64,000 nt of DNA from Vicinamibacterales bacterium (GTDB taxonomy: Bacteria; Acidobacteriota; Vicinamibacteria; Vicinamibacterales; Fen-181): the NCBI GenBank assembly GCA_036504215.1, contig DASXVO010000018.1, positions 1-64,000 of the forward strand. Direction: 5' to 3'. Of this stretch, positions 1 to 64,000 are shown piece by piece. Position 1 is the first letter of the stretch; each line of letters opens with the position of its first letter. The notes beneath the pieces are model-generated. The model made no database searches. It saw only the letters and a list, made by a program, of their open reading frames with translations, and was not told the DNA's origin. A program made the position numbers and the translations under genes.

Positions 1-651
1 CGAGACCCGGTCCTTGTCGATGACGGCTTCCACACCCTTCAACTGCGCCTCCGAGCGCACCACCGGGATGCCCCCGCCACCGACCGCGATGACCAGGACC
101 CCGTGATCGAGCAGCGTTCGGATCACGCCTTCTTCGACGAGCTCGAGCGGTTCGGGCGAGGGCACGACCCGCCGGTACCCGCGCGCCGCGTCCTCGACGA
201 CCTGCCAGCCAAGCGTACGGGCCCGCTCCTCGGCGTCGATCTGCGAGTAGAACGGCCCGATCGGCTTGGTCGGATGCCGCATGGCCGGATCGTCCTCGCT
301 GACGACGACCTGCGTGAGCACGGTGGCCACAGGGGTGTCCAGGCCCACCGACGCCAGTTCGTTCTGCAACGACTGCTGGAGCAGGTACCCGATCTCCCCC
401 TGTGTCGTCGCGTCGCACACGTCGAGCGACTGGCCATATACCTGGTCGGATGCCCGCTCGGACCGCAGCAGCGCCGCGCCGACCTGCGGCCCGTTGCCGT
501 GCGTGAGCACGAGCCGGAACCCGTCCTGGATGAGTCCGACGACGGCCTGCGCCGTGCGGCGGGTATTGGCCAACTGCTCCGCGATCGTGCCCTTCTCTCC
601 GGCCCGGATGAGCGAGTTGCCGCCGATGGCGATGAGTGCGGTCTTGATCAC
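1..651 (-). CDS. arcC: Carbamate kinase, C-terminus beyond window
   Basis: Carbamate kinase interconverts carbamoyl phosphate plus ADP with ATP plus carbamate. In this orientation it usually supplies ATP in arginine or citrulline fermentation. The frame is open from a GTG at 651 to the window edge, giving 217 of roughly 310 codons. The N-terminus has the family start with an IGGNSL motif, and VIAVGGGGIPVV followed by GVEAVIDKD near the edge is the nucleotide-binding signature. The start lies 5 bp beyond the argF stop, so the two genes are almost certainly cotranscribed. The pairing suggests either catabolic use of ornithine carbamoyltransferase or a shared carbamoyl phosphate pool. No ATG start exists nearby and the ribosome site is weak, consistent with coupling to argF. 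Confidence 0.9.
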   Translation of the reverse strand, partial: MIKTALIAIGGNSLIRAGEKGTIAEQLANTRRTAQAVVGLIQDGFRLVLTHGNGPQVGAALLRSERASDQVYGQSLDVCDATTQGEIGYLLQQSLQNELASVGLDTPVATVLTQVVVSEDDPAMRHPTKPIGPFYSQIDAEERARTLGWQVVEDAARGYRRVVPSPEPLELVEEGVIRTLLDHGVLVIAVGGGGIPVVRSEAQLKGVEAVIDKDRVS

Positions 652-656
652 GACTC

Positions 657-1565
657 TTACTTCATCAGTTCGAGCATGATCGCTTTCTGCGCGTGGAGCC
701 GGTTCTCGGCCTCCTGGAAGACGACCGCGCGCGGCGAGTCGATCACGCCGGCTGTCACTTCCTCGCCGCGATGCGCCGGCAGGCAGTGCATGAACGTCAC
801 GTCGGGCCTGGCGTGGCCGACCAGTTTCTCGTTCACCTGGTACGGCAGGAAGAGTTTCCTGCGTGCCTCGGCCTCGCCCTCCTGGCCCATGCTCGCCCAG
901 ACGTCCGTGTAGATGACGTCCGCATCGCGTACGCCCTCGACCGGGTCGTTCGTGATGGTCAGGCGCGCGCCGGTCGCCTTGGCATGCCGTTCGGTCCACT
1001 CCGTCGCATCCGCCTTCGGCTCGTATCCGGGCGGCGTGACGATGGCCACGTGCGCACCAAGGAGCGCGCCGGCGAACATCAGCGAGTGCGCGACGTTGTT
1101 GCCGTCGCCGACGAACGCGAGCTTGACCTCGGTCCGGCCCTTGACCTCGCGGATCGTGAGGAAGTCGGCCATCGCCTGGCACGGATGGCTGTAGTCGGTG
1201 AGGCCGTTGATGATCGGCACGCCCGCTTCCTTCGCCATCTCCTCGACGATGCCGTGCGCGAAGGTGCGGATCATGATGCCCTGCACCATCCGCTCGAGGT
1301 TCTTGGCCACGTCGTGAATCGATTCGCGCTTGCCGAGGTTGATCTCGGCGGGTGACAAGTACAGCGAGAACCCGCCGAGTTGCTGGATGCCCACGTCGAA
1401 CGTGACGCGCGTTCGCAGCGAAGGTTTCTCGAAAATCATAGCCAGCGTCTTGCCCTTCAGCGCGCCGGAGAAATCGGCGGGGCGGGCTTTGATATCGGCG
1501 GCCAGATCGAGCAGGTGACGCACCTGGTCCGGCGTGAAGTCGCGAAGCGAAAGGAAGTCGTTCAT
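657..1565 (-). CDS. argF: Ornithine carbamoyltransferase
   Basis: This 302-residue cytoplasmic enzyme joins carbamoyl phosphate and ornithine to give citrulline. The carbamoyl-phosphate loop reads EKPSLRTR (about 46-53), with Leu where most family members have Thr in STRTR. HPCQ is at 127-130, DVWASMG at 221-227 and the ornithine-binding HCLPAHRG at 260-267. The ATG at 1565 was chosen because GGAG lies about 8 bp upstream; an open extension to 1622 has no ribosome site. Carbamate kinase follows after 5 bp, and pcnB is upstream on the same strand, separated by 163 bp with its own promoter-like sequence. SLRTR also occurs in acetyl- or succinylornithine transcarbamylases, but the HCLP ornithine motif favours the ordinary enzyme. 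Confidence 0.93.
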
Positions 1566-1629
1566 GAGGTCTCCATCAAACAGCTGCGAACAGTGAACGG
1601 TAGAGGCCGGTCTCCCGATCACCCTGCAA

Positions 1630-1666
1630 GCAGGACATTACACCGCACCCTCTCGACGAAGGTCAA
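1630..1666 (-). promoter_or_regulatory. Putative sigma-70 promoter of argF-arcC
   Basis: On the minus strand TTGACC (1661-1666) and TGTAAT (1637-1642) are separated by 18 bp, a good housekeeping-type promoter about 70 bp before argF. Just downstream lies the short inverted repeat CCTGC-TT-GCAGG (1623-1634). Just upstream are two TATGCA copies 20 bp apart (1680 and 1700), which could be regulator half-sites. The promoter would explain expression separate from pcnB. Confidence 0.5.
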
Positions 1667-1728
1667 GTTGCCGGAAAGATATGCAAAGACTGGCTTTAGT
1701 ATGCAGGCGTCTGATTGCCAGCCAACGG

Positions 1729-3015
1729 TCACTGCTGCGGCGTCGGCCGACGCGGCCGGCGACGTCGGCGCCGACGGGCCGGCACGCGCGGCAGGGGCGC
1801 GGCGAGCGCGCCGCTTGCGGTCAGTTCGGCGATGAGCGCGCGCCACCGGCCAACCGTGTCGGGCGCATCTCCGTGGATCTCGAGCCAGGTGACGGCATCA
1901 GCGAACGCGCCGCGGGCCATCAGCGTCCGCACCGCGCGGGGAGAGATGTTCGGATCGCGCAACCGTCGCTGCAGGGCGAGGATCTGGAAGAGCCGCTCGA
2001 CATCACGCCTCGCGACCGGTAGAGCGCCCAACCACGGATGGACGGGTCCGCGGGCCGGGTGGCCGCCATCGAGGCTGAATCCAAGCGGGACCAGCAGGCT
2101 GCCCAGTAGAATGGGATTGGTGAACGAGTCGGGCGCTGACGGGAACCGGTGACGATACGCGTCGAGCCGTGCCAGCGACGACGAGAGCGCGTCGGAGTTC
2201 GCCGCGTCCTGCAGCTCGGGAGTGATCGCCTCCAGCAGGCCCAGCCTCGCGGCGGCCGTGAAGACACGCTCGCTCGCGCCGGTCCGCAGGATCTTGTAGT
2301 ACTCCTCGATGAGACGAGCCGGCGCACTTCGTGCAATCTCCCCGCGATGCCGTCGGATCGCGTCCGCGACGGGCGCATCGAGCGTGAAATCAAGTCGCTC
2401 GGCGAACGCCACCGCCCGCAGCATGCGGACAGGATCTTCGCGGAATCGTTCGTCCGGATCCCCGATCGCGCGAATCACCCGCTCGTGCAGGTCGCGCAAC
2501 CCGTCGACGTAGTCGATAATGGAGAAAGTCGCGATATCGTAGAAGAGGGCATTGATTGTGAAATCGCGCCGGAAGGCGTCCTCCTCCGGCGTACCGAAGG
2601 TGTTGTCGCGCCGGATCAGGAGATCGCGTGCCGCGAGATCCTGGGGCGCCGTCACCTCCGCGGCCTCGCCGGACTCGCCGCCCGCGTCGTCTGGCGCTCC
2701 GTTCGGCGGCAGGTGCTGACGGAATGTGGCAACTTCGATGATCTTCTGGCCGAATTTCACGTGCACGAGGCGGAAGCGGCGGCCGATGATCCAGCAGTTG
2801 CGGAAAAGGCGCTTCACCTGGTAGGGATGCGCGGACGTGCCGATGTCGAAGTCCTTCGGGCGCCGACCGAGCAGCAGGTCGCGCACGCTGCCACCGACGA
2901 GGTACGCGATGAAGCCCGCCTCTTTGAGGCGATACAGTACCTTCAACGCGTCGGCGTCGATGTCGCGCCGCGACAGCGTATGTTCGGAGCGCGGAATGAC
3001 GGTCGGCTCCACCAT
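1729..3015 (-). CDS. pcnB: Poly(A) polymerase / CCA-adding nucleotidyltransferase family
   Basis: This 428-residue class II nucleotidyltransferase adds poly(A) tails, or alternatively repairs CCA ends. The head domain has LVGGSVRDLLLG (about 39-50) and the catalytic DFDIG at 55-59. RNCWIIGRRFRLVHVKFG follows and is typical of PcnB-type proteins. The linker and RNA-binding middle domain follow, then a short basic Arg-rich tail at the C-terminus. A non-conserved insertion (GAPDDAGGESGEAAE) breaks the head domain. The start at 3015 is only 19 bp from the divergent start at 3035, and a TATAAT about 9 bp upstream suggests a very short leader. PcnB and tRNA nucleotidyltransferase are hard to separate by eye. 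Confidence 0.85.
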   Translation of the reverse strand: MVEPTVIPRSEHTLSRRDIDADALKVLYRLKEAGFIAYLVGGSVRDLLLGRRPKDFDIGTSAHPYQVKRLFRNCWIIGRRFRLVHVKFGQKIIEVATFRQHLPPNGAPDDAGGESGEAAEVTAPQDLAARDLLIRRDNTFGTPEEDAFRRDFTINALFYDIATFSIIDYVDGLRDLHERVIRAIGDPDERFREDPVRMLRAVAFAERLDFTLDAPVADAIRRHRGEIARSAPARLIEEYYKILRTGASERVFTAAARLGLLEAITPELQDAANSDALSSSLARLDAYRHRFPSAPDSFTNPILLGSLLVPLGFSLDGGHPARGPVHPWLGALPVARRDVERLFQILALQRRLRDPNISPRAVRTLMARGAFADAVTWLEIHGDAPDTVGRWRALIAELTASGALAAPLPRVPARRRRRRRPRRPTPQQ

Positions 3016-3024
3016 GGCGAGAGG

Positions 3025-3051
3025 ATTATATCAAATGCCGGGCTGTCAAGA
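3025..3051 (-). promoter_or_regulatory. Putative -10 element for pcnB
   Basis: A perfect TATAAT on the minus strand (3025-3030) ends 9 bp before the pcnB ATG, with TTGACA 13 bp further upstream. That spacing is shorter than the optimum. The element sits inside the ribosome-site-to-start interval of the divergent gene at 3035, so the two genes must share or overlap control sequence. Confidence 0.35.
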
Positions 3052-3889
3052 CACACAAGTCCATGCTTCTCAAAGAGTTAGCGTAGCGGCCCTATTGATG
3101 GGGCTGTGCCTGGCCTTTCCGGCCGTGCCGGCGTCGGCGCAAGGCACCCTGGACTTCGCGCGTCAGCTCTACAATCAGGGGCGGTACGAGCAGGCGATCG
3201 CGGCCGCGGCGCGGCTCCGCACGTCACCGACAACAGCGGACGGCGCCAATCTCGTGCTCGGGCGTGCGCAACTCGAGCGATTTCGCCAGACAGCCGACCG
3301 TGCCGACCTCGTCGCAGCACGTGACGCGCTGCGCGACGTCCAGCCCGATCGGCTGACGGGATCCGACCGCACACAGTATCTGGTCGGTCTCGGAGAGTGG
3401 CTGTTCCTCGATGAGTCCTACGGCCCGGCTGCGGAGGTGCTCCAGGGGACGCTCGATCGGATCGGAGACATGGGACCCCGGGCCTGGGACCGCGTGTTCG
3501 ACTGGTGGGCGACCTCCCTCGAACGGCAGGTGCAGGCCGGCAATGCCGACGATCGTGACGTCGTCTACAACCGGATTCGTCGTCGGGCCGAGGCCGAACT
3601 GGCCCGGATGCCGGGATCGACGGCTGCCGCGTATTGGCTCGTTACCTCGCTGCGATCGCTGGGAGACCTCGGACGTGCCTGGGATGCGGCCATGGCGGGA
3701 TGGGTGCGGGCGCGGATGGCCGACGACCAGGGGGTGAGGCTCCGGGCCGATCTGGATCGCCTCGTGATGCAGGCCATCATCCCCGAGCGTGCGCGCCAGT
3801 TGGCGTCGGCCGACCGCGATCGCGAGCGCGCGGCCACGTCGCTTCGTGCAACGTGGGACTCGATGAAGCAGGACTGGGGAGGGCGGTAG
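3035..3889 (+). CDS. Secreted TPR-like repeat protein, function unknown
   Basis: The 284-residue product has an N-terminal signal peptide (hydrophobic AALLMGLCLAFPAVPASA followed by Gln). Helical repeats of TPR character follow, such as FARQLYNQGRYEQAIAAAARL. This is a typical exported scaffold or chaperone-like protein, but no enzyme motif is visible and I assign no function. The ATG at 3035 was chosen because AGAGG lies about 10 bp upstream; longer in-frame starts run back into pcnB. The gene diverges from pcnB after 19 bp, and its stop is 4 bp from the convergent polA stop, leaving no room for a conventional terminator. Confidence 0.72.
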   Translation: MPGCQDTQVHASQRVSVAALLMGLCLAFPAVPASAQGTLDFARQLYNQGRYEQAIAAAARLRTSPTTADGANLVLGRAQLERFRQTADRADLVAARDALRDVQPDRLTGSDRTQYLVGLGEWLFLDESYGPAAEVLQGTLDRIGDMGPRAWDRVFDWWATSLERQVQAGNADDRDVVYNRIRRRAEAELARMPGSTAAAYWLVTSLRSLGDLGRAWDAAMAGWVRARMADDQGVRLRADLDRLVMQAIIPERARQLASADRDRERAATSLRATWDSMKQDWGGR

Positions 3890-3893
3890 CAGG

Positions 3894-6605
3894 TTATCCC
3901 TTGGCGTCCGTCCAGTTTCTGCCGATGCCGATGTCGACGGTCAGCGGCACGGCCAGCGCGACGGCCTGCTCCATGCCGTTGCGGACGATCGTCGCGATCT
4001 CGTCGGCCTCTTCCGCCGGTGCCTCGAACAGCAGTTCGTCGTGCACGGTGAGGATCATCCTCGCGCGACCGCCCTGCGCGTGGCGCGTCTCGAGTGACGC
4101 GTGCACGTCGATCATCGCGCGCTTCAGGATGTCGGCCGCGGTTCCCTGGATCGGCAGATTGACAGCCACCCGCTCGGCCGCCGAACGCACCTGGCCGTTG
4201 TGGCTCGTCAGCTCCGGCACCAGCCGACGCCGGCCGAACAGCGTCTTCACCACGCCGGTCGTCCGTGCCTCGTCGAGCAAGCGATCGATGAACCGCCGCA
4301 CTTCCGGGAATCCCGAAAAATAGGCGTCGATGAACGCCTGTGCCGCCGCCTGTGTCACGCCGATATCGCGGGCCAGGGTGAATGCCGTCTTTCCGTACAG
4401 CAGCGCGTAGTTGATGATCTTGGCCCGCCGCCGCAGTTCGTGCGGGTCGAGGCCGCTGTCGGCGCCGAACACCCTGAGCGCGGTCTGATCGTGAATGTCG
4501 TCGCCACGTTTGAACGCCTCGATGAGCGTGGCGTCGCCGGACAGGTGCGCCAGCACGCGCAACTCGATCTGCGAGTAGTCGGCCGAGATCAGCACGGAAC
4601 CCGGCGCGGCAACGAACGCGGCCCGGATCTCCCGACCGAGTTCCGTGCGAATCGGGATGTTCTGAAGGTTCGGGTCGCTGCTGCTCAGGCGTCCCGTGGC
4701 GGCGACCGCCTGGTTGAAGGAGGTGTGCACGCGCCCCGTCGCCGGGTTGATGAGCTGCGGCAGGGCGTCGATGTATGTGCCCTTCAGTTTCTGGATGCTG
4801 CGCCACTCGAGGATGAGCCGCGGCAGATCGTGCGTGAGCGCGAGATCCTCCAGCACGTCCATGGCGGTGGAGGCGAGGCGCGTCTTGCCCGTTCGCTTGC
4901 CGGCCGGCAGCTTCATCTTCTCGAAGAGAATCTCCGAAAGCTGCTTGGGCGAGTTGATGTTGAACGACTCGCCAGCGAGTTCGAAGATCCGGGCGCTGCG
5001 TGTCGAGAGATCCCGCTCGAGCCGCTCCGACAACCGCCCGAGCACGCCGCCATCCACCTGGACCCCGGCCTGCTCGATCTCCGCGAGCACAGGAATCAGC
5101 GGCAGTTCCAGTTGCCGGTACACATCGATCAGCGCCTCGGTCCCGAGCATCGGCTCGAGGCGCTCGGCCAACTGCAGGGCGAGGTCGACACGCTCGCCGG
5201 CATAGTCCATCACGGCCGCTGGCGGCAGATCGCCAAGTTCGAGCGCCTTCGCGCCACGTCCCCGCACGGCCTCCTCGGTGAGGGCCTTGTAGCCGAGATG
5301 TTCGAGCGCGTTGTCTTCGAGCGAATGCGCAGAGCGCGTCGCGTCCAGCAGGTAGCTGGCCAGCATGGTATCGAAGGCAAGGCCGCGCATCGCGATCCCG
5401 TACCGGGCCAGGACGACCGCATCCGCCTTCAGATCGTGCCCGACCTTCAGTACGGCCGGATCCTCGAGGACGCTCTTCACCACGTCGAGCGCCGCCCGGC
5501 GGTCGGGCTGCGGCCCTCCATCGAGCGCGTGGTGCGCAAGCGGCACGTAACGCGCCTGTCTGGCCCCGGTCGCCACAGCGATGCCCACGATCTCCGCCGT
5601 CACGACCGGCTCGCTCGTCGTCACCACGTGCACGGCGCATCGGCCGGCACGGGCCATGTCGGCCGCCAGCTCGCGCACGCCCTCGATCGTCTCGACGATG
5701 GCGTAGTCCTTGACGATGGTGTCAGCGGTCGGCGCGAATTCGCTGAGAAGCGAGCGGAACCCAAGTCCGCCGAACAGCTCGTAGCACGCCTGGCGATTCG
5801 GGCCTCGATGCCGGAAGGTCTCGATGTCGAACGAGATCGGGGCGTCGAGCCTGATTTGCGCCAGTTCCCGGCTCTGTCGTGCGAGGTCGGGACCGGCGAG
5901 CAGCGCTTCCCGGTACTTCTTCTGTGGAACCTCGCTGGCGCGCGCGAGCAACTCATCGAGCGAGCCGAAGGCGGCAATCAGGTCGCGCGCACCTTTTTCG
6001 CCGATGCCGGGGACTCCCTTGATGTTGTCCACCGCGTCGCCCATCAGCGCCAGCACGTCCACGACGCGGTCGGGCGCGACGCCGAACTTCTCCTTCACCG
6101 CGGCGGCATCGTACCAGTAGCCCTCGTCGCGGGGGTTGAACACGCGGACTTCGTCGCGCACGAGCTGGTACATGTCCTTGTCGCCGGTGACCACGACGAC
6201 GTCGTAGCCCTCGGCAACCGCGCGCGCCGTGATGGTCCCGATGACATCGTCGGCCTCGAAGCCTTCGCACGAGACGACCGGCACGCCGAGCGCTTCGCAC
6301 GCACGATGCACGTAGGGGATCTGCTCGGCCAGGTCATCCGGCATGGCGGGGCGGTTGGCCTTGTAGTCGGCGGCAAGCGCCGATCTGAAGGTCGGGCCGG
6401 CCAGGTCGAACGCGCAGGCGACGAGATCGGGATTCTGGTCCGCCACCAGTTTTCGCAGCATCGCCACGAAGCCGTAGACGGCATTGGTCGAGCGGCCGTC
6501 CGGCCCGGTCAGCCCGCGAATCGCGTGGTAGGCGCGATACATCTGCGAGTTGCCGTCGATGAGGAACAGCACGGGGCGTGATGGGACCAGGTGTTGGGTA
6601 TTCAT
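3894..6605 (-). CDS. polA: DNA polymerase I
   Basis: This 903-residue protein has the three-domain layout of family A DNA polymerase I, used for Okazaki-fragment processing and repair. The 5'-3' flap nuclease spans about 1-290 and begins with FLIDGNS. The polymerase domain holds motif A DYSQIELR (Asp676), motif B RRRAKIINYALLYG (about 725-738) and motif C HDE at 855-857. The central 3'-5' exonuclease domain (about 300-485) looks inactive. The DxE motif is replaced by VHVVTTS near 325-331 and the third-motif Asp is Arg472, although an Asp in motif II (395) remains. Tyr733 occupies the position of E. coli Phe762. The start is the ATG at 6605; a TATACT on the minus strand (6641-6646) is a possible -10. 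Confidence 0.97.
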   Translation of the reverse strand: MNTQHLVPSRPVLFLIDGNSQMYRAYHAIRGLTGPDGRSTNAVYGFVAMLRKLVADQNPDLVACAFDLAGPTFRSALAADYKANRPAMPDDLAEQIPYVHRACEALGVPVVSCEGFEADDVIGTITARAVAEGYDVVVVTGDKDMYQLVRDEVRVFNPRDEGYWYDAAAVKEKFGVAPDRVVDVLALMGDAVDNIKGVPGIGEKGARDLIAAFGSLDELLARASEVPQKKYREALLAGPDLARQSRELAQIRLDAPISFDIETFRHRGPNRQACYELFGGLGFRSLLSEFAPTADTIVKDYAIVETIEGVRELAADMARAGRCAVHVVTTSEPVVTAEIVGIAVATGARQARYVPLAHHALDGGPQPDRRAALDVVKSVLEDPAVLKVGHDLKADAVVLARYGIAMRGLAFDTMLASYLLDATRSAHSLEDNALEHLGYKALTEEAVRGRGAKALELGDLPPAAVMDYAGERVDLALQLAERLEPMLGTEALIDVYRQLELPLIPVLAEIEQAGVQVDGGVLGRLSERLERDLSTRSARIFELAGESFNINSPKQLSEILFEKMKLPAGKRTGKTRLASTAMDVLEDLALTHDLPRLILEWRSIQKLKGTYIDALPQLINPATGRVHTSFNQAVAATGRLSSSDPNLQNIPIRTELGREIRAAFVAAPGSVLISADYSQIELRVLAHLSGDATLIEAFKRGDDIHDQTALRVFGADSGLDPHELRRRAKIINYALLYGKTAFTLARDIGVTQAAAQAFIDAYFSGFPEVRRFIDRLLDEARTTGVVKTLFGRRRLVPELTSHNGQVRSAAERVAVNLPIQGTAADILKRAMIDVHASLETRHAQGGRARMILTVHDELLFEAPAEEADEIATIVRNGMEQAVALAVPLTVDIGIGRNWTDAKG

Positions 6606-6658
6606 GGAAGAGATCGGTGCGCGCGCGGTGGGTGGAAGTCAGTATATCATTGGCCGTC

Positions 6659-7417
6659 ATGCTGTTCGTTCGCAGCCTGCTCGGGCCTTGCGCGCGTGTC
6701 GTGTTGCTGCTGGCGGTCGTGGCCGCGACGGCGGCCGGTTGCCGGGATGGCGGCTTCCTGAAGCAGTTCGAGTACGACGAGGATATCCACCTGGCGCTCG
6801 ACGGGTCGGCGACGATCTACGTCAACGGGTCGCTGCCCGCGATTGCCGCGCTTCGCGGGTTCGAGCTGGATACGAATCCCACCGCGAGGGTCGATCGGGA
6901 CCGGATCCGCGCGCTGTTCACGGTTCCTGGGACGCGCGTGAGCCGCGTCACCAGTTCACGGCAGCACGGCCGCCGCTTCGCGCACATCCGGCTCGAAGTG
7001 GACGACATCCGGAAGTTGCCCTCGAACCCCGCGTTCTCCTGGGCGACGATCCGCTTCGAGCGAACGGGGGACATGTACCGGTACCGCGAGGATCTCGGCC
7101 CATCGCCGAACCGGCCGGTCGGGTCGGTCGGCTGGACCGGGCAGGAGTTGGTGGCCTTCCGACTCCATCTACCGAGCAAGATCGCCTACCACAATGCGGG
7201 CCGCGACAACCTCCGGCGCGGCAACATCCTCGTCTGGGAACAGAAACTGTCCGACCGCCTGGCCGGCCAACCCCTCGAGATGGAGGCGCGGATGGAGCCG
7301 ACCTCCATCCTGTACCGGACATTGTGGCTCTTCCTCGGCAGCGTCGCGGCGGCCCTGTCCGTGCTGGCGCTCATCATCTGGTGGGTCGTGAAGAAGGGCA
7401 AAGATCCGATCGTCTAG
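6659..7417 (+). CDS. Membrane-anchored lipoprotein, function unknown
   Basis: The 252-residue product begins with a signal peptide ending in a lipobox (TAAGC), so it is probably lipid-modified. A C-terminal transmembrane segment follows (about residues 220-242, LWLFLGSVAAALSVLALII) with a short basic tail. The region between is a soluble beta-rich domain rich in Arg and Asp. The general plan recalls LppM-like lipoproteins, but I see no decisive motif. The ATG at 6659 gives the correct signal peptide; earlier starts add a non-hydrophobic extension. It diverges from polA by 53 bp. Its TAG stop shares the CTAG at 7414-7417 with the stop of the convergent gene. Confidence 0.7.
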   Translation: MLFVRSLLGPCARVVLLLAVVAATAAGCRDGGFLKQFEYDEDIHLALDGSATIYVNGSLPAIAALRGFELDTNPTARVDRDRIRALFTVPGTRVSRVTSSRQHGRRFAHIRLEVDDIRKLPSNPAFSWATIRFERTGDMYRYREDLGPSPNRPVGSVGWTGQELVAFRLHLPSKIAYHNAGRDNLRRGNILVWEQKLSDRLAGQPLEMEARMEPTSILYRTLWLFLGSVAAALSVLALIIWWVVKKGKDPIV

Positions 7418-9135
7418 CCCGCATCACCCAGGACCCGCAGTTCCTGTGCCTTCGTCTCCCCTTCAGCCAGCGAGATCTTCACCGCGGACTTGCGCAACTG
7501 TTCGAGCAGCGCGGGTTCGTACCATGAGCCAGGCTCGATATCGGCGAGCGCGATGACGTAGTAGTCGCCTGGCGGCAGGCTGAGGACGTGAAACGCGCCC
7601 GAGTGGTCCGGTCGCACGCCTTGAACGGCCCGCGAGCGCGGCCGCCAGTCCGCCGTGTCGGCGGAAAAAGCGAGCACATAGCAGTCGGCCACCGGCTTCG
7701 ATTGACCATCGAGCACGGTTCCCATGACCTCGGTGGCGCGGTCGCTCAGCACCACCTCCACGCCTGTCGTCGTCATGCCGTTCCGGACGTCGATCTGACG
7801 ATCCGTGATGTCGCGCCCGTTCAGGAAGACGCCCTTCAGCGTCCACGGTTTCGGAAGACCACTGACGTTGACCACCTGGGGACCGGGGACGACGTTCGGG
7901 ATCTGGAACCCGCCGCCGGAACTCACGCGGGCGTTCGCGCCGCCAACGAACGGGATGGGGCTCGGTGGCGATACGCTCACGCGGACCCGGGTGAGATCGA
8001 TCTGCTGGCTCATTGCCGATTGGACGACGATCGATCCGGTGATGGCACCCCCGGCTGACAGGACAAGGTTGAGTCCGGTGAAATCCTGGCTGCCGAGCGC
8101 GAAGGCCTGGGTGGTGACCATCTGCACCTGGCGCTCGCCAGGAGCTGGCGTCACCATGGCACGTGCGATCGCGAGGTACCGCCCGGGCGGGACATTTCCG
8201 ATGCTGAACGACCCATCGTCCTTCACCGAGGCAGCGTACGAGGTTCCGGCGCTGGCTCCGGGCCCTTCGTCGGTCATCACGATGACGAACGGGTTCTGCG
8301 CCGCTCCGGCTTCCGCCGTGACCGTCCCGCTGACGCGGACCGTGGACACAACTTGCAGCATGAAGTCGAGGCCGGAGGCCTCCAGCTGGCTGCCGAGGAC
8401 AACGGGTGCCGCGTCGGCGAGGCTCGTGACACCCGGGAAATAGGTCGGCGCATACGTCTGCACCACGGACGGATCGACCGGTTGTCCATCCGACGACGAC
8501 GGCATCTCCATTCGCGCGGCGGCGGTGACCAGGTAGGTGCCCGGGGACAGCCCGAAGATCCGGTACACGCCACGGTCGTCGCTCTCACCGCTTCCCGACT
8601 GCACGAGGTGCCGCTGGCCCTGCTGGTATTGGTACCGCATCGCGCGCACCATCGCCCGAACCAGCGGTTCGCCGGTTTCATCGAAGATGCGTCCTGTCAC
8701 GACGCCGCCCCGCGGGAGGCGAACGTCGATGTCGCGGGCCTGCTGGCCCTGCGCGAGGACAACCCGGCCGCCAGGCCGTTGCGGACTCCGCGCGCCATGA
8801 GCCAACGAGACGAATCCCGGCTTCGAGGCGACCAGTGTGTACGTGCCGGGCGGCAGGTTGGCGAATGTGTATCGGCCTTCCTGATCAGTCACCGCGGCGA
8901 CGAGGCCGGGGACATCGGTCGACGAAAGTTGGACGCGTGCGCGGACGAGCGGTCGGCCGGAGTCGACCGCCGTAATCCTGCCGGTGATGCTGGCTGTGCC
9001 AGTCGGTCGCACGGCTTGCCCTGTCCGATCGCGCCCGACCTGCTGGCTCCGGTCAGGTCTCGCCTGCTGGCCTCGTGCCGCCGCCGGCCCGAGGAAAAGC
9101 AGGACGGCCATGACCACGGGAATAGCGGGGTGCAT
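7414..9135 (-). CDS. Secreted protein with repeated carboxypeptidase-regulatory-like domains
   Basis: The 573-residue product has a signal peptide (AIPVVMAVLLFLGPAAARG) and then several beta-sandwich repeats of the carboxypeptidase-regulatory-like / Cna-B type. These are recognised by GRITAVDSGRPLVRARV, followed by GRYTFANLPPGTYTL and later variants such as GVYRIFGLSPGTYLV and GAFHVLSLPPGDYYV. Such proteins are abundant in Acidobacteria and are thought to be structural or carbohydrate-associated, with no catalytic function visible. I chose the ATG at 9135; a TTG 36 bp upstream only adds a polar extension. The stop shares its bases with that of the convergent lipoprotein gene. Confidence 0.8.
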   Translation of the reverse strand: MHPAIPVVMAVLLFLGPAAARGQQARPDRSQQVGRDRTGQAVRPTGTASITGRITAVDSGRPLVRARVQLSSTDVPGLVAAVTDQEGRYTFANLPPGTYTLVASKPGFVSLAHGARSPQRPGGRVVLAQGQQARDIDVRLPRGGVVTGRIFDETGEPLVRAMVRAMRYQYQQGQRHLVQSGSGESDDRGVYRIFGLSPGTYLVTAAARMEMPSSSDGQPVDPSVVQTYAPTYFPGVTSLADAAPVVLGSQLEASGLDFMLQVVSTVRVSGTVTAEAGAAQNPFVIVMTDEGPGASAGTSYAASVKDDGSFSIGNVPPGRYLAIARAMVTPAPGERQVQMVTTQAFALGSQDFTGLNLVLSAGGAITGSIVVQSAMSQQIDLTRVRVSVSPPSPIPFVGGANARVSSGGGFQIPNVVPGPQVVNVSGLPKPWTLKGVFLNGRDITDRQIDVRNGMTTTGVEVVLSDRATEVMGTVLDGQSKPVADCYVLAFSADTADWRPRSRAVQGVRPDHSGAFHVLSLPPGDYYVIALADIEPGSWYEPALLEQLRKSAVKISLAEGETKAQELRVLGDAG

Positions 9136-9180
9136 AGCGGCTAGGGTAGTCGGGTTGGGCGGGAGGCGCAACAGGGGGGC

Positions 9181-9268
9181 AGGGAGGAAGGAGGAAGGAG
9201 GAAGGAGGACGGATGACGGAGGAAGGATGAAGGGGGAAGGATGAAGGGGGAAGGAGGAAGGAGGAAGG
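9181..9268 (+). repeat. Homopurine GGAGGAA-type simple repeat
   Basis: About 88 bp is almost entirely A and G on the plus strand, built from degenerate AAGGAGG units with a few pyrimidine interruptions. It lies between two minus-strand genes, upstream of the gene at 9135. Mirror-symmetric purine tracts can form triplex DNA and slip during replication. A short GC-rich inverted segment (GCCCCGCCGAAGCGGCG) follows. Confidence 0.8.
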
Positions 9269-9404
9269 CGGCCAGGCGGGCTTGCCCCGCCGAAGCGGCG
9301 GTGATCGATAGTGCCGCCACGGCGGGAAGGCGAAGAACGCAGGTGGCGGCGCCAACCTGCGTCCTTCGTGTCGTGGCGCTCGCTCGGGCGGTTGTGCCTC
9401 CGGG

Positions 9405-9929
9405 CTAGAAACTCTCTCCCATCTTGCGGTGTCTGTTGGCGCGGAACCGGTCCACGCGATCGAGGAAGCGGGCCTTCATGTCCTTGGCCTTCTGCTGCTG
9501 ATCCGGCGTCAGCACGCCAAAGACCTCCTTGCGAACCTGCGCGCGGAATACCGCCAGATCGGCCTGCACCTTCGCGAGATCCGCGCTCTTCTCGCGGATG
9601 GCCGCTTCGTTGATCGGGTCAACCGCGATCGCGTCGCCGAGCGTCCGACGCGCGGTCACCAGCCGGTCCGCGAACCCCTTGAAATCGGCCTTGTGACCCT
9701 GCAGGATGGCCTTGACCTGCTGCTTCTGCGTGTCACTCAGACCGAGCTGCCGCAGGCCGAGCCGAAGCGCGCGCCCGGGGCCGCCGCGCATCATCATGCC
9801 GGCGCCCTTGCGCTCTTCACGCTGCGGACCCTGCTGTTGCGCGTACGAAACGTCAGCCGCCGTGCCGGCCACGAACAACGCGGCCAGGATGAATCCCGCG
9901 GCCAGTCGAACCTTGTTATGCTTGCTCAT
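9405..9929 (-). CDS. Spy/CpxP-like periplasmic protein (LTxxQ type)
   Basis: This 174-residue exported protein has a signal peptide ending near VSYAQQQ. A Gly/Met/Arg-rich linker precedes an all-helical domain with two LTxxQ-like motifs (LSDTQKQQV and LTPDQQQKA). That is the signature of the Spy/CpxP/zinc-resistance family of periplasmic chaperones and stress sensors. A strong ribosome site (GGGAGGAAG) lies just upstream of the ATG at 9929. The gene is divergent from an OmpR-type regulator and its kinase, the same arrangement as cpxP-cpxRA. Feedback on that sensor or induction by it is a reasonable inference. Confidence 0.82.
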   Translation of the reverse strand: MSKHNKVRLAAGFILAALFVAGTAADVSYAQQQGPQREERKGAGMMMRGGPGRALRLGLRQLGLSDTQKQQVKAILQGHKADFKGFADRLVTARRTLGDAIAVDPINEAAIREKSADLAKVQADLAVFRAQVRKEVFGVLTPDQQQKAKDMKARFLDRVDRFRANRHRKMGESF

Positions 9930-10000
9930 CGTCTTCCTCCCCGGTGTCGTTTGTTTCTGCCTGATTGGACAGGACCGCTGTGGCAGGCTCATGACCGACC

Positions 10001-10017
10001 TGTGAAAGAAGTGTGAA
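10001..10017 (+). promoter_or_regulatory. Candidate OmpR-family binding site, direct repeats
   Basis: TGTGAA occurs twice (10001-10006 and 10012-10017), exactly 11 bp apart. That is the period expected for two winged-helix OmpR/PhoB-type monomers bound head to tail. The site lies in the 198-bp interval between the divergent Spy-like gene and the response-regulator gene, so autoregulation and control of the Spy-like gene are both possible. Confidence 0.45.
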
Positions 10018-10127
10018 CTGGAGGCTGCGATGTCGATCGCGTGGGCGATGAGGGTGATCATGACAGAGCCGCTCCGGGATTCGGGCCGTCGGCCCGGACC
10101 CTGGAACGGCCGGGTCCGAGTGTAGCC

Positions 10128-10862
10128 GTGGCGACGAGAGTGCTGGTCGTCGAGGACGAGGCGCACATCCGGGAATTGGTGTGCCTGCACCTGGGACTGG
10201 AAGGGTACGACTGCATTCCGGTTGGCGATGGACGGGAGGCGCTGCGAGTGGCCGGCGAGCAGCCCCTCGACCTCATCGTCCTCGACTTGATGATCCCGGG
10301 CATCGACGGCCTGACCGTCTGTCGAGCCGTGCGGCGGGAAGGGCCGAATCGCGACGTGCCGATTCTGATCCTGACGGCCAGGCGCGAGGAGTCGGACAAG
10401 GTGCTCGGCCTCGAGAGTGGCGCCGACGACTACCTCGCGAAGCCGTTCAGCGTTCGGGAGCTGGTGGCCAGGGCTCACGCGCTGCTCCGTCGCGCCCGCC
10501 GGGCTCTGACGACGACCGAAGGCGAGGGGGCCGCCCAACCGGCTGAGGAGGCGATGCGACCGATATCGATGCACGGGGTCGAGATCGACCCGGCCCGCCG
10601 CCGCGCGAGAGTCCGGGGCACCGACGTGGAGCTGACGAACCAGGAGTTCAAGCTGCTGCTGTTGTTCGCGGAGCACCCGGGCATCGTGTTCAGCCGGGAA
10701 GCGCTGCTGTCGAAGATCTGGAAGGGCGACACGTACGTGACCGTGCGCAGCGTGGACACGCTCGTGAAACGTCTGCGGCACAAGATCGAGGCCGACCCCG
10801 CCGACCCGGCGCTCATCCTGACGCAGTGGGGCGTGGGGTACAGGTTCGCCGACGTGCCCTGA
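10128..10862 (+). CDS. OmpR/PhoB-family response regulator
   Basis: The 244-residue protein has a receiver domain (about 1-120) with the acidic pair VVEDE at the N-terminus. The phosphoacceptor is Asp53 in IVLDLMIPG, and a conserved Lys lies in YLAKPF. A C-terminal winged-helix DNA-binding domain follows (about 145-244). The start is ambiguous: GTG at 10128 begins directly at the receiver fold, whereas an ATG at 10041 would add 29 residues without similarity. The kinase gene follows in the same orientation after 53 bp, and a Spy-like gene is divergent upstream. The plausible signal is envelope stress, but the ligand cannot be read from sequence. Confidence 0.9.
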   Translation: MATRVLVVEDEAHIRELVCLHLGLEGYDCIPVGDGREALRVAGEQPLDLIVLDLMIPGIDGLTVCRAVRREGPNRDVPILILTARREESDKVLGLESGADDYLAKPFSVRELVARAHALLRRARRALTTTEGEGAAQPAEEAMRPISMHGVEIDPARRRARVRGTDVELTNQEFKLLLLFAEHPGIVFSREALLSKIWKGDTYVTVRSVDTLVKRLRHKIEADPADPALILTQWGVGYRFADVP

Positions 10863-10915
10863 CCGGGCAGGGAGTGGGGCGGGCGTCTCGCCCGTCCGGA
10901 TCGCCGAGCATCCGC

Positions 10916-12406
10916 ATGTCCGAACGCGCCTGGTATCGCAGCCTCTACTGGCGGATCGCCATCGGGTTCGTCGCCTGTCTGGCGATCGCGCTCGTGGCGC
11001 AGGCCGTGTTCTTCGTGTGGATCATCGTGCGCGGTGAGCGCAACGTGCCGGCGCGCGCACTGACGGTGTTCGCGACCGTCGTGGCAAACGACATCGCCGG
11101 GGAAATCGAGGGCCAGCGTGAGGCCGAGATCGAACGCCACCTGGTCGATCGGTACGGGAGCCTGCCGCGCCCCATCTGGGTGATCACGAAGGATCGCCGG
11201 GTCGTGTCCGGCAACTGGGGACCGCCGCCCCCTGGATTGATCCGGAGGGCCGGCGAGCGTATGGCACGCGGCGCGGCCGCGGGCCTGGACCCGATCGAGA
11301 GCTTCCGGGCCCGACGCGCGGCCGCGTTCGCCCCCGTGATCGTCCGCGGCCAGACGGTTGGAATGGTGATCGTCCTCGCGGGCCGCCCGCCCAACGTCGT
11401 CGCGCGCCAATTCGGCCCGTTGCTGCTGCTGATCGCGCTGGGCCTGGTCGTCGGGGCGGGCGCGGTGGCGTCGGCCCTGATCTTCCGGCCCGCCAGCCGG
11501 CGGCTCGAGGCCCTGGCCGACACGGCTCGTCGTCTGGGCGCGGGCGACGTGACGGCCCGAGCGCCGGAAACCGGAGGGGACGAGATCACGCGAGTCGCCA
11601 GGGCGTTCAACCAGATGGCCATCGACCTCGTGCAGCGCGCCGAGGCGCTCCAGACCTCGGACCGCCTCCGCCGGCAACTCCTGGCTGACGTCTCGCACGA
11701 GCTGATGACCCCGCTGACGGCGATCCGCGGCTACCTCGAAACACTCGACATGCCGTCGATCGCACTCGATGCCGACGCTCGCAGCCGCTACGTCGGGATC
11801 GTCCGCGAGGAGACGTCGCGCCTGGAGCGGATCATCGGCGACCTGCTCGAGCTCGCCCGGCTCGAGGCGGGTGGAGGCTCGTTCTCGCGCGAGGATGTCG
11901 CCGTGGGCCAGCTGTTCGCCCGGGTCCTGGCGCGACACGAACACCCGGCACGCGAGCAGGGGGTCGCGCTCGAAACCGAGGGCGACCAGAGCATCCTCGT
12001 GCAGGGCGATCCGCTCCGACTCGAGCAGGCACTGCAGAACCTGGCCGCCAACGCGCTTCGGCACACGCCATCAGGCGGACGCGTGCGCCTCTCCGTGGAG
12101 CGACGCGATGAGCCCGACACCGCGCGCGGAGGCCCGGAGTCACTGGGTGAGGTGATCTTGTCGGTGCGCGACACCGGCTCCGGCATTCAACCCGACCACC
12201 TGCCCCACGTTTTCGATCGGTTCTACAAGGCCGACGCCTCGCGCGCCGAATCGACGGGCACCGGCAGCGGCCTCGGCCTGTCGATCGTGAAGACCATCGT
12301 GGAGCGCCACGGCGGACGCATCACCGTCCGCAGCGAACCGAACGTCGAGACGGTATTCGAAATCGTCCTGCCAGACGCCGACCCGCGGTCATTCAGCGCC
12401 GGATAA
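10916..12406 (+). CDS. Membrane sensor histidine kinase
   Basis: The 496-residue kinase has an N-terminal transmembrane helix (about 10-35), a periplasmic sensor loop of about 120 residues and a second helix (LLLLIALGLVVGAGAVASALI). A HAMP domain follows, then a HisKA domain with the phosphorylated His261 in DVSHELMTPLTAI. The C-terminal ATPase domain shows an N box (LAANALRHT) and DTGSGI and GSGLGLSIVK G boxes. The ATG at 10916 was taken because it starts just before the first membrane helix. It is the cognate partner of the regulator 53 bp upstream. CpxA/BaeS-like function is suggested by the neighbouring Spy-like gene. Confidence 0.92.
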   Translation: MSERAWYRSLYWRIAIGFVACLAIALVAQAVFFVWIIVRGERNVPARALTVFATVVANDIAGEIEGQREAEIERHLVDRYGSLPRPIWVITKDRRVVSGNWGPPPPGLIRRAGERMARGAAAGLDPIESFRARRAAAFAPVIVRGQTVGMVIVLAGRPPNVVARQFGPLLLLIALGLVVGAGAVASALIFRPASRRLEALADTARRLGAGDVTARAPETGGDEITRVARAFNQMAIDLVQRAEALQTSDRLRRQLLADVSHELMTPLTAIRGYLETLDMPSIALDADARSRYVGIVREETSRLERIIGDLLELARLEAGGGSFSREDVAVGQLFARVLARHEHPAREQGVALETEGDQSILVQGDPLRLEQALQNLAANALRHTPSGGRVRLSVERRDEPDTARGGPESLGEVILSVRDTGSGIQPDHLPHVFDRFYKADASRAESTGTGSGLGLSIVKTIVERHGGRITVRSEPNVETVFEIVLPDADPRSFSAG

Positions 12407-12410
12407 CGCA

Positions 12411-12513
12411 CCCGCACCTCCAGCACCCTGGCACCCTCAGCACCCTCAGCACCCTCAGCACCCCCAGCACTCGCACCTCCAGCACCCCTGGCACCCCCAG
12501 CACCTCCAGCACC
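12411..12513 (+). repeat. CAGCACCCT-type tandem repeat
   Basis: About 100 bp downstream of the histidine kinase is a degenerate tandem array of a 9-nt unit (CAGCACCCT and variants such as GGCACCCCC), running into C-rich tracts up to the next gene. It has no coding potential on the plus strand that I trust. It resembles slippage-prone intergenic microsatellites. Confidence 0.75.
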
Positions 12514-12611
12514 TGTCCCCCCCTGTGTCCCCCCTTGCCCTCCCCCCCCGCTTTTCACTACAGTGTCCCCCGCGCTTCCCCGACAACCGCGCGACGCCCG
12601 GAGTCCTCGCC

Positions 12612-13211
12612 ATGTCCATGCTGGCCTTTGGCGCCAAGCCACACGCCCTACGCTGCGCCCGCTGCGGCCGTTTTGTCGACTGGGCCGAGTCGCAGCTCCA
12701 GACCGTCTGCAGTTGCCGGTCGCGTCCGACGTGTCCGGCCGTCCTCGTCCGCCAGGCGGACCCTGCCGACCGGGTGGAGACATTGGCCCTGTTCCGACGC
12801 GACTTCGGCCGTGCGGCGGTGTTGGCTTTCGGTGAACTGATGTCGCTCGAGGATTGCCCCATCATCATCGCGGAGATGCGGGGAGAACTGGCGGGGGCGC
12901 TCGCTTACCGGCTGCTGCCGGATGCGCTGCACATCATGGCGCTGGCCACCGATCCGATGTGGCAGCGATCGGGTGTGGCCACGCATCTCGCAATCGAGGC
13001 CGAGGCGCTCGCGCGCCGACATGGCGTGAGCCGGCTCGTCTTCGCCACGACCAACGACAATCTGCCTGCTCTCTATTTCTACCAGCGTCGCGGCTGGACG
13101 CTGACCGAGGTCGTGCCCGGCGCGATGATCGAGCACGTGAAGCCCCACGATCGCGCCGGGTTCGCCGGGATACCTGTGCGGGACGAGATACGGATGGAGA
13201 AGAGCATCTAG
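12612..13211 (+). CDS. GNAT N-acetyltransferase with N-terminal zinc ribbon
   Basis: The 199-residue protein opens with a small Cys cluster (CARCGR at about 15-20, then CSC and C41) that looks like a zinc ribbon. A GNAT acetyltransferase domain follows, with the acetyl-CoA loop MWQRSGVATHL and the C-terminal ALYFYQRRGW motif. The substrate is unknown; N-acetylation of a small molecule or protein is the family role. The ATG at 12612 has GGAG about 9 bp upstream. The TAG stop shares CTAG (13208-13211) with the stop of the convergent BON gene. Confidence 0.8.
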   Translation: MSMLAFGAKPHALRCARCGRFVDWAESQLQTVCSCRSRPTCPAVLVRQADPADRVETLALFRRDFGRAAVLAFGELMSLEDCPIIIAEMRGELAGALAYRLLPDALHIMALATDPMWQRSGVATHLAIEAEALARRHGVSRLVFATTNDNLPALYFYQRRGWTLTEVVPGAMIEHVKPHDRAGFAGIPVRDEIRMEKSI

Positions 13212-13762
13212 CTCTCCTCCAGCTTCTCCAGTGCCGTCCTCATCTCGGCGTCGGTCTTCAGTTGGCTGTCCACCGAGAACGACAGGAAGCCGGTGGCCAG
13301 CGATCGCGCCAGCATCCGCTCGACGTTGTTGTTCACCACACCCGTCAGCGTGACATGGCCGTTCTCGACCACGATGTGAATCGGTGGGTTCGCCATCGCT
13401 GCATACTGCCAGAACGCGGGATTGCCGTAGATCGCCCGGGCGATGGCATACCGCAGGTCATCGTCGAACAGCGACGCCGGCAGGACGGTGATCCCATTGC
13501 GCACCTGGCGCACACCTGCCACCTTCGCGACGCGCTGCTCGAGGTCCTTCGCCTTGAACGGCATCGTCACCTTGCCGGTGAGCGTGACGACCCCGTGATC
13601 GATACTCGCCGACACGTCGTCGAATACCGAGAACCGCGCGTAGGTCGTGACGGCTCTCGAGATGTCGTTGAACACCTGCAGGTCTTTCCGATCCGGCTGC
13701 GCCAGGAGCGCCGCCGGAAGCAGCAGCACCGTGGCCGCCGCAATCGCCAGTCTCCTCAACAT
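13208..13762 (-). CDS. Exported BON-domain protein
   Basis: The 184-residue protein has a signal peptide (LAIAAATVLLLPAALLA). It carries two BON-type modules: ASIDHGVVTLTGKVTMPFKA with VRNGITVLP, then HIVVENGHVTLTGVVNNN. BON domains (OsmY-like) are found in periplasmic proteins that bind phospholipid or stabilise the envelope. The ATG at 13762 has AGGAGG about 9 bp upstream; the longer frame to 13864 lacks a ribosome site. It converges with the GNAT gene with overlapping stops. Confidence 0.85.
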   Translation of the reverse strand: MLRRLAIAAATVLLLPAALLAQPDRKDLQVFNDISRAVTTYARFSVFDDVSASIDHGVVTLTGKVTMPFKAKDLEQRVAKVAGVRQVRNGITVLPASLFDDDLRYAIARAIYGNPAFWQYAAMANPPIHIVVENGHVTLTGVVNNNVERMLARSLATGFLSFSVDSQLKTDAEMRTALEKLEES

Positions 13763-13961
13763 GGGTTGTACCTCCTGGATGATTCCTGTCTGGCCCCACA
13801 AAGTCCCATGAGCGGCCTGGCATATCTGCCGGTCTTCGCTGCAAAGCACGCGCCAGCTGTTCATGCGGGTGCAATTCAGCGGAATCGAGCAGCCACAAGG
13901 ATGGGCATGGATGAGGTGTGCTCAGGCGAGGACGCCCGCGACGAGAGCACAGGTTCAGAGT

Positions 13962-15113
13962 CTAGAGCGTTGGCAGCCCATGGCCGGAGAGGGCCAGGCC
14001 CAGTCCGTAGGTGATCGCCGCCTCGAGGATGCCGACGAGTGTCATCTCGGTGCCGCTCGCCCACCACGGCCGTGTGGTGATGAGTGCCTTCGACGCGCCG
14101 ACCGCGAAGTGCGCGATCGTGCTGATGATGAACGAGGCGATGACCGCCGGCATGCCGACGGTGAAGAAAAAGGGGATGATCGGAATGAAGCCGCCGACCG
14201 CGGTTGAGAGCGTGGCCGAGATCGTGGACCGGAGCGGATTCGGAAAACTCTCCTCCGAGAGGCCGAGTTCCTCGTGGACCAGTGCGCGGAGGAACTGCTT
14301 CGAATCGGCCTGGAGCCGGTCGACCATCATCCGCGCTTCCTCCGGGGTGAATCCTTTGAGCTGGTAGAACAGCTCCAGCTCGGTGCGTTCCTCCTCGGGG
14401 TCCGCTTCCAGTTCCCGCCGCTCGCGCGCAACCTCCGACTCGTAGACCTCGCGCTCGGACTTGGAGGCGAGATAGGCGCCGGCGCCCATCGACAGCGCAC
14501 TCGCCAACGTGCCCGCGAGGCCGGCCGCCAGGACGACGCCGCTTCCACCGGTATAGCCCGCCATGCCCGACACGATGCCGAACACGGCCCCGAGTCCGTC
14601 GTTCACACCGTAGATCGCGTCACCCACCCAGCCGGTTCCACGCACGTGCCAGCGTTCGCGACCCAGGATGGAATCGAGGGCCTTCCTCGGTGACGGGGCG
14701 GGACCAGCGAGCGCATGAAGCGTTCGGGCGTGGTCGCGTTCCTCGCGCGCCACCTCATCGGCCACCGCGCGGTCTTCCGGATCGCTGAACGACGCGAGCA
14801 GGCGCTGGTACTCCGCTTCAGCGACGTTCTCCTCTTGTTCGAGCTTGTGGAGGACGACAGACTGGTCGCTGAGCTTCTGGAGCCAGTTGAGAGATCCACG
14901 GACCAACGTGGGATCGGGTGCCTGGCCAGTCGCGCGCTGGATGCGTTCCGCCCACCGCGCCGCGTGCTTCTCCTCCGCATCCGCCAGGCGCCCGAGGATA
15001 TCCCGCCGTCGCGGATCGGCCTCGCGCTCGCTGAGCAGCCGATACGTCGTGGCAGCCTCGACCTCCTGGCGCCACAGTTTCTCGAGCGATTGAAGATATT
15101 GGTCCTCGGTCAT
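13962..15113 (-). CDS. Ferritin-like / VIT1 fusion, MbfA-type iron exporter
   Basis: The 383-residue protein fuses a cytoplasmic rubrerythrin/ferritin-like domain (about 1-140) to a VIT1/CCC1 membrane domain (about 160-383). The N-domain carries paired carboxylate/His ligands in EEKH (47-50) and EERDH (124-128). The C-domain shows WVGDAIYGVNDGLGAVFGIV and several membrane helices. This is the plan of MbfA and the erythrin-vacuolar iron transport family, which oxidise or sense iron and export it, protecting against iron and peroxide stress. I start at the ATG at 15113, because upstream frame belongs to the spacer. The ZIP gene ends 52 bp upstream, so the two are probably cotranscribed. Confidence 0.87.
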   Translation of the reverse strand: MTEDQYLQSLEKLWRQEVEAATTYRLLSEREADPRRRDILGRLADAEEKHAARWAERIQRATGQAPDPTLVRGSLNWLQKLSDQSVVLHKLEQEENVAEAEYQRLLASFSDPEDRAVADEVAREERDHARTLHALAGPAPSPRKALDSILGRERWHVRGTGWVGDAIYGVNDGLGAVFGIVSGMAGYTGGSGVVLAAGLAGTLASALSMGAGAYLASKSEREVYESEVARERRELEADPEEERTELELFYQLKGFTPEEARMMVDRLQADSKQFLRALVHEELGLSEESFPNPLRSTISATLSTAVGGFIPIIPFFFTVGMPAVIASFIISTIAHFAVGASKALITTRPWWASGTEMTLVGILEAAITYGLGLALSGHGLPTL

Positions 15114-15165
15114 CGTCTGGACCTCTGGGCCCCGGGCTGTCGGGCTGCTGGCTCCGGACTCCTGG

Positions 15166-15903
15166 CTACTCTCGAAGGCCGAACGCGGTCGCAATCCCCG
15201 CGCCGAGCAGCAAGAGCTGCTTGAAAGCGCCCGCGGTGACCTTGCCGCGGTGGAGATCGGGAATCAGATCGGCCATCGCAATATAGAGGAAGCTGGCGGC
15301 CGCAAACGCGAGGGCGTACGGGAGCACGCCCGGGAGCCGATCGAACGCCAGGAACGAGACGACCGTGCCCGCCACCGCGCCGCCGGCCGAGAGCACGCTC
15401 AGTCCGAGTGCAGGCGCCCGCCGGTACCCGGCGTTGAGCAGGACCGCGTAGTCGCCCACCTGTTGCGGCACCTCGTGGAGAGCGACCGCCGTGGCGGTGC
15501 TCAGGCCGAGCGGCCACGACGTCTGCACGGCGGCGCCAATCGCGACGCCGTCCACGAAGCTGTGGAACGCGTGGCCGATCAGGACGAGCGCGCCCGGCCG
15601 GCCGTGCGCCTCGCAATCCTCGGTGTGGCAGTGGTGCCACAAGACCAGCTTCTCGAGCACGAAGAACGTCAGGATCCCGAAGAGCAGCGTGGCAAACGTC
15701 CGGGGCGGATCGAGGTCGGTGAGCACCTCGGGAAGAATCGAGAGCAGGGCCACGCCGAGCAGCGTGCCGACCGCGTAGCTGACGAGGTGAGGCACCAGGC
15801 GAAGCCGGTTCTGCGGACTCAGGACGAGAAGGCCGGACGCCAGCACGAGGCTTCCGAAGCTCCCCATCACGCTCAGGCCAAGGGCGACGGCAAATAATCG
15901 CAC
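15166..15903 (-). CDS. ZIP-family metal transporter
   Basis: This is a 245-residue protein with about eight membrane helices. The conserved helix IV motif is HAFHSFVDGVAIGA and the helix V motif is HEVPQQVGD, both of which form the binuclear metal site of ZIP transporters. A His/Cys/Glu-rich loop (WHHCHTEDCEAH) between helices III and IV is a probable metal-binding loop. ZIP proteins import zinc, iron or manganese. The downstream ferritin-like/VIT1 gene suggests the pair handles iron or manganese, but the metal cannot be fixed from sequence. It starts at the ATG at 15903. Confidence 0.88.
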   Translation of the reverse strand: MRLFAVALGLSVMGSFGSLVLASGLLVLSPQNRLRLVPHLVSYAVGTLLGVALLSILPEVLTDLDPPRTFATLLFGILTFFVLEKLVLWHHCHTEDCEAHGRPGALVLIGHAFHSFVDGVAIGAAVQTSWPLGLSTATAVALHEVPQQVGDYAVLLNAGYRRAPALGLSVLSAGGAVAGTVVSFLAFDRLPGVLPYALAFAAASFLYIAMADLIPDLHRGKVTAGAFKQLLLLGAGIATAFGLRE

Positions 15904-16157
15904 GTCGGCATCATAAGTCAGCCGTGGGTCGCCAGTCGATGGCCGTCCACCGGATCACGAGTCTCCATAGAGAGATCGCAGCGGCCGCCGTCCTCCGTGT
16001 TCTCTGTGGTCTGTGCAATCCGGTATACTGAAGTCAATCCAATCAATTCCGCGGCGCCTCTTCGGAAGAGTCACCGCACGTCGTGCCCGGATCCTCACGC
16101 ACAGAGCGGCCAGCTGACCCTTCTGTCGCTCGCTGTCCCTCGCGGTCAGGAGGAACG

Positions 16158-18140
<1,983 letters not shown>

Positions 18141-18181
18141 TGGCGGGGCGCGTCCGGCGACGAGTATCATGATGGGCCGAC

Positions 18182-18238
18182 AATCTCTCACGGAGAGATT
18201 ACCGACGGAGGGACTCTCGCGGAGGGTTGCTCGCGAGA
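18182..18238 (+). other. Paired hairpins in the porin leader
   Basis: Two stem-loops precede the porin: AATCTCT/AGAGATT (18182-18200, 5-nt loop) and TCTCGCG/CGCGAGA (18215-18238, 10-nt loop). Both contain a CTCTC-R-CGGAG core, so the region is also a direct repeat. It lacks a T-tract, which argues against an intrinsic terminator of acs. A leader structure or regulator site is possible. Confidence 0.4.
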
Positions 18239-18265
18239 CGCCATCATGAACAGGAGAGGAAGGGA

Positions 18266-19375
18266 ATGCCCACGCGCCCGCCCGCGCCGCTTGCCGCCGC
18301 AATCGCCGTCCTCGTGCTCGCGCTGAGTGCCTCGCCGGCCCGCGCGCAATGGATGATCAGCAGCAAGGACGGGAAGACGAACGTCAAGATTGGCTTCCTC
18401 GCGCAGCCGCAACTCGAGGTCCTCGACACGCCCGACACGACGGGGACTTCGAAGAACCTCTTCCTGAGGCGAATCCGGATCGTGTTCGGCGGGCAGATCT
18501 CCGAGAAGTGGACGTTCTTCTTCGAGACCGACAGCCCGAACCTCGGGAAGGCGACTCCCGACAAGGCGGCAAACCCGACGGGCGCGAAGGATACCGGCGG
18601 CGCCTTCATCCAGGACGCCTATTTCACCTACAACCAGAGCGACGCGTTCAAGGTGGACGCCGGGATGATCCTCGTGCCGCTCGGGCACAACCACGGACAG
18701 TCGGCGGCGACGCTGCTGGCCGTGGACTACGGTCCGTACACGTTTCTCGAGAACGGGCCGACCGGCGGCCGGACGGCGCGCGACTACGGCGTGCAACTGC
18801 GCGGCTACCCCTTCAAGCAGCACCTGGAGTACCGCCTGGGTGTGTTCCAGGGCGTGCGCGGCGTCGAGGCGCGGAACGACTTCCGCGTCGCCGGACGGGC
18901 GGTGTGGTACCCGTTTGCCGCCGACACCGGGTTCTTCTACTCCGGCACCTTCCAGGCCACCAGGCGCGTCGTGGGGATCGGCGCGGCGTTCGATCACCAG
19001 AAGGCCTACGGGACCTACAGCGTTGACGCGTTCATCGAGCAGCCGATCAACAAGGGTGAGCGGGGCGTGACCGCGCAAGTCAACTGGATGCGCTTCGACG
19101 GGGGAACGTTCATCCCGACGCTCGTCAAGCAGGACGCGCTGCTCATCGAGGCGGCGTTCCACTTCATGAAGGGACGAATCAGCCCGCTGGTGCAGTACTC
19201 GCGGAGGACGTTCGACAACCCGCTCACGCCGGAACAGAGCATCTGGCAGGCGGGCATTGCGTATTGGATGGCGGGCCACCAGCGCAACCTGAAGTTCACG
19301 GCCGGCCGGCAGCACGTCGACGGGCAGCCAGACCGGACGCAGGCGCTGGGACAGTTGCAGCTCTTCTTCTACTAG
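18266..19375 (+). CDS. Outer-membrane porin, phosphate-selective O/P-like
   Basis: This is a 369-residue exported beta-barrel protein. The signal peptide ends near SPARA. The N-terminal segment (KIGFLAQPQLEVLDT, then RRIRIVFGGQISEKWTFFFETD) matches the OprO/OprP-type porin fold, and amphipathic strands continue to a terminal Tyr after QLQLFFY, the usual barrel-assembly signal. The selectivity is not visible. The ATG at 18266 follows an AGGAGAGGAAGG ribosome site. An IS630-family element is inserted at its stop codon; the TAG is formed from target TA plus the first IS base, so the protein is complete. Any native 3' terminator has been displaced downstream. Confidence 0.85.
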   Translation: MPTRPPAPLAAAIAVLVLALSASPARAQWMISSKDGKTNVKIGFLAQPQLEVLDTPDTTGTSKNLFLRRIRIVFGGQISEKWTFFFETDSPNLGKATPDKAANPTGAKDTGGAFIQDAYFTYNQSDAFKVDAGMILVPLGHNHGQSAATLLAVDYGPYTFLENGPTGGRTARDYGVQLRGYPFKQHLEYRLGVFQGVRGVEARNDFRVAGRAVWYPFAADTGFFYSGTFQATRRVVGIGAAFDHQKAYGTYSVDAFIEQPINKGERGVTAQVNWMRFDGGTFIPTLVKQDALLIEAAFHFMKGRISPLVQYSRRTFDNPLTPEQSIWQAGIAYWMAGHQRNLKFTAGRQHVDGQPDRTQALGQLQLFFY

Positions 19376-19407
19376 TGTAGTGTCCCTGAAATAGCTATAC
19401 AGCGACA
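19375..19407 (+). repeat. IS630 left terminal inverted repeat
   Basis: The outer 12 bp (GTGTAGTGTCCC) match the right end perfectly. The following 20 or so bases match at roughly two-thirds of positions, including the shared CTA-ACA spacing. Transposase would bind here. Confidence 0.85.
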
Positions 19408-20528
19408 ATCTTCGGTGTTTTGCGTCGGCGCGACAGCGTGCACCCCGGCTGGATGGATTCGAGCCGCTGGCGCGCCCGGTCGAGTTTGACGACGAGGTCG
19501 CCGACGGTGGCGGTCCAAATGAAAGGCCTGGGCGCGTCGTTCCATGCCGCGAGATAGGCGTCGATGGCCTCGATCAACGTCAGCACGCTGGGGAACACCC
19601 CGCGGCGAATCGCCTTGTCCGTGAGTTCGCGGAACCACCGTTCCACCAGATTCAGCCAACTCGAACTGGTGGGCACGAAGTGACACACGAAGCGGGGATG
19701 CCGCGCGAGCCACGCCTGGACCTCCGCGGTCGTGTGGGTGCCGTAGTTGTCCATCACGACATGCAACGCCACATCGGCGGGGTACGCCGCATCCAACCGC
19801 CGCAGAAACTTCAGCCACTCCTGGTGGCGATGCCGCGCCTGACATTGCCCGATCACCTTGCCGTCCAGCACGTTCAGCGCCGCGAATAACGTCGTGGTGC
19901 CATTGCGTTTGTAGTCATGCGTCATCGTGCCGCACCGCCCTTTCTTCAAGGGGAGACCGGGCTGGGTGCGATCCAAGGCCTGGATCTGGCTCTTCTCGTC
20001 GACGCACAGGACGACCGCCTTCTGCGGCGGATTCAGATAGAGCCCCACGACATCTGTCAGCTTGTCCAGAAACTTCGCGTCCCGGGACAACTTGAACGTG
20101 CGGTGCAGATGCGGCTTGAGATTGTGCAACTGCCACAGTCGGTTGACGGTGTTCTTGCTGACGCCCTGCGCCGCCGCCATGGAGCGGCAACTCCAGTGCG
20201 TCTGGCCGGGCGGGCGGGCCTGCAGCGTCGCGGTGATGAGGCGGTCCCGTTTGTCGCGGTCGTACCGCGGCCGACGCCCCCGCCCCTCAGCAATCTCCCA
20301 CACGGCCCCGACGCCCTCTTGGCGCACCCGCGTGCGCCACAGCGACACGGTATGCCGATTCACGCCGCGCGCCGCGGCGATCTTCAGATCGCTCATCCCC
20401 GCGGTCGCGTCCAACACCAAGCGACAGCGCAACGCGATCTGTTGCGGCGTGCTCGGCGCGTGGGCCCACTCGGCCAACTGGTGCAGATCGTCGGCCGCCA
20501 CGCGGCCCGTGAGGCTCGTGTCTGTCAT
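19395..20528 (-). CDS. IS630-family transposase
   Basis: The 377-residue transposase has an N-terminal helix-turn-helix (about 15-75: PQQIALRCRLVLDA, then DLKIAAARGVNRHTVSLWRTR). A second DNA-binding segment follows (SMAAAQGVSKNTVNRLW), then the DDE nuclease domain. Catalytic residues are Asp177 in CVDEKSQ, Asp260 in VVMDNYGTH and Glu296 in SSWLNLVERWF. The length and spacing are those of IS630. The ATG at 20528 is preferred over a GTG two codons upstream. No frameshift or truncation is visible, so it may be active. Confidence 0.95.
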   Translation of the reverse strand: MTDTSLTGRVAADDLHQLAEWAHAPSTPQQIALRCRLVLDATAGMSDLKIAAARGVNRHTVSLWRTRVRQEGVGAVWEIAEGRGRRPRYDRDKRDRLITATLQARPPGQTHWSCRSMAAAQGVSKNTVNRLWQLHNLKPHLHRTFKLSRDAKFLDKLTDVVGLYLNPPQKAVVLCVDEKSQIQALDRTQPGLPLKKGRCGTMTHDYKRNGTTTLFAALNVLDGKVIGQCQARHRHQEWLKFLRRLDAAYPADVALHVVMDNYGTHTTAEVQAWLARHPRFVCHFVPTSSSWLNLVERWFRELTDKAIRRGVFPSVLTLIEAIDAYLAAWNDAPRPFIWTATVGDLVVKLDRARQRLESIQPGCTLSRRRKTPKIVAV

Positions 20529-20551
20529 GCACACAGCATCTCACGCTTCTG

Positions 20552-20584
20552 ATTCGTTGTCTAGTTATATGTGGGACACTACAC
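20552..20584 (-). repeat. IS630 right terminal inverted repeat
   Basis: This is the reverse complement of the left end, perfect for 12 bp (GTGTAGTGTCCC read on the minus strand) and degenerate further in. The flanking TA at 20585-20586 completes the target duplication. Confidence 0.85.
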
Positions 20585-20595
20585 TAGGAACGCGC

Positions 20596-21747
20596 CTACT
20601 TGGGTGGCGTGAAGTTCTGCCAGCTCACGTTGTAGTCGCTCTCACAGAGCCACCAGCGGCCATTCAGGTAGACGCTCGCCACCTGGTCGAAGCCCTTGGT
20701 GTTGTCGGTCCAGAGGTAGTGGGGATCGCCGACGATGAGGACGGTCGAATGCCACTCGACCGGCACCGTCGCGCACGCGTCTCCGCGGATCGACCTGAAT
20801 GGACACCGACCGCCGAAATCAACGGTCACGGACGGATTGCCGATGTTGTAGCTCGTGACCCGCCGCTCGACACGATGCTTCTCCACATCGTGGGTTTCGT
20901 CGGCGGTGCCGCTGCACGTCGGCGTGAAATCCTTCATCACCTGGGACGTCGGCGTGCTGGAAATCGAGAACGCCACCAGGAAGTCGTAGGCCATCGTCGA
21001 GACTTCGCTCGCCGAGTCGTGCAGCGACACCGACGATGTGGCGGTCACGACGTTGGTCTTCTCCACAGGGAGGCCGTTCGGGTCTGGCCCCTGGTAGCGT
21101 TCCGTCACGCGGAGGTTCAGCGTCACGACCACCGGCGTCGCGCCCGTCACCCTGGCCGGCGCGGTCCACGTCATGCGGGCACCGGTGCCGGAGAAGGTGC
21201 CGACGTCGGACGTCCAGGTGTATTCCAGCTTGTCGGCCGACGTCTCCGCGTCGTCAACCGTTGCCACGACGTCGACGACCTCGGACAGGTCAGCAAAGCT
21301 GGCCGGCTCATTCGTGCGCCGGCCCTGCACGGCGATCGATCTGACCACAGGCGGCGTGTTCGTCACGCCCGGCGCGACGTACGTGAAGGCATTGGCCAGC
21401 GTGCCGTTCCCGGTCGAGCCGGATATGACGACGGTCGCTGCCCCGCTTGCGTGGGCCGGTGTGGTGGCCGTGATCTTCTGTGCGGACTCCACGTTCACGG
21501 CGGTGGCGGCGGTCCCACCGAACGTCACCGTCGCGCCCGCAACGAATCCGGTGCCCGCGATGGTGACGACGGTCCCGCCGTAGGTCGTTCCGGTTGCCGG
21601 CGACACCGACTGGAGGATCGGGCCGTTCACCGAGGGACTGGCCGGCGTTCCACTGTCGCCGCAACCCGCGCTGACGAGTGCGACCAGAATTCCAGTCGCT
21701 CCTGCGAGCGTCGTCCACGTCAGCTTGAACCTTGGTCGTTGCTTCAT
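20596..21747 (-). CDS. IPT/TIG-domain lipoprotein
   Basis: The 383-residue product has a signal peptide ending at a lipobox (VSAGC). An IPT/TIG immunoglobulin-like domain follows (about 40-125: SVSPATGTTYGGTVVTIAGTGF through ANAFTYVAPG), then a second beta-rich region of about 250 residues without a recognised family. IPT/TIG domains occur in surface adhesins and carbohydrate-binding proteins. The start at ATG 21747 sits just before the hydrophobic stretch; the long open frame upstream overlaps a structured intergenic region and is not coding. The IS right end is 11 bp beyond the stop, so the insertion may have removed its terminator. Confidence 0.75.
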   Translation of the reverse strand: MKQRPRFKLTWTTLAGATGILVALVSAGCGDSGTPASPSVNGPILQSVSPATGTTYGGTVVTIAGTGFVAGATVTFGGTAATAVNVESAQKITATTPAHASGAATVVISGSTGNGTLANAFTYVAPGVTNTPPVVRSIAVQGRRTNEPASFADLSEVVDVVATVDDAETSADKLEYTWTSDVGTFSGTGARMTWTAPARVTGATPVVVTLNLRVTERYQGPDPNGLPVEKTNVVTATSSVSLHDSASEVSTMAYDFLVAFSISSTPTSQVMKDFTPTCSGTADETHDVEKHRVERRVTSYNIGNPSVTVDFGGRCPFRSIRGDACATVPVEWHSTVLIVGDPHYLWTDNTKGFDQVASVYLNGRWWLCESDYNVSWQNFTPPK

Positions 21748-21924
21748 GCGGTTGTCGTGAGCTCGAGGTGAACGGGCGCGTCCCGGCCTGACGTGGCAAA
21801 AACGTCCAGAATGTTCGAGTCTAGCACCGGGGATGAAGCCCGCACAATCGCGCGGCGGCCATCGGCCGGGCACATCCGCGTGAAGCCATTCTGGGTCAGC
21901 GCACTGGATGGGTGGCAGAGATGC

Positions 21925-22024
21925 CTGGCGAGGAAGATCGCCAGTGACTCGCAGGGAGCCGGCGCAAAGCCGGAGGGTCCGCCGGGAGGGCGGGTGCCTC
22001 CCGGCCCGGTGCTCGTCAGGACCC
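21925..22024 (-). ncRNA. Strongly structured intergenic region, candidate leader or ncRNA
   Basis: The 399-bp gap between two minus-strand genes holds nested stems. CTGGCGA/TCGCCAG is at 21925-21944. CCGGC-GCAAA-GCCGG is at 21959-21973. A 9-bp GCCGGGAGG/CCTCCCGGC lies at 21981-22005. GGGTCC/GGACCC (21975-21980 and 22019-22024) encloses the last. The only gene it could lead into is the minus-strand lipoprotein at 21747, 180 bp downstream. I do not recognise the family. Plus-strand similarity to riboswitch core words is weak, and there is no plus-strand gene to control. The orientation is therefore inferred. Confidence 0.35.
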
Positions 22025-22043
22025 ATGGGGCCAACTGAGCTAC

Positions 22044-22146
22044 CTGCCCTTCGACCGAGTGGTGCTGACCAACGTCTCGCGCAGGGAACACCCGTTTCAT
22101 AGGGTGCGCAGGGCGGGAAGCATGGTCACACGGGTGAGCTCAGGGT
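22044..22146 (-). repeat. Dispersed intergenic repeat, copy 1
   Basis: Read on the minus strand, this 103-nt sequence is about 80% identical to the plus strand at 36228-36331. It starts directly at the stop codon of the beta-barrel gene. The core is a stem-loop CACCC-tatgaaac-GGGTG flanked by GCCCTGCG and TTCCCTGCGCG. The matching stem in the other copy is CGCCC/GGGCG, a compensatory change. Confidence 0.75.
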
Positions 22147-22902
22147 TTAGAAGCGGTAGCGGAGGCCGATGCCGACCTGCAGGCCGCCAGCCTTGACGTC
22201 GTGAGTCGCGCCGCCCGTTCCAGGCATGCTCAACGAGGCGTAGGTGTACTTGACGTTGAGTCCGGCTGCCAGGACCCGCGTCAACGTGTAATTGGCATCG
22301 GCGCCGACGTTGAAACCAATCCCGCGCTTCGACGCTGAGCCGAACGTCGCGGCGAGTGACAGCGCGGTGAACGGCGACCCCGTTTCAGTGGCGGAGATTG
22401 TCGAAACGGTGTCTTCGCTGACGCTGAAGATCGAGGGCCCGCCCACGACCGACACGTCGTATTTCTTCGTGTCCATCACCCTGTAGATCGCCTGGATGTG
22501 CACGACGGACTCGGTGTGCCCGAGGTCGTTGACCGTGAGGGCAGCAGTGCGAGGCGAGTCGAAGAACAGCGGGTGCGGAATCGAGGCCGTGTAGACCACC
22601 GTGCTCGCCTTGGCGAACCGCGAGAAGGATGCGCCCACCGAGAACTTTCCGGAGACGTGCATGCCGCCGCCAACCTCGAAGAAGGCGCCGTTACTGATCT
22701 TGCGGGACCCGGTGAACGTGCCCGACTCGTCGTAGAGCGAGAAGGTGCCGGATTCGTCCGTGGTGCGCCCCCCCACCTGAAAACCGCCGGCGACGCTCAC
22801 GAAGCCACGGTCCGGCTTGTCAGTTCCCTGTGCCGAGACCGCCGACGCGCCCGCCAGCGCAAGTCCGCACACCAACAGCATGGTTGTCGTCTTCTGCATC
22901 AT
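22147..22902 (-). CDS. Outer-membrane beta-barrel protein, function unknown
   Basis: The 251-residue exported protein has a signal peptide (MLLVCGLALAGASAVSA). Alternating amphipathic strands typical of an OmpA/OmpW-like small barrel follow (VSVAGGFQVGG, FFEVGGGMHVSGKFSVGASFSRF). It ends in YRF, with a C-terminal Phe as in barrel-assembly signals. No ligand motif is evident. The start at 22902 gives adjacent Met codons before the signal peptide. It is upstream of the IPT lipoprotein on the same strand, separated by 399 bp of structured DNA. Confidence 0.75.
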   Translation of the reverse strand: MMQKTTTMLLVCGLALAGASAVSAQGTDKPDRGFVSVAGGFQVGGRTTDESGTFSLYDESGTFTGSRKISNGAFFEVGGGMHVSGKFSVGASFSRFAKASTVVYTASIPHPLFFDSPRTAALTVNDLGHTESVVHIQAIYRVMDTKKYDVSVVGGPSIFSVSEDTVSTISATETGSPFTALSLAATFGSASKRGIGFNVGADANYTLTRVLAAGLNVKYTYASLSMPGTGGATHDVKAGGLQVGIGLRYRF

Positions 22903-23163
22903 CACGATCTCGCGTCTCCAATAGGAAATCCCTACTCTGGCCGTCAGGCACAAAACCGAGTTATGCTAGCACAGGATCGAAAAGTTCCTCTACGAGATAC
23001 CCGGCCGGCAGCCGAAAGATAGTGGCTGCGATTTGCCCCCACTTAGTGTACAAATGTCCGGTTCCTGGCCAGGGCTGTCTGTTCGGTGGCCCTGTCGCCA
23101 GCGGTCGAGATTTGCGCCCATCGTTCGGCCCCAATAGCGTTGCGTTTCATGTGGGAGAGGTTC

Positions 23164-24273
23164 ATGCAGCAGAAGGGTCTCCTTTGGATTGGCGCGGTCG
23201 CCCTGGTTGCCCTCGCGGTGGCCTGCGGTGGCAGCGAACAGAAGCCGGTCAGCCCGACGATTCCGAGTGCGTCAACTGCCAGCGGGACCGCCGCGTCCGC
23301 CGATGGTTCGACGTTGAAGGTCAATGCTCCGGCGCTCACGTCTCCGATCGGCGGCATCCGCCTCACCGTTCCGCAGCCGACGCTGGCCTTCCAGGCCGCG
23401 GCCGGGAAGTACGTGTCCGGCATGGCGCTCCGGTACCGCGTCGAACTCCAGAACGCGGCCGGCACAGTCGTTGAGACCCAGACCGGGTCAGCGCTGTCGT
23501 ACACGGTCAAGTTGGGCCTCGACGTCGATGTGATCTACAAGTGGCGCGTGCGCGCTGAACTCGAGGGTGCCTACGGTCCCTGGTCGGCCACCGAGACGTT
23601 CCGATCGATGCAGATCCCGACCGGATACCTCAAGGGCAACGAACTGTACGACCCGCTCAACAACGGCAAGACAATCGGCAAGATCATCGGCTCGTCTACC
23701 TGGATCCCCGGGGTCGGCCTGCGACTTGACTCAGACGAATCCTATGTCGAGTACCAGTTGCCGCAGACGTGCTCAGAGTGCGAGTACTCGGCGCTCATCT
23801 CGGGCCTCTCCGTCGTGAGCAGGACCGAGGACCCGAAGAACCGCGTGATGACGATGCGCGAAGGCACCTACGGCATCAACGACAACCCCTACCGCATGAG
23901 CCTGGACAAGCGGGGCAACGGCGCCATCGCATGGCGGTTCATCTCGGGCAACAACGCGGCGGGTCAGTACATCGAGACGACGTCCTCCCAACGAATTCCG
24001 TACCCGTTCCACGAAGACCTGACCTACCTCTGGAAGGCGACGTGGACGGGCGGCACGTTCCGCGTTCAGGTGCTCGAAGGCGGCGCGAATGGCCAGTCGA
24101 TGTACGACGTGTCCAGGAGCTACAAGGGCATTTACCAGCCGTCGCCGCACATGATCTACGCCGGCTCCCCGTTCTCCAGCGGTGACCGGGGCGACCCCTC
24201 GACCGTCGTAGGCATGATCATCCGGCAGATCTGGGTGTCCCCGAATCCGCGGCCGGCGTGGGCCAATCAGTAG
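23164..24273 (+). CDS. Lipoprotein, paralogue A of a tandem pair
   Basis: The 369-residue product has a signal peptide with lipobox (LAVAC). A fibronectin-III-like domain follows (about 60-150, ending YKWRVRAELEGAYGPWSATETF), then a jelly-roll-like domain (about 165-365) with the segment ELYDPLNNG, SYVEYQLPQT and a terminal IRQIWVSPNPRP. The latter resembles concanavalin/laminin-G-type sugar-binding folds, which is an inference from pattern rather than a family match. GGGAGAGG lies just upstream of the ATG at 23164. It is followed after 31 bp by a clear paralogue with the same domain order. A surface glycan-binding role is plausible but unproven. Confidence 0.75.
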   Translation: MQQKGLLWIGAVALVALAVACGGSEQKPVSPTIPSASTASGTAASADGSTLKVNAPALTSPIGGIRLTVPQPTLAFQAAAGKYVSGMALRYRVELQNAAGTVVETQTGSALSYTVKLGLDVDVIYKWRVRAELEGAYGPWSATETFRSMQIPTGYLKGNELYDPLNNGKTIGKIIGSSTWIPGVGLRLDSDESYVEYQLPQTCSECEYSALISGLSVVSRTEDPKNRVMTMREGTYGINDNPYRMSLDKRGNGAIAWRFISGNNAAGQYIETTSSQRIPYPFHEDLTYLWKATWTGGTFRVQVLEGGANGQSMYDVSRSYKGIYQPSPHMIYAGSPFSSGDRGDPSTVVGMIIRQIWVSPNPRPAWANQ

Positions 24274-24304
24274 GAACCGTCGACTCAATCAGGGTGGATG
24301 CACG

Positions 24305-25423
24305 ATGAAGGAGTTCACTTTGGCACGCGGAAACAGAACAGGTTGGTGGATTGCGGTTTCGCTCGCGATCATCGCCGGTGTGGTGATTGGGTGCGGGACG
24401 AACAGCCCCTCAGTGGCGACGAGCCCGACCGGCACGATAGGCGCGCCGACAATCACTGCGCCGACCGATGACCAGCAACTCGACACGGTCAAGCCGACGC
24501 TGACCGTCAGCAACGCCGGCGGGTCCGGCCCGGCCCGGACGTACGACTTCCAGCTTGCGGACAACGCGGCGTTCTCGCCGGTGGCGGTCTCGAAGCTGAG
24601 CGTGCCAGAGGGCTCGGGGACGACCAGCATCACGCTCACCACCGACCTGCAGCCATCCACGCGCTACTACTGGCGCGTTCGACTCGTCGCAGGCGGCACG
24701 GCCTCGGATTGGGTGATTGGCAAGTTCCGGACGAAAGTTGGCGGCTACAACCGCGCCGGCGAACTGTTCGACCCGCTGATCGAGAACTTCACGATCGGTG
24801 AACGGTTCGGCAACACCACGTTCGTGTCCGGAAAGGGCATCCGGCTTGGCGACACTCAGTCCTACGTGCGCTATCAGCTTCCGCAGACGATTTCGTCCGG
24901 CGAGTTCTCGATGGAGGTCGAAGGGCTGGCGCCAAACGGCCCGGGGCCGAAACTGAACATCTTCTCGATGGCCCAGAGCACCGGCACGGTAACCGGCAAT
25001 AGCTACGAGGCGACGGTGCAGTACCGGGGTGCGCCCGGCAACCCGGACAACTGCATCTCGTTCAAGGCGGTGTGGGGCAGCTCGGCCTACAAGCTCGAGC
25101 CCGACATCGGTAAGCGCAACGATTCAGTGATGTACCTGAACCCGACGACCACCTACTACTGGCAGGCTTCGTGGACGGCGAATAGCTTCCGCGTGCTGGT
25201 CAAGGCGGGTGGCATCAACGGGTCGGTCATCTACGACTACACGATCAACGCGGCGGGCGGCGGACCGTACGCGCCCTCCCCGCACGTCGCGTATCTGGGC
25301 TCCAACGCCGGGGCGCTGGGCACGGACACTGGGTCGTTCGCCGGCGCAACAATCCGCAACGTCTGGCTGAGCTCGCGGCCGCGCCCGGCCTCGCTCGGCG
25401 CGGGAACGCAGATCGGACGATAG
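24305..25423 (+). CDS. Lipoprotein, paralogue B of a tandem pair
   Basis: The 372-residue product has a signal peptide with lipobox (VVIGC), a fibronectin-III-like domain (about 45-145, YYWRVRLVAGGTASDWVIGKF) and a C-terminal beta domain. Shared landmarks with the preceding gene include ELFDPL, SYVRYQLPQT, YYWQASWTANSFRVLV and a final IRNVWLSSRPRP. The two therefore arose by tandem duplication and have since diverged. Both are probably surface exposed. The ATG at 24305 is preceded by GGTGGA. No catalytic residues can be assigned. Confidence 0.75.
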   Translation: MKEFTLARGNRTGWWIAVSLAIIAGVVIGCGTNSPSVATSPTGTIGAPTITAPTDDQQLDTVKPTLTVSNAGGSGPARTYDFQLADNAAFSPVAVSKLSVPEGSGTTSITLTTDLQPSTRYYWRVRLVAGGTASDWVIGKFRTKVGGYNRAGELFDPLIENFTIGERFGNTTFVSGKGIRLGDTQSYVRYQLPQTISSGEFSMEVEGLAPNGPGPKLNIFSMAQSTGTVTGNSYEATVQYRGAPGNPDNCISFKAVWGSSAYKLEPDIGKRNDSVMYLNPTTTYYWQASWTANSFRVLVKAGGINGSVIYDYTINAAGGGPYAPSPHVAYLGSNAGALGTDTGSFAGATIRNVWLSSRPRPASLGAGTQIGR

Positions 25424-25464
25424 CCGCCTCAGGCCCTGCGCATCCGCGCAGGCTCTCAGACTTG

Positions 25465-25499
25465 GCGTGGGTGGTCGCCGGAACGGCGACCAGCCACGC
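25465..25499 (+). terminator. Long GC-rich hairpin after the lipoprotein pair
   Basis: GCGTGG-g-TGGTCGCCG pairs with CGGCGACCA-g-CCACGC around a GAA loop, giving 15 base pairs with one internal mismatch. It starts 42 bp after the stop of paralogue B. No T-tract follows, so it may be a Rho-assisted or RNA-stabilising structure. The rest of the 387-bp gap (25424-25810) holds a smaller CCTGCGC/GCGCAGG hairpin near 25434-25452, the sigma-54 promoter, and nothing else that I recognise. Confidence 0.5.
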
Positions 25500-25710
25500 G
25501 CTTGCCCCCAACGCCTTCCATCCTTCCCACGCTGTATCCGTGAACGCCGATCGACCAAGATCGCGACAGCGCGGTTCGGCTGCCGAGCCGGATCCATTCT
25601 TCCCCGTTTCCTGCTGAGCTGAGGACGGAGCTGTCGGACAGCTTCCAGTTCTGTCATGCAAGTGGGCCAGCGGCCTTCGATTGCGGGCAGAACGTGCCGA
25701 TGGTTCCATT

Positions 25711-25726
25711 TGGCACGTGCCCTGCA
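25711..25726 (+). promoter_or_regulatory. Sigma-54 (-24/-12) promoter of cytochrome b gene
   Basis: TGGCACG-TGCC-CTGCA matches the sigma-54 consensus TGGCACG-N4-TTGCA at all but one position. The invariant GG (25712-25713) and GC (25724-25725) are spaced 10 bp apart. Transcription would start near 25737, giving a leader of about 75 nt before the GTG at 25811. An NtrC-family activator is encoded about 1.2 kb downstream on the other strand. Confidence 0.7.
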
Positions 25727-25810
25727 GGCGTGAACGACGATAACCCTCGTCTATTCCAATTCCCGGCCCCCGCAACGACGACCGTCGCGGTCGCTATGTA
25801 GGAGTGTCCT

Positions 25811-26644
25811 GTGGCCACCCTTCGTCTCTTCGCGCCGGACCCACCGTGCGAGGCCGTGCCCAATGCGGATGAGGTGCTCCGCTTCCACGCGTGCGAACGG
25901 CATCTCCACTGGGCGCTCGCAATCCCGTTTACGATTTGCTACCAGACCGCGTTGATCCTCGTCCTGGTGTACAACGCCCACCCGGGCCTTCCGCTGCGCC
26001 AGGTCGTCTCGTTGATCCACCGCACCTCGGGCGTGTGCCTGGCGTTTCTGCCTCTGCTGGTGGTCCTCTGGCACCGCCGGGAATTTCGTATCCACCTGCA
26101 GAACATCCACGGAGCGTGGCGCTGGACACTTGCCGACCTGAAGTGGCTCGTGCTGATGGGTCCGGCTGCCATCAGTCGACGCGTGTCACTGCCACACCAG
26201 GGGAAGTTCAACGCCGCCGAGAAGATCAATTTCATGTTCCTGATGGCGACCTACCCCGTGTACATCGTCACCGGGTTCACGATCTGGTTCCTGAAGCCCG
26301 CGTTCGTGTCGTGGCTGGTTCATTTCACGATCGCGGCGGGCGCGACGCCGCTCGTCTTTGGACACATCTTCATGGCGACGGTCAACGCGGATACCCGCGC
26401 CGGACTCAAGGGGATGATCACCGGGTTTGTCGATCGGCAGTGGGCGCGCCACCACTACCGGCTCTGGTACGACGAAGTGCACGGCAGTTCGAGCGACACG
26501 GTGGCGGCCGATGCGGCCCTGCCGGCGCTGGTCCCGCCGGTCACGGCTGCCGAACCGGAACCAATCAGGCATCAGGCGCCGGCCGCAGATCGCGGACGGG
26601 CCGCTGGGCCTGGCCAGACAGCGAACCCGTCGTTCGCGGCGTAG
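25811..26644 (+). CDS. FdnI-like di-haem cytochrome b subunit, orphan
   Basis: This is a 277-residue integral membrane protein of the formate-dehydrogenase gamma / cytochrome b561 class. It has four membrane helices and transfers electrons from a periplasmic or membrane enzyme to quinone. His31, His70, His171 and His185 have the same spacing as the four haem ligands of FdnI (39 residues between the first pair, 14 between the last). GKFNAAEK resembles its conserved GKxNxxQK loop. The hydrophilic C-terminus (about 225-277) is rich in Ala and Pro. The GTG start has AGGAG upstream. No dehydrogenase or iron-sulfur subunit lies next to it, so its electron donor is unknown. Confidence 0.85.
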   Translation: MATLRLFAPDPPCEAVPNADEVLRFHACERHLHWALAIPFTICYQTALILVLVYNAHPGLPLRQVVSLIHRTSGVCLAFLPLLVVLWHRREFRIHLQNIHGAWRWTLADLKWLVLMGPAAISRRVSLPHQGKFNAAEKINFMFLMATYPVYIVTGFTIWFLKPAFVSWLVHFTIAAGATPLVFGHIFMATVNADTRAGLKGMITGFVDRQWARHHYRLWYDEVHGSSSDTVAADAALPALVPPVTAAEPEPIRHQAPAADRGRAAGPGQTANPSFAA

Positions 26645-26662
26645 GAAGACGCCGACACGACT

Positions 26663-26770
26663 TGAACCACAAAGACACCAAGGACACGAAGACGTGTGCG
26701 CAGAGGCCTCCGGGACACACCGCGTTCCGTGTGGCCCTTGGGGTTGTTGGTGACCTTGGTGGTTGGTAGG
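26663..26770 (+). repeat. Imperfect inverted repeat of ACCACAAAGACACCAAGG type
   Basis: ACCAC-AAAG-ACACCAAGG near 26668 is mirrored imperfectly by CCTTGGTGGT near 26755-26764, between the cytochrome gene and the convergent regulator gene. A similar word in the other orientation (TCCTCCGTGTTCTCTGTGGT) occurs at about 15991-16010 before acs. I take both as fragments of a dispersed intergenic family. Confidence 0.35.
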
Positions 26771-26811
26771 TCCGATTCGTGCGTGGGCGGCACGTCCCCG
26801 CGCGCGGGCTG

Positions 26812-28269
26812 CTAGCGCGCTTCGGTTTCCTTCCGTTCTGGCGTCGGGGCGGGCACGGTGGGCTCATCGCCGTTGTCGCCGCGGCGCCGGCGGGGACGGA
26901 TGTCGTAGCGCTTGATCATCTCGTTCAGCGTGGTCGGCTTCAGGTGCAGCAGCTCCGCGGCTTTCTTCTGCACTCCCCCTGCCGCTTCGAGCGTCGACTC
27001 GATCAACCGCCTCTCGAAGTCGGCCGTCACCTCGTTGAAGAAGATGCCCTCGGGCGGCAGCGCGAACTGCGGCATCTTGAAGATCGGCCGGTTCCTGACC
27101 TGATCGGGCACCAGGTCATCGCCAATCATCGCGCCGGTGGACAGCACGACCGCTCGCTCGATGACGTTCTCGAGCTCGCGCACGTTGCCTGGCCAGTCGT
27201 ATTCCATCAGCAGATCGAGCGCGGACGGCGCCAGCTCGATGTCGCGCTTGTCGTTCTCCTCGCCGTACTTGTTGAGGAAGTGCTGCACGAGCAGCGGGAT
27301 GTCCTCCTTGCGTTCGCGAAGCGGCGGCAGCTGCACGGTGATGACGTGGAGCCGATAGTACAAATCCTCGCGGAACCGCTGCTCCTCCATCATCTGCCGG
27401 AGATCCACGTTCGTGGCGGCGATGATGCGGACGTCGACCTTGATGTTCTCGACACCGCCGAGCCGCATGAACTCGCGTTCCTGCATCACGCGCAGGAGCT
27501 TGGGCTGGGTCTCGAGCGGAACGTTCCCGATTTCGTCGAAGAAGATGCTGCCCTTGTCGGCCATCTCGAACAGCCCCTTCTTCGGGTAGACCGCCCCGGT
27601 GAAGGCGCCCTTGACGTGGCCGAACAGGTTGGACTCGAGCAGATCCGGCGGCAGATTACCCGAGTTCACCGTGACGAATGCGCGCGGGGCGCGCGGGGAG
27701 TTCGAGTGGATGGCCCGTGCCACCAGTTCCTTGCCGGTCCCGCTCTCGCCGCCGATCAGAATGGTCGATCGACTCGGCGCCGCCTGGATGATCAGGTCGA
27801 ACACCTGTCTCATCCGCTCGCTACGGCCGATGATGTTGCCGAACTTGCTGTAGCGTTCCTGGAGGTTCTGCTTGAGCGCGCGATTCTCGGCGACCAACTG
27901 CCCGCGCTCGATCGCGTTGCGCAGCACCGCCAGCACTTCGTCGTTCTTGAACGGCTTGGTGATGTAGTCGAACGCCCCGCGCTTCATCGCGGCAATCGCG
28001 GTCTCCACGGAGGCGAACGCGGTGATCATGATAACGGCGATATCCTCGTCGAGTTTCTTGATCTCGTCGAGCATCGTCAGACCGTCCATGCCCGGCATCA
28101 TCACGTCCACGATCGCGGCGTCCACCGGGATCGCGCGGGCGATGTCGAGCCCCTCGACGCCACTTTCGGCAAGACGAACGTCGTAGCCCTCGCGCGTCAG
28201 CAGCGCCTCGAGGATCTCGCGCATGATCTCTTCGTCGTCGACGACGAGTATCGTTCCGTTACGGGGCAT
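26812..28269 (-). CDS. NtrC-family sigma-54 activator response regulator
   Basis: The 485-residue protein has a receiver domain (Asp55 in IVDVMMPG, Lys105 in TKPF). The central AAA+ domain has Walker A GESGTGKE (174-181), the sigma-54-contacting GAFTGA (221-226) and Walker B SIFFDEIG (241-248). A Fis-type helix-turn-helix follows (about 430-460, QKKAAELLHLKPTTLNEM), then a charged tail. It activates transcription by RNA polymerase with sigma-54. The sensor kinase gene lies 21 bp upstream on the same strand. The nearest sigma-54 promoter I see is that of the cytochrome b gene, making it the leading candidate target. Confidence 0.95.
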   Translation of the reverse strand: MPRNGTILVVDDEEIMREILEALLTREGYDVRLAESGVEGLDIARAIPVDAAIVDVMMPGMDGLTMLDEIKKLDEDIAVIMITAFASVETAIAAMKRGAFDYITKPFKNDEVLAVLRNAIERGQLVAENRALKQNLQERYSKFGNIIGRSERMRQVFDLIIQAAPSRSTILIGGESGTGKELVARAIHSNSPRAPRAFVTVNSGNLPPDLLESNLFGHVKGAFTGAVYPKKGLFEMADKGSIFFDEIGNVPLETQPKLLRVMQEREFMRLGGVENIKVDVRIIAATNVDLRQMMEEQRFREDLYYRLHVITVQLPPLRERKEDIPLLVQHFLNKYGEENDKRDIELAPSALDLLMEYDWPGNVRELENVIERAVVLSTGAMIGDDLVPDQVRNRPIFKMPQFALPPEGIFFNEVTADFERRLIESTLEAAGGVQKKAAELLHLKPTTLNEMIKRYDIRPRRRRGDNGDEPTVPAPTPERKETEAR

Positions 28270-28290
28270 CAGCTATTCTTCCGTTGGTGA

Positions 28291-31230
28291 CTACATGGCT
28301 CGCACGGGACGCGAAGACGCCGCGGCTGCCGCCACGGGGAACGCGAGCGTGAAGCGCGTGCCTTGCCCGACGTCACTGTCGCAGGTAATCGTGCCGTCGT
28401 GCTCGCGCACGATGCCGTAGGTGATGGAGAGGCCGAGGCCAGTCCCCTGTCCGATGGCCTTGGTCGTGAAGAACGGATCGTAGATTCGGGCCAGGTGCTC
28501 GCTCGGTATGCCGGCGCCGGTGTCCGCGACCTCCGCCACGGCTGAACCGTCGGCGATCTTCGTGGAGATCGACAGCCACCCCCCCTTCGGCATCGCGTCG
28601 CGGGCGTTCAGGAACAGGTTCAGGAACACCTGCTGAAGCTTGAACTCGATGCCCATCACGACGGGACCCTGTGTCGCCATCTCGCGGCGCACCTGGATCC
28701 GCGCCACCTTGAACTGGTGCTCCAGCAGCGACAGCACGTCGTTGATGACGACGTTCAGGTCGACCGTCCCCCGCCCCGCGCCGGCGGCCACCGGGCGAGA
28801 CAGGTTCAACAGCCCGTTGACGATCTTCGCCGCGCGGAACGTCTGGCGTTCGATCTTCTCGAGCAGCCGCGTCTTGGGATCCTGAGGATCCGCCCCCTCG
28901 AGCAGCATCTGCGTGAAGCTCGAGATGCCGGTGAGCGGCGTATTGACCTCGTGAGCCACGCCGGCGGCCAGGAGGCCGATGGAGGCCATCTTGTCCGAGA
29001 TCTGCAGCTGTTCTTCCAGTTGGGCGCGGGCCGTGACATCGTCCACGATGATGACCGTCCCGCTGTCCGATCCTGAGCCGGACAGCGACTGCAGCGGCAC
29101 GGTCGTGACGTTCACGAGGAGCCGGTTGTCGTCCGACTGATCGAGCCGCCGTCCGGGCAGCGTGTAGCGATAGAGGCTGCCGCCTTCCGGCGAGCGGGCT
29201 CGCATCGAGCGCACGGCGTCCACGAACGCCGGATCGAAGAGCTCGTCGAGCCGCTGGCCGACGGCCTCGCCGCGCAGCACGCCATACAGTGTTTCGAGCG
29301 CGCGGTTCCAGCGAACGACCCGGTCGTTCACATCGACGACCGCGAGGCCGGCATCGAGCGACTCGAGGACGCTCTCGTTGAACTCGCGCATCCGGCCGAC
29401 TTCCTCGGCCTTGACCTGCAGTTGACGGTACAGCCGCCCGTTTTCGAGCGCCGTCGCCGCCTGCCCCGCAACCACGGCGAGCAGCGCGAAATCCTCGCTG
29501 TTCAGAGGCTCGGCGCGCGGCTTGCGCCCGAGCGCGAGCACCGCAATCGTCGTCTCCTTCGAGACGCAGGGGATGAAATAGTACAGCTCACGTTCACGCC
29601 AGGGCTCGAGTTCGTCCGGCGGGATGCTCCGCGTGGTCGCCGCCTCGTCGAGGCCAACGACCTCTCCCCCCGCCAGCCGCGATCCGAGCGCGGAATCGCG
29701 TGCAATCCGGATCGGCTCGTCGGCGAGCCCCACGGACCGGATCGCCGAGAACTGGGACGACCGTTCCTCGCCGAGCAGGAGCGCCATCCGTTCCACGAGC
29801 AGCGTCTCGGTGACCCGCGCGACGATGCGGTCCCCGAGGCGATAGAGGTCGAGGTCGGAACTGAGGTCGCGCGCAAAGCCCACGAGCGCGCGACGGTAAT
29901 CGTAGCGGTCCCGGTAGAAGGCACGATCGACGGTCGCCTGGATGGCGTTCTTGAGCGGTCGCGCGAGCAGCACCACCACCAGCGTTGCCAGCACCGCGAT
30001 CACCGAGTTGTGCTGGTGCGAGTCCTCCAGGAACATCCACCCGGCCAGACGCAACAGCACGGCGTAAATGGCCGTAATCGCCGACAACGCGGCCGCCCAC
30101 ACCATGGCCCGCTTGATGATCACCTCGACGTCCATCAGCCGGTAGCGGACGATCGCCGAAGCGAACGCGAGCGGGATCAGACTGAGCGGGATGGACGACA
30201 GCTCCATCGGCAGCGACGGGCTGATGCCGAGCGCAAACGGGATCGCGTACCCGAACGCGAACGGCAGGCCGCCGAACACGGTCCCCCACGCAATCCATCT
30301 GAGCTGGCGGCGCGCGGTCAACGAACGGACCTGGCCGAAGGCCTTGCCCACGACCACGAGCCCGCCGATCAGGCACAGCGACAAGTAGAGCGGCTCGTAC
30401 GTCTCCAGGCTCTGCACGACACCGGTGATGTAGAAGCGGGCGTCGCGCGTCGCCCGGGCGATGGCAATGACCCGGGCCGCTCCGAGCATCAACGCGGGGA
30501 GATAGACCAGCGGCCAGAGGCGGCTGCCGAGCGGGGTCTCGACCCAGTTCCGGGGCCGTTCGGGGAAGAACAACGTGAAGTGCAGGAACAGCGGCGGCAG
30601 AAGCAGGACCGACGCCGCATTCACCCAGTAGATGACCCAGTCGAGGTGGTCGAGCCGGCCGCTCGACGACAACGCGGAACAGCCGAAGAACGCGCCGGCC
30701 AGCCAGAGAAAGTGCAGGGTCGCCGGGTTGCCCGGGCGCCGGAGCCTGACCGCCGCGCCGACGAACAACGTGAAGATACCGACCACGGCCAGCGGAAGGT
30801 ACAGGCTTCCCTTCCCGCCGGGCAGCGCGGCGAGCCTGAACTCGAAGGCCTGCTGGCTGCCGAGCCGCAGGATGCGGTAGTTCGCCGACTGGCCGTCCTT
30901 CGCACGGTGCAGCCACTCGGTCACATCCGCCGGACTGTCGACGGCCTGCCCGTCAATCGCGTCCAGCACGTCGCCTGGGCGAATGCCGGCCGCGTAGGCC
31001 GCACTGCCGGGCGCGACTTCCCTGGCCACCAGTCCTTCACTGGCGGCCATCCACAGGACGCCATCGTCCGCCTCGTGCCATTTGGCACGGCTGACGATGT
31101 TGGCAATGCCAAGACCGAGGAGGGCGGCAACGATCCCGAGCGTCAGCAGATTCCGGCTGGTCAGAGCCCAGCCCGGCCAGCGCCAGCCGGCGAAGGGAAC
31201 TGCGGTTGCCGTCTTTCTCTGCTTTCTCAT
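28291..31230 (-). CDS. Multi-domain membrane histidine kinase with PDZ, GAF and PAS domains
   Basis: The 979-residue kinase begins with a membrane helix and a PDZ domain (about 50-135, GSAAYAAGIRPGDVLDAIDG). About eight membrane helices follow (140-460), then GAF (about 480-640) and PAS (about 655-770) domains. The HisKA domain has the phosphoacceptor in GVAHEVNTPLTGI, and the ATPase domain has LNLFLNARDA, DTGAGIP and GTGLGLSITYG. The PDZ domain between two membrane parts is unusual in kinases and could bind a peptide C-terminus outside the cytoplasm. The start is uncertain: ATG 31230 or 31281. It drives the NtrC-type regulator 21 bp downstream. Confidence 0.88.
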   Translation of the reverse strand: MRKQRKTATAVPFAGWRWPGWALTSRNLLTLGIVAALLGLGIANIVSRAKWHEADDGVLWMAASEGLVAREVAPGSAAYAAGIRPGDVLDAIDGQAVDSPADVTEWLHRAKDGQSANYRILRLGSQQAFEFRLAALPGGKGSLYLPLAVVGIFTLFVGAAVRLRRPGNPATLHFLWLAGAFFGCSALSSSGRLDHLDWVIYWVNAASVLLLPPLFLHFTLFFPERPRNWVETPLGSRLWPLVYLPALMLGAARVIAIARATRDARFYITGVVQSLETYEPLYLSLCLIGGLVVVGKAFGQVRSLTARRQLRWIAWGTVFGGLPFAFGYAIPFALGISPSLPMELSSIPLSLIPLAFASAIVRYRLMDVEVIIKRAMVWAAALSAITAIYAVLLRLAGWMFLEDSHQHNSVIAVLATLVVVLLARPLKNAIQATVDRAFYRDRYDYRRALVGFARDLSSDLDLYRLGDRIVARVTETLLVERMALLLGEERSSQFSAIRSVGLADEPIRIARDSALGSRLAGGEVVGLDEAATTRSIPPDELEPWRERELYYFIPCVSKETTIAVLALGRKPRAEPLNSEDFALLAVVAGQAATALENGRLYRQLQVKAEEVGRMREFNESVLESLDAGLAVVDVNDRVVRWNRALETLYGVLRGEAVGQRLDELFDPAFVDAVRSMRARSPEGGSLYRYTLPGRRLDQSDDNRLLVNVTTVPLQSLSGSGSDSGTVIIVDDVTARAQLEEQLQISDKMASIGLLAAGVAHEVNTPLTGISSFTQMLLEGADPQDPKTRLLEKIERQTFRAAKIVNGLLNLSRPVAAGAGRGTVDLNVVINDVLSLLEHQFKVARIQVRREMATQGPVVMGIEFKLQQVFLNLFLNARDAMPKGGWLSISTKIADGSAVAEVADTGAGIPSEHLARIYDPFFTTKAIGQGTGLGLSITYGIVREHDGTITCDSDVGQGTRFTLAFPVAAAAASSRPVRAM

Positions 31231-31323
31231 CGGACGAAGGCCAGACGAAGGGCGATGCCTGGACGAGATAGCAATCGGCATACCACGAACCGGATCGCGC
31301 CGTTCGCCGCTAAGTGTTTCGAT

Positions 31324-31340
31324 TACAGTCATCTACAGTC
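31324..31340 (-). promoter_or_regulatory. Direct repeat upstream of the kinase operon
   Basis: TACAGTC occurs twice with a 10-bp period (31324-31330 and 31334-31340), about one helical turn, 40-60 bp before the possible kinase starts. It could be a regulator site. No matched -35/-10 pair was seen next to it. Confidence 0.25.
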
Positions 31341-31416
31341 TGTATCCGAACCGCACTTGGACCCTAATCCAACCTCGTGGATGACTCATCCAAAGAGTCG
31401 AATCGCATTGCGGACG

Positions 31417-31442
31417 AAAAAAAAGCGGGCCGGTCGGCCCGC
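31417..31442 (-). terminator. Intrinsic terminator of the TonB-receptor-like gene
   Basis: On the minus strand, GCGGGCC-GACC-GGCCCGC is followed directly by eight T residues, 50 bp beyond the stop at 31493. It is the only textbook intrinsic terminator that I found in the window, and it insulates this gene from the kinase operon. Confidence 0.92.
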
Positions 31443-31492
31443 CTGCTTCCCGCCCCTTGGATATCGCTCCGGGAGAGATTTCCCGACCCTGC

Positions 31493-33388
31493 TCAGAACC
31501 TCACCAGCACGCCGCCGACGATGCGGGTGGGCGGTCGGACCACGAGCAGTTCGTCATAGACGGACCCGTCGCGCGACGGGTCACGGAAGAGGTTCTTGAC
31601 CGCCACCAGCACCTGCCACTGTGCGGAGGTGAAATCGAGGAACGGGAGTCGCTGGGTCACCTGCACGTCGAAGCGGCTGTCCAGGCCTGTCTTGAGTGCG
31701 TCGATGTCGCGGCGAGCGAAGCCCGTGTTGATCCGGCAGGCGATGAACACGCGCGTGGCGGTGAGCGGGATGTCGGTCTCGACTGCTGTCATCAGGTCGT
31801 GGAGCCGCTCATCCTGTCTGGGTTCTTCGCCGAAACCGGGAAGGAACGAGCCGCGCCGGTCGACCGACGCCATTGGCAGCCACCTGGCCGTTGTCATCTG
31901 ATATGCGACAGAGCCACGGAAACGGGACGTGAGCGCGTGCGAGAGCCCGATACTCCAGCCCCGCGCATTCACCTCGCCAGCATTGCCGACCGAGTAGTGC
32001 CGGCCGTCGAACGAACTGGTCAGCCCCACGTCGAACAACGCCAGTTGCTGGTCGGAGGTCTTCTGGTAGAAGCTCCGGAACGCCAGGGTGAGCCCGCGCA
32101 CCAGATCGCTCTCGATCCCGAGCTCGACCTGCCCGGTCCGCTCGGCAACCATCGGCGCGTCACCGACGAACGTGCGGTCGGGCGGAACCCACATGCCGAC
32201 GGTCAACGGCTCGAGGAACTCCTCGGCGCCGGGCGCCAGCATCCGTCGCGAGAGCCCGGCATAGACGCGAACCCGTCTGACGGGAACGACCGTCACGCTG
32301 ACGCTCGGGCTGAGAAGGCCCGCACCCGGGAGGTAGTCGTACCGGGAGTACCTGGCGCCGTAGTCGAGCGCAAGGCGCGGCGAGAACACCCACCGCCCCA
32401 CACCGTAGATGGAGCCTGCGGACCTGCCGAGGGCATCCCGGCCCGAGAGCGGCGACCAGCGCTCGGAGGCCGAGTCGTACCGCTGAGCGCTGTAGGAGAA
32501 CCCGACGTCGTAGACGTGCGGCGACGGGCCGCGGTTGTGGTAAGCGGCCGCGAGGAACCAGGCGCCCAAGTCGGGCTGGGCCATGACCCGAGCCGACCAG
32601 TCACCGTGGTGCCACAGTGGGCCGGCGAACGAGAAGTAGGCCGTGCTCCGAACGATGTTGTCGGCGGTGGTGACCGTGGCGGGAACGCGATCGAATGAGC
32701 CCGACGTCAGCAGATTCACCTGTGCAGTGATCGGCAGGTCCGTCAGGAACCGCGCGGACGAGTCGAGCGCCCTCCCGATCGCGGCTGCGGTGGTCGCGGT
32801 GGTGTCGGGGTCGGAGGCCGCGTCAATCGCCGCCCGCTCCGTCGTTTCCTTGAGGATGCTGCGCTTGAGATGGCGCAGACGCCAAGCCTTCTCGCTGTGG
32901 TCATCGCCAGCCGCGCTGTCCCCGGTCGGGGGTTCGATGGACAGCGGATCGTCGCCGGTGGCCAGGCCGGCGGCAAGCATCTGCGGCGGCGACGTGGCGG
33001 CCTTGATGCGCAGCAGCGTCACCGAGAACCGGGACGGCGCACTCGGACGCACCTCGACAAACTGCCTGCGGGAAGGCGAGAACCCGGTGAGGTGGGCGCG
33101 CACCAGGTACGCTCCGGGCGGAAGCGCCCGGAGCGTGAACGAGCCACGGCGATCGCTGACCGCCACGGCACTGGTCGAACCGAGCGCAGAGATCATCGCT
33201 CCCGCGAGCGGAACCCCGCGCTCGTCCACCACGACCCCTTCGATGTGGCCGGACGCCGCGCGCGCAACGCGCCGCCCGCGGTCGTCCGCACCGGGACGAA
33301 GACCGTCGGACTGCGCGAAGACCAACGGGGTCGCCCCCACCAGCCCCACGACGACCGTCGATCCAACGAGCGTGAAGAGGCGGTTCAT
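31493..33388 (-). CDS. TonB-receptor-like outer-membrane protein with regulatory-like N-domain
   Basis: The 631-residue exported protein has a signal peptide and a carboxypeptidase-regulatory-like domain (about 45-130: GHIEGVVVDERGVPLAGAMI, GSFTLRALPPGAYLVRAHL). A polar linker and a long series of beta-barrel strands follow (about 230-631), ending in VLVRF. Barrel features such as YDVGFSYSAQRYD and IYGVGRWVFSPRLALDYGARY fit SusC/TonB-type receptors. I do not see a clear plug domain or TonB box, and it is shorter than usual receptors. The ATG at 33388 has AAAGG upstream. A strong terminator follows. It may bind a glycan or other large ligand. Confidence 0.75.
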   Translation of the reverse strand: MNRLFTLVGSTVVVGLVGATPLVFAQSDGLRPGADDRGRRVARAASGHIEGVVVDERGVPLAGAMISALGSTSAVAVSDRRGSFTLRALPPGAYLVRAHLTGFSPSRRQFVEVRPSAPSRFSVTLLRIKAATSPPQMLAAGLATGDDPLSIEPPTGDSAAGDDHSEKAWRLRHLKRSILKETTERAAIDAASDPDTTATTAAAIGRALDSSARFLTDLPITAQVNLLTSGSFDRVPATVTTADNIVRSTAYFSFAGPLWHHGDWSARVMAQPDLGAWFLAAAYHNRGPSPHVYDVGFSYSAQRYDSASERWSPLSGRDALGRSAGSIYGVGRWVFSPRLALDYGARYSRYDYLPGAGLLSPSVSVTVVPVRRVRVYAGLSRRMLAPGAEEFLEPLTVGMWVPPDRTFVGDAPMVAERTGQVELGIESDLVRGLTLAFRSFYQKTSDQQLALFDVGLTSSFDGRHYSVGNAGEVNARGWSIGLSHALTSRFRGSVAYQMTTARWLPMASVDRRGSFLPGFGEEPRQDERLHDLMTAVETDIPLTATRVFIACRINTGFARRDIDALKTGLDSRFDVQVTQRLPFLDFTSAQWQVLVAVKNLFRDPSRDGSVYDELLVVRPPTRIVGGVLVRF

Positions 33389-33454
33389 ATACTGGCCTTT
33401 GTGGCTCACGACGTCATTGCCGTCCGGGCAGGCCGCACCGCGGACGGCCCGTCG

Positions 33455-34537
33455 TCAACCTGCAACCACTGTGAACGTCGAGTTCTCGACCTTCGACTTG
33501 CCGGTGACCTTGTCTGTCACCTTGATCTCGAGCCGGTACTCCCCTTCGGGGAAACTCGTGAGCGGCACCGACAGGCCACCGACGAGCTGATGCCCGGCGT
33601 TGACGTCGAACTGCGGCGGCAGCGTCTGCGCGTCGAAGTTCTGCGGATTCGTCTTGTTGAAGAACTTCTCGGCGCCGTCTTTCTTCGTGTAGAAGTTGTA
33701 GTCGACCGTCACGTTCGGCTTGTTCGACGTCTTGTCGATGCCGTTGTTGTAGACGAGGAACAGGATCGAAAGTTCATCCTTCTTCGTGAACTTGTTGTCG
33801 GGCGATGGCGTGAGCCGGGTCAACCCGAACACGTACGGATTGGCGGAGATCTCCGCCTCGGGCAGCGCCGCGGTGAGTTGCTCGGTCTTGCTGGCAATCA
33901 GCACAGAGCTGGTCGCAAGCTCGTCGTTCCAGTAGTTGGGTACGGTGACCGCCTGCTTCGCCACGACGGTGCGCGGCGGCGGCGCCTTCTTGTCCTTGCT
34001 GTTCGCGGACCGCTCACGGACGAGCACCGACACGTCGTACTCGCCTCCGGGCACCGAGAACGCGCGCTGCAACCGATACGGCTGACCGGCTTCCGGAGCC
34101 TTCAGGTCGAGGAATCGAACGTCCTCGAACACGTACTCGACCTTGGCCGGTTCCTTCTTGGCCTTGTCGTCCTTCTTCGCGTCCGCAGCAGCGGGCGCGG
34201 CCGGAGCGGCTGCCGACTTGCTGGTGACGCGGATGTAGTAGATCACCGACGGGGTCGTCAGCTTGTCGATGGCGATCGTGAAGGGCACGAACGTGCGCTG
34301 ATCCCGGGCCTTCAGCGAGTGGTTCTGCCAGGTCAGCGTGAGGTCGTTTGGCGCCGGCTGGCCCGCGGCCACGCCGTCCACGGTCTGGAGGGCGGCAGCG
34401 ATTTCCTGCTGCTGCTGCTTGTCGAACTTCCTGTCATCCTTCTTCTTGTCCTGCGCGAACGATCCGGCAGCGGCCACGAAGAAAAGGGCGGCGATAAGAG
34501 CACTGGCGACGGCCAGCACCCGGGCACGGATATGCAT
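33455..34537 (-). CDS. Exported protein of unknown function
   Basis: The 360-residue product has a signal peptide (ARVLAVASALIAALFFVAAAGSFA). A Lys/Asp/Gln-rich segment and a beta-rich body follow, including a low-complexity Ala/Lys stretch around residue 130-150. The second half (VPNYWNDELATSSVLIASK, through FPEGEYRLEIKVTDKVTGK) recalls acidobacterial secreted proteins, but no enzyme motif is visible. The ATG at 34537 is preferred because it places the hydrophobic core correctly; GGAG is about 13 bp upstream. It is upstream of the TonB-receptor-like gene by 66 bp and probably cotranscribed with it. Confidence 0.65.
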   Translation of the reverse strand: MHIRARVLAVASALIAALFFVAAAGSFAQDKKKDDRKFDKQQQQEIAAALQTVDGVAAGQPAPNDLTLTWQNHSLKARDQRTFVPFTIAIDKLTTPSVIYYIRVTSKSAAAPAAPAAADAKKDDKAKKEPAKVEYVFEDVRFLDLKAPEAGQPYRLQRAFSVPGGEYDVSVLVRERSANSKDKKAPPPRTVVAKQAVTVPNYWNDELATSSVLIASKTEQLTAALPEAEISANPYVFGLTRLTPSPDNKFTKKDELSILFLVYNNGIDKTSNKPNVTVDYNFYTKKDGAEKFFNKTNPQNFDAQTLPPQFDVNAGHQLVGGLSVPLTSFPEGEYRLEIKVTDKVTGKSKVENSTFTVVAG

Positions 34538-34888
34538 GACGACTATACTCCCAGTCTCCGTCGAAATGACGAACATCTGTCGGATCATAGTCGCCTCCAG
34601 ACTGGAAAGTCAAAACCTCCCACCCCATCGGAACCGGGTAGAAGCCGGCGCGTGCTATGATGACGAATTCCCGGGGGAATCCGTGGATTTCGTGGCGATC
34701 TGTCCCGACCGGCCCGATTCCAACCACGGCTGAGCACCTTCTAGCCGTGGACCTCGGCGGAGTGCACCGACGGCTGATCCGGGCGGGTCGCGCCGCGCCG
34801 GGGCCCCCTCGCTGTTTGCCAGAGGCGTCGTCGCGGTGACACGGCGCACCGAGACCCCGCCGGCTGATCCCGGGAGCCGGAGGACGAC
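34538..34888 (+). other. Divergent intergenic region before glgC
   Basis: This 351-bp region separates two divergent genes. It contains the extended -10 listed separately. A CCACGGC/GCCGTGG hairpin lies at 34724-34750. The GC-rich stretch to the glgC ribosome site has no frame that I trust. Confidence 0.4.
34653..34661 (+). promoter_or_regulatory. Extended -10 promoter for glgC
   Basis: TG-C-TATGAT is a good extended -10 element, about 225 bp before glgC. No strong -35 is present, as is usual for extended -10 promoters. It would give a long leader containing a CCACGGC/GCCGTGG hairpin (34724-34750). Confidence 0.35.
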
Positions 34889-36172
34889 ATGCTCGACGAG
34901 GCCATGGTGATCGTGCTGGCGGGCGGAACGGGGGAGCGCCTGAACCCCCTCACCCAGGATCGCGCGAAGCCGGCGGTCTATTTCGGCGGCCCGTACCGCA
35001 TCATCGATTTCGTCCTGAGCAACTGCATCAACTCGGGGCTGCGCCGCGTCTTCATCGCGACACAGTACAAGTCGCTCTCCTTGAACCGCCACATCCGCAT
35101 GGGCTGGAGCATCGTCTCCGAGGAACTCGGCGAGTTCATCGAGATCCTGCCGCCGCAGAAGCGCGTCGGCGAGAACTGGTACCTCGGAACGGCCGACGCT
35201 GTGTACCAGAACCTGTATTCGGTGGTGCGCGAGAACCCGCGGCAGGTCATCATCCTCGCGGGTGACCACGTCTACAAGATGGATTACTCGCGGATGCTGC
35301 GGTTCCACCAGGAACGCCAGTCCGCGGTGACGATTGCCACGATCGAGATGCCCCTGGCCGAGTCGCGCCGGTTCGGCATCCTGCAGGTGGACGAGAGCGA
35401 CCGCGTCATCGGCTTCCAGGAGAAGCCGAACGAACCCATTACCATCCCGGGATCGCCCCACCTCGCGCTCGTCTCGATGGGCATCTACATCTTCGAAGCG
35501 GACATCCTGATCCGCGCCCTCGAGGCCGACGCAGGCCGCGACACGACGCACGATTTCGGCAGGGACGTCATCCCAGCGCTCATCGCCGAGGAGAAGGTGT
35601 TCTCGTACCGTTTCTACGACGAGAACAAGAAGGCCGCGAAGTACTGGCGCGACATCGGCACGCTCGATGCGTACTTCGAGGCGAGCATGGATCTCGTGCA
35701 GGTCAATCCGGAGTTCAACCTGTACGACCCCGAATGGCCACTGCACACGTACCAGCCTCAGGCGCCGCCGGCGAAATTCGTCTTCGCCGAAGAGGGCCGG
35801 CGCTGCGGCCAGGCGCTCGACTCGATCATCTCGCCCGGCTGCATCGTGTCGGGCAGCCGCATCTCGGGCAGCATCCTCTGCCCCAACGTCCGCGTGCACA
35901 GCTTCTGCAACATCGAGCAGGCCATCCTCATGCCCGGCGTGCGCGTCGGGCGTCATGCCCGGTTGCGGCGCGTCATCGTGGACCGCGATGCGTGCATCCC
36001 GCGTGGCGCGTCCATCGGGTACGACCTCGAGGAGGATCGCCGCCGCCACACGGTCACGGAGACGGGGGTCGTCGTCGTCACGCGGGACGACGAGCCGATG
36101 GTGCGGGACATCGATGAGGACGCACTGCAGATCGAGATGGAAGCCGACCGCCGAGGTTCGGCCGGGGAGTGA
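34889..36172 (+). CDS. glgC: Glucose-1-phosphate adenylyltransferase
   Basis: The 427-residue enzyme makes ADP-glucose for glycogen synthesis. The N-terminal nucleotidyltransferase domain shows VIVLAGGTGERLNPLT, AKPAVYFGGPYRIIDF, GTADAVYQNL, ILAGDHVYKMDY and FQEKP, with the expected Asp in GDH. The C-terminal left-handed beta-helix (about 300-390) has hexapeptide-like repeats. It is slightly longer than typical because of an acidic tail. The ATG at 34889 follows GGAGG. No other glycogen genes are adjacent. The enzyme is normally allosterically regulated by glycolytic intermediates; the sequence does not show which. Confidence 0.95.
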   Translation: MLDEAMVIVLAGGTGERLNPLTQDRAKPAVYFGGPYRIIDFVLSNCINSGLRRVFIATQYKSLSLNRHIRMGWSIVSEELGEFIEILPPQKRVGENWYLGTADAVYQNLYSVVRENPRQVIILAGDHVYKMDYSRMLRFHQERQSAVTIATIEMPLAESRRFGILQVDESDRVIGFQEKPNEPITIPGSPHLALVSMGIYIFEADILIRALEADAGRDTTHDFGRDVIPALIAEEKVFSYRFYDENKKAAKYWRDIGTLDAYFEASMDLVQVNPEFNLYDPEWPLHTYQPQAPPAKFVFAEEGRRCGQALDSIISPGCIVSGSRISGSILCPNVRVHSFCNIEQAILMPGVRVGRHARLRRVIVDRDACIPRGASIGYDLEEDRRRHTVTETGVVVVTRDDEPMVRDIDEDALQIEMEADRRGSAGE

Positions 36173-36227
36173 GGCTCCTGCGCTTCCAACGCCCCCCGAA
36201 CCTCTTTGCCTACACCAGCCGCATTCG

Positions 36228-37740
<1,513 letters not shown>

Positions 37741-37753
37741 GGATCGGGGGTCA

Positions 37754-37787
37754 GGGATCGGGGGTCAGGGGAACGAGCCCCGATCCC
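37754..37787 (+). terminator. GC-rich hairpin after eno
   Basis: GGGATCGGGG pairs with CCCCGATCCC (10 bp, 14-nt loop) 13 bp after the eno stop. It is built partly from two direct copies of GGATCGGGGGTCAG (37741-37768). It could act in both directions for the convergent genes. No T-tract follows. Confidence 0.5.
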
Positions 37788-37793
37788 CGTCCG

Positions 37794-38120
37794 CTAGTCC
37801 CCTCCCAGGTTGAGCTCGCCGGTGGGTTCGCTCGCCGCGATCCTGAGCGACCGCAGGAACCGGCGATCCGCCGCGGTGATTTCGTACACGTGGGCGGCGG
37901 GCATCAGACGCCGGGACGGCGGCACGGCGGTCGTTGTCCGCCCATGGGCGACCGGCTGATTACTGTCCACGAATCCGACCGCAGCCTCGAGTGACACCTT
38001 CATCTCGAATCCGGCCGCGCGTGCCCGTTCCCGGCAGGCCTGCACTTCAGGATCACGACCGACCGCGGCGTTGATGGCGTCGATGAGCTCGCGAGCGTAC
38101 CGGTTCACAGCTTCATCCAC
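37794..38120 (-). CDS. Small conserved-looking hypothetical protein
   Basis: The 108-residue product is cytoplasmic, without a signal peptide or membrane segment. Its N-terminus is helical and charged (RYARELIDAINAAVGRDPEVQACRERAR). The middle is beta-like and the C-terminus reads EITAADRRFLRSLRI. GGAGGTAA lies about 10 bp before the ATG at 38120, supporting expression. It converges with eno. I do not recognise a family. Confidence 0.55.
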   Translation of the reverse strand: MDEAVNRYARELIDAINAAVGRDPEVQACRERARAAGFEMKVSLEAAVGFVDSNQPVAHGRTTTAVPPSRRLMPAAHVYEITAADRRFLRSLRIAASEPTGELNLGGD

Positions 38121-38315
38121 AGCCGCTTACCTCCTGCCGCTGGCCGCCGCCGGTCGAATGGACGGGCGCTGAGCGTCCGCGTTCGATCGGTACCCCATCC
38201 GCGGATCTGCGTTGTCGGAACAATGAGAACGATCGTCGACGCATTCTACGGGCCGTCCGGCCGGGTGTCAAGGAACTGACAGCAGGAATGACAGCAGGCG
38301 CCCGGTCTTCCGCGA

Positions 38316-41111
38316 TCAACCGGAGTGACGGGCGACGTGCCGCGCCCAGAGCGAGACCAGCACCTGTTCCGGCCCCTTGGCCGCGGCATACATCTCGGCA
38401 TACCGGGCGAACTGCGCGGCGTCGATCGAGCCGCCTCCCTGGGCGCCCCGGGCCTGCACCACCAACCGCATCGCCAGGAACAGCGCCTCGTGGTCGCCGC
38501 CGTGTTTCTCAAGATACGACCGCACGCCGGCAAGTGCCTCGGCGTGCTGCCCCGTCATCGACCATGCCGCAATCGACCGCCGCTGAACCGCGGCATCCTC
38601 GGGCCAGTGCCCCGCCGCCTCGCGCGCGATGTCCCGCGCCTGTTCCCAGTCGTTCACCCGAACGAGCGCGTCGAACAGCATGAGGTACGCGAGCGGCAGG
38701 TCGTTCTCTCCCGCGAGCGTCGTTTGCCACGCGCCGATCGCTTCGCGGTCGCGGCGTCCGGCCGCGTAGCACGCCCCAAGGTAGAGGGCTGCGGGAAAGA
38801 AGTCCACCGAGTTCCGCAGCGACGCCCGGAACTCACCCGCCGCCCGCTCGAGGTCGCGCCGCGACAGCAGCGCCAGGCCGCGCAGGAAGGTGACGGCCAG
38901 TTGGTCCTGTCCTGCGGGCAGGCTCTGCAGGACTGCGTCGAACGCACCGCGCCGAGCCTGGTCGATCGCCTCACGAACCCCGGACGGCAGCGACTTCCCG
39001 CCCGATGGCCCGAGGAGGCGGTCGAGGAACGGGGCCAGCACCTCTGGCGCGAGCACCTGCTGGGGCTGGAAGGAACGTGCCGTATCGGAAAACGGGATCG
39101 CGCGCGCGACTTCCGCCCGCGCGGTGCCGAGCTTCGAGGCCGACGCCAACACCTCGAACGGCCGGGACTGCCTGGTCGTCGCCCGATCTCCGGCCGACAC
39201 GATGGCGTGCGCGAAGTACCGGCCGGGCGGAAGCAGATCGATTCGGATGAGTCCGCTCGCCACGCGTCGGCCTTCTCCAGCTTCACACGGCAGTGCCACG
39301 CTGAACACGGCCGGCCCTTGATCCTCCTCGCTCACCTCCATCGTCACCCGCGCTTTGCCGAGCGCCGCACGGTCGGACGAGTAGATCTCGAGGTAGCCGA
39401 TGAACTCCGGCGTCGCGATCCCGCCATCGACATTGGGATTCCACTTGCCAGCCTCGCCGGTTCGCTCGTCGGCGATCAGCAGGTCGCTGACCTCGAGCGG
39501 GCCCACTCTGGCCACCGCGGCGTTGACCGCGTGCTCGACGCTCCCCCGGCGCCCGGTCTTGTCCCGCGCCGCCAGCTTGACCACGTATTCGCCCGGTTCC
39601 ACGTCCACCGCCCCCATGTAGGCGAGCGGCCCCGGAACGTGCCGAGGCGCGATGATGCTCTTCTCCAGGAAGCTGCGGACCACGCGTCCCTTACGATCCA
39701 TCACGGCGACGCCAACCGCAACCGGAGAGCCCTCCGCGCGATCCTTGTCGATGTCCGCGCCGATGATCAGCCGCGGCTTGGACCCCTTCGGGTCGCGTAC
39801 CACGAAGGTGGTGATGCTGACGGGCAAATCGCTTGCCGCGAATGGCGAGCCGAGGGTCCGCGCGATCGCGGCTTCATCGGTCTCGTCCGTCTCCGCGGTG
39901 AACACGAACTGTCGCCTCGCGCGCAGGCTGACATCCTTGCGTCCGAGCTTCACGTCGATTCGGTGCGCCGTGCCGTCGCGGTCGTTGCCCTCGGCCTCGA
40001 AACCGAGCAGGTAGTAACCCGACATCTCGAGCGCGATCCGCGAGTAGATGGTGTCACCCTGTCCGACGACGGTGAAGATGGTGCCTCGGCTCGCGGCGAC
40101 GAGCGTCTCGAAGCCCGCTGAGAGGATCTGCCGATCCGAGTCCGCCGAACCGGGAAACGACGAAGTCAGCGATCGGCTGGCGTCGGAGAGATCCACGCCA
40201 GGATTGTCGACCCGAAGGCCGTAGACGGTGGCGCGCGCGGTCGATGCCTCGGCGGCGACGTCGGTGATCTCGCTCAGCATCTCGCCCCGGTCGTCGAGGG
40301 GAATGGACTCGGAGATCAGCAATACCGTCTTCGGACCGTCGATGCGCCGGAGGCCGCGGAGGATGTCCTTGATCGCAGCCAGCGATCGTCGCGTCCGCTC
40401 CTTGGCCTCCTGGACCATGATCGGCGCGTCGCTCTCGATCATGGTGCGGCAGGCCATCTTCGCGGCCGCGTCGGGCTCGCTCGAGCACTCGCGGGTCACG
40501 ACGCGCTCGAGCACGTCGGATTGGCCGGCCCTGATCTCGAACGCCTCGCCGAGCGCGACGTGCCGCTGCGGACGGTATGGCGTCAACCGGCCGACCATCC
40601 GCGTGAGCGCCTCACGGATTACCGCCCGGTTGGCGGTGACGTCCACGCGGATCCCCATGGGGATGCTGGCAATGGCCACGCGATCGGTTGGCAGCAATTG
40701 GTCGACGAACCGGCTCGCCGCGCGGATGACCGCCTGACCGCTGCCAGACCTGATGTTGCCCTCGTCGACGAGAATCAACACCAGGCGACCTGGCGCCTCG
40801 GTCGTCGTGTTGGAGCTGAACAACGGACGCGCAGGGGGCGCGGCTGCTTCTGCCTGCACGCTCTTGGGCGCCGGACGGGCGTACGACACATAGGTGGCCG
40901 ACACGACCCGCCGCGGCTTGCCGTCCACCATGATGGTGAATTCGCCCACCTGCAGGCCTTCGATGGGATGGCCCCGCCCGTCCACGGCGTTGACGTCGAC
41001 AACCACCAGGTCGACGCCCGCCTTGAAGGTCGCCTGCTGCTGCGCCCCCATCGCACCGCTGCAGACGACCACCATCGATAGCACCACGCCGCACGTGGCC
41101 GTCATGTTCAT
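38316..41111 (-). CDS. Secreted VWFA-related protein with TPR-like tail
   Basis: The 931-residue exported protein starts with a signal peptide. The acidobacterial VWFA-related region (about 30-400) follows: DLVVVDVNAVDGRGHPIEGL, then LVLILVDEGNI. The metal-ion site is degenerate: Asp116 is present but the Ser residues of DxSxS are replaced. Beta-sandwich segments follow (about 420-690), then a helical TPR-like C-terminus (about 700-931). A role in surface or periplasmic assembly is possible, but the function is unknown. Its ATG overlaps the TGA of the upstream VWA gene (ATGA, 41108-41111), so translation is coupled. It is the last gene of a three-gene operon. Confidence 0.85.
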   Translation of the reverse strand: MNMTATCGVVLSMVVVCSGAMGAQQQATFKAGVDLVVVDVNAVDGRGHPIEGLQVGEFTIMVDGKPRRVVSATYVSYARPAPKSVQAEAAAPPARPLFSSNTTTEAPGRLVLILVDEGNIRSGSGQAVIRAASRFVDQLLPTDRVAIASIPMGIRVDVTANRAVIREALTRMVGRLTPYRPQRHVALGEAFEIRAGQSDVLERVVTRECSSEPDAAAKMACRTMIESDAPIMVQEAKERTRRSLAAIKDILRGLRRIDGPKTVLLISESIPLDDRGEMLSEITDVAAEASTARATVYGLRVDNPGVDLSDASRSLTSSFPGSADSDRQILSAGFETLVAASRGTIFTVVGQGDTIYSRIALEMSGYYLLGFEAEGNDRDGTAHRIDVKLGRKDVSLRARRQFVFTAETDETDEAAIARTLGSPFAASDLPVSITTFVVRDPKGSKPRLIIGADIDKDRAEGSPVAVGVAVMDRKGRVVRSFLEKSIIAPRHVPGPLAYMGAVDVEPGEYVVKLAARDKTGRRGSVEHAVNAAVARVGPLEVSDLLIADERTGEAGKWNPNVDGGIATPEFIGYLEIYSSDRAALGKARVTMEVSEEDQGPAVFSVALPCEAGEGRRVASGLIRIDLLPPGRYFAHAIVSAGDRATTRQSRPFEVLASASKLGTARAEVARAIPFSDTARSFQPQQVLAPEVLAPFLDRLLGPSGGKSLPSGVREAIDQARRGAFDAVLQSLPAGQDQLAVTFLRGLALLSRRDLERAAGEFRASLRNSVDFFPAALYLGACYAAGRRDREAIGAWQTTLAGENDLPLAYLMLFDALVRVNDWEQARDIAREAAGHWPEDAAVQRRSIAAWSMTGQHAEALAGVRSYLEKHGGDHEALFLAMRLVVQARGAQGGGSIDAAQFARYAEMYAAAKGPEQVLVSLWARHVARHSG

Positions 41112-42367
41112 CGGGTGCTCCCCGAAGCCGCTCGATACCCCTCGCGCGCCCGCACCGTGTAGCTCTTGTCGGTCACCTGCACCTTGATGCGGCGCCAGAC
41201 CCCGTCGTGTCTGGTGGACGGCGGCGTATAGCTGAGCAGGTACTGGTGCGCGAGTTCGTCGAGGATGCTGTTGAACGCATCGCTCAAGCGGTCGATGTCT
41301 TCTGTGAAGAACGCCCGGCCGCCGCTCTTTCGCGCCAGGCGCTCGAGAATCTCCCGCAGCGCCAGGTCCCTCGTCCCACGGCCCTGGCCTATCGTGAACA
41401 GCACGGCGTCACTGCGCTCCAGGCGCCGCTCGACGAATGGCAGCGTCGTCCTGCTGGCCGTGTCCTCGCCGTCGGTGAAGATGACGAGTGCGCGGCGACC
41501 GCGCTGGCGGCCGAGCATGTCCACCGCCTTCACCGTGACGTCGTAGAGCGCGGTGCCGCCCCACGCCGCGAGGCGATCCACCGCCTTCTGGCGCACCGTC
41601 GGGTCGGTCGAGGCGCGTGTCAGCGCGAAGATGTTGTCGTTGAACGCCAGCAGCGTCACCTTGTCCTCGGGACGCAGCGCGCCGAGGAACGCCGTCACTG
41701 ATCGCTTCAGCTGCAACATGGACGGTGTCATGCTGCCGCTCACGTCGAGCGCCGCCGCAACTTCGAGCGCGGCGTTGCCCGCCGCGAAGTACTCGATCTT
41801 CTGCGGCACGTCGTCTTCGTAGATGCGGAACTGGTTCTGGTGCAAGCCGGACACGCTCGCACCGCTTTCGTCGGTCACGCTCACGGTCACCTGCACCGCG
41901 TCGACATCGGTGCGCTCGGTGTACCCGGCGTCAGTCGTGCGGATCGTGGCCACCAGACGCTGGCCGCCCGCCACCGTCGCCACCGCGCGAATCTGGTGTT
42001 CGGACACGGCGTCACCCGCATCCCACGCGCACTCCCACGGCGGTCGGTCGAGCGAGCAGATCAGCTTGCCGTCGGCGTAGATCGCCACGCGCACGGGTCC
42101 CGCGGGCGGGTTCCTCACTTCCACGCGCACGGTGAGAATGCCGCTCACGTAACTTCCCGCCGGCGGGTAGACGATCTTGACGGAGGGTTCACCCGACTGC
42201 GCCACGACCAACGCGGTCAGCGCCAGCACCGCAAGCGCCGCGCCCCGCAGATGCAGCCGCCAACCGAGCGGCCGACGGCCTGCCGCCGCACGGCGGCACA
42301 CGGACCTCGCCGCCAGCGGATTCGGCGCAGAACGGCGGGCGGCGGAACGAAGACCCTCGTTGTTCAT
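41108..42367 (-). CDS. Secreted VWFA-related protein with intact MIDAS
   Basis: The 419-residue protein has a basic N-terminus and a membrane or signal segment (about 42-56). An Ig-like domain spans about 60-150 (IVYPPAGSYVSGILTVRVEV). The VWA domain has an intact metal-ion site: Asp208-Ser210-Ser212 in ALDVSGSM and IFTDGED. The C-terminal YLLSYTPPS and GVWRRIKVQV segments are typical of acidobacterial VWFA-related proteins. It starts at the ATG at 42367, which overlaps the upstream TGA (ATGA). The adjacent paralogue downstream has a degenerate site, suggesting division of roles. Confidence 0.87.
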   Translation of the reverse strand: MNNEGLRSAARRSAPNPLAARSVCRRAAAGRRPLGWRLHLRGAALAVLALTALVVAQSGEPSVKIVYPPAGSYVSGILTVRVEVRNPPAGPVRVAIYADGKLICSLDRPPWECAWDAGDAVSEHQIRAVATVAGGQRLVATIRTTDAGYTERTDVDAVQVTVSVTDESGASVSGLHQNQFRIYEDDVPQKIEYFAAGNAALEVAAALDVSGSMTPSMLQLKRSVTAFLGALRPEDKVTLLAFNDNIFALTRASTDPTVRQKAVDRLAAWGGTALYDVTVKAVDMLGRQRGRRALVIFTDGEDTASRTTLPFVERRLERSDAVLFTIGQGRGTRDLALREILERLARKSGGRAFFTEDIDRLSDAFNSILDELAHQYLLSYTPPSTRHDGVWRRIKVQVTDKSYTVRAREGYRAASGSTR

Positions 42368-44982
42368 TGGCGCGTGTCCGGGACCAGCGGGCCCCCGGTG
42401 GCCGTCAGCGCCGCCACCTGGTCGATGTATCGCTCGTAGGCAAGCATCCGTGCGGCGTGCGGGAAGGCCAGCCAGTCGTCCGGGTACGCCGGCCGCGCCA
42501 ATTCCACCAGGTCCTGGGTCGCCGCCGGCAACAGCAGCGCGACAACCGACGCTGGGACACGAAGCTGCGCGGTCAGTTCCGCGAGACGCAGGGTGAGGTC
42601 CGGCAGGGCGGCCGGCAGTGTTGGCGCGGCAGACAGGCGGCCGTAGCCATCGGCGGGCGGGTCCAACGGAAAGCGGACGGCCAACGAACCGTCCAGACCG
42701 TGTCTGCACACGCCCCACGCATCTGGAACGAGGTCGCCCGCGTCGAGGCCGACCCACAACAACTCGGTCAGAGTCAGCCGGTCCGTCAGGCCGTCTCGTT
42801 GACGGCCGGCCAGCCACGCGAGCGCGTTCTGCCTCCGGGGATCGAGACGCGCCGTTTCAGCCAGCGCCAGCCAGTGCGATGGACCGGTGAGCGCGCGGAT
42901 GCGCTGCCGGCCGCGCTCGATGTAGCCGATGACGCGGTCTCGATCCACGTCGAGGTGGGCGGCCGGACGGACATTTACCGCCGTGAGGGCGAATGCCTGC
43001 TCGTCGCGTCGGATCACCTGCCGCGCGCTGAGCGGCTGCTCGGTCGACAGCCGCTTGAGCGAGAACCTGGCGAGCGCGACGTCGAGACACAAGAGCGATC
43101 CCTCGAGATGCCACGGCGCGCCGCCGCCGACGCGCTCGGCCGGAAGGGTCCAGGCGGGAGCCTGCGGACCGACGGCCAGGCCCTGCAGGCGAAAGTCGTG
43201 ATCATCGGCGGGGTTCGGCCCGAGGAGGGTATTGTTCTCCGGGTCGCCGATGTGCGCGGCATAGGCCAGCGAGCGAAGGGCGCCGGCCAGCAGCCCGTCG
43301 TCGGGCGCTTTTGCCCGGAGTCCGAGGCCGTCGTCCAGCCGCGGCCCCGTGAGCTTCTCGCGAACCTTCAGCAACCGAGACAACTCGGCACTCGCTGGAT
43401 CGATTCGGTAGGTCTGGTCCTCCCACCGCACGATTGTCATCGCCCGCGCGTCGGCTGAACGTGCGCCGGCAAGCGCGTGGAGCACGACGTCCTCGGCCGA
43501 TTCCGGCGCGCCGATGCCGACGGTCTCCCGGAGCGGCGGCAGCAGGCGCGTGACGATCCAGTCGGCGACGCTCGGGCCGAATCCCTTGCCGGGTTCGAAG
43601 GGCAGTCCGATCAGCGACTCGACGAGGCTCACAGCATCCGCGTGATCGAGCACTCCATGGAACGAGCACCGATCGATGACCGCCAGTGCCCCCTGGAACT
43701 GCGACAGCGCAACGACCAGCCGCTTGTCGTCGCCGATCGCCGACATGGCCTCGGCCCTTCGGGCGGCCGCCACGTAAGTCCCGGCCCGAACGACGCCGAT
43801 GCGCTCGAGCGTCAGGTGCAGCGCTTCGAAACGGGCGTAGCTGCGGACGGCTCGGAGGACCGACGATCCGTCCGACGCCGCGTTGCCGAAGAGGCGCTGC
43901 GCGAAGCAGACGGCATGGGACCGCAGCCGACGCACCCGCGGTTCGTGAGCGAGGACGACGCGTGCCAGCGTCGCGGCATCGACAACCGCGTCGTCGCCGG
44001 CGCCGGCGTCTGTCGACAGGTTCTCGCCGAACACGTCCTCCCAGAACCGCCTGGCCGAAGGCGGAGACAGCCGTCCCTGCGGCGTCACCTCCACGAGTGA
44101 CAGCAGCAGCCGCAGGTCGCCCGAGCGGCGCGAGAAGGGGCCGATTTCGAGCGACCACGCGGGGTCGACCGTCGTCGCGGTATTGTAGAGCTCTCGCAGG
44201 TGCTTGATCCCGCTTTTCGAGTCGGAATTCGGAAGACCGAGCGCGAACTGGAGGCGCGGGCCGTTCAGTTGCGCAATCGTCGTGTAGAAGGCCGCCAGCC
44301 GGCCGGCGTCGCGCGTGAGGAGGTGGCGGATGAACGACGCTGGGTCGTCCGGTTTCGCCCCCACCAGCGCCGCCCACCACGGCTCGGCGATCTGGCCGCC
44401 CGGCACCAGCACGCGGCCCGCCGAAACGCGGAGGCCCGGTGCGGTGGCTGCGAAGGCACCGGGCGTGACACGGTCGACCAACAGGAGAAGATCGCGGCTG
44501 CGGCCGATGAACTGCAATGTGTCCGCGTCGAGCGCCGCAAGGCCGTAGTAGACGAGGCTGGCTGCCCGATCGAGGAGAACCACCGACAGCAGGTGCTCTT
44601 CGCTGACCTGTTCTTGCAGGATGATGTCCCGCCAGATCGCGGGAGTGAGCGGAAGCGGCAAGTCGTCCGCGATATCGGTCGACGCCTGTGCGCGAGCGGT
44701 CGCACCAAGGTAGGCGAGCAGCCCGTCCCGACGCGAGATCGAGGGAGCGTCCTGAGGCAACTCGCCGTGGAGCACTCGGACCAGTTCGAGCGGCACCCGA
44801 GCCGGCTCGACGTGCGCGTCGAATCCGGCCAGGCGTGCCAGCGCTTCGACCGAGCCGGCGAACCGCACGGTGGCCCACTCGGGTACACGCCGGTCTGTCG
44901 TCGCCGCGTCCGCAGGCGAGCCGCCCGACCAGACGACCGGCAGCATGAGGATCGTGCAACAGACCGCGCGGGCCACGAGCAT
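42364..44982 (-). CDS. Large exported protein of unknown function, first gene of the VWA operon
   Basis: The 872-residue product has a signal peptide (VARAVCCTILMLPVVWSGG). A long helical body without low complexity, further membrane helices or recognised motifs follows. Leu, Ala and Arg are frequent. Segments such as LPLTPAIWRDIILQEQV and GDLRLLLSLVEVTPQGRLS suggest a globular alpha-rich domain. I do not recognise the family. It is the promoter-proximal gene; both downstream VWA genes overlap by 4 bp (ATGA), so the three products are likely made in fixed ratio and work together. The 282 bp upstream (44983-45264) shows no feature that I trust. Confidence 0.75.
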   Translation of the reverse strand: MLVARAVCCTILMLPVVWSGGSPADAATTDRRVPEWATVRFAGSVEALARLAGFDAHVEPARVPLELVRVLHGELPQDAPSISRRDGLLAYLGATARAQASTDIADDLPLPLTPAIWRDIILQEQVSEEHLLSVVLLDRAASLVYYGLAALDADTLQFIGRSRDLLLLVDRVTPGAFAATAPGLRVSAGRVLVPGGQIAEPWWAALVGAKPDDPASFIRHLLTRDAGRLAAFYTTIAQLNGPRLQFALGLPNSDSKSGIKHLRELYNTATTVDPAWSLEIGPFSRRSGDLRLLLSLVEVTPQGRLSPPSARRFWEDVFGENLSTDAGAGDDAVVDAATLARVVLAHEPRVRRLRSHAVCFAQRLFGNAASDGSSVLRAVRSYARFEALHLTLERIGVVRAGTYVAAARRAEAMSAIGDDKRLVVALSQFQGALAVIDRCSFHGVLDHADAVSLVESLIGLPFEPGKGFGPSVADWIVTRLLPPLRETVGIGAPESAEDVVLHALAGARSADARAMTIVRWEDQTYRIDPASAELSRLLKVREKLTGPRLDDGLGLRAKAPDDGLLAGALRSLAYAAHIGDPENNTLLGPNPADDHDFRLQGLAVGPQAPAWTLPAERVGGGAPWHLEGSLLCLDVALARFSLKRLSTEQPLSARQVIRRDEQAFALTAVNVRPAAHLDVDRDRVIGYIERGRQRIRALTGPSHWLALAETARLDPRRQNALAWLAGRQRDGLTDRLTLTELLWVGLDAGDLVPDAWGVCRHGLDGSLAVRFPLDPPADGYGRLSAAPTLPAALPDLTLRLAELTAQLRVPASVVALLLPAATQDLVELARPAYPDDWLAFPHAARMLAYERYIDQVAALTATGGPLVPDTRQ

Positions 44983-45264
44983 GATGAGGACCGGGGACCT
45001 TACAGGCCGGATGTAGCCGCATGCTATGTGGGGATCGGCGGAGTGTCAAGGTGGCTGGCTCGCTTCTCGAGGGGATTTGGTCTTCGATCTTTCCTTCATC
45101 TTCCCTTGATGTGGGACGTGTGACTCTGCCCGACGCCGCCGGCGGCAGCCAGGCGCAACCCGGAGACCTCCCTCTCCGTGCTCGTGGAACAGCTCTGTCG
45201 GGAGAGATCGGGCGCCTGACGAGGGGCGCCAACGACCTTGTCGCGAGTTGCTGCAGGCGGCTCC

Positions 45265-45642
45265 TCAGTCGCCCGTCGGAACGACACCCGCCGCCTCAAC
45301 CATCAGGATCACGCTTCGTTCGGGCGCACGCGTCCGGTGCATCACGCCGCGCGGCACGGTGATGCCCTGGCGGGGGAGGAGTTCGACGGACCTGGCTTCG
45401 AGGTCCACGATGAGGCGACCTTCGACGACGTAGAAGAACTCGTCCTCGTGGTCGTGCTTGTGCCAGTGATACTCGCCGTGGAGGACGCCAAGCCGCACGA
45501 CGGCATCGTTCACGCGGGTCAGCGTCTGGTTGTACCAGGAGTCCGTGCAGGCTTCGACCAGTTTCTGCACGTCCACGGTTTCGAGCGGCTGATAGTAGAC
45601 GTTGAGGAACGTCTTGTACGGGTACTGTGCCGGGTCGGCCAT
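45265..45642 (-). CDS. Cupin-domain protein
   Basis: The 125-residue single-domain cupin has metal-binding HWH (59-61), a nearby Glu in the H-x-H-x(3-5)-E pattern and a second His in GVMHRT, with the fold glycine in EFFYVVEGRL. Small cupins include isomerases, dioxygenases and storage or regulatory proteins, and the substrate is unclear. The ATG at 45642 has AGGAGG about 8 bp upstream; the longer frame is antisense-type background. It is downstream of the DinB-methyltransferase gene. Confidence 0.8.
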   Translation of the reverse strand: MADPAQYPYKTFLNVYYQPLETVDVQKLVEACTDSWYNQTLTRVNDAVVRLGVLHGEYHWHKHDHEDEFFYVVEGRLIVDLEARSVELLPRQGITVPRGVMHRTRAPERSVILMVEAAGVVPTGD

Positions 45643-45755
45643 CTGGCTGTCCTCCTGCAGGCGCGCGCATGCCCAGAACAGAGTGCCAGCAAGCGGCCCC
45701 CGAGGGCAACGTCGGCGCCACCGCAGCAAAAGGCAGCGTTCGGGTCGTCCCGTCG

Positions 45756-47072
45756 CTACCGCTTCTCCGCCACCATCCGGACGAGCCGCGTCGGCTGCGG
45801 GTCCCAGTCCGACATCCCCTCGGCGTCTTCGAATCGAACGAGACGAAAGGCATCGAAGGCGCGCCGGAGGTCGGCCGGGTCGATGTCCACCGGCCGACGG
45901 CGGGGTGCGGCGCTGTCGGATGCGAAACTCTCGACCACCACGAGGCCGCCGGGCTTTACCGCGCGATGCAGCCGTCCGGCATAGGCAGGATCCGTGATGG
46001 CGACTGGACCGTAGATCACCGCGATCAGGTCCCAGGCGTGCTCGCCAAAATCGAATCCCTCGTCCGACTCGCGGCAGAGCGTCAACTGAACGCCATTCCG
46101 CTCCGCGTTCGCCCGCGCGACGGCGAGTCCCTCCTCGGACACGTCGATGCCCGTCACGTCCCACCCGGCGGCCGCCAGCGCCACCGCGTTGCGGCCGTGA
46201 CCGACCGCCACTTCCAGCGCGCGCCCAGGTGCACGTGATGCAGCCACCGCCATCAGCAGGGCGTTTGCCTGCCCGGTGACATTGGGCGCACCGCTTGCGT
46301 AGATTCGGTCGAACAGCAGCGGCCAGGCCTCGGAGCGGCGCCGCATCTGCGCGAGCAGCCCGCCAATCCGCCGCTGCACGTCGCCCTGTGCCAGGCCCTC
46401 GGCCGAAAGCGCCTGCCCGTAGTGCTTGAGCATCTCCTCGGGCCCGGGCAGCGGGGGAGCCGTCTGTAGGAAACGCAGGAAGTGCTGCCACACGCCCTCG
46501 TCTGGAGGCGGCCCCTCGGCGGGGCTGCCGTGAAGACGATGGCGACCGCCGGGCGTCGAGCCGTCGAACTCGTTCGACTTCCGTCGCGGAATGCTCAGCG
46601 TCTGCCACCGCGGTCCGGCATAGTGCTTCGCCAGCAGAACGATCTGGCCCACGTGAGCCGCATAGTGCGTCAACTGCCGGTTGACTGCCTGGAGCACCGA
46701 GTGCGCCTCACCCCGAATTCGCACGGTCTGCTGCAGGTCTCCCGGCGCGAGCGAAGTGATCGCGTCGAAGACGCGCGTCCAGCCGTCCTCCCACGCGGCC
46801 GTGATGGCGGCGCGCGTCTCGCCCGGCTGGTTGACGAACTCGTTGTCTCGTTCGCGGTCCGGCTTCTCGCCGTCCGACGTGAGAAAGTCCGTCCACCGGG
46901 AGCGCATGTTCCCGGCCAGGTGCTTCATGATGAGCGCGATGCTGTTCGTCTCGGCGTCCAGCGTGGCGAACAGGTGGCCATCGTCAACCTGTGCGATCGC
47001 CTTGTCGGCCTGCGCCTTGAGCTTCCGCAACTGCAGGAGCGCATCGTCGAGAACGTGCTGCTCGGTGGTCAT
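45756..47072 (-). CDS. DinB-like / SAM methyltransferase fusion
   Basis: The 438-residue protein combines a DUF1572/DinB-type four-helix bundle (about 1-155) and a class I SAM-dependent methyltransferase (about 265-438). The bundle carries likely metal ligands His51, His136 and His140. The methyltransferase has glycine-rich motif I ALEVAVGHGRNAV (about 286-298) and DVTGIDVSEEGL. DinB-like bundles often bind metal and act in thiol transferases. A fusion to a methyltransferase is uncommon and may modify the product of the bundle. The linker (about 160-260) is Arg/Pro-rich. It starts at the ATG at 47072. The cupin follows on the same strand. Confidence 0.8.
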   Translation of the reverse strand: MTTEQHVLDDALLQLRKLKAQADKAIAQVDDGHLFATLDAETNSIALIMKHLAGNMRSRWTDFLTSDGEKPDRERDNEFVNQPGETRAAITAAWEDGWTRVFDAITSLAPGDLQQTVRIRGEAHSVLQAVNRQLTHYAAHVGQIVLLAKHYAGPRWQTLSIPRRKSNEFDGSTPGGRHRLHGSPAEGPPPDEGVWQHFLRFLQTAPPLPGPEEMLKHYGQALSAEGLAQGDVQRRIGGLLAQMRRRSEAWPLLFDRIYASGAPNVTGQANALLMAVAASRAPGRALEVAVGHGRNAVALAAAGWDVTGIDVSEEGLAVARANAERNGVQLTLCRESDEGFDFGEHAWDLIAVIYGPVAITDPAYAGRLHRAVKPGGLVVVESFASDSAAPRRRPVDIDPADLRRAFDAFRLVRFEDAEGMSDWDPQPTRLVRMVAEKR

Positions 47073-47127
47073 GGCTTGCCCTTTCGCGCTTCCTCCTCGC
47101 GAGTGCGGGCGGGAGCGCTGGTGCTCG

Positions 47128-47149
47128 GCGAGTCAATCGGGTGACTCGC
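47128..47149. terminator. Small hairpin between the methyltransferase and CsaA-like genes
   Basis: GCGAGTCA-ATCGGG-TGACTCGC is an 8-bp stem with a 6-nt loop in the 197-bp gap. It may be a weak transcription pause or an operator. No T-tract follows. Confidence 0.3.
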
Positions 47150-47269
47150 GGCCGGTACGTTCGAGTGAGAGAGGTGCAAGTGATGATCAGAACCGATCGC
47201 CGCGTCCGGCGCAAGCCCGAGCCGCAGGATGAGCGTGCGCTACGGACGCGCGGTCGATTCGAACCGGGG

Positions 47270-47632
47270 TCAGCCAGCCCGGGTGCCGTTGGGAACCGCT
47301 CGCTCCGGTGTGGCCAGGACTGGGGTGATGCCGTCCGCGAACCCGATATCGAACAGCATGCCTTGCGAGACCTCGCCCGCCATGCGCTTGGGCTCGAGGT
47401 TGACGACGAAGAGCGCTTGCAGCCCGACGATCTCCTGCGGATTGGCGCGTTCCAGCTTCATGCCGGCGAGGATCGTGCGCTGGTGGTCGCCGAAGTCCAC
47501 CGTGAGCCTGAGGAGCTTGTTCGACGTCGGGACTTCGTCGATCGTGACGATCGTGCCGACTCTGACATCGAGCTTCTGAACATCACCAAGCGCGATGGTT
47601 GGCTTGACCGGTGCCTGCGTGAATTGGTCCAC
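47270..47632 (-). CDS. CsaA/YgjH-like tRNA-binding domain protein
   Basis: The 120-residue protein is a single OB-fold of the tRNA-binding (EMAP II/CsaA) family: KLDVRVGTIVTIDEVPTSNKLLRLTVDFG, continuing to a VVNLEPKRMAGEVSQGMLF end. CsaA is a secretion-associated chaperone, and related domains bind tRNA. Which of these applies is not visible. The GTG at 47632 is supported by GGAGGAAG just upstream. It is 13 bp beyond the membrane-protein gene, so they are probably cotranscribed. Confidence 0.88.
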   Translation of the reverse strand: MDQFTQAPVKPTIALGDVQKLDVRVGTIVTIDEVPTSNKLLRLTVDFGDHQRTILAGMKLERANPQEIVGLQALFVVNLEPKRMAGEVSQGMLFDIGFADGITPVLATPERAVPNGTRAG

Positions 47633-47645
47633 TCGTCTTCCTCCC

Positions 47646-48332
47646 TCAATCCCCGCCGAGCGTTCGCGCGACAGCCACAACCGCGGCCATGCGCTCCCGC
47701 GTCTTCCCCGGGTCGAAGTGCCGGCCCTGCTCCTCCCACTGCGCGTACGCGCCCGTGGCATAGGCCGACGTTGCCAGCAACCCGAGTACGGCGTCTCTCG
47801 CACCGGGTTTGCCGAGGACGACCTTGGCGCCGGCCTCGTCGGCCGCCTTGACGCGGGCCGCCCGGTCGAATTCCTCGTCACCGATCTCGACGTCGCGAAA
47901 ACCGAACAGCGCCTTGCCCATGCGTGTGAACACACCCTCCGAGCCGATGCGCAAGTCGAACGGCAGCGGCTTCGGGTAGTCGGCCCGGACCACCGTGTAC
48001 TTCGTGTTGGTCTTTCCCGAACCGCGAGAGTCGGGGTAGATGGTGACCTCGACACCATCGGCCGTGCCGGCGATGCACAGGGCTCCCTTTGCCGGCAGTT
48101 CGGCCCACTTGCGCAGACCGGCAGGAATCTTCTCGCGCGCCTCGCGTGCGGCCTGGCGCAGTGTCGTTGGAATTGTCCGGTCGACCGCTTCCATCCCTTC
48201 CAGGAGCTCGAACCCCAGGGCGGCCGCCAATTGCCTGACTCCCGCGTCGGCCCTGCGCCGCTGCCTTCGGACCAGCGCACCGCCGACGATGACAATCAGC
48301 AGCATCCAGACGACGATGTAGAGGATGGGCAT
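47646..48332 (-). CDS. Single-pass membrane protein of unknown function
   Basis: The 228-residue protein has one N-terminal membrane helix (LYIVVWMLLIVIVGGALV). A cytoplasmic or periplasmic domain of about 200 residues follows, with beta segments such as TKYTVVRADYPKPLPFDLRIG and GFRDVEIGDEEFD. It somewhat resembles uncharacterised DUF3137-like membrane-bound proteins, a loose comparison only. AGG is about 7 bp before the ATG at 48332. The CsaA-like gene follows after 13 bp. Confidence 0.65.
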   Translation of the reverse strand: MPILYIVVWMLLIVIVGGALVRRQRRRADAGVRQLAAALGFELLEGMEAVDRTIPTTLRQAAREAREKIPAGLRKWAELPAKGALCIAGTADGVEVTIYPDSRGSGKTNTKYTVVRADYPKPLPFDLRIGSEGVFTRMGKALFGFRDVEIGDEEFDRAARVKAADEAGAKVVLGKPGARDAVLGLLATSAYATGAYAQWEEQGRHFDPGKTRERMAAVVAVARTLGGD

Positions 48333-48451
48333 AGTGAACCTGAAGAGTTAGGTGCCGCGACCCGCAGGCCGGACACCGCGCGCTCGTCGTGGTCTTGCCG
48401 GGGCGCTCCAATTGTCCTCGTGTCGCAAACAGCGTGCAAGGACCACGGTCA

Positions 48452-49423
48452 CTACTTGACGCGGGCCGACATCAGGAGCGAAAAGCCGTCGAAGCGGTAT
48501 TCGAGGTAGCCGTCGGTTGGGACGGCCTTCACCCGGCGCGCCGCCACGTCGCGCAGCGCATCGTCGAGCCGCGTCAGGTACTTCGGATCGGCGACCGGGA
48601 GGTTGTGCGCCGGGAGCAGCAGGTCGAGTGTCGGCACGAGGGCGGCAAGCCGCGCCACGGACGCGGAATAGGCGCGGACGTTGGTCTCCGGGATGTAGAG
48701 GTAGATCGGACCCAGGTAGAACGTGTCGCCTGTGAAGAGCAGCCGGTTCGCCCGGTCGAGCAGGCAGAGCGAATCAGGCGTGTGCCCGGGCGTCATCAGG
48801 ACTTCGAGTTCGCGGCCGCCCAGGTCGAGGCGCTGCCCCTCGCGGACGGTTCCCGTCGCGCGCCACGGCCTGATCCGGTAGGACGCGCGGGTCACGCCGG
48901 CGGGCAGCGGCCCGCACAGCCGCTCGGGCGCGAGCGCATCCCAGGCGGCGTAGTCGTTGGTGGCGCCGGCCGCGTTCTTTCGCGCGTAGTCCACGTCCAC
49001 GTTCAGGATCCGGGGAAAGTCGGCGTTGCCCCCCACGTGGTCGAAGTGCGTGTGGGAGTTCAGCACGGTGACCGGCAGGCTCGTCAGGCGGGACACGACC
49101 TCGTGCATGTTCCCGACGCCGATCCCGGTGTCGAACAGCAGCGCCTGCCTCGTGCCGACGATGACGTACGAGATGACCTCTTCCCACTGGCGCGGTTCGT
49201 AGATGGCGAAGACGCCGGGGCGAATGCGGTAGACCTCGAACCAGGGGTCGGCAGACGGCACGCGCGCGAGCGACGCGTAGCCCGGACGCGGCAACTGCCG
49301 GCACCACCCAGGCCTCAGGGGCTCGTCGCGCGCGGCCTGCCCCGCGATCGGCGCACCGGGAAGGGCCAGCAGGCCCCACACGGCCACGTACGCCAGGACG
49401 AGACGCGATCGGCGGTGCACCAT
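48452..49423 (-). CDS. Secreted metallo-beta-lactamase-fold hydrolase
   Basis: The 323-residue protein has a signal or membrane segment (about 8-27). The binuclear metal motif is HTHFDH (124-129), followed by TPGHTPDS and GDTF, and the last His is in LLPAHN. This is the glyoxalase II/subclass B metallo-beta-lactamase superfamily. The substrate could be a thioester, beta-lactam or lactone, and the sequence does not decide. The ATG at 49423 has a perfect TATAAT 7 bp upstream (49431-49436 on the plus strand), implying a leaderless or nearly leaderless transcript, in keeping with no ribosome site. Confidence 0.85.
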   Translation of the reverse strand: MVHRRSRLVLAYVAVWGLLALPGAPIAGQAARDEPLRPGWCRQLPRPGYASLARVPSADPWFEVYRIRPGVFAIYEPRQWEEVISYVIVGTRQALLFDTGIGVGNMHEVVSRLTSLPVTVLNSHTHFDHVGGNADFPRILNVDVDYARKNAAGATNDYAAWDALAPERLCGPLPAGVTRASYRIRPWRATGTVREGQRLDLGGRELEVLMTPGHTPDSLCLLDRANRLLFTGDTFYLGPIYLYIPETNVRAYSASVARLAALVPTLDLLLPAHNLPVADPKYLTRLDDALRDVAARRVKAVPTDGYLEYRFDGFSLLMSARVK

Positions 49424-49430
49424 CGGCGCG

Positions 49431-49436
49431 ATTATA
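49431..49436 (-). promoter_or_regulatory. Perfect -10 box, leaderless start of hydrolase gene
   Basis: TATAAT on the minus strand lies 7 bp before the ATG, which would put transcription start at or within a few bases of the start codon. The expected -35 position shows only a weak match. Confidence 0.4.
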
Positions 49437-49649
49437 GCCCGCGCCGCTGCAGTCGCACCGTGCGGGGTCCAGTTGCCGTTCCACCTCCCGGCGTTCCTGT
49501 GCCTGCGGGCGCAGGGTGCCGCGCAGGCCGATGTCCTCGGCTTCTACCCCCCGCACGATGCCGCCGTCGTGGCAGCGGGGGAGGCGTTTGTGGCGGACGG
49601 CGCGATGGGGTCGGCCGTTGGCCTCGTCCCGCTGGTTGCGTGCGCCAAT

Positions 49650-49825
49650 TTCTCGGGTCTTCTGCCCGCCCGCGGGGCGGCTCGTCTGGGAGCTTCACGG
49701 CCTCTGTCGACGGCCCGCCGGCGCCTGCGGGGATGATGCAGGTTCGCCGCCTGCGGGTGAGCGAGGACTTCTTCACCACGATGGGCGTGCCGATCCTGCG
49801 CGGAGACGCCACTCCACCGCGCCTG
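49650..49825 (+). pseudogene. Remnant of an ADOP/MacB-type permease
   Basis: A frame at 49733 preserves the segment SEDFFTTMGVPILRG, which corresponds to the periplasmic domain of MacB-like permeases; compare VCDNGYFEAMRIPLLRG in the intact gene at 52883. Neither a start nor the membrane helices are present. Upstream bases in the other frames hold further eroded similarity. It lies directly before a PadR gene, suggesting that a PadR-permease pair once stood here. The 593-bp gap 49424-50016 otherwise holds only the PadR promoter. Confidence 0.55.
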
Positions 49826-49977
49826 CAGTCGTGGGCCGCAGCTGGACGAAGCTGCTGGTCTCGGTCCATCGAGGCAGATGGAATGCTCGGCAGGGACACC
49901 GATCGGCTCCTGACCCGATTTCGCGACCAGCCCAGTGACGGAGCCGGGATCGGCGATACGCGTCAGAGCCTGGACTG

Positions 49978-50006
49978 TTGACATACATAGAACAACAATG
50001 TATAAG
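49978..50006 (+). promoter_or_regulatory. Strong sigma-70 promoter with overlapping inverted repeat
   Basis: TTGACA (49978-49983) and TATAAG (50001-50006) are separated by 17 bp, nearly ideal. Between and over them runs the inverted repeat ATACAT-N9-ATGTAT (49983-50003), whose arms resemble PadR operator half-sites (ATGT/ACAT). Transcription would start near 50013, only a few bases before the ATG at 50017, a near-leaderless message. PadR binding here would block RNA polymerase, suggesting autorepression. Confidence 0.65.
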
Positions 50007-50016
50007 ACTTCTACGT

Positions 50017-50355
50017 ATGAACGTGAGCAAGGACCTGGTTGCTGCTTCCGCCACGCCGCTCGTGCTCGCCATCCTTGCCGAAGGCGACAGTTACGGCTAC
50101 GCCATCATCAAGCGGGTGGCCGAGTTGTCAGGCGGCCACCTGCAGTGGACCGACGGCATGCTCTATCCGGTGCTGCACCGGCTCGAGCGCCAAGGTCATG
50201 TCGCGGCGAAGTGGTCCGCGCCCGAGAACGGCCGCAGGCGCAAGTACTACCGAATCACTAGAGAAGGCCGAGCGCAGCTCGCCGCCCAGCGGCAGCAGTG
50301 GAAGGCCGTGGACGGTACCCTGCGGGGTATCTGGATGCAGGTGTGCACGGTATGA
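50017..50355 (+). CDS. PadR-family transcriptional regulator
   Basis: The 112-residue regulator has a PadR winged helix: LAEGDSYGYAIIKRVAEL, then GMLYPVLHRLERQGHV and a wing with RRRKYYRITREGRAQL. It represses genes in response to small molecules or envelope signals. There is no ribosome site before the ATG at 50017, consistent with the near-leaderless transcript predicted from the promoter. Its stop overlaps the start of the HAAS-membrane gene (ATGA, 50352-50355), so regulator and partner are translationally coupled. Autoregulation is inferred from the operator-like repeat. Confidence 0.92.
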   Translation: MNVSKDLVAASATPLVLAILAEGDSYGYAIIKRVAELSGGHLQWTDGMLYPVLHRLERQGHVAAKWSAPENGRRRKYYRITREGRAQLAAQRQQWKAVDGTLRGIWMQVCTV

Positions 50356-51719
50356 CGACCTTCTCCGATCAACCGATCGAGGAACAAATCGCGCAGTGGC
50401 GGGAGTACTTACGCCGCCGGCAGGCCGTTCACGGTCCCGACGTGGAGGAGCTCGAGGGACATCTGCGCGACCAGCTGGTGGCGCTCACCGACGCCGGCCT
50501 GGCAGGAGATGAAGCGTTCCTGATCGCGGTCAAGCGCATGGGCAGCCTCGATGCGCTGTCACGCGAGTTCGCGCGCGCGCATTCCGAGCGGCTGTGGAAG
50601 CAGTTGGTCATCGCGCCCGGCGATGATGAGCCGGCGAACGCCTCATACGCCGAGACGCTCGTCGTCCTGAGTCTCGCCGTCGCCGCGGCGTTGGCCGTCA
50701 AGGTGCCGGCGCTGTTCGGTCTTCGGATCGACAGTGGTGGAGAACCGTTCTACTTCCGCAACGCCAGTCTGTTCGTCTTGCCGCTGCTGACGATCTACTT
50801 CGTGTGGAAGCGTGGGTTGAGCGTTGCGGGCGGCCTCTGGCTCGCGCTGCCCTTCGCGGCCGGTGCTGTTTTCGCCAACGTCTTCCCCTTCCCCAAGGGC
50901 AGTCACACTGAGGTGCTGACCAGTCTGCACCTGCCAATCGCCCTCTGGATGGCCGTGGGCTTCGCGTACGTCCGAGGCCGCTGGTTCGCCGACGGTGGAC
51001 GCATGAACTTCGTCCGGTTCTCGGGCGAGCTGGCGATCTACTACGTGCTCATCGCGCTCGGTGGGGGCGTCCTCACCGGCTTTACGATGACGATGTTCAA
51101 GGCCATCGAGATGAACGCCGGGTGGTTCGTCGGGGGCTGGCTGATCCCGTGCGGGGCGGCGGGGGCCGTCATCATCGGGTCCTGGCTCGTGGAGGCGAAA
51201 CAGAGTGTCATCGAGAACATGGCACCGGTGCTGACCAGGCTGTTCGCGCCGCTGTTCACCGTGCTGCTACTGGCGTTTCTGGCGACGATGGCGTGGACAG
51301 GCAGCCCCATCAACGTAAAGCGGGAGGTACTGATCGGCTTCGATCTGCTGCTGGCGGTGGTCGTCGGGCTGGTGCTCTACGCCGCGTCTGCGCGCGACCC
51401 GCAGGCACCGCCCGACCTCTTCGACGGCTTGCAGCTGCTGCTCGTGGTCAGCGCACTCGTGGTCGATGGGGTGGCGCTCGCGGCGATCGCAGCCCGCATC
51501 TCCGAGTTTGGCTTCACTCCCAACCGAGTGGCGGCTCTTGGCGAGAATCTCATTCTGCTCGTCAACCTGGCGTGGTCGGCGTGGCTCTATGCCCGCTTCC
51601 TGCGTCGCCGGGGTTCGTTTGCCGCACTGGAGCGATGGCAGATCACGTATCTGCCCGTGTACTGCGCATGGGCGGCGCTGGTGGTTGTCCTGTTCCCGCC
51701 CCTGTTCGGCTACCGTTGA
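50352..51719 (+). CDS. HAAS-domain multi-pass membrane protein
   Basis: The 455-residue protein starts with a HAAS-type permease-prefix helical domain (about 5-75: IAQWREYLRRRQAV, then DVEELEGHLRDQLV and AFLIAVKRMGS). About ten membrane helices follow (from about 97 to the end). No ATP-binding or known catalytic motif is present. HAAS domains are frequently encoded with PadR regulators and are thought to sense or relay membrane signals. Here the coupled PadR gene is immediately upstream (ATGA). The function of the membrane part is unknown; the general look is of DUF4153-like or exporter-type proteins. Confidence 0.8.
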   Translation: MTTFSDQPIEEQIAQWREYLRRRQAVHGPDVEELEGHLRDQLVALTDAGLAGDEAFLIAVKRMGSLDALSREFARAHSERLWKQLVIAPGDDEPANASYAETLVVLSLAVAAALAVKVPALFGLRIDSGGEPFYFRNASLFVLPLLTIYFVWKRGLSVAGGLWLALPFAAGAVFANVFPFPKGSHTEVLTSLHLPIALWMAVGFAYVRGRWFADGGRMNFVRFSGELAIYYVLIALGGGVLTGFTMTMFKAIEMNAGWFVGGWLIPCGAAGAVIIGSWLVEAKQSVIENMAPVLTRLFAPLFTVLLLAFLATMAWTGSPINVKREVLIGFDLLLAVVVGLVLYAASARDPQAPPDLFDGLQLLLVVSALVVDGVALAAIAARISEFGFTPNRVAALGENLILLVNLAWSAWLYARFLRRRGSFAALERWQITYLPVYCAWAALVVVLFPPLFGYR

Positions 51720-52156
51720 TGCACCCCCACGGGCAGAGCATTGGGGGATAGTCCTGACCTGTTGCCCAGTGTCCTGGGATGGGCTGAGGACACGTGCGAG
51801 TCGAACGAGTCGGGCGACGACCTCGAGTGGTTCGCGCCGGCCAGGATCTTGTTGCAGGCTCTCACGACGAACGGCCGAACACGAAGCCGCCTGATCCCGC
51901 GCTATCGGTGAGTGTGGGTTCGTGCACGGACGCGTCTATCGCGGTCTCTGTCTCGCCAATCAACCTGTTTGAGTGACGCCAGCCTCGTCGTCGCGGGGCC
52001 GCAAATCCGGCGCGCTTCGAGGCGAAGGCTGCGCCTCACGAAGAGGATCTTCGTGACAGCCGCTGAGGGTGTATCTCCAGGCAGGAGTCGCCCACGACCA
52101 TCCGGCAGGCGTTCTACACCTCGCGCGCGGATCCCTTTCGCACTACTGTGTCGCGC
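51720..52156 (+). other. Intergenic region with a perfect hairpin
   Basis: This 437-bp region has no convincing gene. It holds a perfect 9-bp stem TCACGAAGA-GGA-TCTTCGTGA (52036-52056), which has no T-tract. Other open frames here are short and compositionally like shadows. Confidence 0.5.
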
Positions 52157-52783
52157 ATGCCTGATGCGCTCTTCCCTGATCTCGACGCGCGGCCCGCGGA
52201 GCGCCCGACCGAGACATTCGCGGGGATGCCGAGCGAGTCCCGGCCAAAGCGAGACGAAGTGCCTGGCGAAGCGGCTTCCACCAGAATGGCGGGGCCTTCG
52301 GTTCGCACCCGTCCGATTGCATTGGAGGAAGCGCATGCGCCGGATCATCTGGCGTCGCTCGAGACGAAAGCGGCGACGGACGTCGGCCGCGAGGCGATGG
52401 GTGGCGGCGCGCTCTTGGCCGCGGGCAAGCGCTACGAAGCGGTCGTTCCGGCGCGTGCGGGAAACGACGTCGAGTACGACGTGAAGGGGTTGTACAACGG
52501 CGTCGTCGCAGAGGCGGCAGTCGATGACGGTTTCGAAGGCAGCCTGCGCTTCGTGGTCATCGGCGATGGACGAGAGCTGTGGGCGAGCGACTCATTGAGC
52601 AAGGGGAGCACGCCGATTCCGGTTCGTGTGAGCATCGCGGGCGTCAAGCGACTCGTGCTGCGCGCAACGGCCGTTGGCAGGACACCAGCCGGCGACCGCG
52701 GAACCGAGGGCACAAGCATGCGCATGGGCGCGCAGGCGGGCTGGATCGGCGCCCGGCTGAACGGTCCAGTGAACACGCGATGA
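52157..52783 (+). CDS. NPCBM-like domain protein, start uncertain
   Basis: The frame encodes an NPCBM/NEW2-type carbohydrate-binding module in its C-terminal half (about residues 100-208). Segments are YDVKGLYNGVVAEAAVDDG, SLRFVVIGDGRELWAS, PVRVSIAGVKRLVLRA and a final WIGARL. The N-terminal half has no similarity that I recognise and no signal peptide, which is odd for such a module. The start is doubtful: ATG 52157 or GTG 52148, neither with a clear ribosome site. It may be the remnant of a longer glycoside-related protein. Confidence 0.45.
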   Translation: MPDALFPDLDARPAERPTETFAGMPSESRPKRDEVPGEAASTRMAGPSVRTRPIALEEAHAPDHLASLETKAATDVGREAMGGGALLAAGKRYEAVVPARAGNDVEYDVKGLYNGVVAEAAVDDGFEGSLRFVVIGDGRELWASDSLSKGSTPIPVRVSIAGVKRLVLRATAVGRTPAGDRGTEGTSMRMGAQAGWIGARLNGPVNTR

Positions 52784-52882
52784 GGCGTCGTCGGGCAGGC
52801 CGCGTCGCAGTCCCGCGAAGTCGCAAAGATGAGCAGGGCTGCCAGTCCATCACGACCCGCCTGGCGGTCGAGTGTCTCCGGC

Positions 52883-55522
52883 TCACTCCTGGCGCAGTAC
52901 CTCAACGGGATTCGTGCGGGCGGCTCGTCGAGCCGGGATGTAGCTCGCGGCAAGCGCCACGGTACCGACCACGCCAATGGCCGAGGTCAGCGCCACCGGG
53001 TCGGTCGGCGTGACCCCGAACAGGAGCGCGTCGATCGCCTGCGTGAGGACGAGGGCCAGCGGTGCGCCGACGGCCAGACCGCTGACGGTCAACTGGAGCC
53101 CCGTGCCCACGACCATTCTCACGATCTGCCGGCCATGGGCGCCGAGCGCCAGGCGGACGCCCATCTCCGCGGCCCGCTGTCTGACCGAGTACGACATCAC
53201 CCCGTAGATGCCAATGGAGGTCAGGAAGAGCGCCAGCCCCGCAAACACCGTGAGGATCATCCACGTGAACCGCGCACGCTGCAGCGAGCGCGCGATCCAC
53301 TGCTCCATGCTCCGGACATCCGACACGGGCTGATCGGGGTCGAGCACGCGAACCTCGTGCTCGACCATCGGCGCGATCGTCAGCGGTTCGCCGGCGGTTC
53401 GCACGGTGAGCGTCATTGCGCTGTAGGGCAGTTGCGGATGCGGCCAGTACGCCATCGGACGAATCTCGGTCGCCAGATCGGCCTGTCTCACATCACCCGC
53501 CACGCCGACGATCCTGGTCGGTACCAGGGGATCGGTCATGTTGATGACCAGCCGTTTCCCGAGCGGATCCTCGCCTGGGAAGTACTGTCTGGCGAGTGCG
53601 CTGTTGATAATGACGACGTTCGACGCCTCCTGCATCTCGCGGTGCTCGAACAGTCGTCCGCGGAGGAGTGGGATTCGCATCGCTTCGAAGTACCCGTTGT
53701 CGCACACACGGACCTCGGTGACGAGGTCCTGTCCCGGCGGCGGCGCCGGCCGCCCTTCGATGGTGAAGTTCGTGGCGGCCCCGAGTCCGGCAAACGGCAG
53801 GAAGCTGACCACGCCTGCGGCGCGCACACCGGGCAGGGCGGACGCCCGATCGACCGCAGACTGGAAGAACCGCAGGCGTTGGCCGGCCTCCCCGTACTTC
53901 GAAGAGGGCAGCGATACGCGCATCGTGACGACGTCCTTCTGGTCGAATCCCGGCTCGACGCCGCTCAGTGTCCAGAAACTGCGGATCAGCAGGATGGCTC
54001 CGACGAGCACGACGACCGCGAGCGCCACCTCCGCGACGACGAACAGGTGACGCAGACGGCGGTTCTCTCTCGTCGATCCAGCCTGCCTGGCGCCGGTTCC
54101 GAGCGCGCCCCGCCCGTACGACCGTGCGGCGTCGATCGCCGGCGCGAAGCCGCAGATCGCGACCGTGGCGATACAGGCTGCGGCCGTGAAGCCCAGGACG
54201 GTCAGGTTGATGCGAACCCGGCCGAGACCGACGAGGTCGACCGGGCTGAGCGCGACGAGAAACGCCGTCCCCCATCGGGCGACGACGAGCCCGCCGGCTG
54301 CGCCGAGGAGCGCCAGCACCAGCGTCTCGGTGAGCAACTGACGCACCATCTGCCCGCGGCCCGCGCCGAGCGCCGTCCTGATGGCGAATTCCCGGTGGCG
54401 GGCTGCGCCGCGCGCGAGCAGGAGGTTGGCCACGTTGGCGCAGGCAATCAGCAGGACGAAGGCCACCGCGCCGAGCAGGACGAGCAGCGCCGGGCGAATG
54501 TCGCCCGCGAGTTCCGTGTGGAGCGGGACGAGCCGCGCCGTCCAGCCCGTGTCGAAATCGGGCCACTCGGCCCTCAGGCCCGAGGCGATCGTGTCCATCT
54601 GCGACTGGGCCTGCTCGAGCGGGACACCGCCCTTCAGTCGGCCGACGGCTGTCAGATACCGACCGCTCGGCTTCCGCTGTTCTTCAGCGAACTGGAAGGG
54701 CAACCAGGCATCGGGGGGCTTGCCGACCAGCGAACCGGCCGGGACGAAGAGGCGGGCATCGGGCGGCATCACGCCGACCACGGTCGCCAGACGGCCGCCG
54801 AGCCGAATGGCGCGCCCGACCACAGCTGCGCTGCCACCGAACCGCCGTAGCCAGAGTTGATGGCTGAGGATCGTCACCCGATCCGGCGCGGGCGTCTGGT
54901 CGGCCCCTTCACCTCGCGCGAAGACCCGGCCGAGAGCGGGTCCGACGCCGAGCGTCGGGAAGAACTCTGGCGTGACGACCTGGACCACCAGTTCCTCGGC
55001 CTCGCCAACACCCGCGAGGCTCATGCGCGTGTCGTAGAGCGCGGCCATCTGCTCGAAGGCGGTTGCCCGGTCGCGCCAGCGGAGGAAATTGGCGGGTCCC
55101 ACGGTGTTTGGCTTGCCGGGCCGCCGGGCGGTCTCCTCCCACATCATGACGAGCCGGTCCGGATCTCGGAAAGGCAGCGGTTCGAGGAGCACGGCGTTCA
55201 CGATCGTGAAGATCGCCGTGTTGGCGCCGATGCCCAGCGCCAGCGTCACGATCACGATGGCCGTGTATCCCGGGCTCCGACGCATCGTCCGCAAGGCATG
55301 GCGCACGTCGCGCTTGAACTGATCGAGCCAGCGCCATCCCCACATATCGCGGGTCACCTCCCGGACGAGATCGACGTTGCCGAACTCGCGCCGCGCGGCC
55401 GCAGCCGCCTTCTCGGGCGACTCACCGCGCTCGATCCGCTCGCGCGTCGCCATCTGCAGGTGCGTCCGCATCTCCTCGTCGAGCTCATCGTCTCGGCGAC
55501 GACGCCGGAACAGGGGCGTCAT
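52883..55522 (-). CDS. ADOP-family FtsX/MacB-type permease
   Basis: The 879-residue protein has an N-terminal permease-prefix segment (about 1-55), then two MacB-periplasmic/FtsX units. Each unit has a periplasmic domain and membrane helices, e.g. YTAIVIVTLALGIGANTAIFTIVN, then VAFVLLIACANVANLLLARGAARHREFAIR, and a C-terminal FtsX domain with SIGIYGVMSYSVRQRAAEMGVRLALG. The family is named for acidobacterial duplicated orphan permeases, because no ATPase is usually adjacent; none is here. The start ATG at 55522 overlaps the PadR stop (ATGA, 55519-55522), so expression is tied to that regulator. It probably extrudes a toxic or lipophilic compound. Confidence 0.92.
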   Translation of the reverse strand: MTPLFRRRRRDDELDEEMRTHLQMATRERIERGESPEKAAAAARREFGNVDLVREVTRDMWGWRWLDQFKRDVRHALRTMRRSPGYTAIVIVTLALGIGANTAIFTIVNAVLLEPLPFRDPDRLVMMWEETARRPGKPNTVGPANFLRWRDRATAFEQMAALYDTRMSLAGVGEAEELVVQVVTPEFFPTLGVGPALGRVFARGEGADQTPAPDRVTILSHQLWLRRFGGSAAVVGRAIRLGGRLATVVGVMPPDARLFVPAGSLVGKPPDAWLPFQFAEEQRKPSGRYLTAVGRLKGGVPLEQAQSQMDTIASGLRAEWPDFDTGWTARLVPLHTELAGDIRPALLVLLGAVAFVLLIACANVANLLLARGAARHREFAIRTALGAGRGQMVRQLLTETLVLALLGAAGGLVVARWGTAFLVALSPVDLVGLGRVRINLTVLGFTAAACIATVAICGFAPAIDAARSYGRGALGTGARQAGSTRENRRLRHLFVVAEVALAVVVLVGAILLIRSFWTLSGVEPGFDQKDVVTMRVSLPSSKYGEAGQRLRFFQSAVDRASALPGVRAAGVVSFLPFAGLGAATNFTIEGRPAPPPGQDLVTEVRVCDNGYFEAMRIPLLRGRLFEHREMQEASNVVIINSALARQYFPGEDPLGKRLVINMTDPLVPTRIVGVAGDVRQADLATEIRPMAYWPHPQLPYSAMTLTVRTAGEPLTIAPMVEHEVRVLDPDQPVSDVRSMEQWIARSLQRARFTWMILTVFAGLALFLTSIGIYGVMSYSVRQRAAEMGVRLALGAHGRQIVRMVVGTGLQLTVSGLAVGAPLALVLTQAIDALLFGVTPTDPVALTSAIGVVGTVALAASYIPARRAARTNPVEVLRQE

Positions 55523-55884
55523 GCTTCGCTCGCTCGCCTGGTCGGGTCCATGATGCCGGCGACGGCCTCGGTGAGTTGCGTCCAGCGGGATCGCTCGGTC
55601 GCCAACTGCTTCTTGCCGGCCACGGTCAGGCCGTAGGTCCTGACGCGCTGGTTGTTGTCGGAGACTCGCCACTCCGCGGCAATCCAGCCGCGGCGCTCGA
55701 GCCGGTGCAGAGCCGGGTACAGCGAGCCGGTCTCCACGCCCAGGACGTCACCGGAGTTGATCCGGATGGCCTGGCTGATGCCATAGCCATGTTGACGTCC
55801 CCACTGGAGCGTCTGGAGGATGAGGAAGTCGAGCGTGCCCTGGAGCAGCTCGATGCGGTTCTGGTAGCGACCGGCCTTGGTCAT
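55519..55884 (-). CDS. PadR-family transcriptional regulator
   Basis: This 121-residue PadR protein has LLQGTLDFLILQTLQ at the N-terminus, the DNA-contacting region GSLYPALHRLERRGWI and the wing segment RVRTYGLTVAGKKQL. It is the usual partner of the ADOP permease, with which it overlaps by ATGA. The ATG at 55884 is preferred over a longer start because it begins the family N-terminus. An inverted repeat TGTAG-N5-CTACA lies 5-19 bp upstream and is the probable operator. The other PadR in this window (50017) has a different operator-like repeat. Confidence 0.92.
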   Translation of the reverse strand: MTKAGRYQNRIELLQGTLDFLILQTLQWGRQHGYGISQAIRINSGDVLGVETGSLYPALHRLERRGWIAAEWRVSDNNQRVRTYGLTVAGKKQLATERSRWTQLTEAVAGIMDPTRRASEA

Positions 55885-55888
55885 AGGA

Positions 55889-55903
55889 TGTAGCCATCCT
55901 ACA
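55889..55903 (-). promoter_or_regulatory. Candidate PadR operator
   Basis: TGTAG-CCATC-CTACA is a perfect 5-bp inverted repeat with 5-bp spacer, immediately upstream of the PadR start. It overlaps a second inverted repeat AGGATG-TAGC-CATCCT (55885-55900). A dimeric PadR bound here would block translation or transcription start. Confidence 0.4.
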
Positions 55904-55930
55904 CCCATGGCTGCAGGATGGCTACTGGGG

Positions 55931-56027
55931 GCAGCGTCGCCGAGTCTGCCGGCCTGCCCCGCCGTAGCAGCGTCGCCGAGTCCGCGGGCCTGCCCCGCCG
56001 TAGCGGCGTAGCCGCGAAGGCGGGTAG
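55931..56027 (+). repeat. 36-bp tandem repeat, two and a half copies
   Basis: Two 36-bp units (55931-55966 and 55967-56002) differ at only 2 positions. Each contains GCAGCGTCGCCGAGTC and CCTGCCCCGCCGTA. A degenerate third unit (GCGGCGTAGCCGCGAAGGCGG) follows. The tail resembles the GCCCCGCCGAAGCGGCG word at 9287. It lies between the divergent PadR and ABC ATPase genes. Confidence 0.8.
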
Positions 56028-56049
56028 AATTGTCCCCACCTGTAGTGCC

Positions 56050-57042
56050 ATGACCTCAGCGCCATCGCCGCTGCTCGCCGTCGATCGCCTCACCACCGTC
56101 TTCGATGTGGACGGCCGCCCGCTTCGCGCCGTGGACGACGTGAGCTTCGAAGTGCGCAAGGGCGAGACGCTCGGTCTGGTCGGGGAGTCGGGCAGCGGGA
56201 AGTCGGTCACGGCCCTCTCGATTCTCCGGCTCGTCCAGCCTCCGGGCCGGATCGCGTCGGGGAAGATCGTCTTCGAGGGCCGCAACCTGATGGACCTGGC
56301 CGAACGCGAGATGCGCACGGTGCGGGGGGCGCGCATCGCCCTGATCTTCCAGGAACCAATGACGGCGCTGAACCCGGTCTTCACCATCGGCGATCAGATC
56401 GCCGAGGCCATGCTCGTGCACGGGCGTGCAACCCGGGCCGGGGCCAGGCGACGCGCCGTCGAGCTGCTCGAGGCCGTGCGCGTGCCGGATCCGGAGCGAA
56501 GGGTGCGCGACTATCCGCATCAACTGTCAGGGGGCATGCGCCAGCGCGTCCTGATTGCCATGGCGCTCTCCTGCCGGCCGTCGCTCGTGATTGCCGACGA
56601 GCCGACGACCGCGCTGGACGTGACCATCCAGGCGCAAATCCTCGATTTGCTCCGCGAGATGCGCGCCGCATTCGACCTGTCGCTCCTGCTCATCACCCAC
56701 GATCTCGGCGTCATCGCCGGCATGGCCGACCGCGTGGCCGTCATGTATGCGGGGCGCCTCGTGGAACAGGGCCCGGTCAGGACGATATTTCGGTCGCCCG
56801 CGCACCCGTACACAAGGGCGTTGCTCGCGTCGATCCCGCGCCCGACGACCGGTCAGCGACTGACCGCCATCGAGGGAACCGTGCCGCCGCTCGATCGGTT
56901 GCCTCCCGGATGCGCGTTTGCGCCGCGGTGCGCCGATCGAATCCCAGCCTGCGAGGAGGCGCCTCCGGTGTCGAGCGACATCGGCCCCGACCACGCGGTT
57001 CGCTGTATCAGGCGCAGTGGCGCAACGTATTACGCCCCGTGA
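56050..57042 (+). CDS. Peptide ABC transporter ATPase, OppD/DppD type
   Basis: The 330-residue ATPase shows Walker A GESGSGKS, signature LSGGMRQR and Walker B LVIADEPT. The C-terminal oligopeptide-type extension has a PHPYTRALL-like core ([13 protein letters not shown]) and a Cys-containing FAPRC motif. The ATG at 56050 begins the family N-terminus. The second ATPase follows directly. No oligopeptide permeases or binding protein are in the window, so this pair must energise a transporter encoded elsewhere. Dipeptide or oligopeptide import is the usual role. Confidence 0.92.
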
Positions 57043-57050
57043 GCCCGCCC

Positions 57051-57929
57051 ATGCCCTTGCTCGATGTTCGTGACCTCGTGAAGGAGTTCAGCCGCAGCCG
57101 CGGGCTGTGGAGTCGGGCGGGCATCGTCCGGGCCGTCGATCGTGTGAGCTTCACCGTCGAGGCCGGCGAGACGTTCGGGCTGGTGGGCGAATCGGGCAGC
57201 GGCAAGACGACGACCGGACGCTGTGTCCTTCGGTTGATCGAGCCGACGTCTGGCGCCGTGCGGTTCCAGGACCGGGACGTGCTCGCACTCTCCCGTAGAG
57301 ACCTGCGGCGGACGCGCCGCGAGATGCAGATCGTCTTTCAGGATCCCTACTCGTCGCTCAACCCGCGGATGCGGGTCCGGTCGATCGTCGAGGAACCGCT
57401 GATCATCCACAAGCTGGGCACGCGCGCGGAACGGCGCGAGCGGGTGGCCGAGTTGTTCCACCTCGTGGGCCTCGACCCGTCGCACCTCGATCGCTACCCG
57501 CACGAATTCAGCGGCGGCCAGCGTCAGCGCATCGGGCTCGCCCGCGCCCTCGCGCTCAATCCCTCTCTCGTCGTCGCGGACGAACCAGTCTCCGCACTCG
57601 ACGTGTCGGTGCAGGCGCAGGTCATCAACCTGCTCATGGATCTCCAGGCGCGGCTGCACCTCACCTACTTGTTCATCGCCCACGACCTCCGGCTCGTCGA
57701 GCACATCTGCAACCGGGTCGCGGTGATGTACCGGGGACGAATCCTGGAAATGGGTGAGACCGCCGCGCTGTTCCGCGATCCGGCGCATCCCTACACGCGG
57801 GCGTTGCTGTCGGCGATTCCGGTGCCGGATCCGGACGTGCGGCCGGCCCGGATTGAGTGGGATCCCTCAGGGGTGGATCTGCAGGCACCGCTCAGAGAAG
57901 TGGGGCCGGGACATGCGGCGGCGATCTGA
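57051..57929 (+). CDS. Peptide ABC transporter ATPase, OppF/DppF type
   Basis: The 292-residue ATPase has Walker [20 protein letters not shown] after the Q-loop, signature FSGGQRQR, Walker B LVVADEP, HDL switch His and the AHPYTRALL tail motif. The start is ambiguous: ATG 57051, or GTG 57039 that overlaps the preceding TGA (GTGA), which would couple the two ATPases. It is the second half of an OppDF pair with no permease genes nearby. Confidence 0.92.
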
Positions 57930-58056
57930 AGAGCAGGCCTGACGGCCCCGACCGACGATCCCGGACCTCGGTCTCGGGAGCCGCGGCCTGACCGTTGAAC
58001 CCCGGGCGCGGTGTCGAGAGCGTCACGAACCGGAGGGATGACTTCTGACCACGGGA

Positions 58057-59679
58057 ATGCACCGAATTCTGGTGGCGGTCGTGCTGGTCGTGGCCGCCGT
58101 GTTGCGCTTCTGGGGCTTGCAGTTCGGCCTGCCGAACGACCTCGCGCGTCCGGACGAGGAGAAGATCATCCACGCCGCGCTGGTTGTCGTGGGCGGCGAC
58201 CCCAACCCGCACTTCTTCCTCTATCCGAGCCTCTTCATCTACCTGGCCGCCGCGGCGTACACGCTCGTCTTCGCGCTCGGGGCCACGAGCGTCAGCGCCG
58301 CGAGCTATGCCGCCCACGCCGTGGCGGATCCGTCGCTCCTCCACCTCGTGCCGCGGACGTTGTCTGCCGCAGCAGGCGTTGCGACGGTGGCCGTCGTCTA
58401 CGCCGCCGCGCGCGAACTCTTCTCTACCCGCGTAAGTCTTGCCGCCTCGGCTTTTCTCGCCGTGGCCTACCTCCACGTTCGAGACGCGCACTTCGGGACG
58501 ACCGACGTGCCGGTCGCGCTGGCCTGCATGTGTGCGTTCTGGGCAGCGGCGCGGTGCGCGGGTCGGGGCGCAACGGTCTCCCGGGCGGCGGTCATGGGGT
58601 TGCTCTGCGGTCTGGCCGCGTCCACCAAATACAACGCGGTCCTCGTGGCGGCGCCCGCGGGGCTGGCCATCCTGGCCGATGCCCTCGAGTCGCGCCGCTG
58701 GCCGACCCAGCGGGAACTCGCGCTGCTCCTGCTGTGCGGCGCCTGCGCCGGACTGGCCTTCGTGCTGACGACGCCGTTCGCCGTTCTCGACCGCGCCGGC
58801 TTCATCGCCCAGTTCTCCGAGCAGCGTCGGATCTTTGCCGGCATCCAGAACGGCTCGATCATCGGCCCTGCGCGGTCGGTGCTCGGAGGTGCGCGCGGGT
58901 GGTCCTACTATCCGACCTTCACGCTGCCGCACGGACTCGGCTGGCCGCTATTCCTCGCCTCCCTCGCCGGAGCGGCCTGGCTGTTCGTCGAGCGTTGGCG
59001 GCGGGCGTTGCTCGTGCTGGCGTTTCCTGCGGTCTACTACGCCTCGATGGGCATGGGGCAGTTGCTCTACGCGCGCAACATGGTACCGATCCTGCCGTTC
59101 CTGTGCTTGGCCGCTGGAGCGTTTGTCGGTGGCGCGGCAACTCGAATCGAACGGCGCTTCAGGAACCGGCCGGCGGCCGCGTTCTGTGGTGCAACCCTGG
59201 TGGCGGCGCTTGCCGCTCCCACGGCTGCCGAGGCGATTCGTTTCGATCGGATCGCGAGCCTGACCGACACGCGCGTCCAAGCCGCACGCTGGCTCGACAC
59301 GCACGTCCCGGCCGGGATGAGCGTGTACCAGACGGGCATCTTCTACGGTCACGTGCAGCCCGTGCCCGCGGACCGGTACCGGACCGCGTCATTCGACGAA
59401 CGGCGCGACCGGTTCGTGGTTGGCGGCGATCCGACGCGGCTTCCTGACGCCGTGGTGCGCCTGGACTCACCCCTCGTCGTCTACAGCCGTGTTCCTGATG
59501 CCCTGCTTCCACTCCTCGAGAGTCGCTACGTCCTGACCCGGGTCTTCGCTGCCCGCGCCCGCGGCGCGGCCCTGGAGGGCATCTACGACCAGCAGGACGC
59601 GTGGTACCTGCCCTTCGCCAACCTGGCCGCCGTCGTCCGGCCGGGTCCGGACGTGTACATCTACCTGCGCCGCGATTGA
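58057..59679 (+). CDS. GT-C membrane glycosyltransferase (ArnT/PMT-like)
   Basis: The 540-residue protein has about ten membrane helices. Its first periplasmic loop has Asp33-Glu34-Glu35 (LARPDEEKII), matching the catalytic acidic motif of GT-C enzymes that use polyprenyl-phosphate sugars. Hydrophobic segments such as LVAVVLVVAAVLRFWG and LAAAAYTLVFALG alternate with loops. The acceptor is unknown; cell-surface glycan or protein glycosylation is the family role. The start at 58057 follows a GGGA. It ends 10 bp before the convergent family 2 glycosyltransferase, which may supply the lipid-linked sugar. Confidence 0.85.
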   Translation: MHRILVAVVLVVAAVLRFWGLQFGLPNDLARPDEEKIIHAALVVVGGDPNPHFFLYPSLFIYLAAAAYTLVFALGATSVSAASYAAHAVADPSLLHLVPRTLSAAAGVATVAVVYAAARELFSTRVSLAASAFLAVAYLHVRDAHFGTTDVPVALACMCAFWAAARCAGRGATVSRAAVMGLLCGLAASTKYNAVLVAAPAGLAILADALESRRWPTQRELALLLLCGACAGLAFVLTTPFAVLDRAGFIAQFSEQRRIFAGIQNGSIIGPARSVLGGARGWSYYPTFTLPHGLGWPLFLASLAGAAWLFVERWRRALLVLAFPAVYYASMGMGQLLYARNMVPILPFLCLAAGAFVGGAATRIERRFRNRPAAAFCGATLVAALAAPTAAEAIRFDRIASLTDTRVQAARWLDTHVPAGMSVYQTGIFYGHVQPVPADRYRTASFDERRDRFVVGGDPTRLPDAVVRLDSPLVVYSRVPDALLPLLESRYVLTRVFAARARGAALEGIYDQQDAWYLPFANLAAVVRPGPDVYIYLRRD

Positions 59680-59689
59680 TCGGAGACTG

Positions 59690-60928
59690 TCACCGCAGCG
59701 TCTTGTTCAGGTCGGCGAGGCCGAGGAAGAACGAGAACGAGGTGAGCTGGATCCCGAGGAGCGTGACGAATGTCGAGAGGATCGACAGGCGCGTGACCCC
59801 GGCGTGGATCGACGCGGGTGTGGCCACGTCGAGCAACCAGCGGACGGTGATGCCGGCCAGGCACAGGCCGGCGGAGGCGACAATGACGCCCGCAATCAGG
59901 CCGCGCTCGACGGTGAACGACGTCGCGAAGAAGCGCGCGACGCGACCGGTCGATGCCACCCCGCGATCGTGCCCGTAGAGCAGGAGGCCGAAGACGCCGA
60001 ACAGTGTGGCCTGCAGTCCCATGAACATCAGGACGCCGGCGAAGAGGACCACGGACAGGCCGAGCGGCACACCCATGACGGCGACCGGCCGGACCATCAG
60101 GAGGCCCATCAGCAGCAGGCCGGCGAGAAACACCGTCAGCCCGGGGTAGAGGAACAACCACGTCGGGCTGAGCACGAGCATGAACCGCAGGTGCCGCCAC
60201 CCGTCGCGAAACGTGTTCAGGTGCGGCTGGCGGACCGCGCTCGGCGCCGCGTAGTCGATCGGCGTCTCCGCGATCGTCAGCCCTTCCTGCGACGCGCGGA
60301 TCACCATCTCCGAGGCGAACTCCATCCCGTTGCAGCGAAGGTCGAGGCGCTCGACGGCGTCGCGGCGGAAGCCGCGCAAGCCGCAGTTGGTGTCGGAGAT
60401 GCCCGTGCGGTACACGAGGTTCATCACCGCCGTCAGGGCGGGCGTACCGACATAACGGTGCATCCACGGCATCGCGCGCTTCGCAATGACGCCCCGCAAC
60501 CGGCTCCCCATCACCAGGTCGTGGCCGCGGCGGAGCAGGTCCACGAACTCGTCCAGCCGCGCGAAATCGTAGGTGTCGTCGGCGTCTCCCATGATGACGA
60601 AGCGGCCCCTCGCCTCACCGATGCCGCGCTTCAGGGCGCTGCCGTAGCCCTTGATATCGTGTGACACCACCCGCGCCCCGGCGGCTTCCGCGATCCGCGC
60701 CGATCCGTCCGTCGATCCGTTGTCCACCACCAGGACTTCGCCGTCGATCCCGTGATCGGCGAAGAAACGCAGGGCCTTGCCGATGCACGTGGCGATCGTC
60801 TTCACCTCGTTGAGGCACGGCATCAGCACGGTCAATTCCACCTGGCCGGCACGGGAAACGGCGGCGGCGGGCGGGACCGCCGCCTGATCGGGCCGCGCGC
60901 GATCGCCGCTCAGCACGAGGGACGTCAC
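59690..60928 (-). CDS. Family 2 glycosyltransferase with C-terminal membrane helices
   Basis: The 412-residue protein has a GT-A catalytic domain (about 30-265) with LMPCLNEVKTIATCI, VLVVDNGSTDGSARIA and the metal-binding GDADDTYDF, and an acceptor-side RGFRRDAVERL segment. Four membrane helices follow (about 270-405). The plan is that of dolichyl- or polyprenyl-phosphate sugar synthases of the DPM/GtrB class, which make lipid-linked sugar for GT-C enzymes. The GTG start overlaps the preceding TGA (GTGA, 60925-60928), so it is coupled to the radical SAM gene. The convergent GT-C gene is the likely user of its product. Confidence 0.9.
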   Translation of the reverse strand: MTSLVLSGDRARPDQAAVPPAAAVSRAGQVELTVLMPCLNEVKTIATCIGKALRFFADHGIDGEVLVVDNGSTDGSARIAEAAGARVVSHDIKGYGSALKRGIGEARGRFVIMGDADDTYDFARLDEFVDLLRRGHDLVMGSRLRGVIAKRAMPWMHRYVGTPALTAVMNLVYRTGISDTNCGLRGFRRDAVERLDLRCNGMEFASEMVIRASQEGLTIAETPIDYAAPSAVRQPHLNTFRDGWRHLRFMLVLSPTWLFLYPGLTVFLAGLLLMGLLMVRPVAVMGVPLGLSVVLFAGVLMFMGLQATLFGVFGLLLYGHDRGVASTGRVARFFATSFTVERGLIAGVIVASAGLCLAGITVRWLLDVATPASIHAGVTRLSILSTFVTLLGIQLTSFSFFLGLADLNKTLR

Positions 60929-62427
60929 GATCGAGGCCTCCGCCCGGCCGGGGAGCCCATCCAGTCCCTGAATTTGAGCAGGCTGGCCACCTGCTGGAGC
61001 GAGAACGAGCGCACGGCGGTGCGCAACAGGTAGCTCGGCCTCAGGTAGAACCGCCGGAACGCGCGGCGGCGGAACTCGGTCACCTCGCCCGCGGTGATCG
61101 TGTCGGTGTCCATCACCGAGTTGCCCCCGAAGTCGAATTCCGACCAGTTCCGCGTCTTGATCCAGCCGTTCGCCCGCGCCATCTCGCCCAGTTCGGTCTT
61201 CGGGTAGGGGACCGCGCAGTAGCTCTGCATGTAGTCCAACCCCAACCGGGTCATGAACTGGATTGTCGCTTCGGCCGTTTCCCTGGTCTCTCCCGGCAGT
61301 CCGAAGATGCAGTGCCCCATCGTCGCGATCCCGACCTTCCTGCAGGCCGCCACGGCGCGTTCCACGTCGGCGACCGTCTGCTTCTTCTTCGCCCGGTCCA
61401 GGATGTCCTGGCTCGAGCTCTCGACGCCGAGACCGAGCAGGTAGCAGCCCGCTCGCTTCATCGCTTCAAGCGTCTCCTCTTCGACGGACGTCACGCGCGT
61501 GGTGGCCGCCCACTTGATGTGGAGGCCTCGATCGTCGAGGGCGCGACAGAAGTCGAGGACGAACGACTTGTCGAGCGTGAAGACTTCCTCCCAGAAGAGG
61601 AACTCGTTCAGGCCGTACCGGTCCACACACTCCTGGATCTCGCGCAGGATGTAATCGATCGAATGGCGTCGAACGCGGTTGCCGTAGTACGGCTTGACGA
61701 TGCAGAACGTGCAGGGATACGGGCAGCCGCGGCTGGTGTTGATGAGAGTGAAGGGGCGATTGTTGTGCGGGAGGCGGTAACGGTCGTTGTGCAGCAGGCT
61801 GCGATCGGGGAACGGAAGCGAATCGATGTCGTCGATGAGCGGTCGATGACCGGTGAAGACGACCGACTCGTTGGTGCGCAGCACGAGGCCGGAGATCTCA
61901 CGAAGCGTGTTCACGGCCTGCGTCGCGCCAGGATGTTCGGGATCGCGGGCGCATGAGCCGGACGCATCCCTGCCGTTTCCGCTGCCCGCGAGGGCCGTCA
62001 CCAACTGCTCGAACGTCGCCTCCGGCTCGCCGACGATCCCCGCGTCCAGGGACGGGCACGCCGCCATGGCTTCCTGCTCGAGCAACGTGAAGTAGGCACC
62101 GAAGCCGACGACGCAGGCCTGCGGGACGGTCTTCTTGATGGCGGCCGCCACCGTCATGTCCGACTCGATGGACGGGAAGCCCGTGTTGATCGCGACGAGA
62201 TCCGGCTGAAGGCGCCGCACATCCTCGAGCAGGGCGTCGAGCGTCCACGACTCCACGTTGCCATCCACCAACCGGACGTCGCCCTGCCTGCGCGCAATCG
62301 CGCCCATCGCCGCCATGGTGATGGGCGGCCACACCGTGGCCCAGGACGCTGCCTTCTGCATGCAGCGTCCCTCGCGGATGTACCTGGGCTGCGCGGCGAG
62401 CGTTGGGTTGAGCAGGTAGGTGTTCAT
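60925..62427 (-). CDS. Radical SAM enzyme with B12-binding-like N-domain
   Basis: The 500-residue protein has an N-terminal Rossmann/B12-binding-like domain (about 1-150, DVRLVDGNVES, then PDLVAINTGFPS). It lacks the DxHxxG cobalamin motif. The radical SAM core has the 4Fe-4S cluster motif Cys235-x3-Cys239-x2-Cys242 in RGCPYPCTFC. The sequence class includes methyltransferases and hopanoid- or lipid-modifying enzymes; the substrate is not visible. The ATG at 62427 is 3 bp after the tatA stop. The adjacent glycosyltransferase gene overlaps by GTGA. Lipid or glycan modification with the glycosyltransferase is an inference from position. Confidence 0.9.
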   Translation of the reverse strand: MNTYLLNPTLAAQPRYIREGRCMQKAASWATVWPPITMAAMGAIARRQGDVRLVDGNVESWTLDALLEDVRRLQPDLVAINTGFPSIESDMTVAAAIKKTVPQACVVGFGAYFTLLEQEAMAACPSLDAGIVGEPEATFEQLVTALAGSGNGRDASGSCARDPEHPGATQAVNTLREISGLVLRTNESVVFTGHRPLIDDIDSLPFPDRSLLHNDRYRLPHNNRPFTLINTSRGCPYPCTFCIVKPYYGNRVRRHSIDYILREIQECVDRYGLNEFLFWEEVFTLDKSFVLDFCRALDDRGLHIKWAATTRVTSVEEETLEAMKRAGCYLLGLGVESSSQDILDRAKKKQTVADVERAVAACRKVGIATMGHCIFGLPGETRETAEATIQFMTRLGLDYMQSYCAVPYPKTELGEMARANGWIKTRNWSEFDFGGNSVMDTDTITAGEVTEFRRRAFRRFYLRPSYLLRTAVRSFSLQQVASLLKFRDWMGSPAGRRPRS

Positions 62428-62430
62428 CAA

Positions 62431-62649
62431 TCAGCCCCTGGGCGCGTTCGGGGGCTGGGCTCCGCGACCTGGTGGCAATTGAGAGTCCGGCCGGTCGTCG
62501 TTCATCGCGTCCTTGAAGCCGCGAATGGACGAACCGAGGCTCCGGCCCAGCTCCGGCAGCCGCTTCGGGCCGAAGACGACGAGCGCAATTCCCAGAATCA
62601 GCAAGAGGTGCATGGGTTGCAGCAGACCTTCGAACACGTTCTCCTCCAT
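62431..62649 (-). CDS. tatA: TatA-type twin-arginine translocase subunit
   Basis: The 72-residue protein has one N-terminal membrane helix (LLLILGIALVVFGPKRLPELG) with the FGPKRLPELGRSLG amphipathic motif of TatA/TatE. A polar tail rich in Pro and Gly follows. TatA forms the pore for folded, often cofactor-containing, proteins. No tatB or tatC is in the window. The start is ambiguous: ATG 62649 or 62664. It is 3 bp before the radical SAM gene, so coexpression is likely. Confidence 0.9.
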   Translation of the reverse strand: MEENVFEGLLQPMHLLLILGIALVVFGPKRLPELGRSLGSSIRGFKDAMNDDRPDSQLPPGRGAQPPNAPRG

Positions 62650-62690
62650 CCGTCCAGAAGCCATGCACCGGCATCGGTGCTGGCGTGTTG

Positions 62691-63341
62691 TCAGAAATCG
62701 TTCCTGTATCGCTCGAGGACGATTCGCACCAACTGGCTCCTCGTCCGCACGCCGGTCTTCCCGAACAACTGCTGGAGCCTGGCCTTGACCGCGCTCTCGG
62801 ATACTCCCACGCGGTCGGCAATTTCCTTGTTGGTCAGCCCGTCGAACACGTAGCCCAGCACCGTCCGCTCGCGAGCCGTGAACGGCGCGATGTGCTCCTG
62901 CGCCATCCCGCCGTCCCATCCAGCAAGGGTTTGGAGCACCCTGTCGTCGAGTCGCGTCTTTCCCGCCAGCACCTCCCGGATGGCCTCCGCCAGCTTCAGT
63001 GCCGAGTCGTGCTTCGAGACGATGCCCGACACGTCCTGGCGGATGAGCGACACGGCGTCCGCACGCTCGACCGCCGCCGCGACAACCAGCACCTGTCCCT
63101 GGAACCCCTGCTGTCGTGCCAGGGGCAGGAAGTCGACGCCGTTTTCGCCGCCGAGGTCGAGATCCAGCAGCACGACATCTACCCGGCGCCGGCCGAGCAG
63201 ATCGAGCGCCTCACTTATCGACCCGCAGTGGGAGACGTCGAAGCCTTCCTCGGCCGACAGCAGCCGGGCCACGCTCTCTCGGAAGAGCGCGTGGTCGTCG
63301 AGCACCAGGACCGAGATGGGAAGCGCGTCCGGCTCAGCCAT
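62691..63341 (-). CDS. LuxR/NarL-type response regulator
   Basis: The 216-residue regulator has a receiver with acidic VLVLDDHAL and the phosphoacceptor Asp60 in VVLLDLDLGG. The C-terminal LuxR/NarL helix-turn-helix (about 150-205) reads LTNKEIADRVGVSESAVKAR. The ATG at 63341 is preceded by GGGAGAGAGG and overlaps the kinase stop by 8 bp, giving tight coupling. Genes downstream in the same direction are tatA, radical SAM and glycosyltransferase. Any of these or distant genes may be targets. Confidence 0.92.
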   Translation of the reverse strand: MAEPDALPISVLVLDDHALFRESVARLLSAEEGFDVSHCGSISEALDLLGRRRVDVVLLDLDLGGENGVDFLPLARQQGFQGQVLVVAAAVERADAVSLIRQDVSGIVSKHDSALKLAEAIREVLAGKTRLDDRVLQTLAGWDGGMAQEHIAPFTARERTVLGYVFDGLTNKEIADRVGVSESAVKARLQQLFGKTGVRTRSQLVRIVLERYRNDF

Positions 63342-64000
63342 CCTCTCTCCCACCCGCCGGCGCCACGGCGCGCACGCTCACCACGAAGGACGCGCCGCGA
63401 TCGACCGGCTCGCACACGAGGTCGCCACCGACACTGCGCATGATGGCGCGGGAGACGTACAGGCCGAGGCCGGTCTGGCCGCGCGCGTCCCAGCGTGGGC
63501 GGAACAACTGCTCGGGGTGCGGCACGCCGACGCCGCTGTCCACGAACCTCACGGCCACTCGGGATCCGTCCTGCGAAACCGCGACACGCAGGTGTCGCAC
63601 TTCCGAGGCCTCCATGGCGCGCTCGCTGTTGCGCACGAGGTTCAGGAAGACTTGCATCAGGCCGTGCCGGTCGGCGAAGACCACCGGGAGATCCGACGGA
63701 GCGGGCCAGGATGAGGCGATGCCGTGCTCGGCGAGGCCCGGTTCGGCAACCACCCGAAGGTCGTCGAGGATCGACGACAGGTCCAGTGTGGCCGGTCCGC
63801 CCGTGGCAGCCGGACGCAGTTCCTCCTCGGTGAGCTTCTCGAGACCCTCGATGAGCGTGCCCAGCGCAATGAAGTCGTCGTTGCCCTCGAGTGCCTTCAT
63901 GCGCGACAGGTTCCGGTGTGCCACCAGCACGGCACTGCTGATGTTCCGAATCTCGTGCGCGATCGCGCTCATGACGATGCGGGTGTGGCGCAGCATCTGA
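63334..64000 (-). CDS. Sensor histidine kinase, N-terminus beyond window
   Basis: The visible 221 codons include the HisKA region (SAIAHEIRNISSAVLVAH) and the ATPase domain: FLNLVRNSERAM (N box), FVDSGVGVP (G1) and GQTGLGLYVSRAIM (G2). The upstream frame stays open past 63996 to the window edge, so the sensor part is missing. Its stop overlaps the regulator start by 8 bp. The HEIRN variation is seen in several soluble two-component kinases. Confidence 0.85.
   Translation of the reverse strand, partial: QMLRHTRIVMSAIAHEIRNISSAVLVAHRNLSRMKALEGNDDFIALGTLIEGLEKLTEEELRPAATGGPATLDLSSILDDLRVVAEPGLAEHGIASSWPAPSDLPVVFADRHGLMQVFLNLVRNSERAMEASEVRHLRVAVSQDGSRVAVRFVDSGVGVPHPEQLFRPRWDARGQTGLGLYVSRAIMRSVGGDLVCEPVDRGASFVVSVRAVAPAGGREDG

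Follow-up and report, generated by a model that had tools for sequence, protein, structure and literature searches.

A predicted exported protein family paired with VWA proteins across Acidobacteriota and extended to a gene triplet in Vicinamibacteria

The described systems that come closest to the locus studied here are the Bat proteins, the domain family TIGR03436 and VWA domains of the integrin I type. The Bat proteins include VWA and TPR proteins as well as the exported BatD, and have been proposed to form a single complex, the function of which is unclear (PMC3557215). TIGR03436 is defined solely as a domain. In the open-access literature on this VWA family in Acidobacteria we found neither a functional description nor a constant pairing of a core protein with a TIGR03436 lineage. 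Here we analyse a triplet of genes, P0001, P0002 and P0003, in a window of 64,000 nucleotides from a Vicinamibacterales bacterium (contig DASXVO010000018.1). As in the Bat system, VWA proteins, TPRs and a large, probably exported protein are encoded together, but the large protein P0001 is unrelated to the large Bat protein. P0002 and P0003 are members of TIGR03436, whereas P0001, which we call the core, lies outside this family. P0002 resembles integrin I domains and other MIDAS-type VWA domains in that it keeps the five metal-site residues and, in profile searches, matches integrin I domains weakly. It differs from them in being bacterial, in having its VWA domain joined to a Big_7 Ig-like domain and in the decay of the site in its Terriglobia counterparts. 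The first-pass annotation of this DNA knew of no described system with such a composition, and our open-access literature search likewise found no description of the module.

The features of the locus are collected in Table 1; all three reading frames are open and judged to be real. The three genes had been reported to overlap by 4 bp at both junctions, which is correct, and both overlaps read ATGA. The overlap between P0001 and P0002 is also found in the loci L035, L038, L040 and L049, and the one between P0002 and P0003 in L048 and L049. Since the gene order recurs in most of the related loci and the overlaps recur at the same junctions, the arrangement of the triplet is more than chance. 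When P0002 is read from the ATGA start, an unusual arginine-rich lead of about 36 residues precedes its hydrophobic segment. A GTG start 22 codons downstream gives the protein an ordinary signal peptide and removes the first overlap, so that coupling at this junction is possible but not proven. Consensus matching detected two promoter-like sites around the triplet where 0.3 were expected, and the site just past P0003 suggests that the transcription unit ends there.

Table 1. Features of the triplet and its surroundings, in window positions
Feature	Position	Strand	Remark
P0001, 872 aa: predicted exported, mostly helical core	42364..44982	(-)	open ORF
P0002, 419 aa counted from the ATGA start: predicted exported Big_7 (Ig-like) and VWA protein, TIGR03436	41108..42367	(-)	
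P0003, 931 aa: predicted exported VWA protein (TIGR03436) with middle region and C-terminal TPRs	38316..41111	(-)	
ATGA overlap, P0001 stop and possible P0002 start	42364..42367	(-)	
ATGA overlap, P0002 stop and P0003 start	41108..41111	(-)	GGGGAG just before
Alternative GTG start of P0002, GAGG upstream	42299..42301	(-)	in frame
Sigma-70-like promoter, TTGACA-17-TAGCAT, about 38 bp upstream of the P0001 ATG	45021..45049	(-)	consensus match only
Second promoter-like site, directly past P0003	38243..38271	(-)	consensus match only
Codons 208-212 of P0002, D-V-S-G-S of the metal site	41732..41746	(-)	
Codon 116 of P0003 (Asp116), metal-site remnant	40764..40766	(-)	
Codon 595 of P0001 (His595)	43198..43200	(-)	near-invariant across the phylum

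Each of the three proteins has one hydrophobic stretch at its N-terminus and none elsewhere, in agreement with the signal peptides or membrane segments noted before. Export was judged by hydropathy, without a signal-peptide predictor, and on this basis P0001, P0002 and P0003 are probably exported and otherwise soluble. Elsewhere on the minus strand of the window we observed a histidine kinase of 1013 aa with an unusual build of PDZ, 7TM region, GAF, PAS and kinase domains (28291-31332), a 638-aa protein composed of CarboxypepD_reg and a TonB-receptor-like barrel (31493-33409) and, adjoining the gene of the latter, a 377-aa protein without family match (33455-34588).

Both VWA proteins exceed the curated TIGR03436 cut-off of 81.25 bits, P0002 with 179.9 and P0003 with 119.5. 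The intact MIDAS proposed for P0002 (Asp208-Ser210-Ser212) was confirmed, and Thr272 and Asp299 are present too. In P0003, as had been described, Asp116 is kept and the serines are gone, and the serines of DxSxS are also absent across its orthologues. The tail of P0003, previously called TPR-like, is indeed made of TPRs according to Pfam TPR matches and TPR structures. The source genome contains 27 matches to TIGR03436, of which 21 lie over the cut-off. More than half of the copies that we examined in this genome lack DxSxS; those nearer to P0002 mostly keep the motif, and those nearer to P0003 are without it. Judged by its motif, a degenerate metal site is ordinary within TIGR03436.

The first-pass annotation recognised no family for the 872-residue P0001, and neither profile nor structure-based searches gave one. 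Pfam, NCBIfam, PHROGs and PADLOC contain no match to it, phmmer and profile searches of the PDB sequences gave none either, and the plasmid search was without a match as well. Matches to Rho-GDI at an E-value of 0.8 were rejected as chance. The AlphaFold model of P0001, built with 20 relatives in the alignment, is confident and mostly helical (pLDDT 86.8, pTM 0.89). We additionally folded the N-terminal part of L042, a longer relative of P0001 of which the N-terminal half is the phylum-conserved one, using 35 sequences that span the phylum (pLDDT 93.1, pTM 0.91). Foldseek searches of the PDB with the whole P0001 model and with this N-terminal part gave no match at E <= 0.001. The best VIA-align Z-scores in the searches with the whole P0001 and the L042 part were 5.9, to a designed helical repeat, and 2.9; a Z of 5.9 is background for helical proteins. 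Matches to importin-like, influenza nucleoprotein-like and designed helical folds, with E > 0.4 or Z < 6, were put down to chance. It is possible that the modelled core, as covered by these searches of the whole P0001 and the N-terminal part of L042, represents a new fold. Given a confident model without a fold match, and a family without a match in the libraries searched, an experimental structure of the core would probably be informative.

The part of L042 that was folded includes a small alpha/beta part without counterpart in P0001. This extra part of about 90 residues precedes a 'VPLPL' motif (A1 columns 240-360) in the longer cores, namely L041, L042, L043, L045, L048, L050 and relatives in the phylum, and is absent in the compact P0001. 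A PDB search with the model that includes it gave no match.

The core positions conserved across the phylum are W117, P194-G195-G196, W203, G227, W314, G506, Y574, H595, W611, G628, W837 and a few leucines and alanines, while Q430 and D152 are less strictly conserved. Besides Tyr574, His595 is the sole ionisable side chain that is near-invariant across the phylum. In the alignment, this pattern resembles a structural framework, in which one or two residues at the most, His595 above all, arouse suspicion.

Relatives of P0001 are found in 27 of 60 related genomes. The order P0001-P0002-P0003 recurs in most of the related loci and is also found in another order of Vicinamibacteria (L083), so the conservation of the triplet across this class, on which the original proposal depended, holds. 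Clustering of the neighbouring ORFs of 21 loci gave no further conserved gene, the other shared families occurring in at most 5 of the 21. The third gene is the variable one: it is missing in L041 and L044, and lies on the opposite strand in L038 and L132. The source genome itself has a second module, L045 (G000:C21:189000-207000), in which P0002 comes first, followed by a P0003 without VWA domain and then by P0001; the same rearranged order, with a P0003 that likewise lacks the VWA domain, is found in a congener (L135). The core of L045 is longer than P0001, with an extra domain, is about 35% identical to it and is closer to the congener copy. There are also P0003-like genes without a core (L123-L128 and L133). 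Both these genes and the absence, in some modules, of the third gene or of the VWA domain it encodes count against reading the three proteins as one assembly, and together they mark the pair of P0001 and P0002 as the invariant part. Tandem duplicates of the P0003-like gene were seen at L046:10929-15883 and L124:8376-13192. The distance matrices of P0001, P0002 and P0003 correlate with r of 0.83-0.85, a correlation which is partly shared ancestry, and copies in one genome mostly retain matched relatives across the three proteins.

The genomes sampled for core relatives belong to Acidobacteriota only. A profile of P0001 found relatives, many of them distant, in 39 of 297 genomes of the phylum, and the core family has more than a hundred members. 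A contig scan with the single protein found nothing, which probably reflects a diversity of the family too great for exact peptide patterns. A scan with a Terriglobia alignment gave 94 matches, and 80 loci could be retrieved from named genomes. A VWA gene is the next gene downstream of the core in 75 of them and the other five end before that point, which makes the pairing 75 out of 75 where there is room. The commonest other flanking family occurs in only 12 of the 80 loci, which argues against generic synteny as the reason for the pairing. In the other classes a TIGR03436-type VWA gene adjoins the core wherever the contig continues. If a module is defined as a core with a TIGR03436-type VWA that is adjacent, one gene away (as in L045 and L135) or fused, there is no exception among the loci with room on the contig, and the source triplet is one such module. 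The neighbourhoods indicate that the conserved unit is the core with one VWA protein, and that the second arm of VWA and TPRs comes on top of it in Vicinamibacteria.

The metal site of the partner VWA has a different history from the pairing. All five residues of P0002 (D208, S210, S212, T272 and D299) are invariant in 17 of 17 Vicinamibacteria sequences. They are kept in most of the other groups sampled, two of which have a threonine in place of the first serine. In Terriglobia the partner VWA reads D-S-Y-A-N in 58 of 75 loci, and most of the remaining ones have lost the threonine and the second aspartate as well. The predicted loss of the MIDAS is fixed across the whole class. We also observed that the VWA proteins downstream of the Terriglobia cores (L143-L222) have an altered but conserved motif, FDTSNYMY, with the threonine and the second aspartate replaced.

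In several genomes the parts are joined in single proteins. The core and a VWA with degenerate site share one ORF in three genomes of one family (L090, which is truncated, L091 and L101), each time preceded by a separate gene for a VWA with intact site. TPRs, core and VWA are combined in a single ORF of 1281 aa in L095. In L088, L093, L094 and L097 TPRs stand ahead of the core in one ORF, and in L093 the ORF that follows has two VWA domains, one intact and one degenerate. By eye the N-termini of these four proteins appear VWA-like. Profiles did not confirm this and support the TPR part alone, and the idea that the long N-terminal extensions of L088, L093 and L097 carry a degenerate VWA as in P0003 was dropped. 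A putative fusion of P0001 and P0002 in L142 was left out, as its VWA coding sequence runs across two frames, the assembly being fragmented. That the same three types of part are joined in different ways argues strongly, if indirectly, that P0001, P0002 and P0003 would meet as separate proteins. The fusions and the constant pairing support one physical assembly, as far as sequence can indicate this.

The first-pass annotation proposed an envelope complex of three proteins with one metal-dependent and one metal-independent VWA arm. The first half of this proposal stands: the conserved gene set, the constant VWA partner and the fused core, VWA and TPR parts make it very probable that the three proteins act together in the envelope. 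The second half fails as a rule, because the site is lost in Terriglobia, the third protein of L045 and L135 has no VWA domain and L041 and L044 have no third gene. The contrast between an intact site, found in P0002 only, and a degenerate one is real in the source triplet but does not define the system. The explanation that we consider probable is one exported assembly in which the core is scaffold or receptor and the VWA protein a docking arm, with the VWA/TPR arm added in Vicinamibacteria. P0001, large and helical, would be the scaffold or receptor. P0002 may dock through its VWA domain on P0001, or on a ligand that P0001 presents, in this organism by a metal-bridged contact. P0003 might bring in further partners through its TPR arm and through a second VWA-like surface free of metal. 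The three proteins would touch each other, with the VWA face as the likely contact, and the assembly would be situated in the periplasm or on the cell surface.

The role of the core is where other readings differ. It could be an exported enzyme of new fold, for which the VWA and TPR proteins hold the substrate or regulate activity. His595 and Tyr574 are near-invariant across the phylum, Gln430 is nearly so in two of three groups, and PDB fold searches without a match leave room for a novel active site. We nevertheless regard an enzyme as unlikely and prefer a scaffold, because Trp, Gly, Pro, Leu and Ala, residues of a structural kind, make up almost all of the phylum-conserved positions, and no catalytic-looking set of acidic residues, Ser, Cys or Lys is conserved; a match to an enzyme family is lacking too. 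If the core were instead displayed outside the cell, the set might be a surface device for adhesion or capture, in which the VWA with the metal site binds an external ligand as integrin I domains do. The export-type N-termini, the intact MIDAS in all Vicinamibacteria examined and the fact that the solved structures closest to the P0002 VWA include integrin I domains would fit such a device. It is improbable in view of the Terriglobia, which keep the pairing despite the loss of the metal site; no surface anchor was seen, and the similarity to integrins is that of the shared VWA domain only.

An acidobacterial Bat (aerotolerance) complex acting on stressed envelope proteins would be built from the same types of part: a pair of VWA proteins, one of them with TPRs, and a large exported third protein. 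We think this very improbable, and as a claim of homology it already fails. The BatD domain (PF13584) was not found in the source genome, while two control genomes were positive, and P0001 has no Pfam match at all. Bat proteins have several trans-membrane anchors, whereas P0002 and P0003 have no hydrophobic stretch beyond the N-terminus. Furthermore, no MoxR AAA+ ATPase is conserved beside the set among the neighbours of the 21 loci.

The phylum-wide pairing of a previously undescribed, predicted exported family with one lineage of VWA proteins, which Vicinamibacteria extend to a triplet, is real and has more support than the first-pass annotation could have known. One lineage of TIGR03436 thereby gains a constant partner, defined parts, natural fusions and cultured hosts, the latter being Edaphobacter modestus DSM 18101, Silvibacterium bohemicum, Edaphobacter lichenicola and Occallatibacter savannae. 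More tentatively, and with some doubt on our side, the module might be a new phylum-specific envelope machine, in which an exported scaffold or enzyme of unseen fold is operated by a dedicated VWA arm. Some classes would have retained the metal switch of this arm, and Terriglobia would have given it up. That the metal site has decayed in a single class which still keeps the pairing amounts to a natural experiment on the role of the MIDAS.
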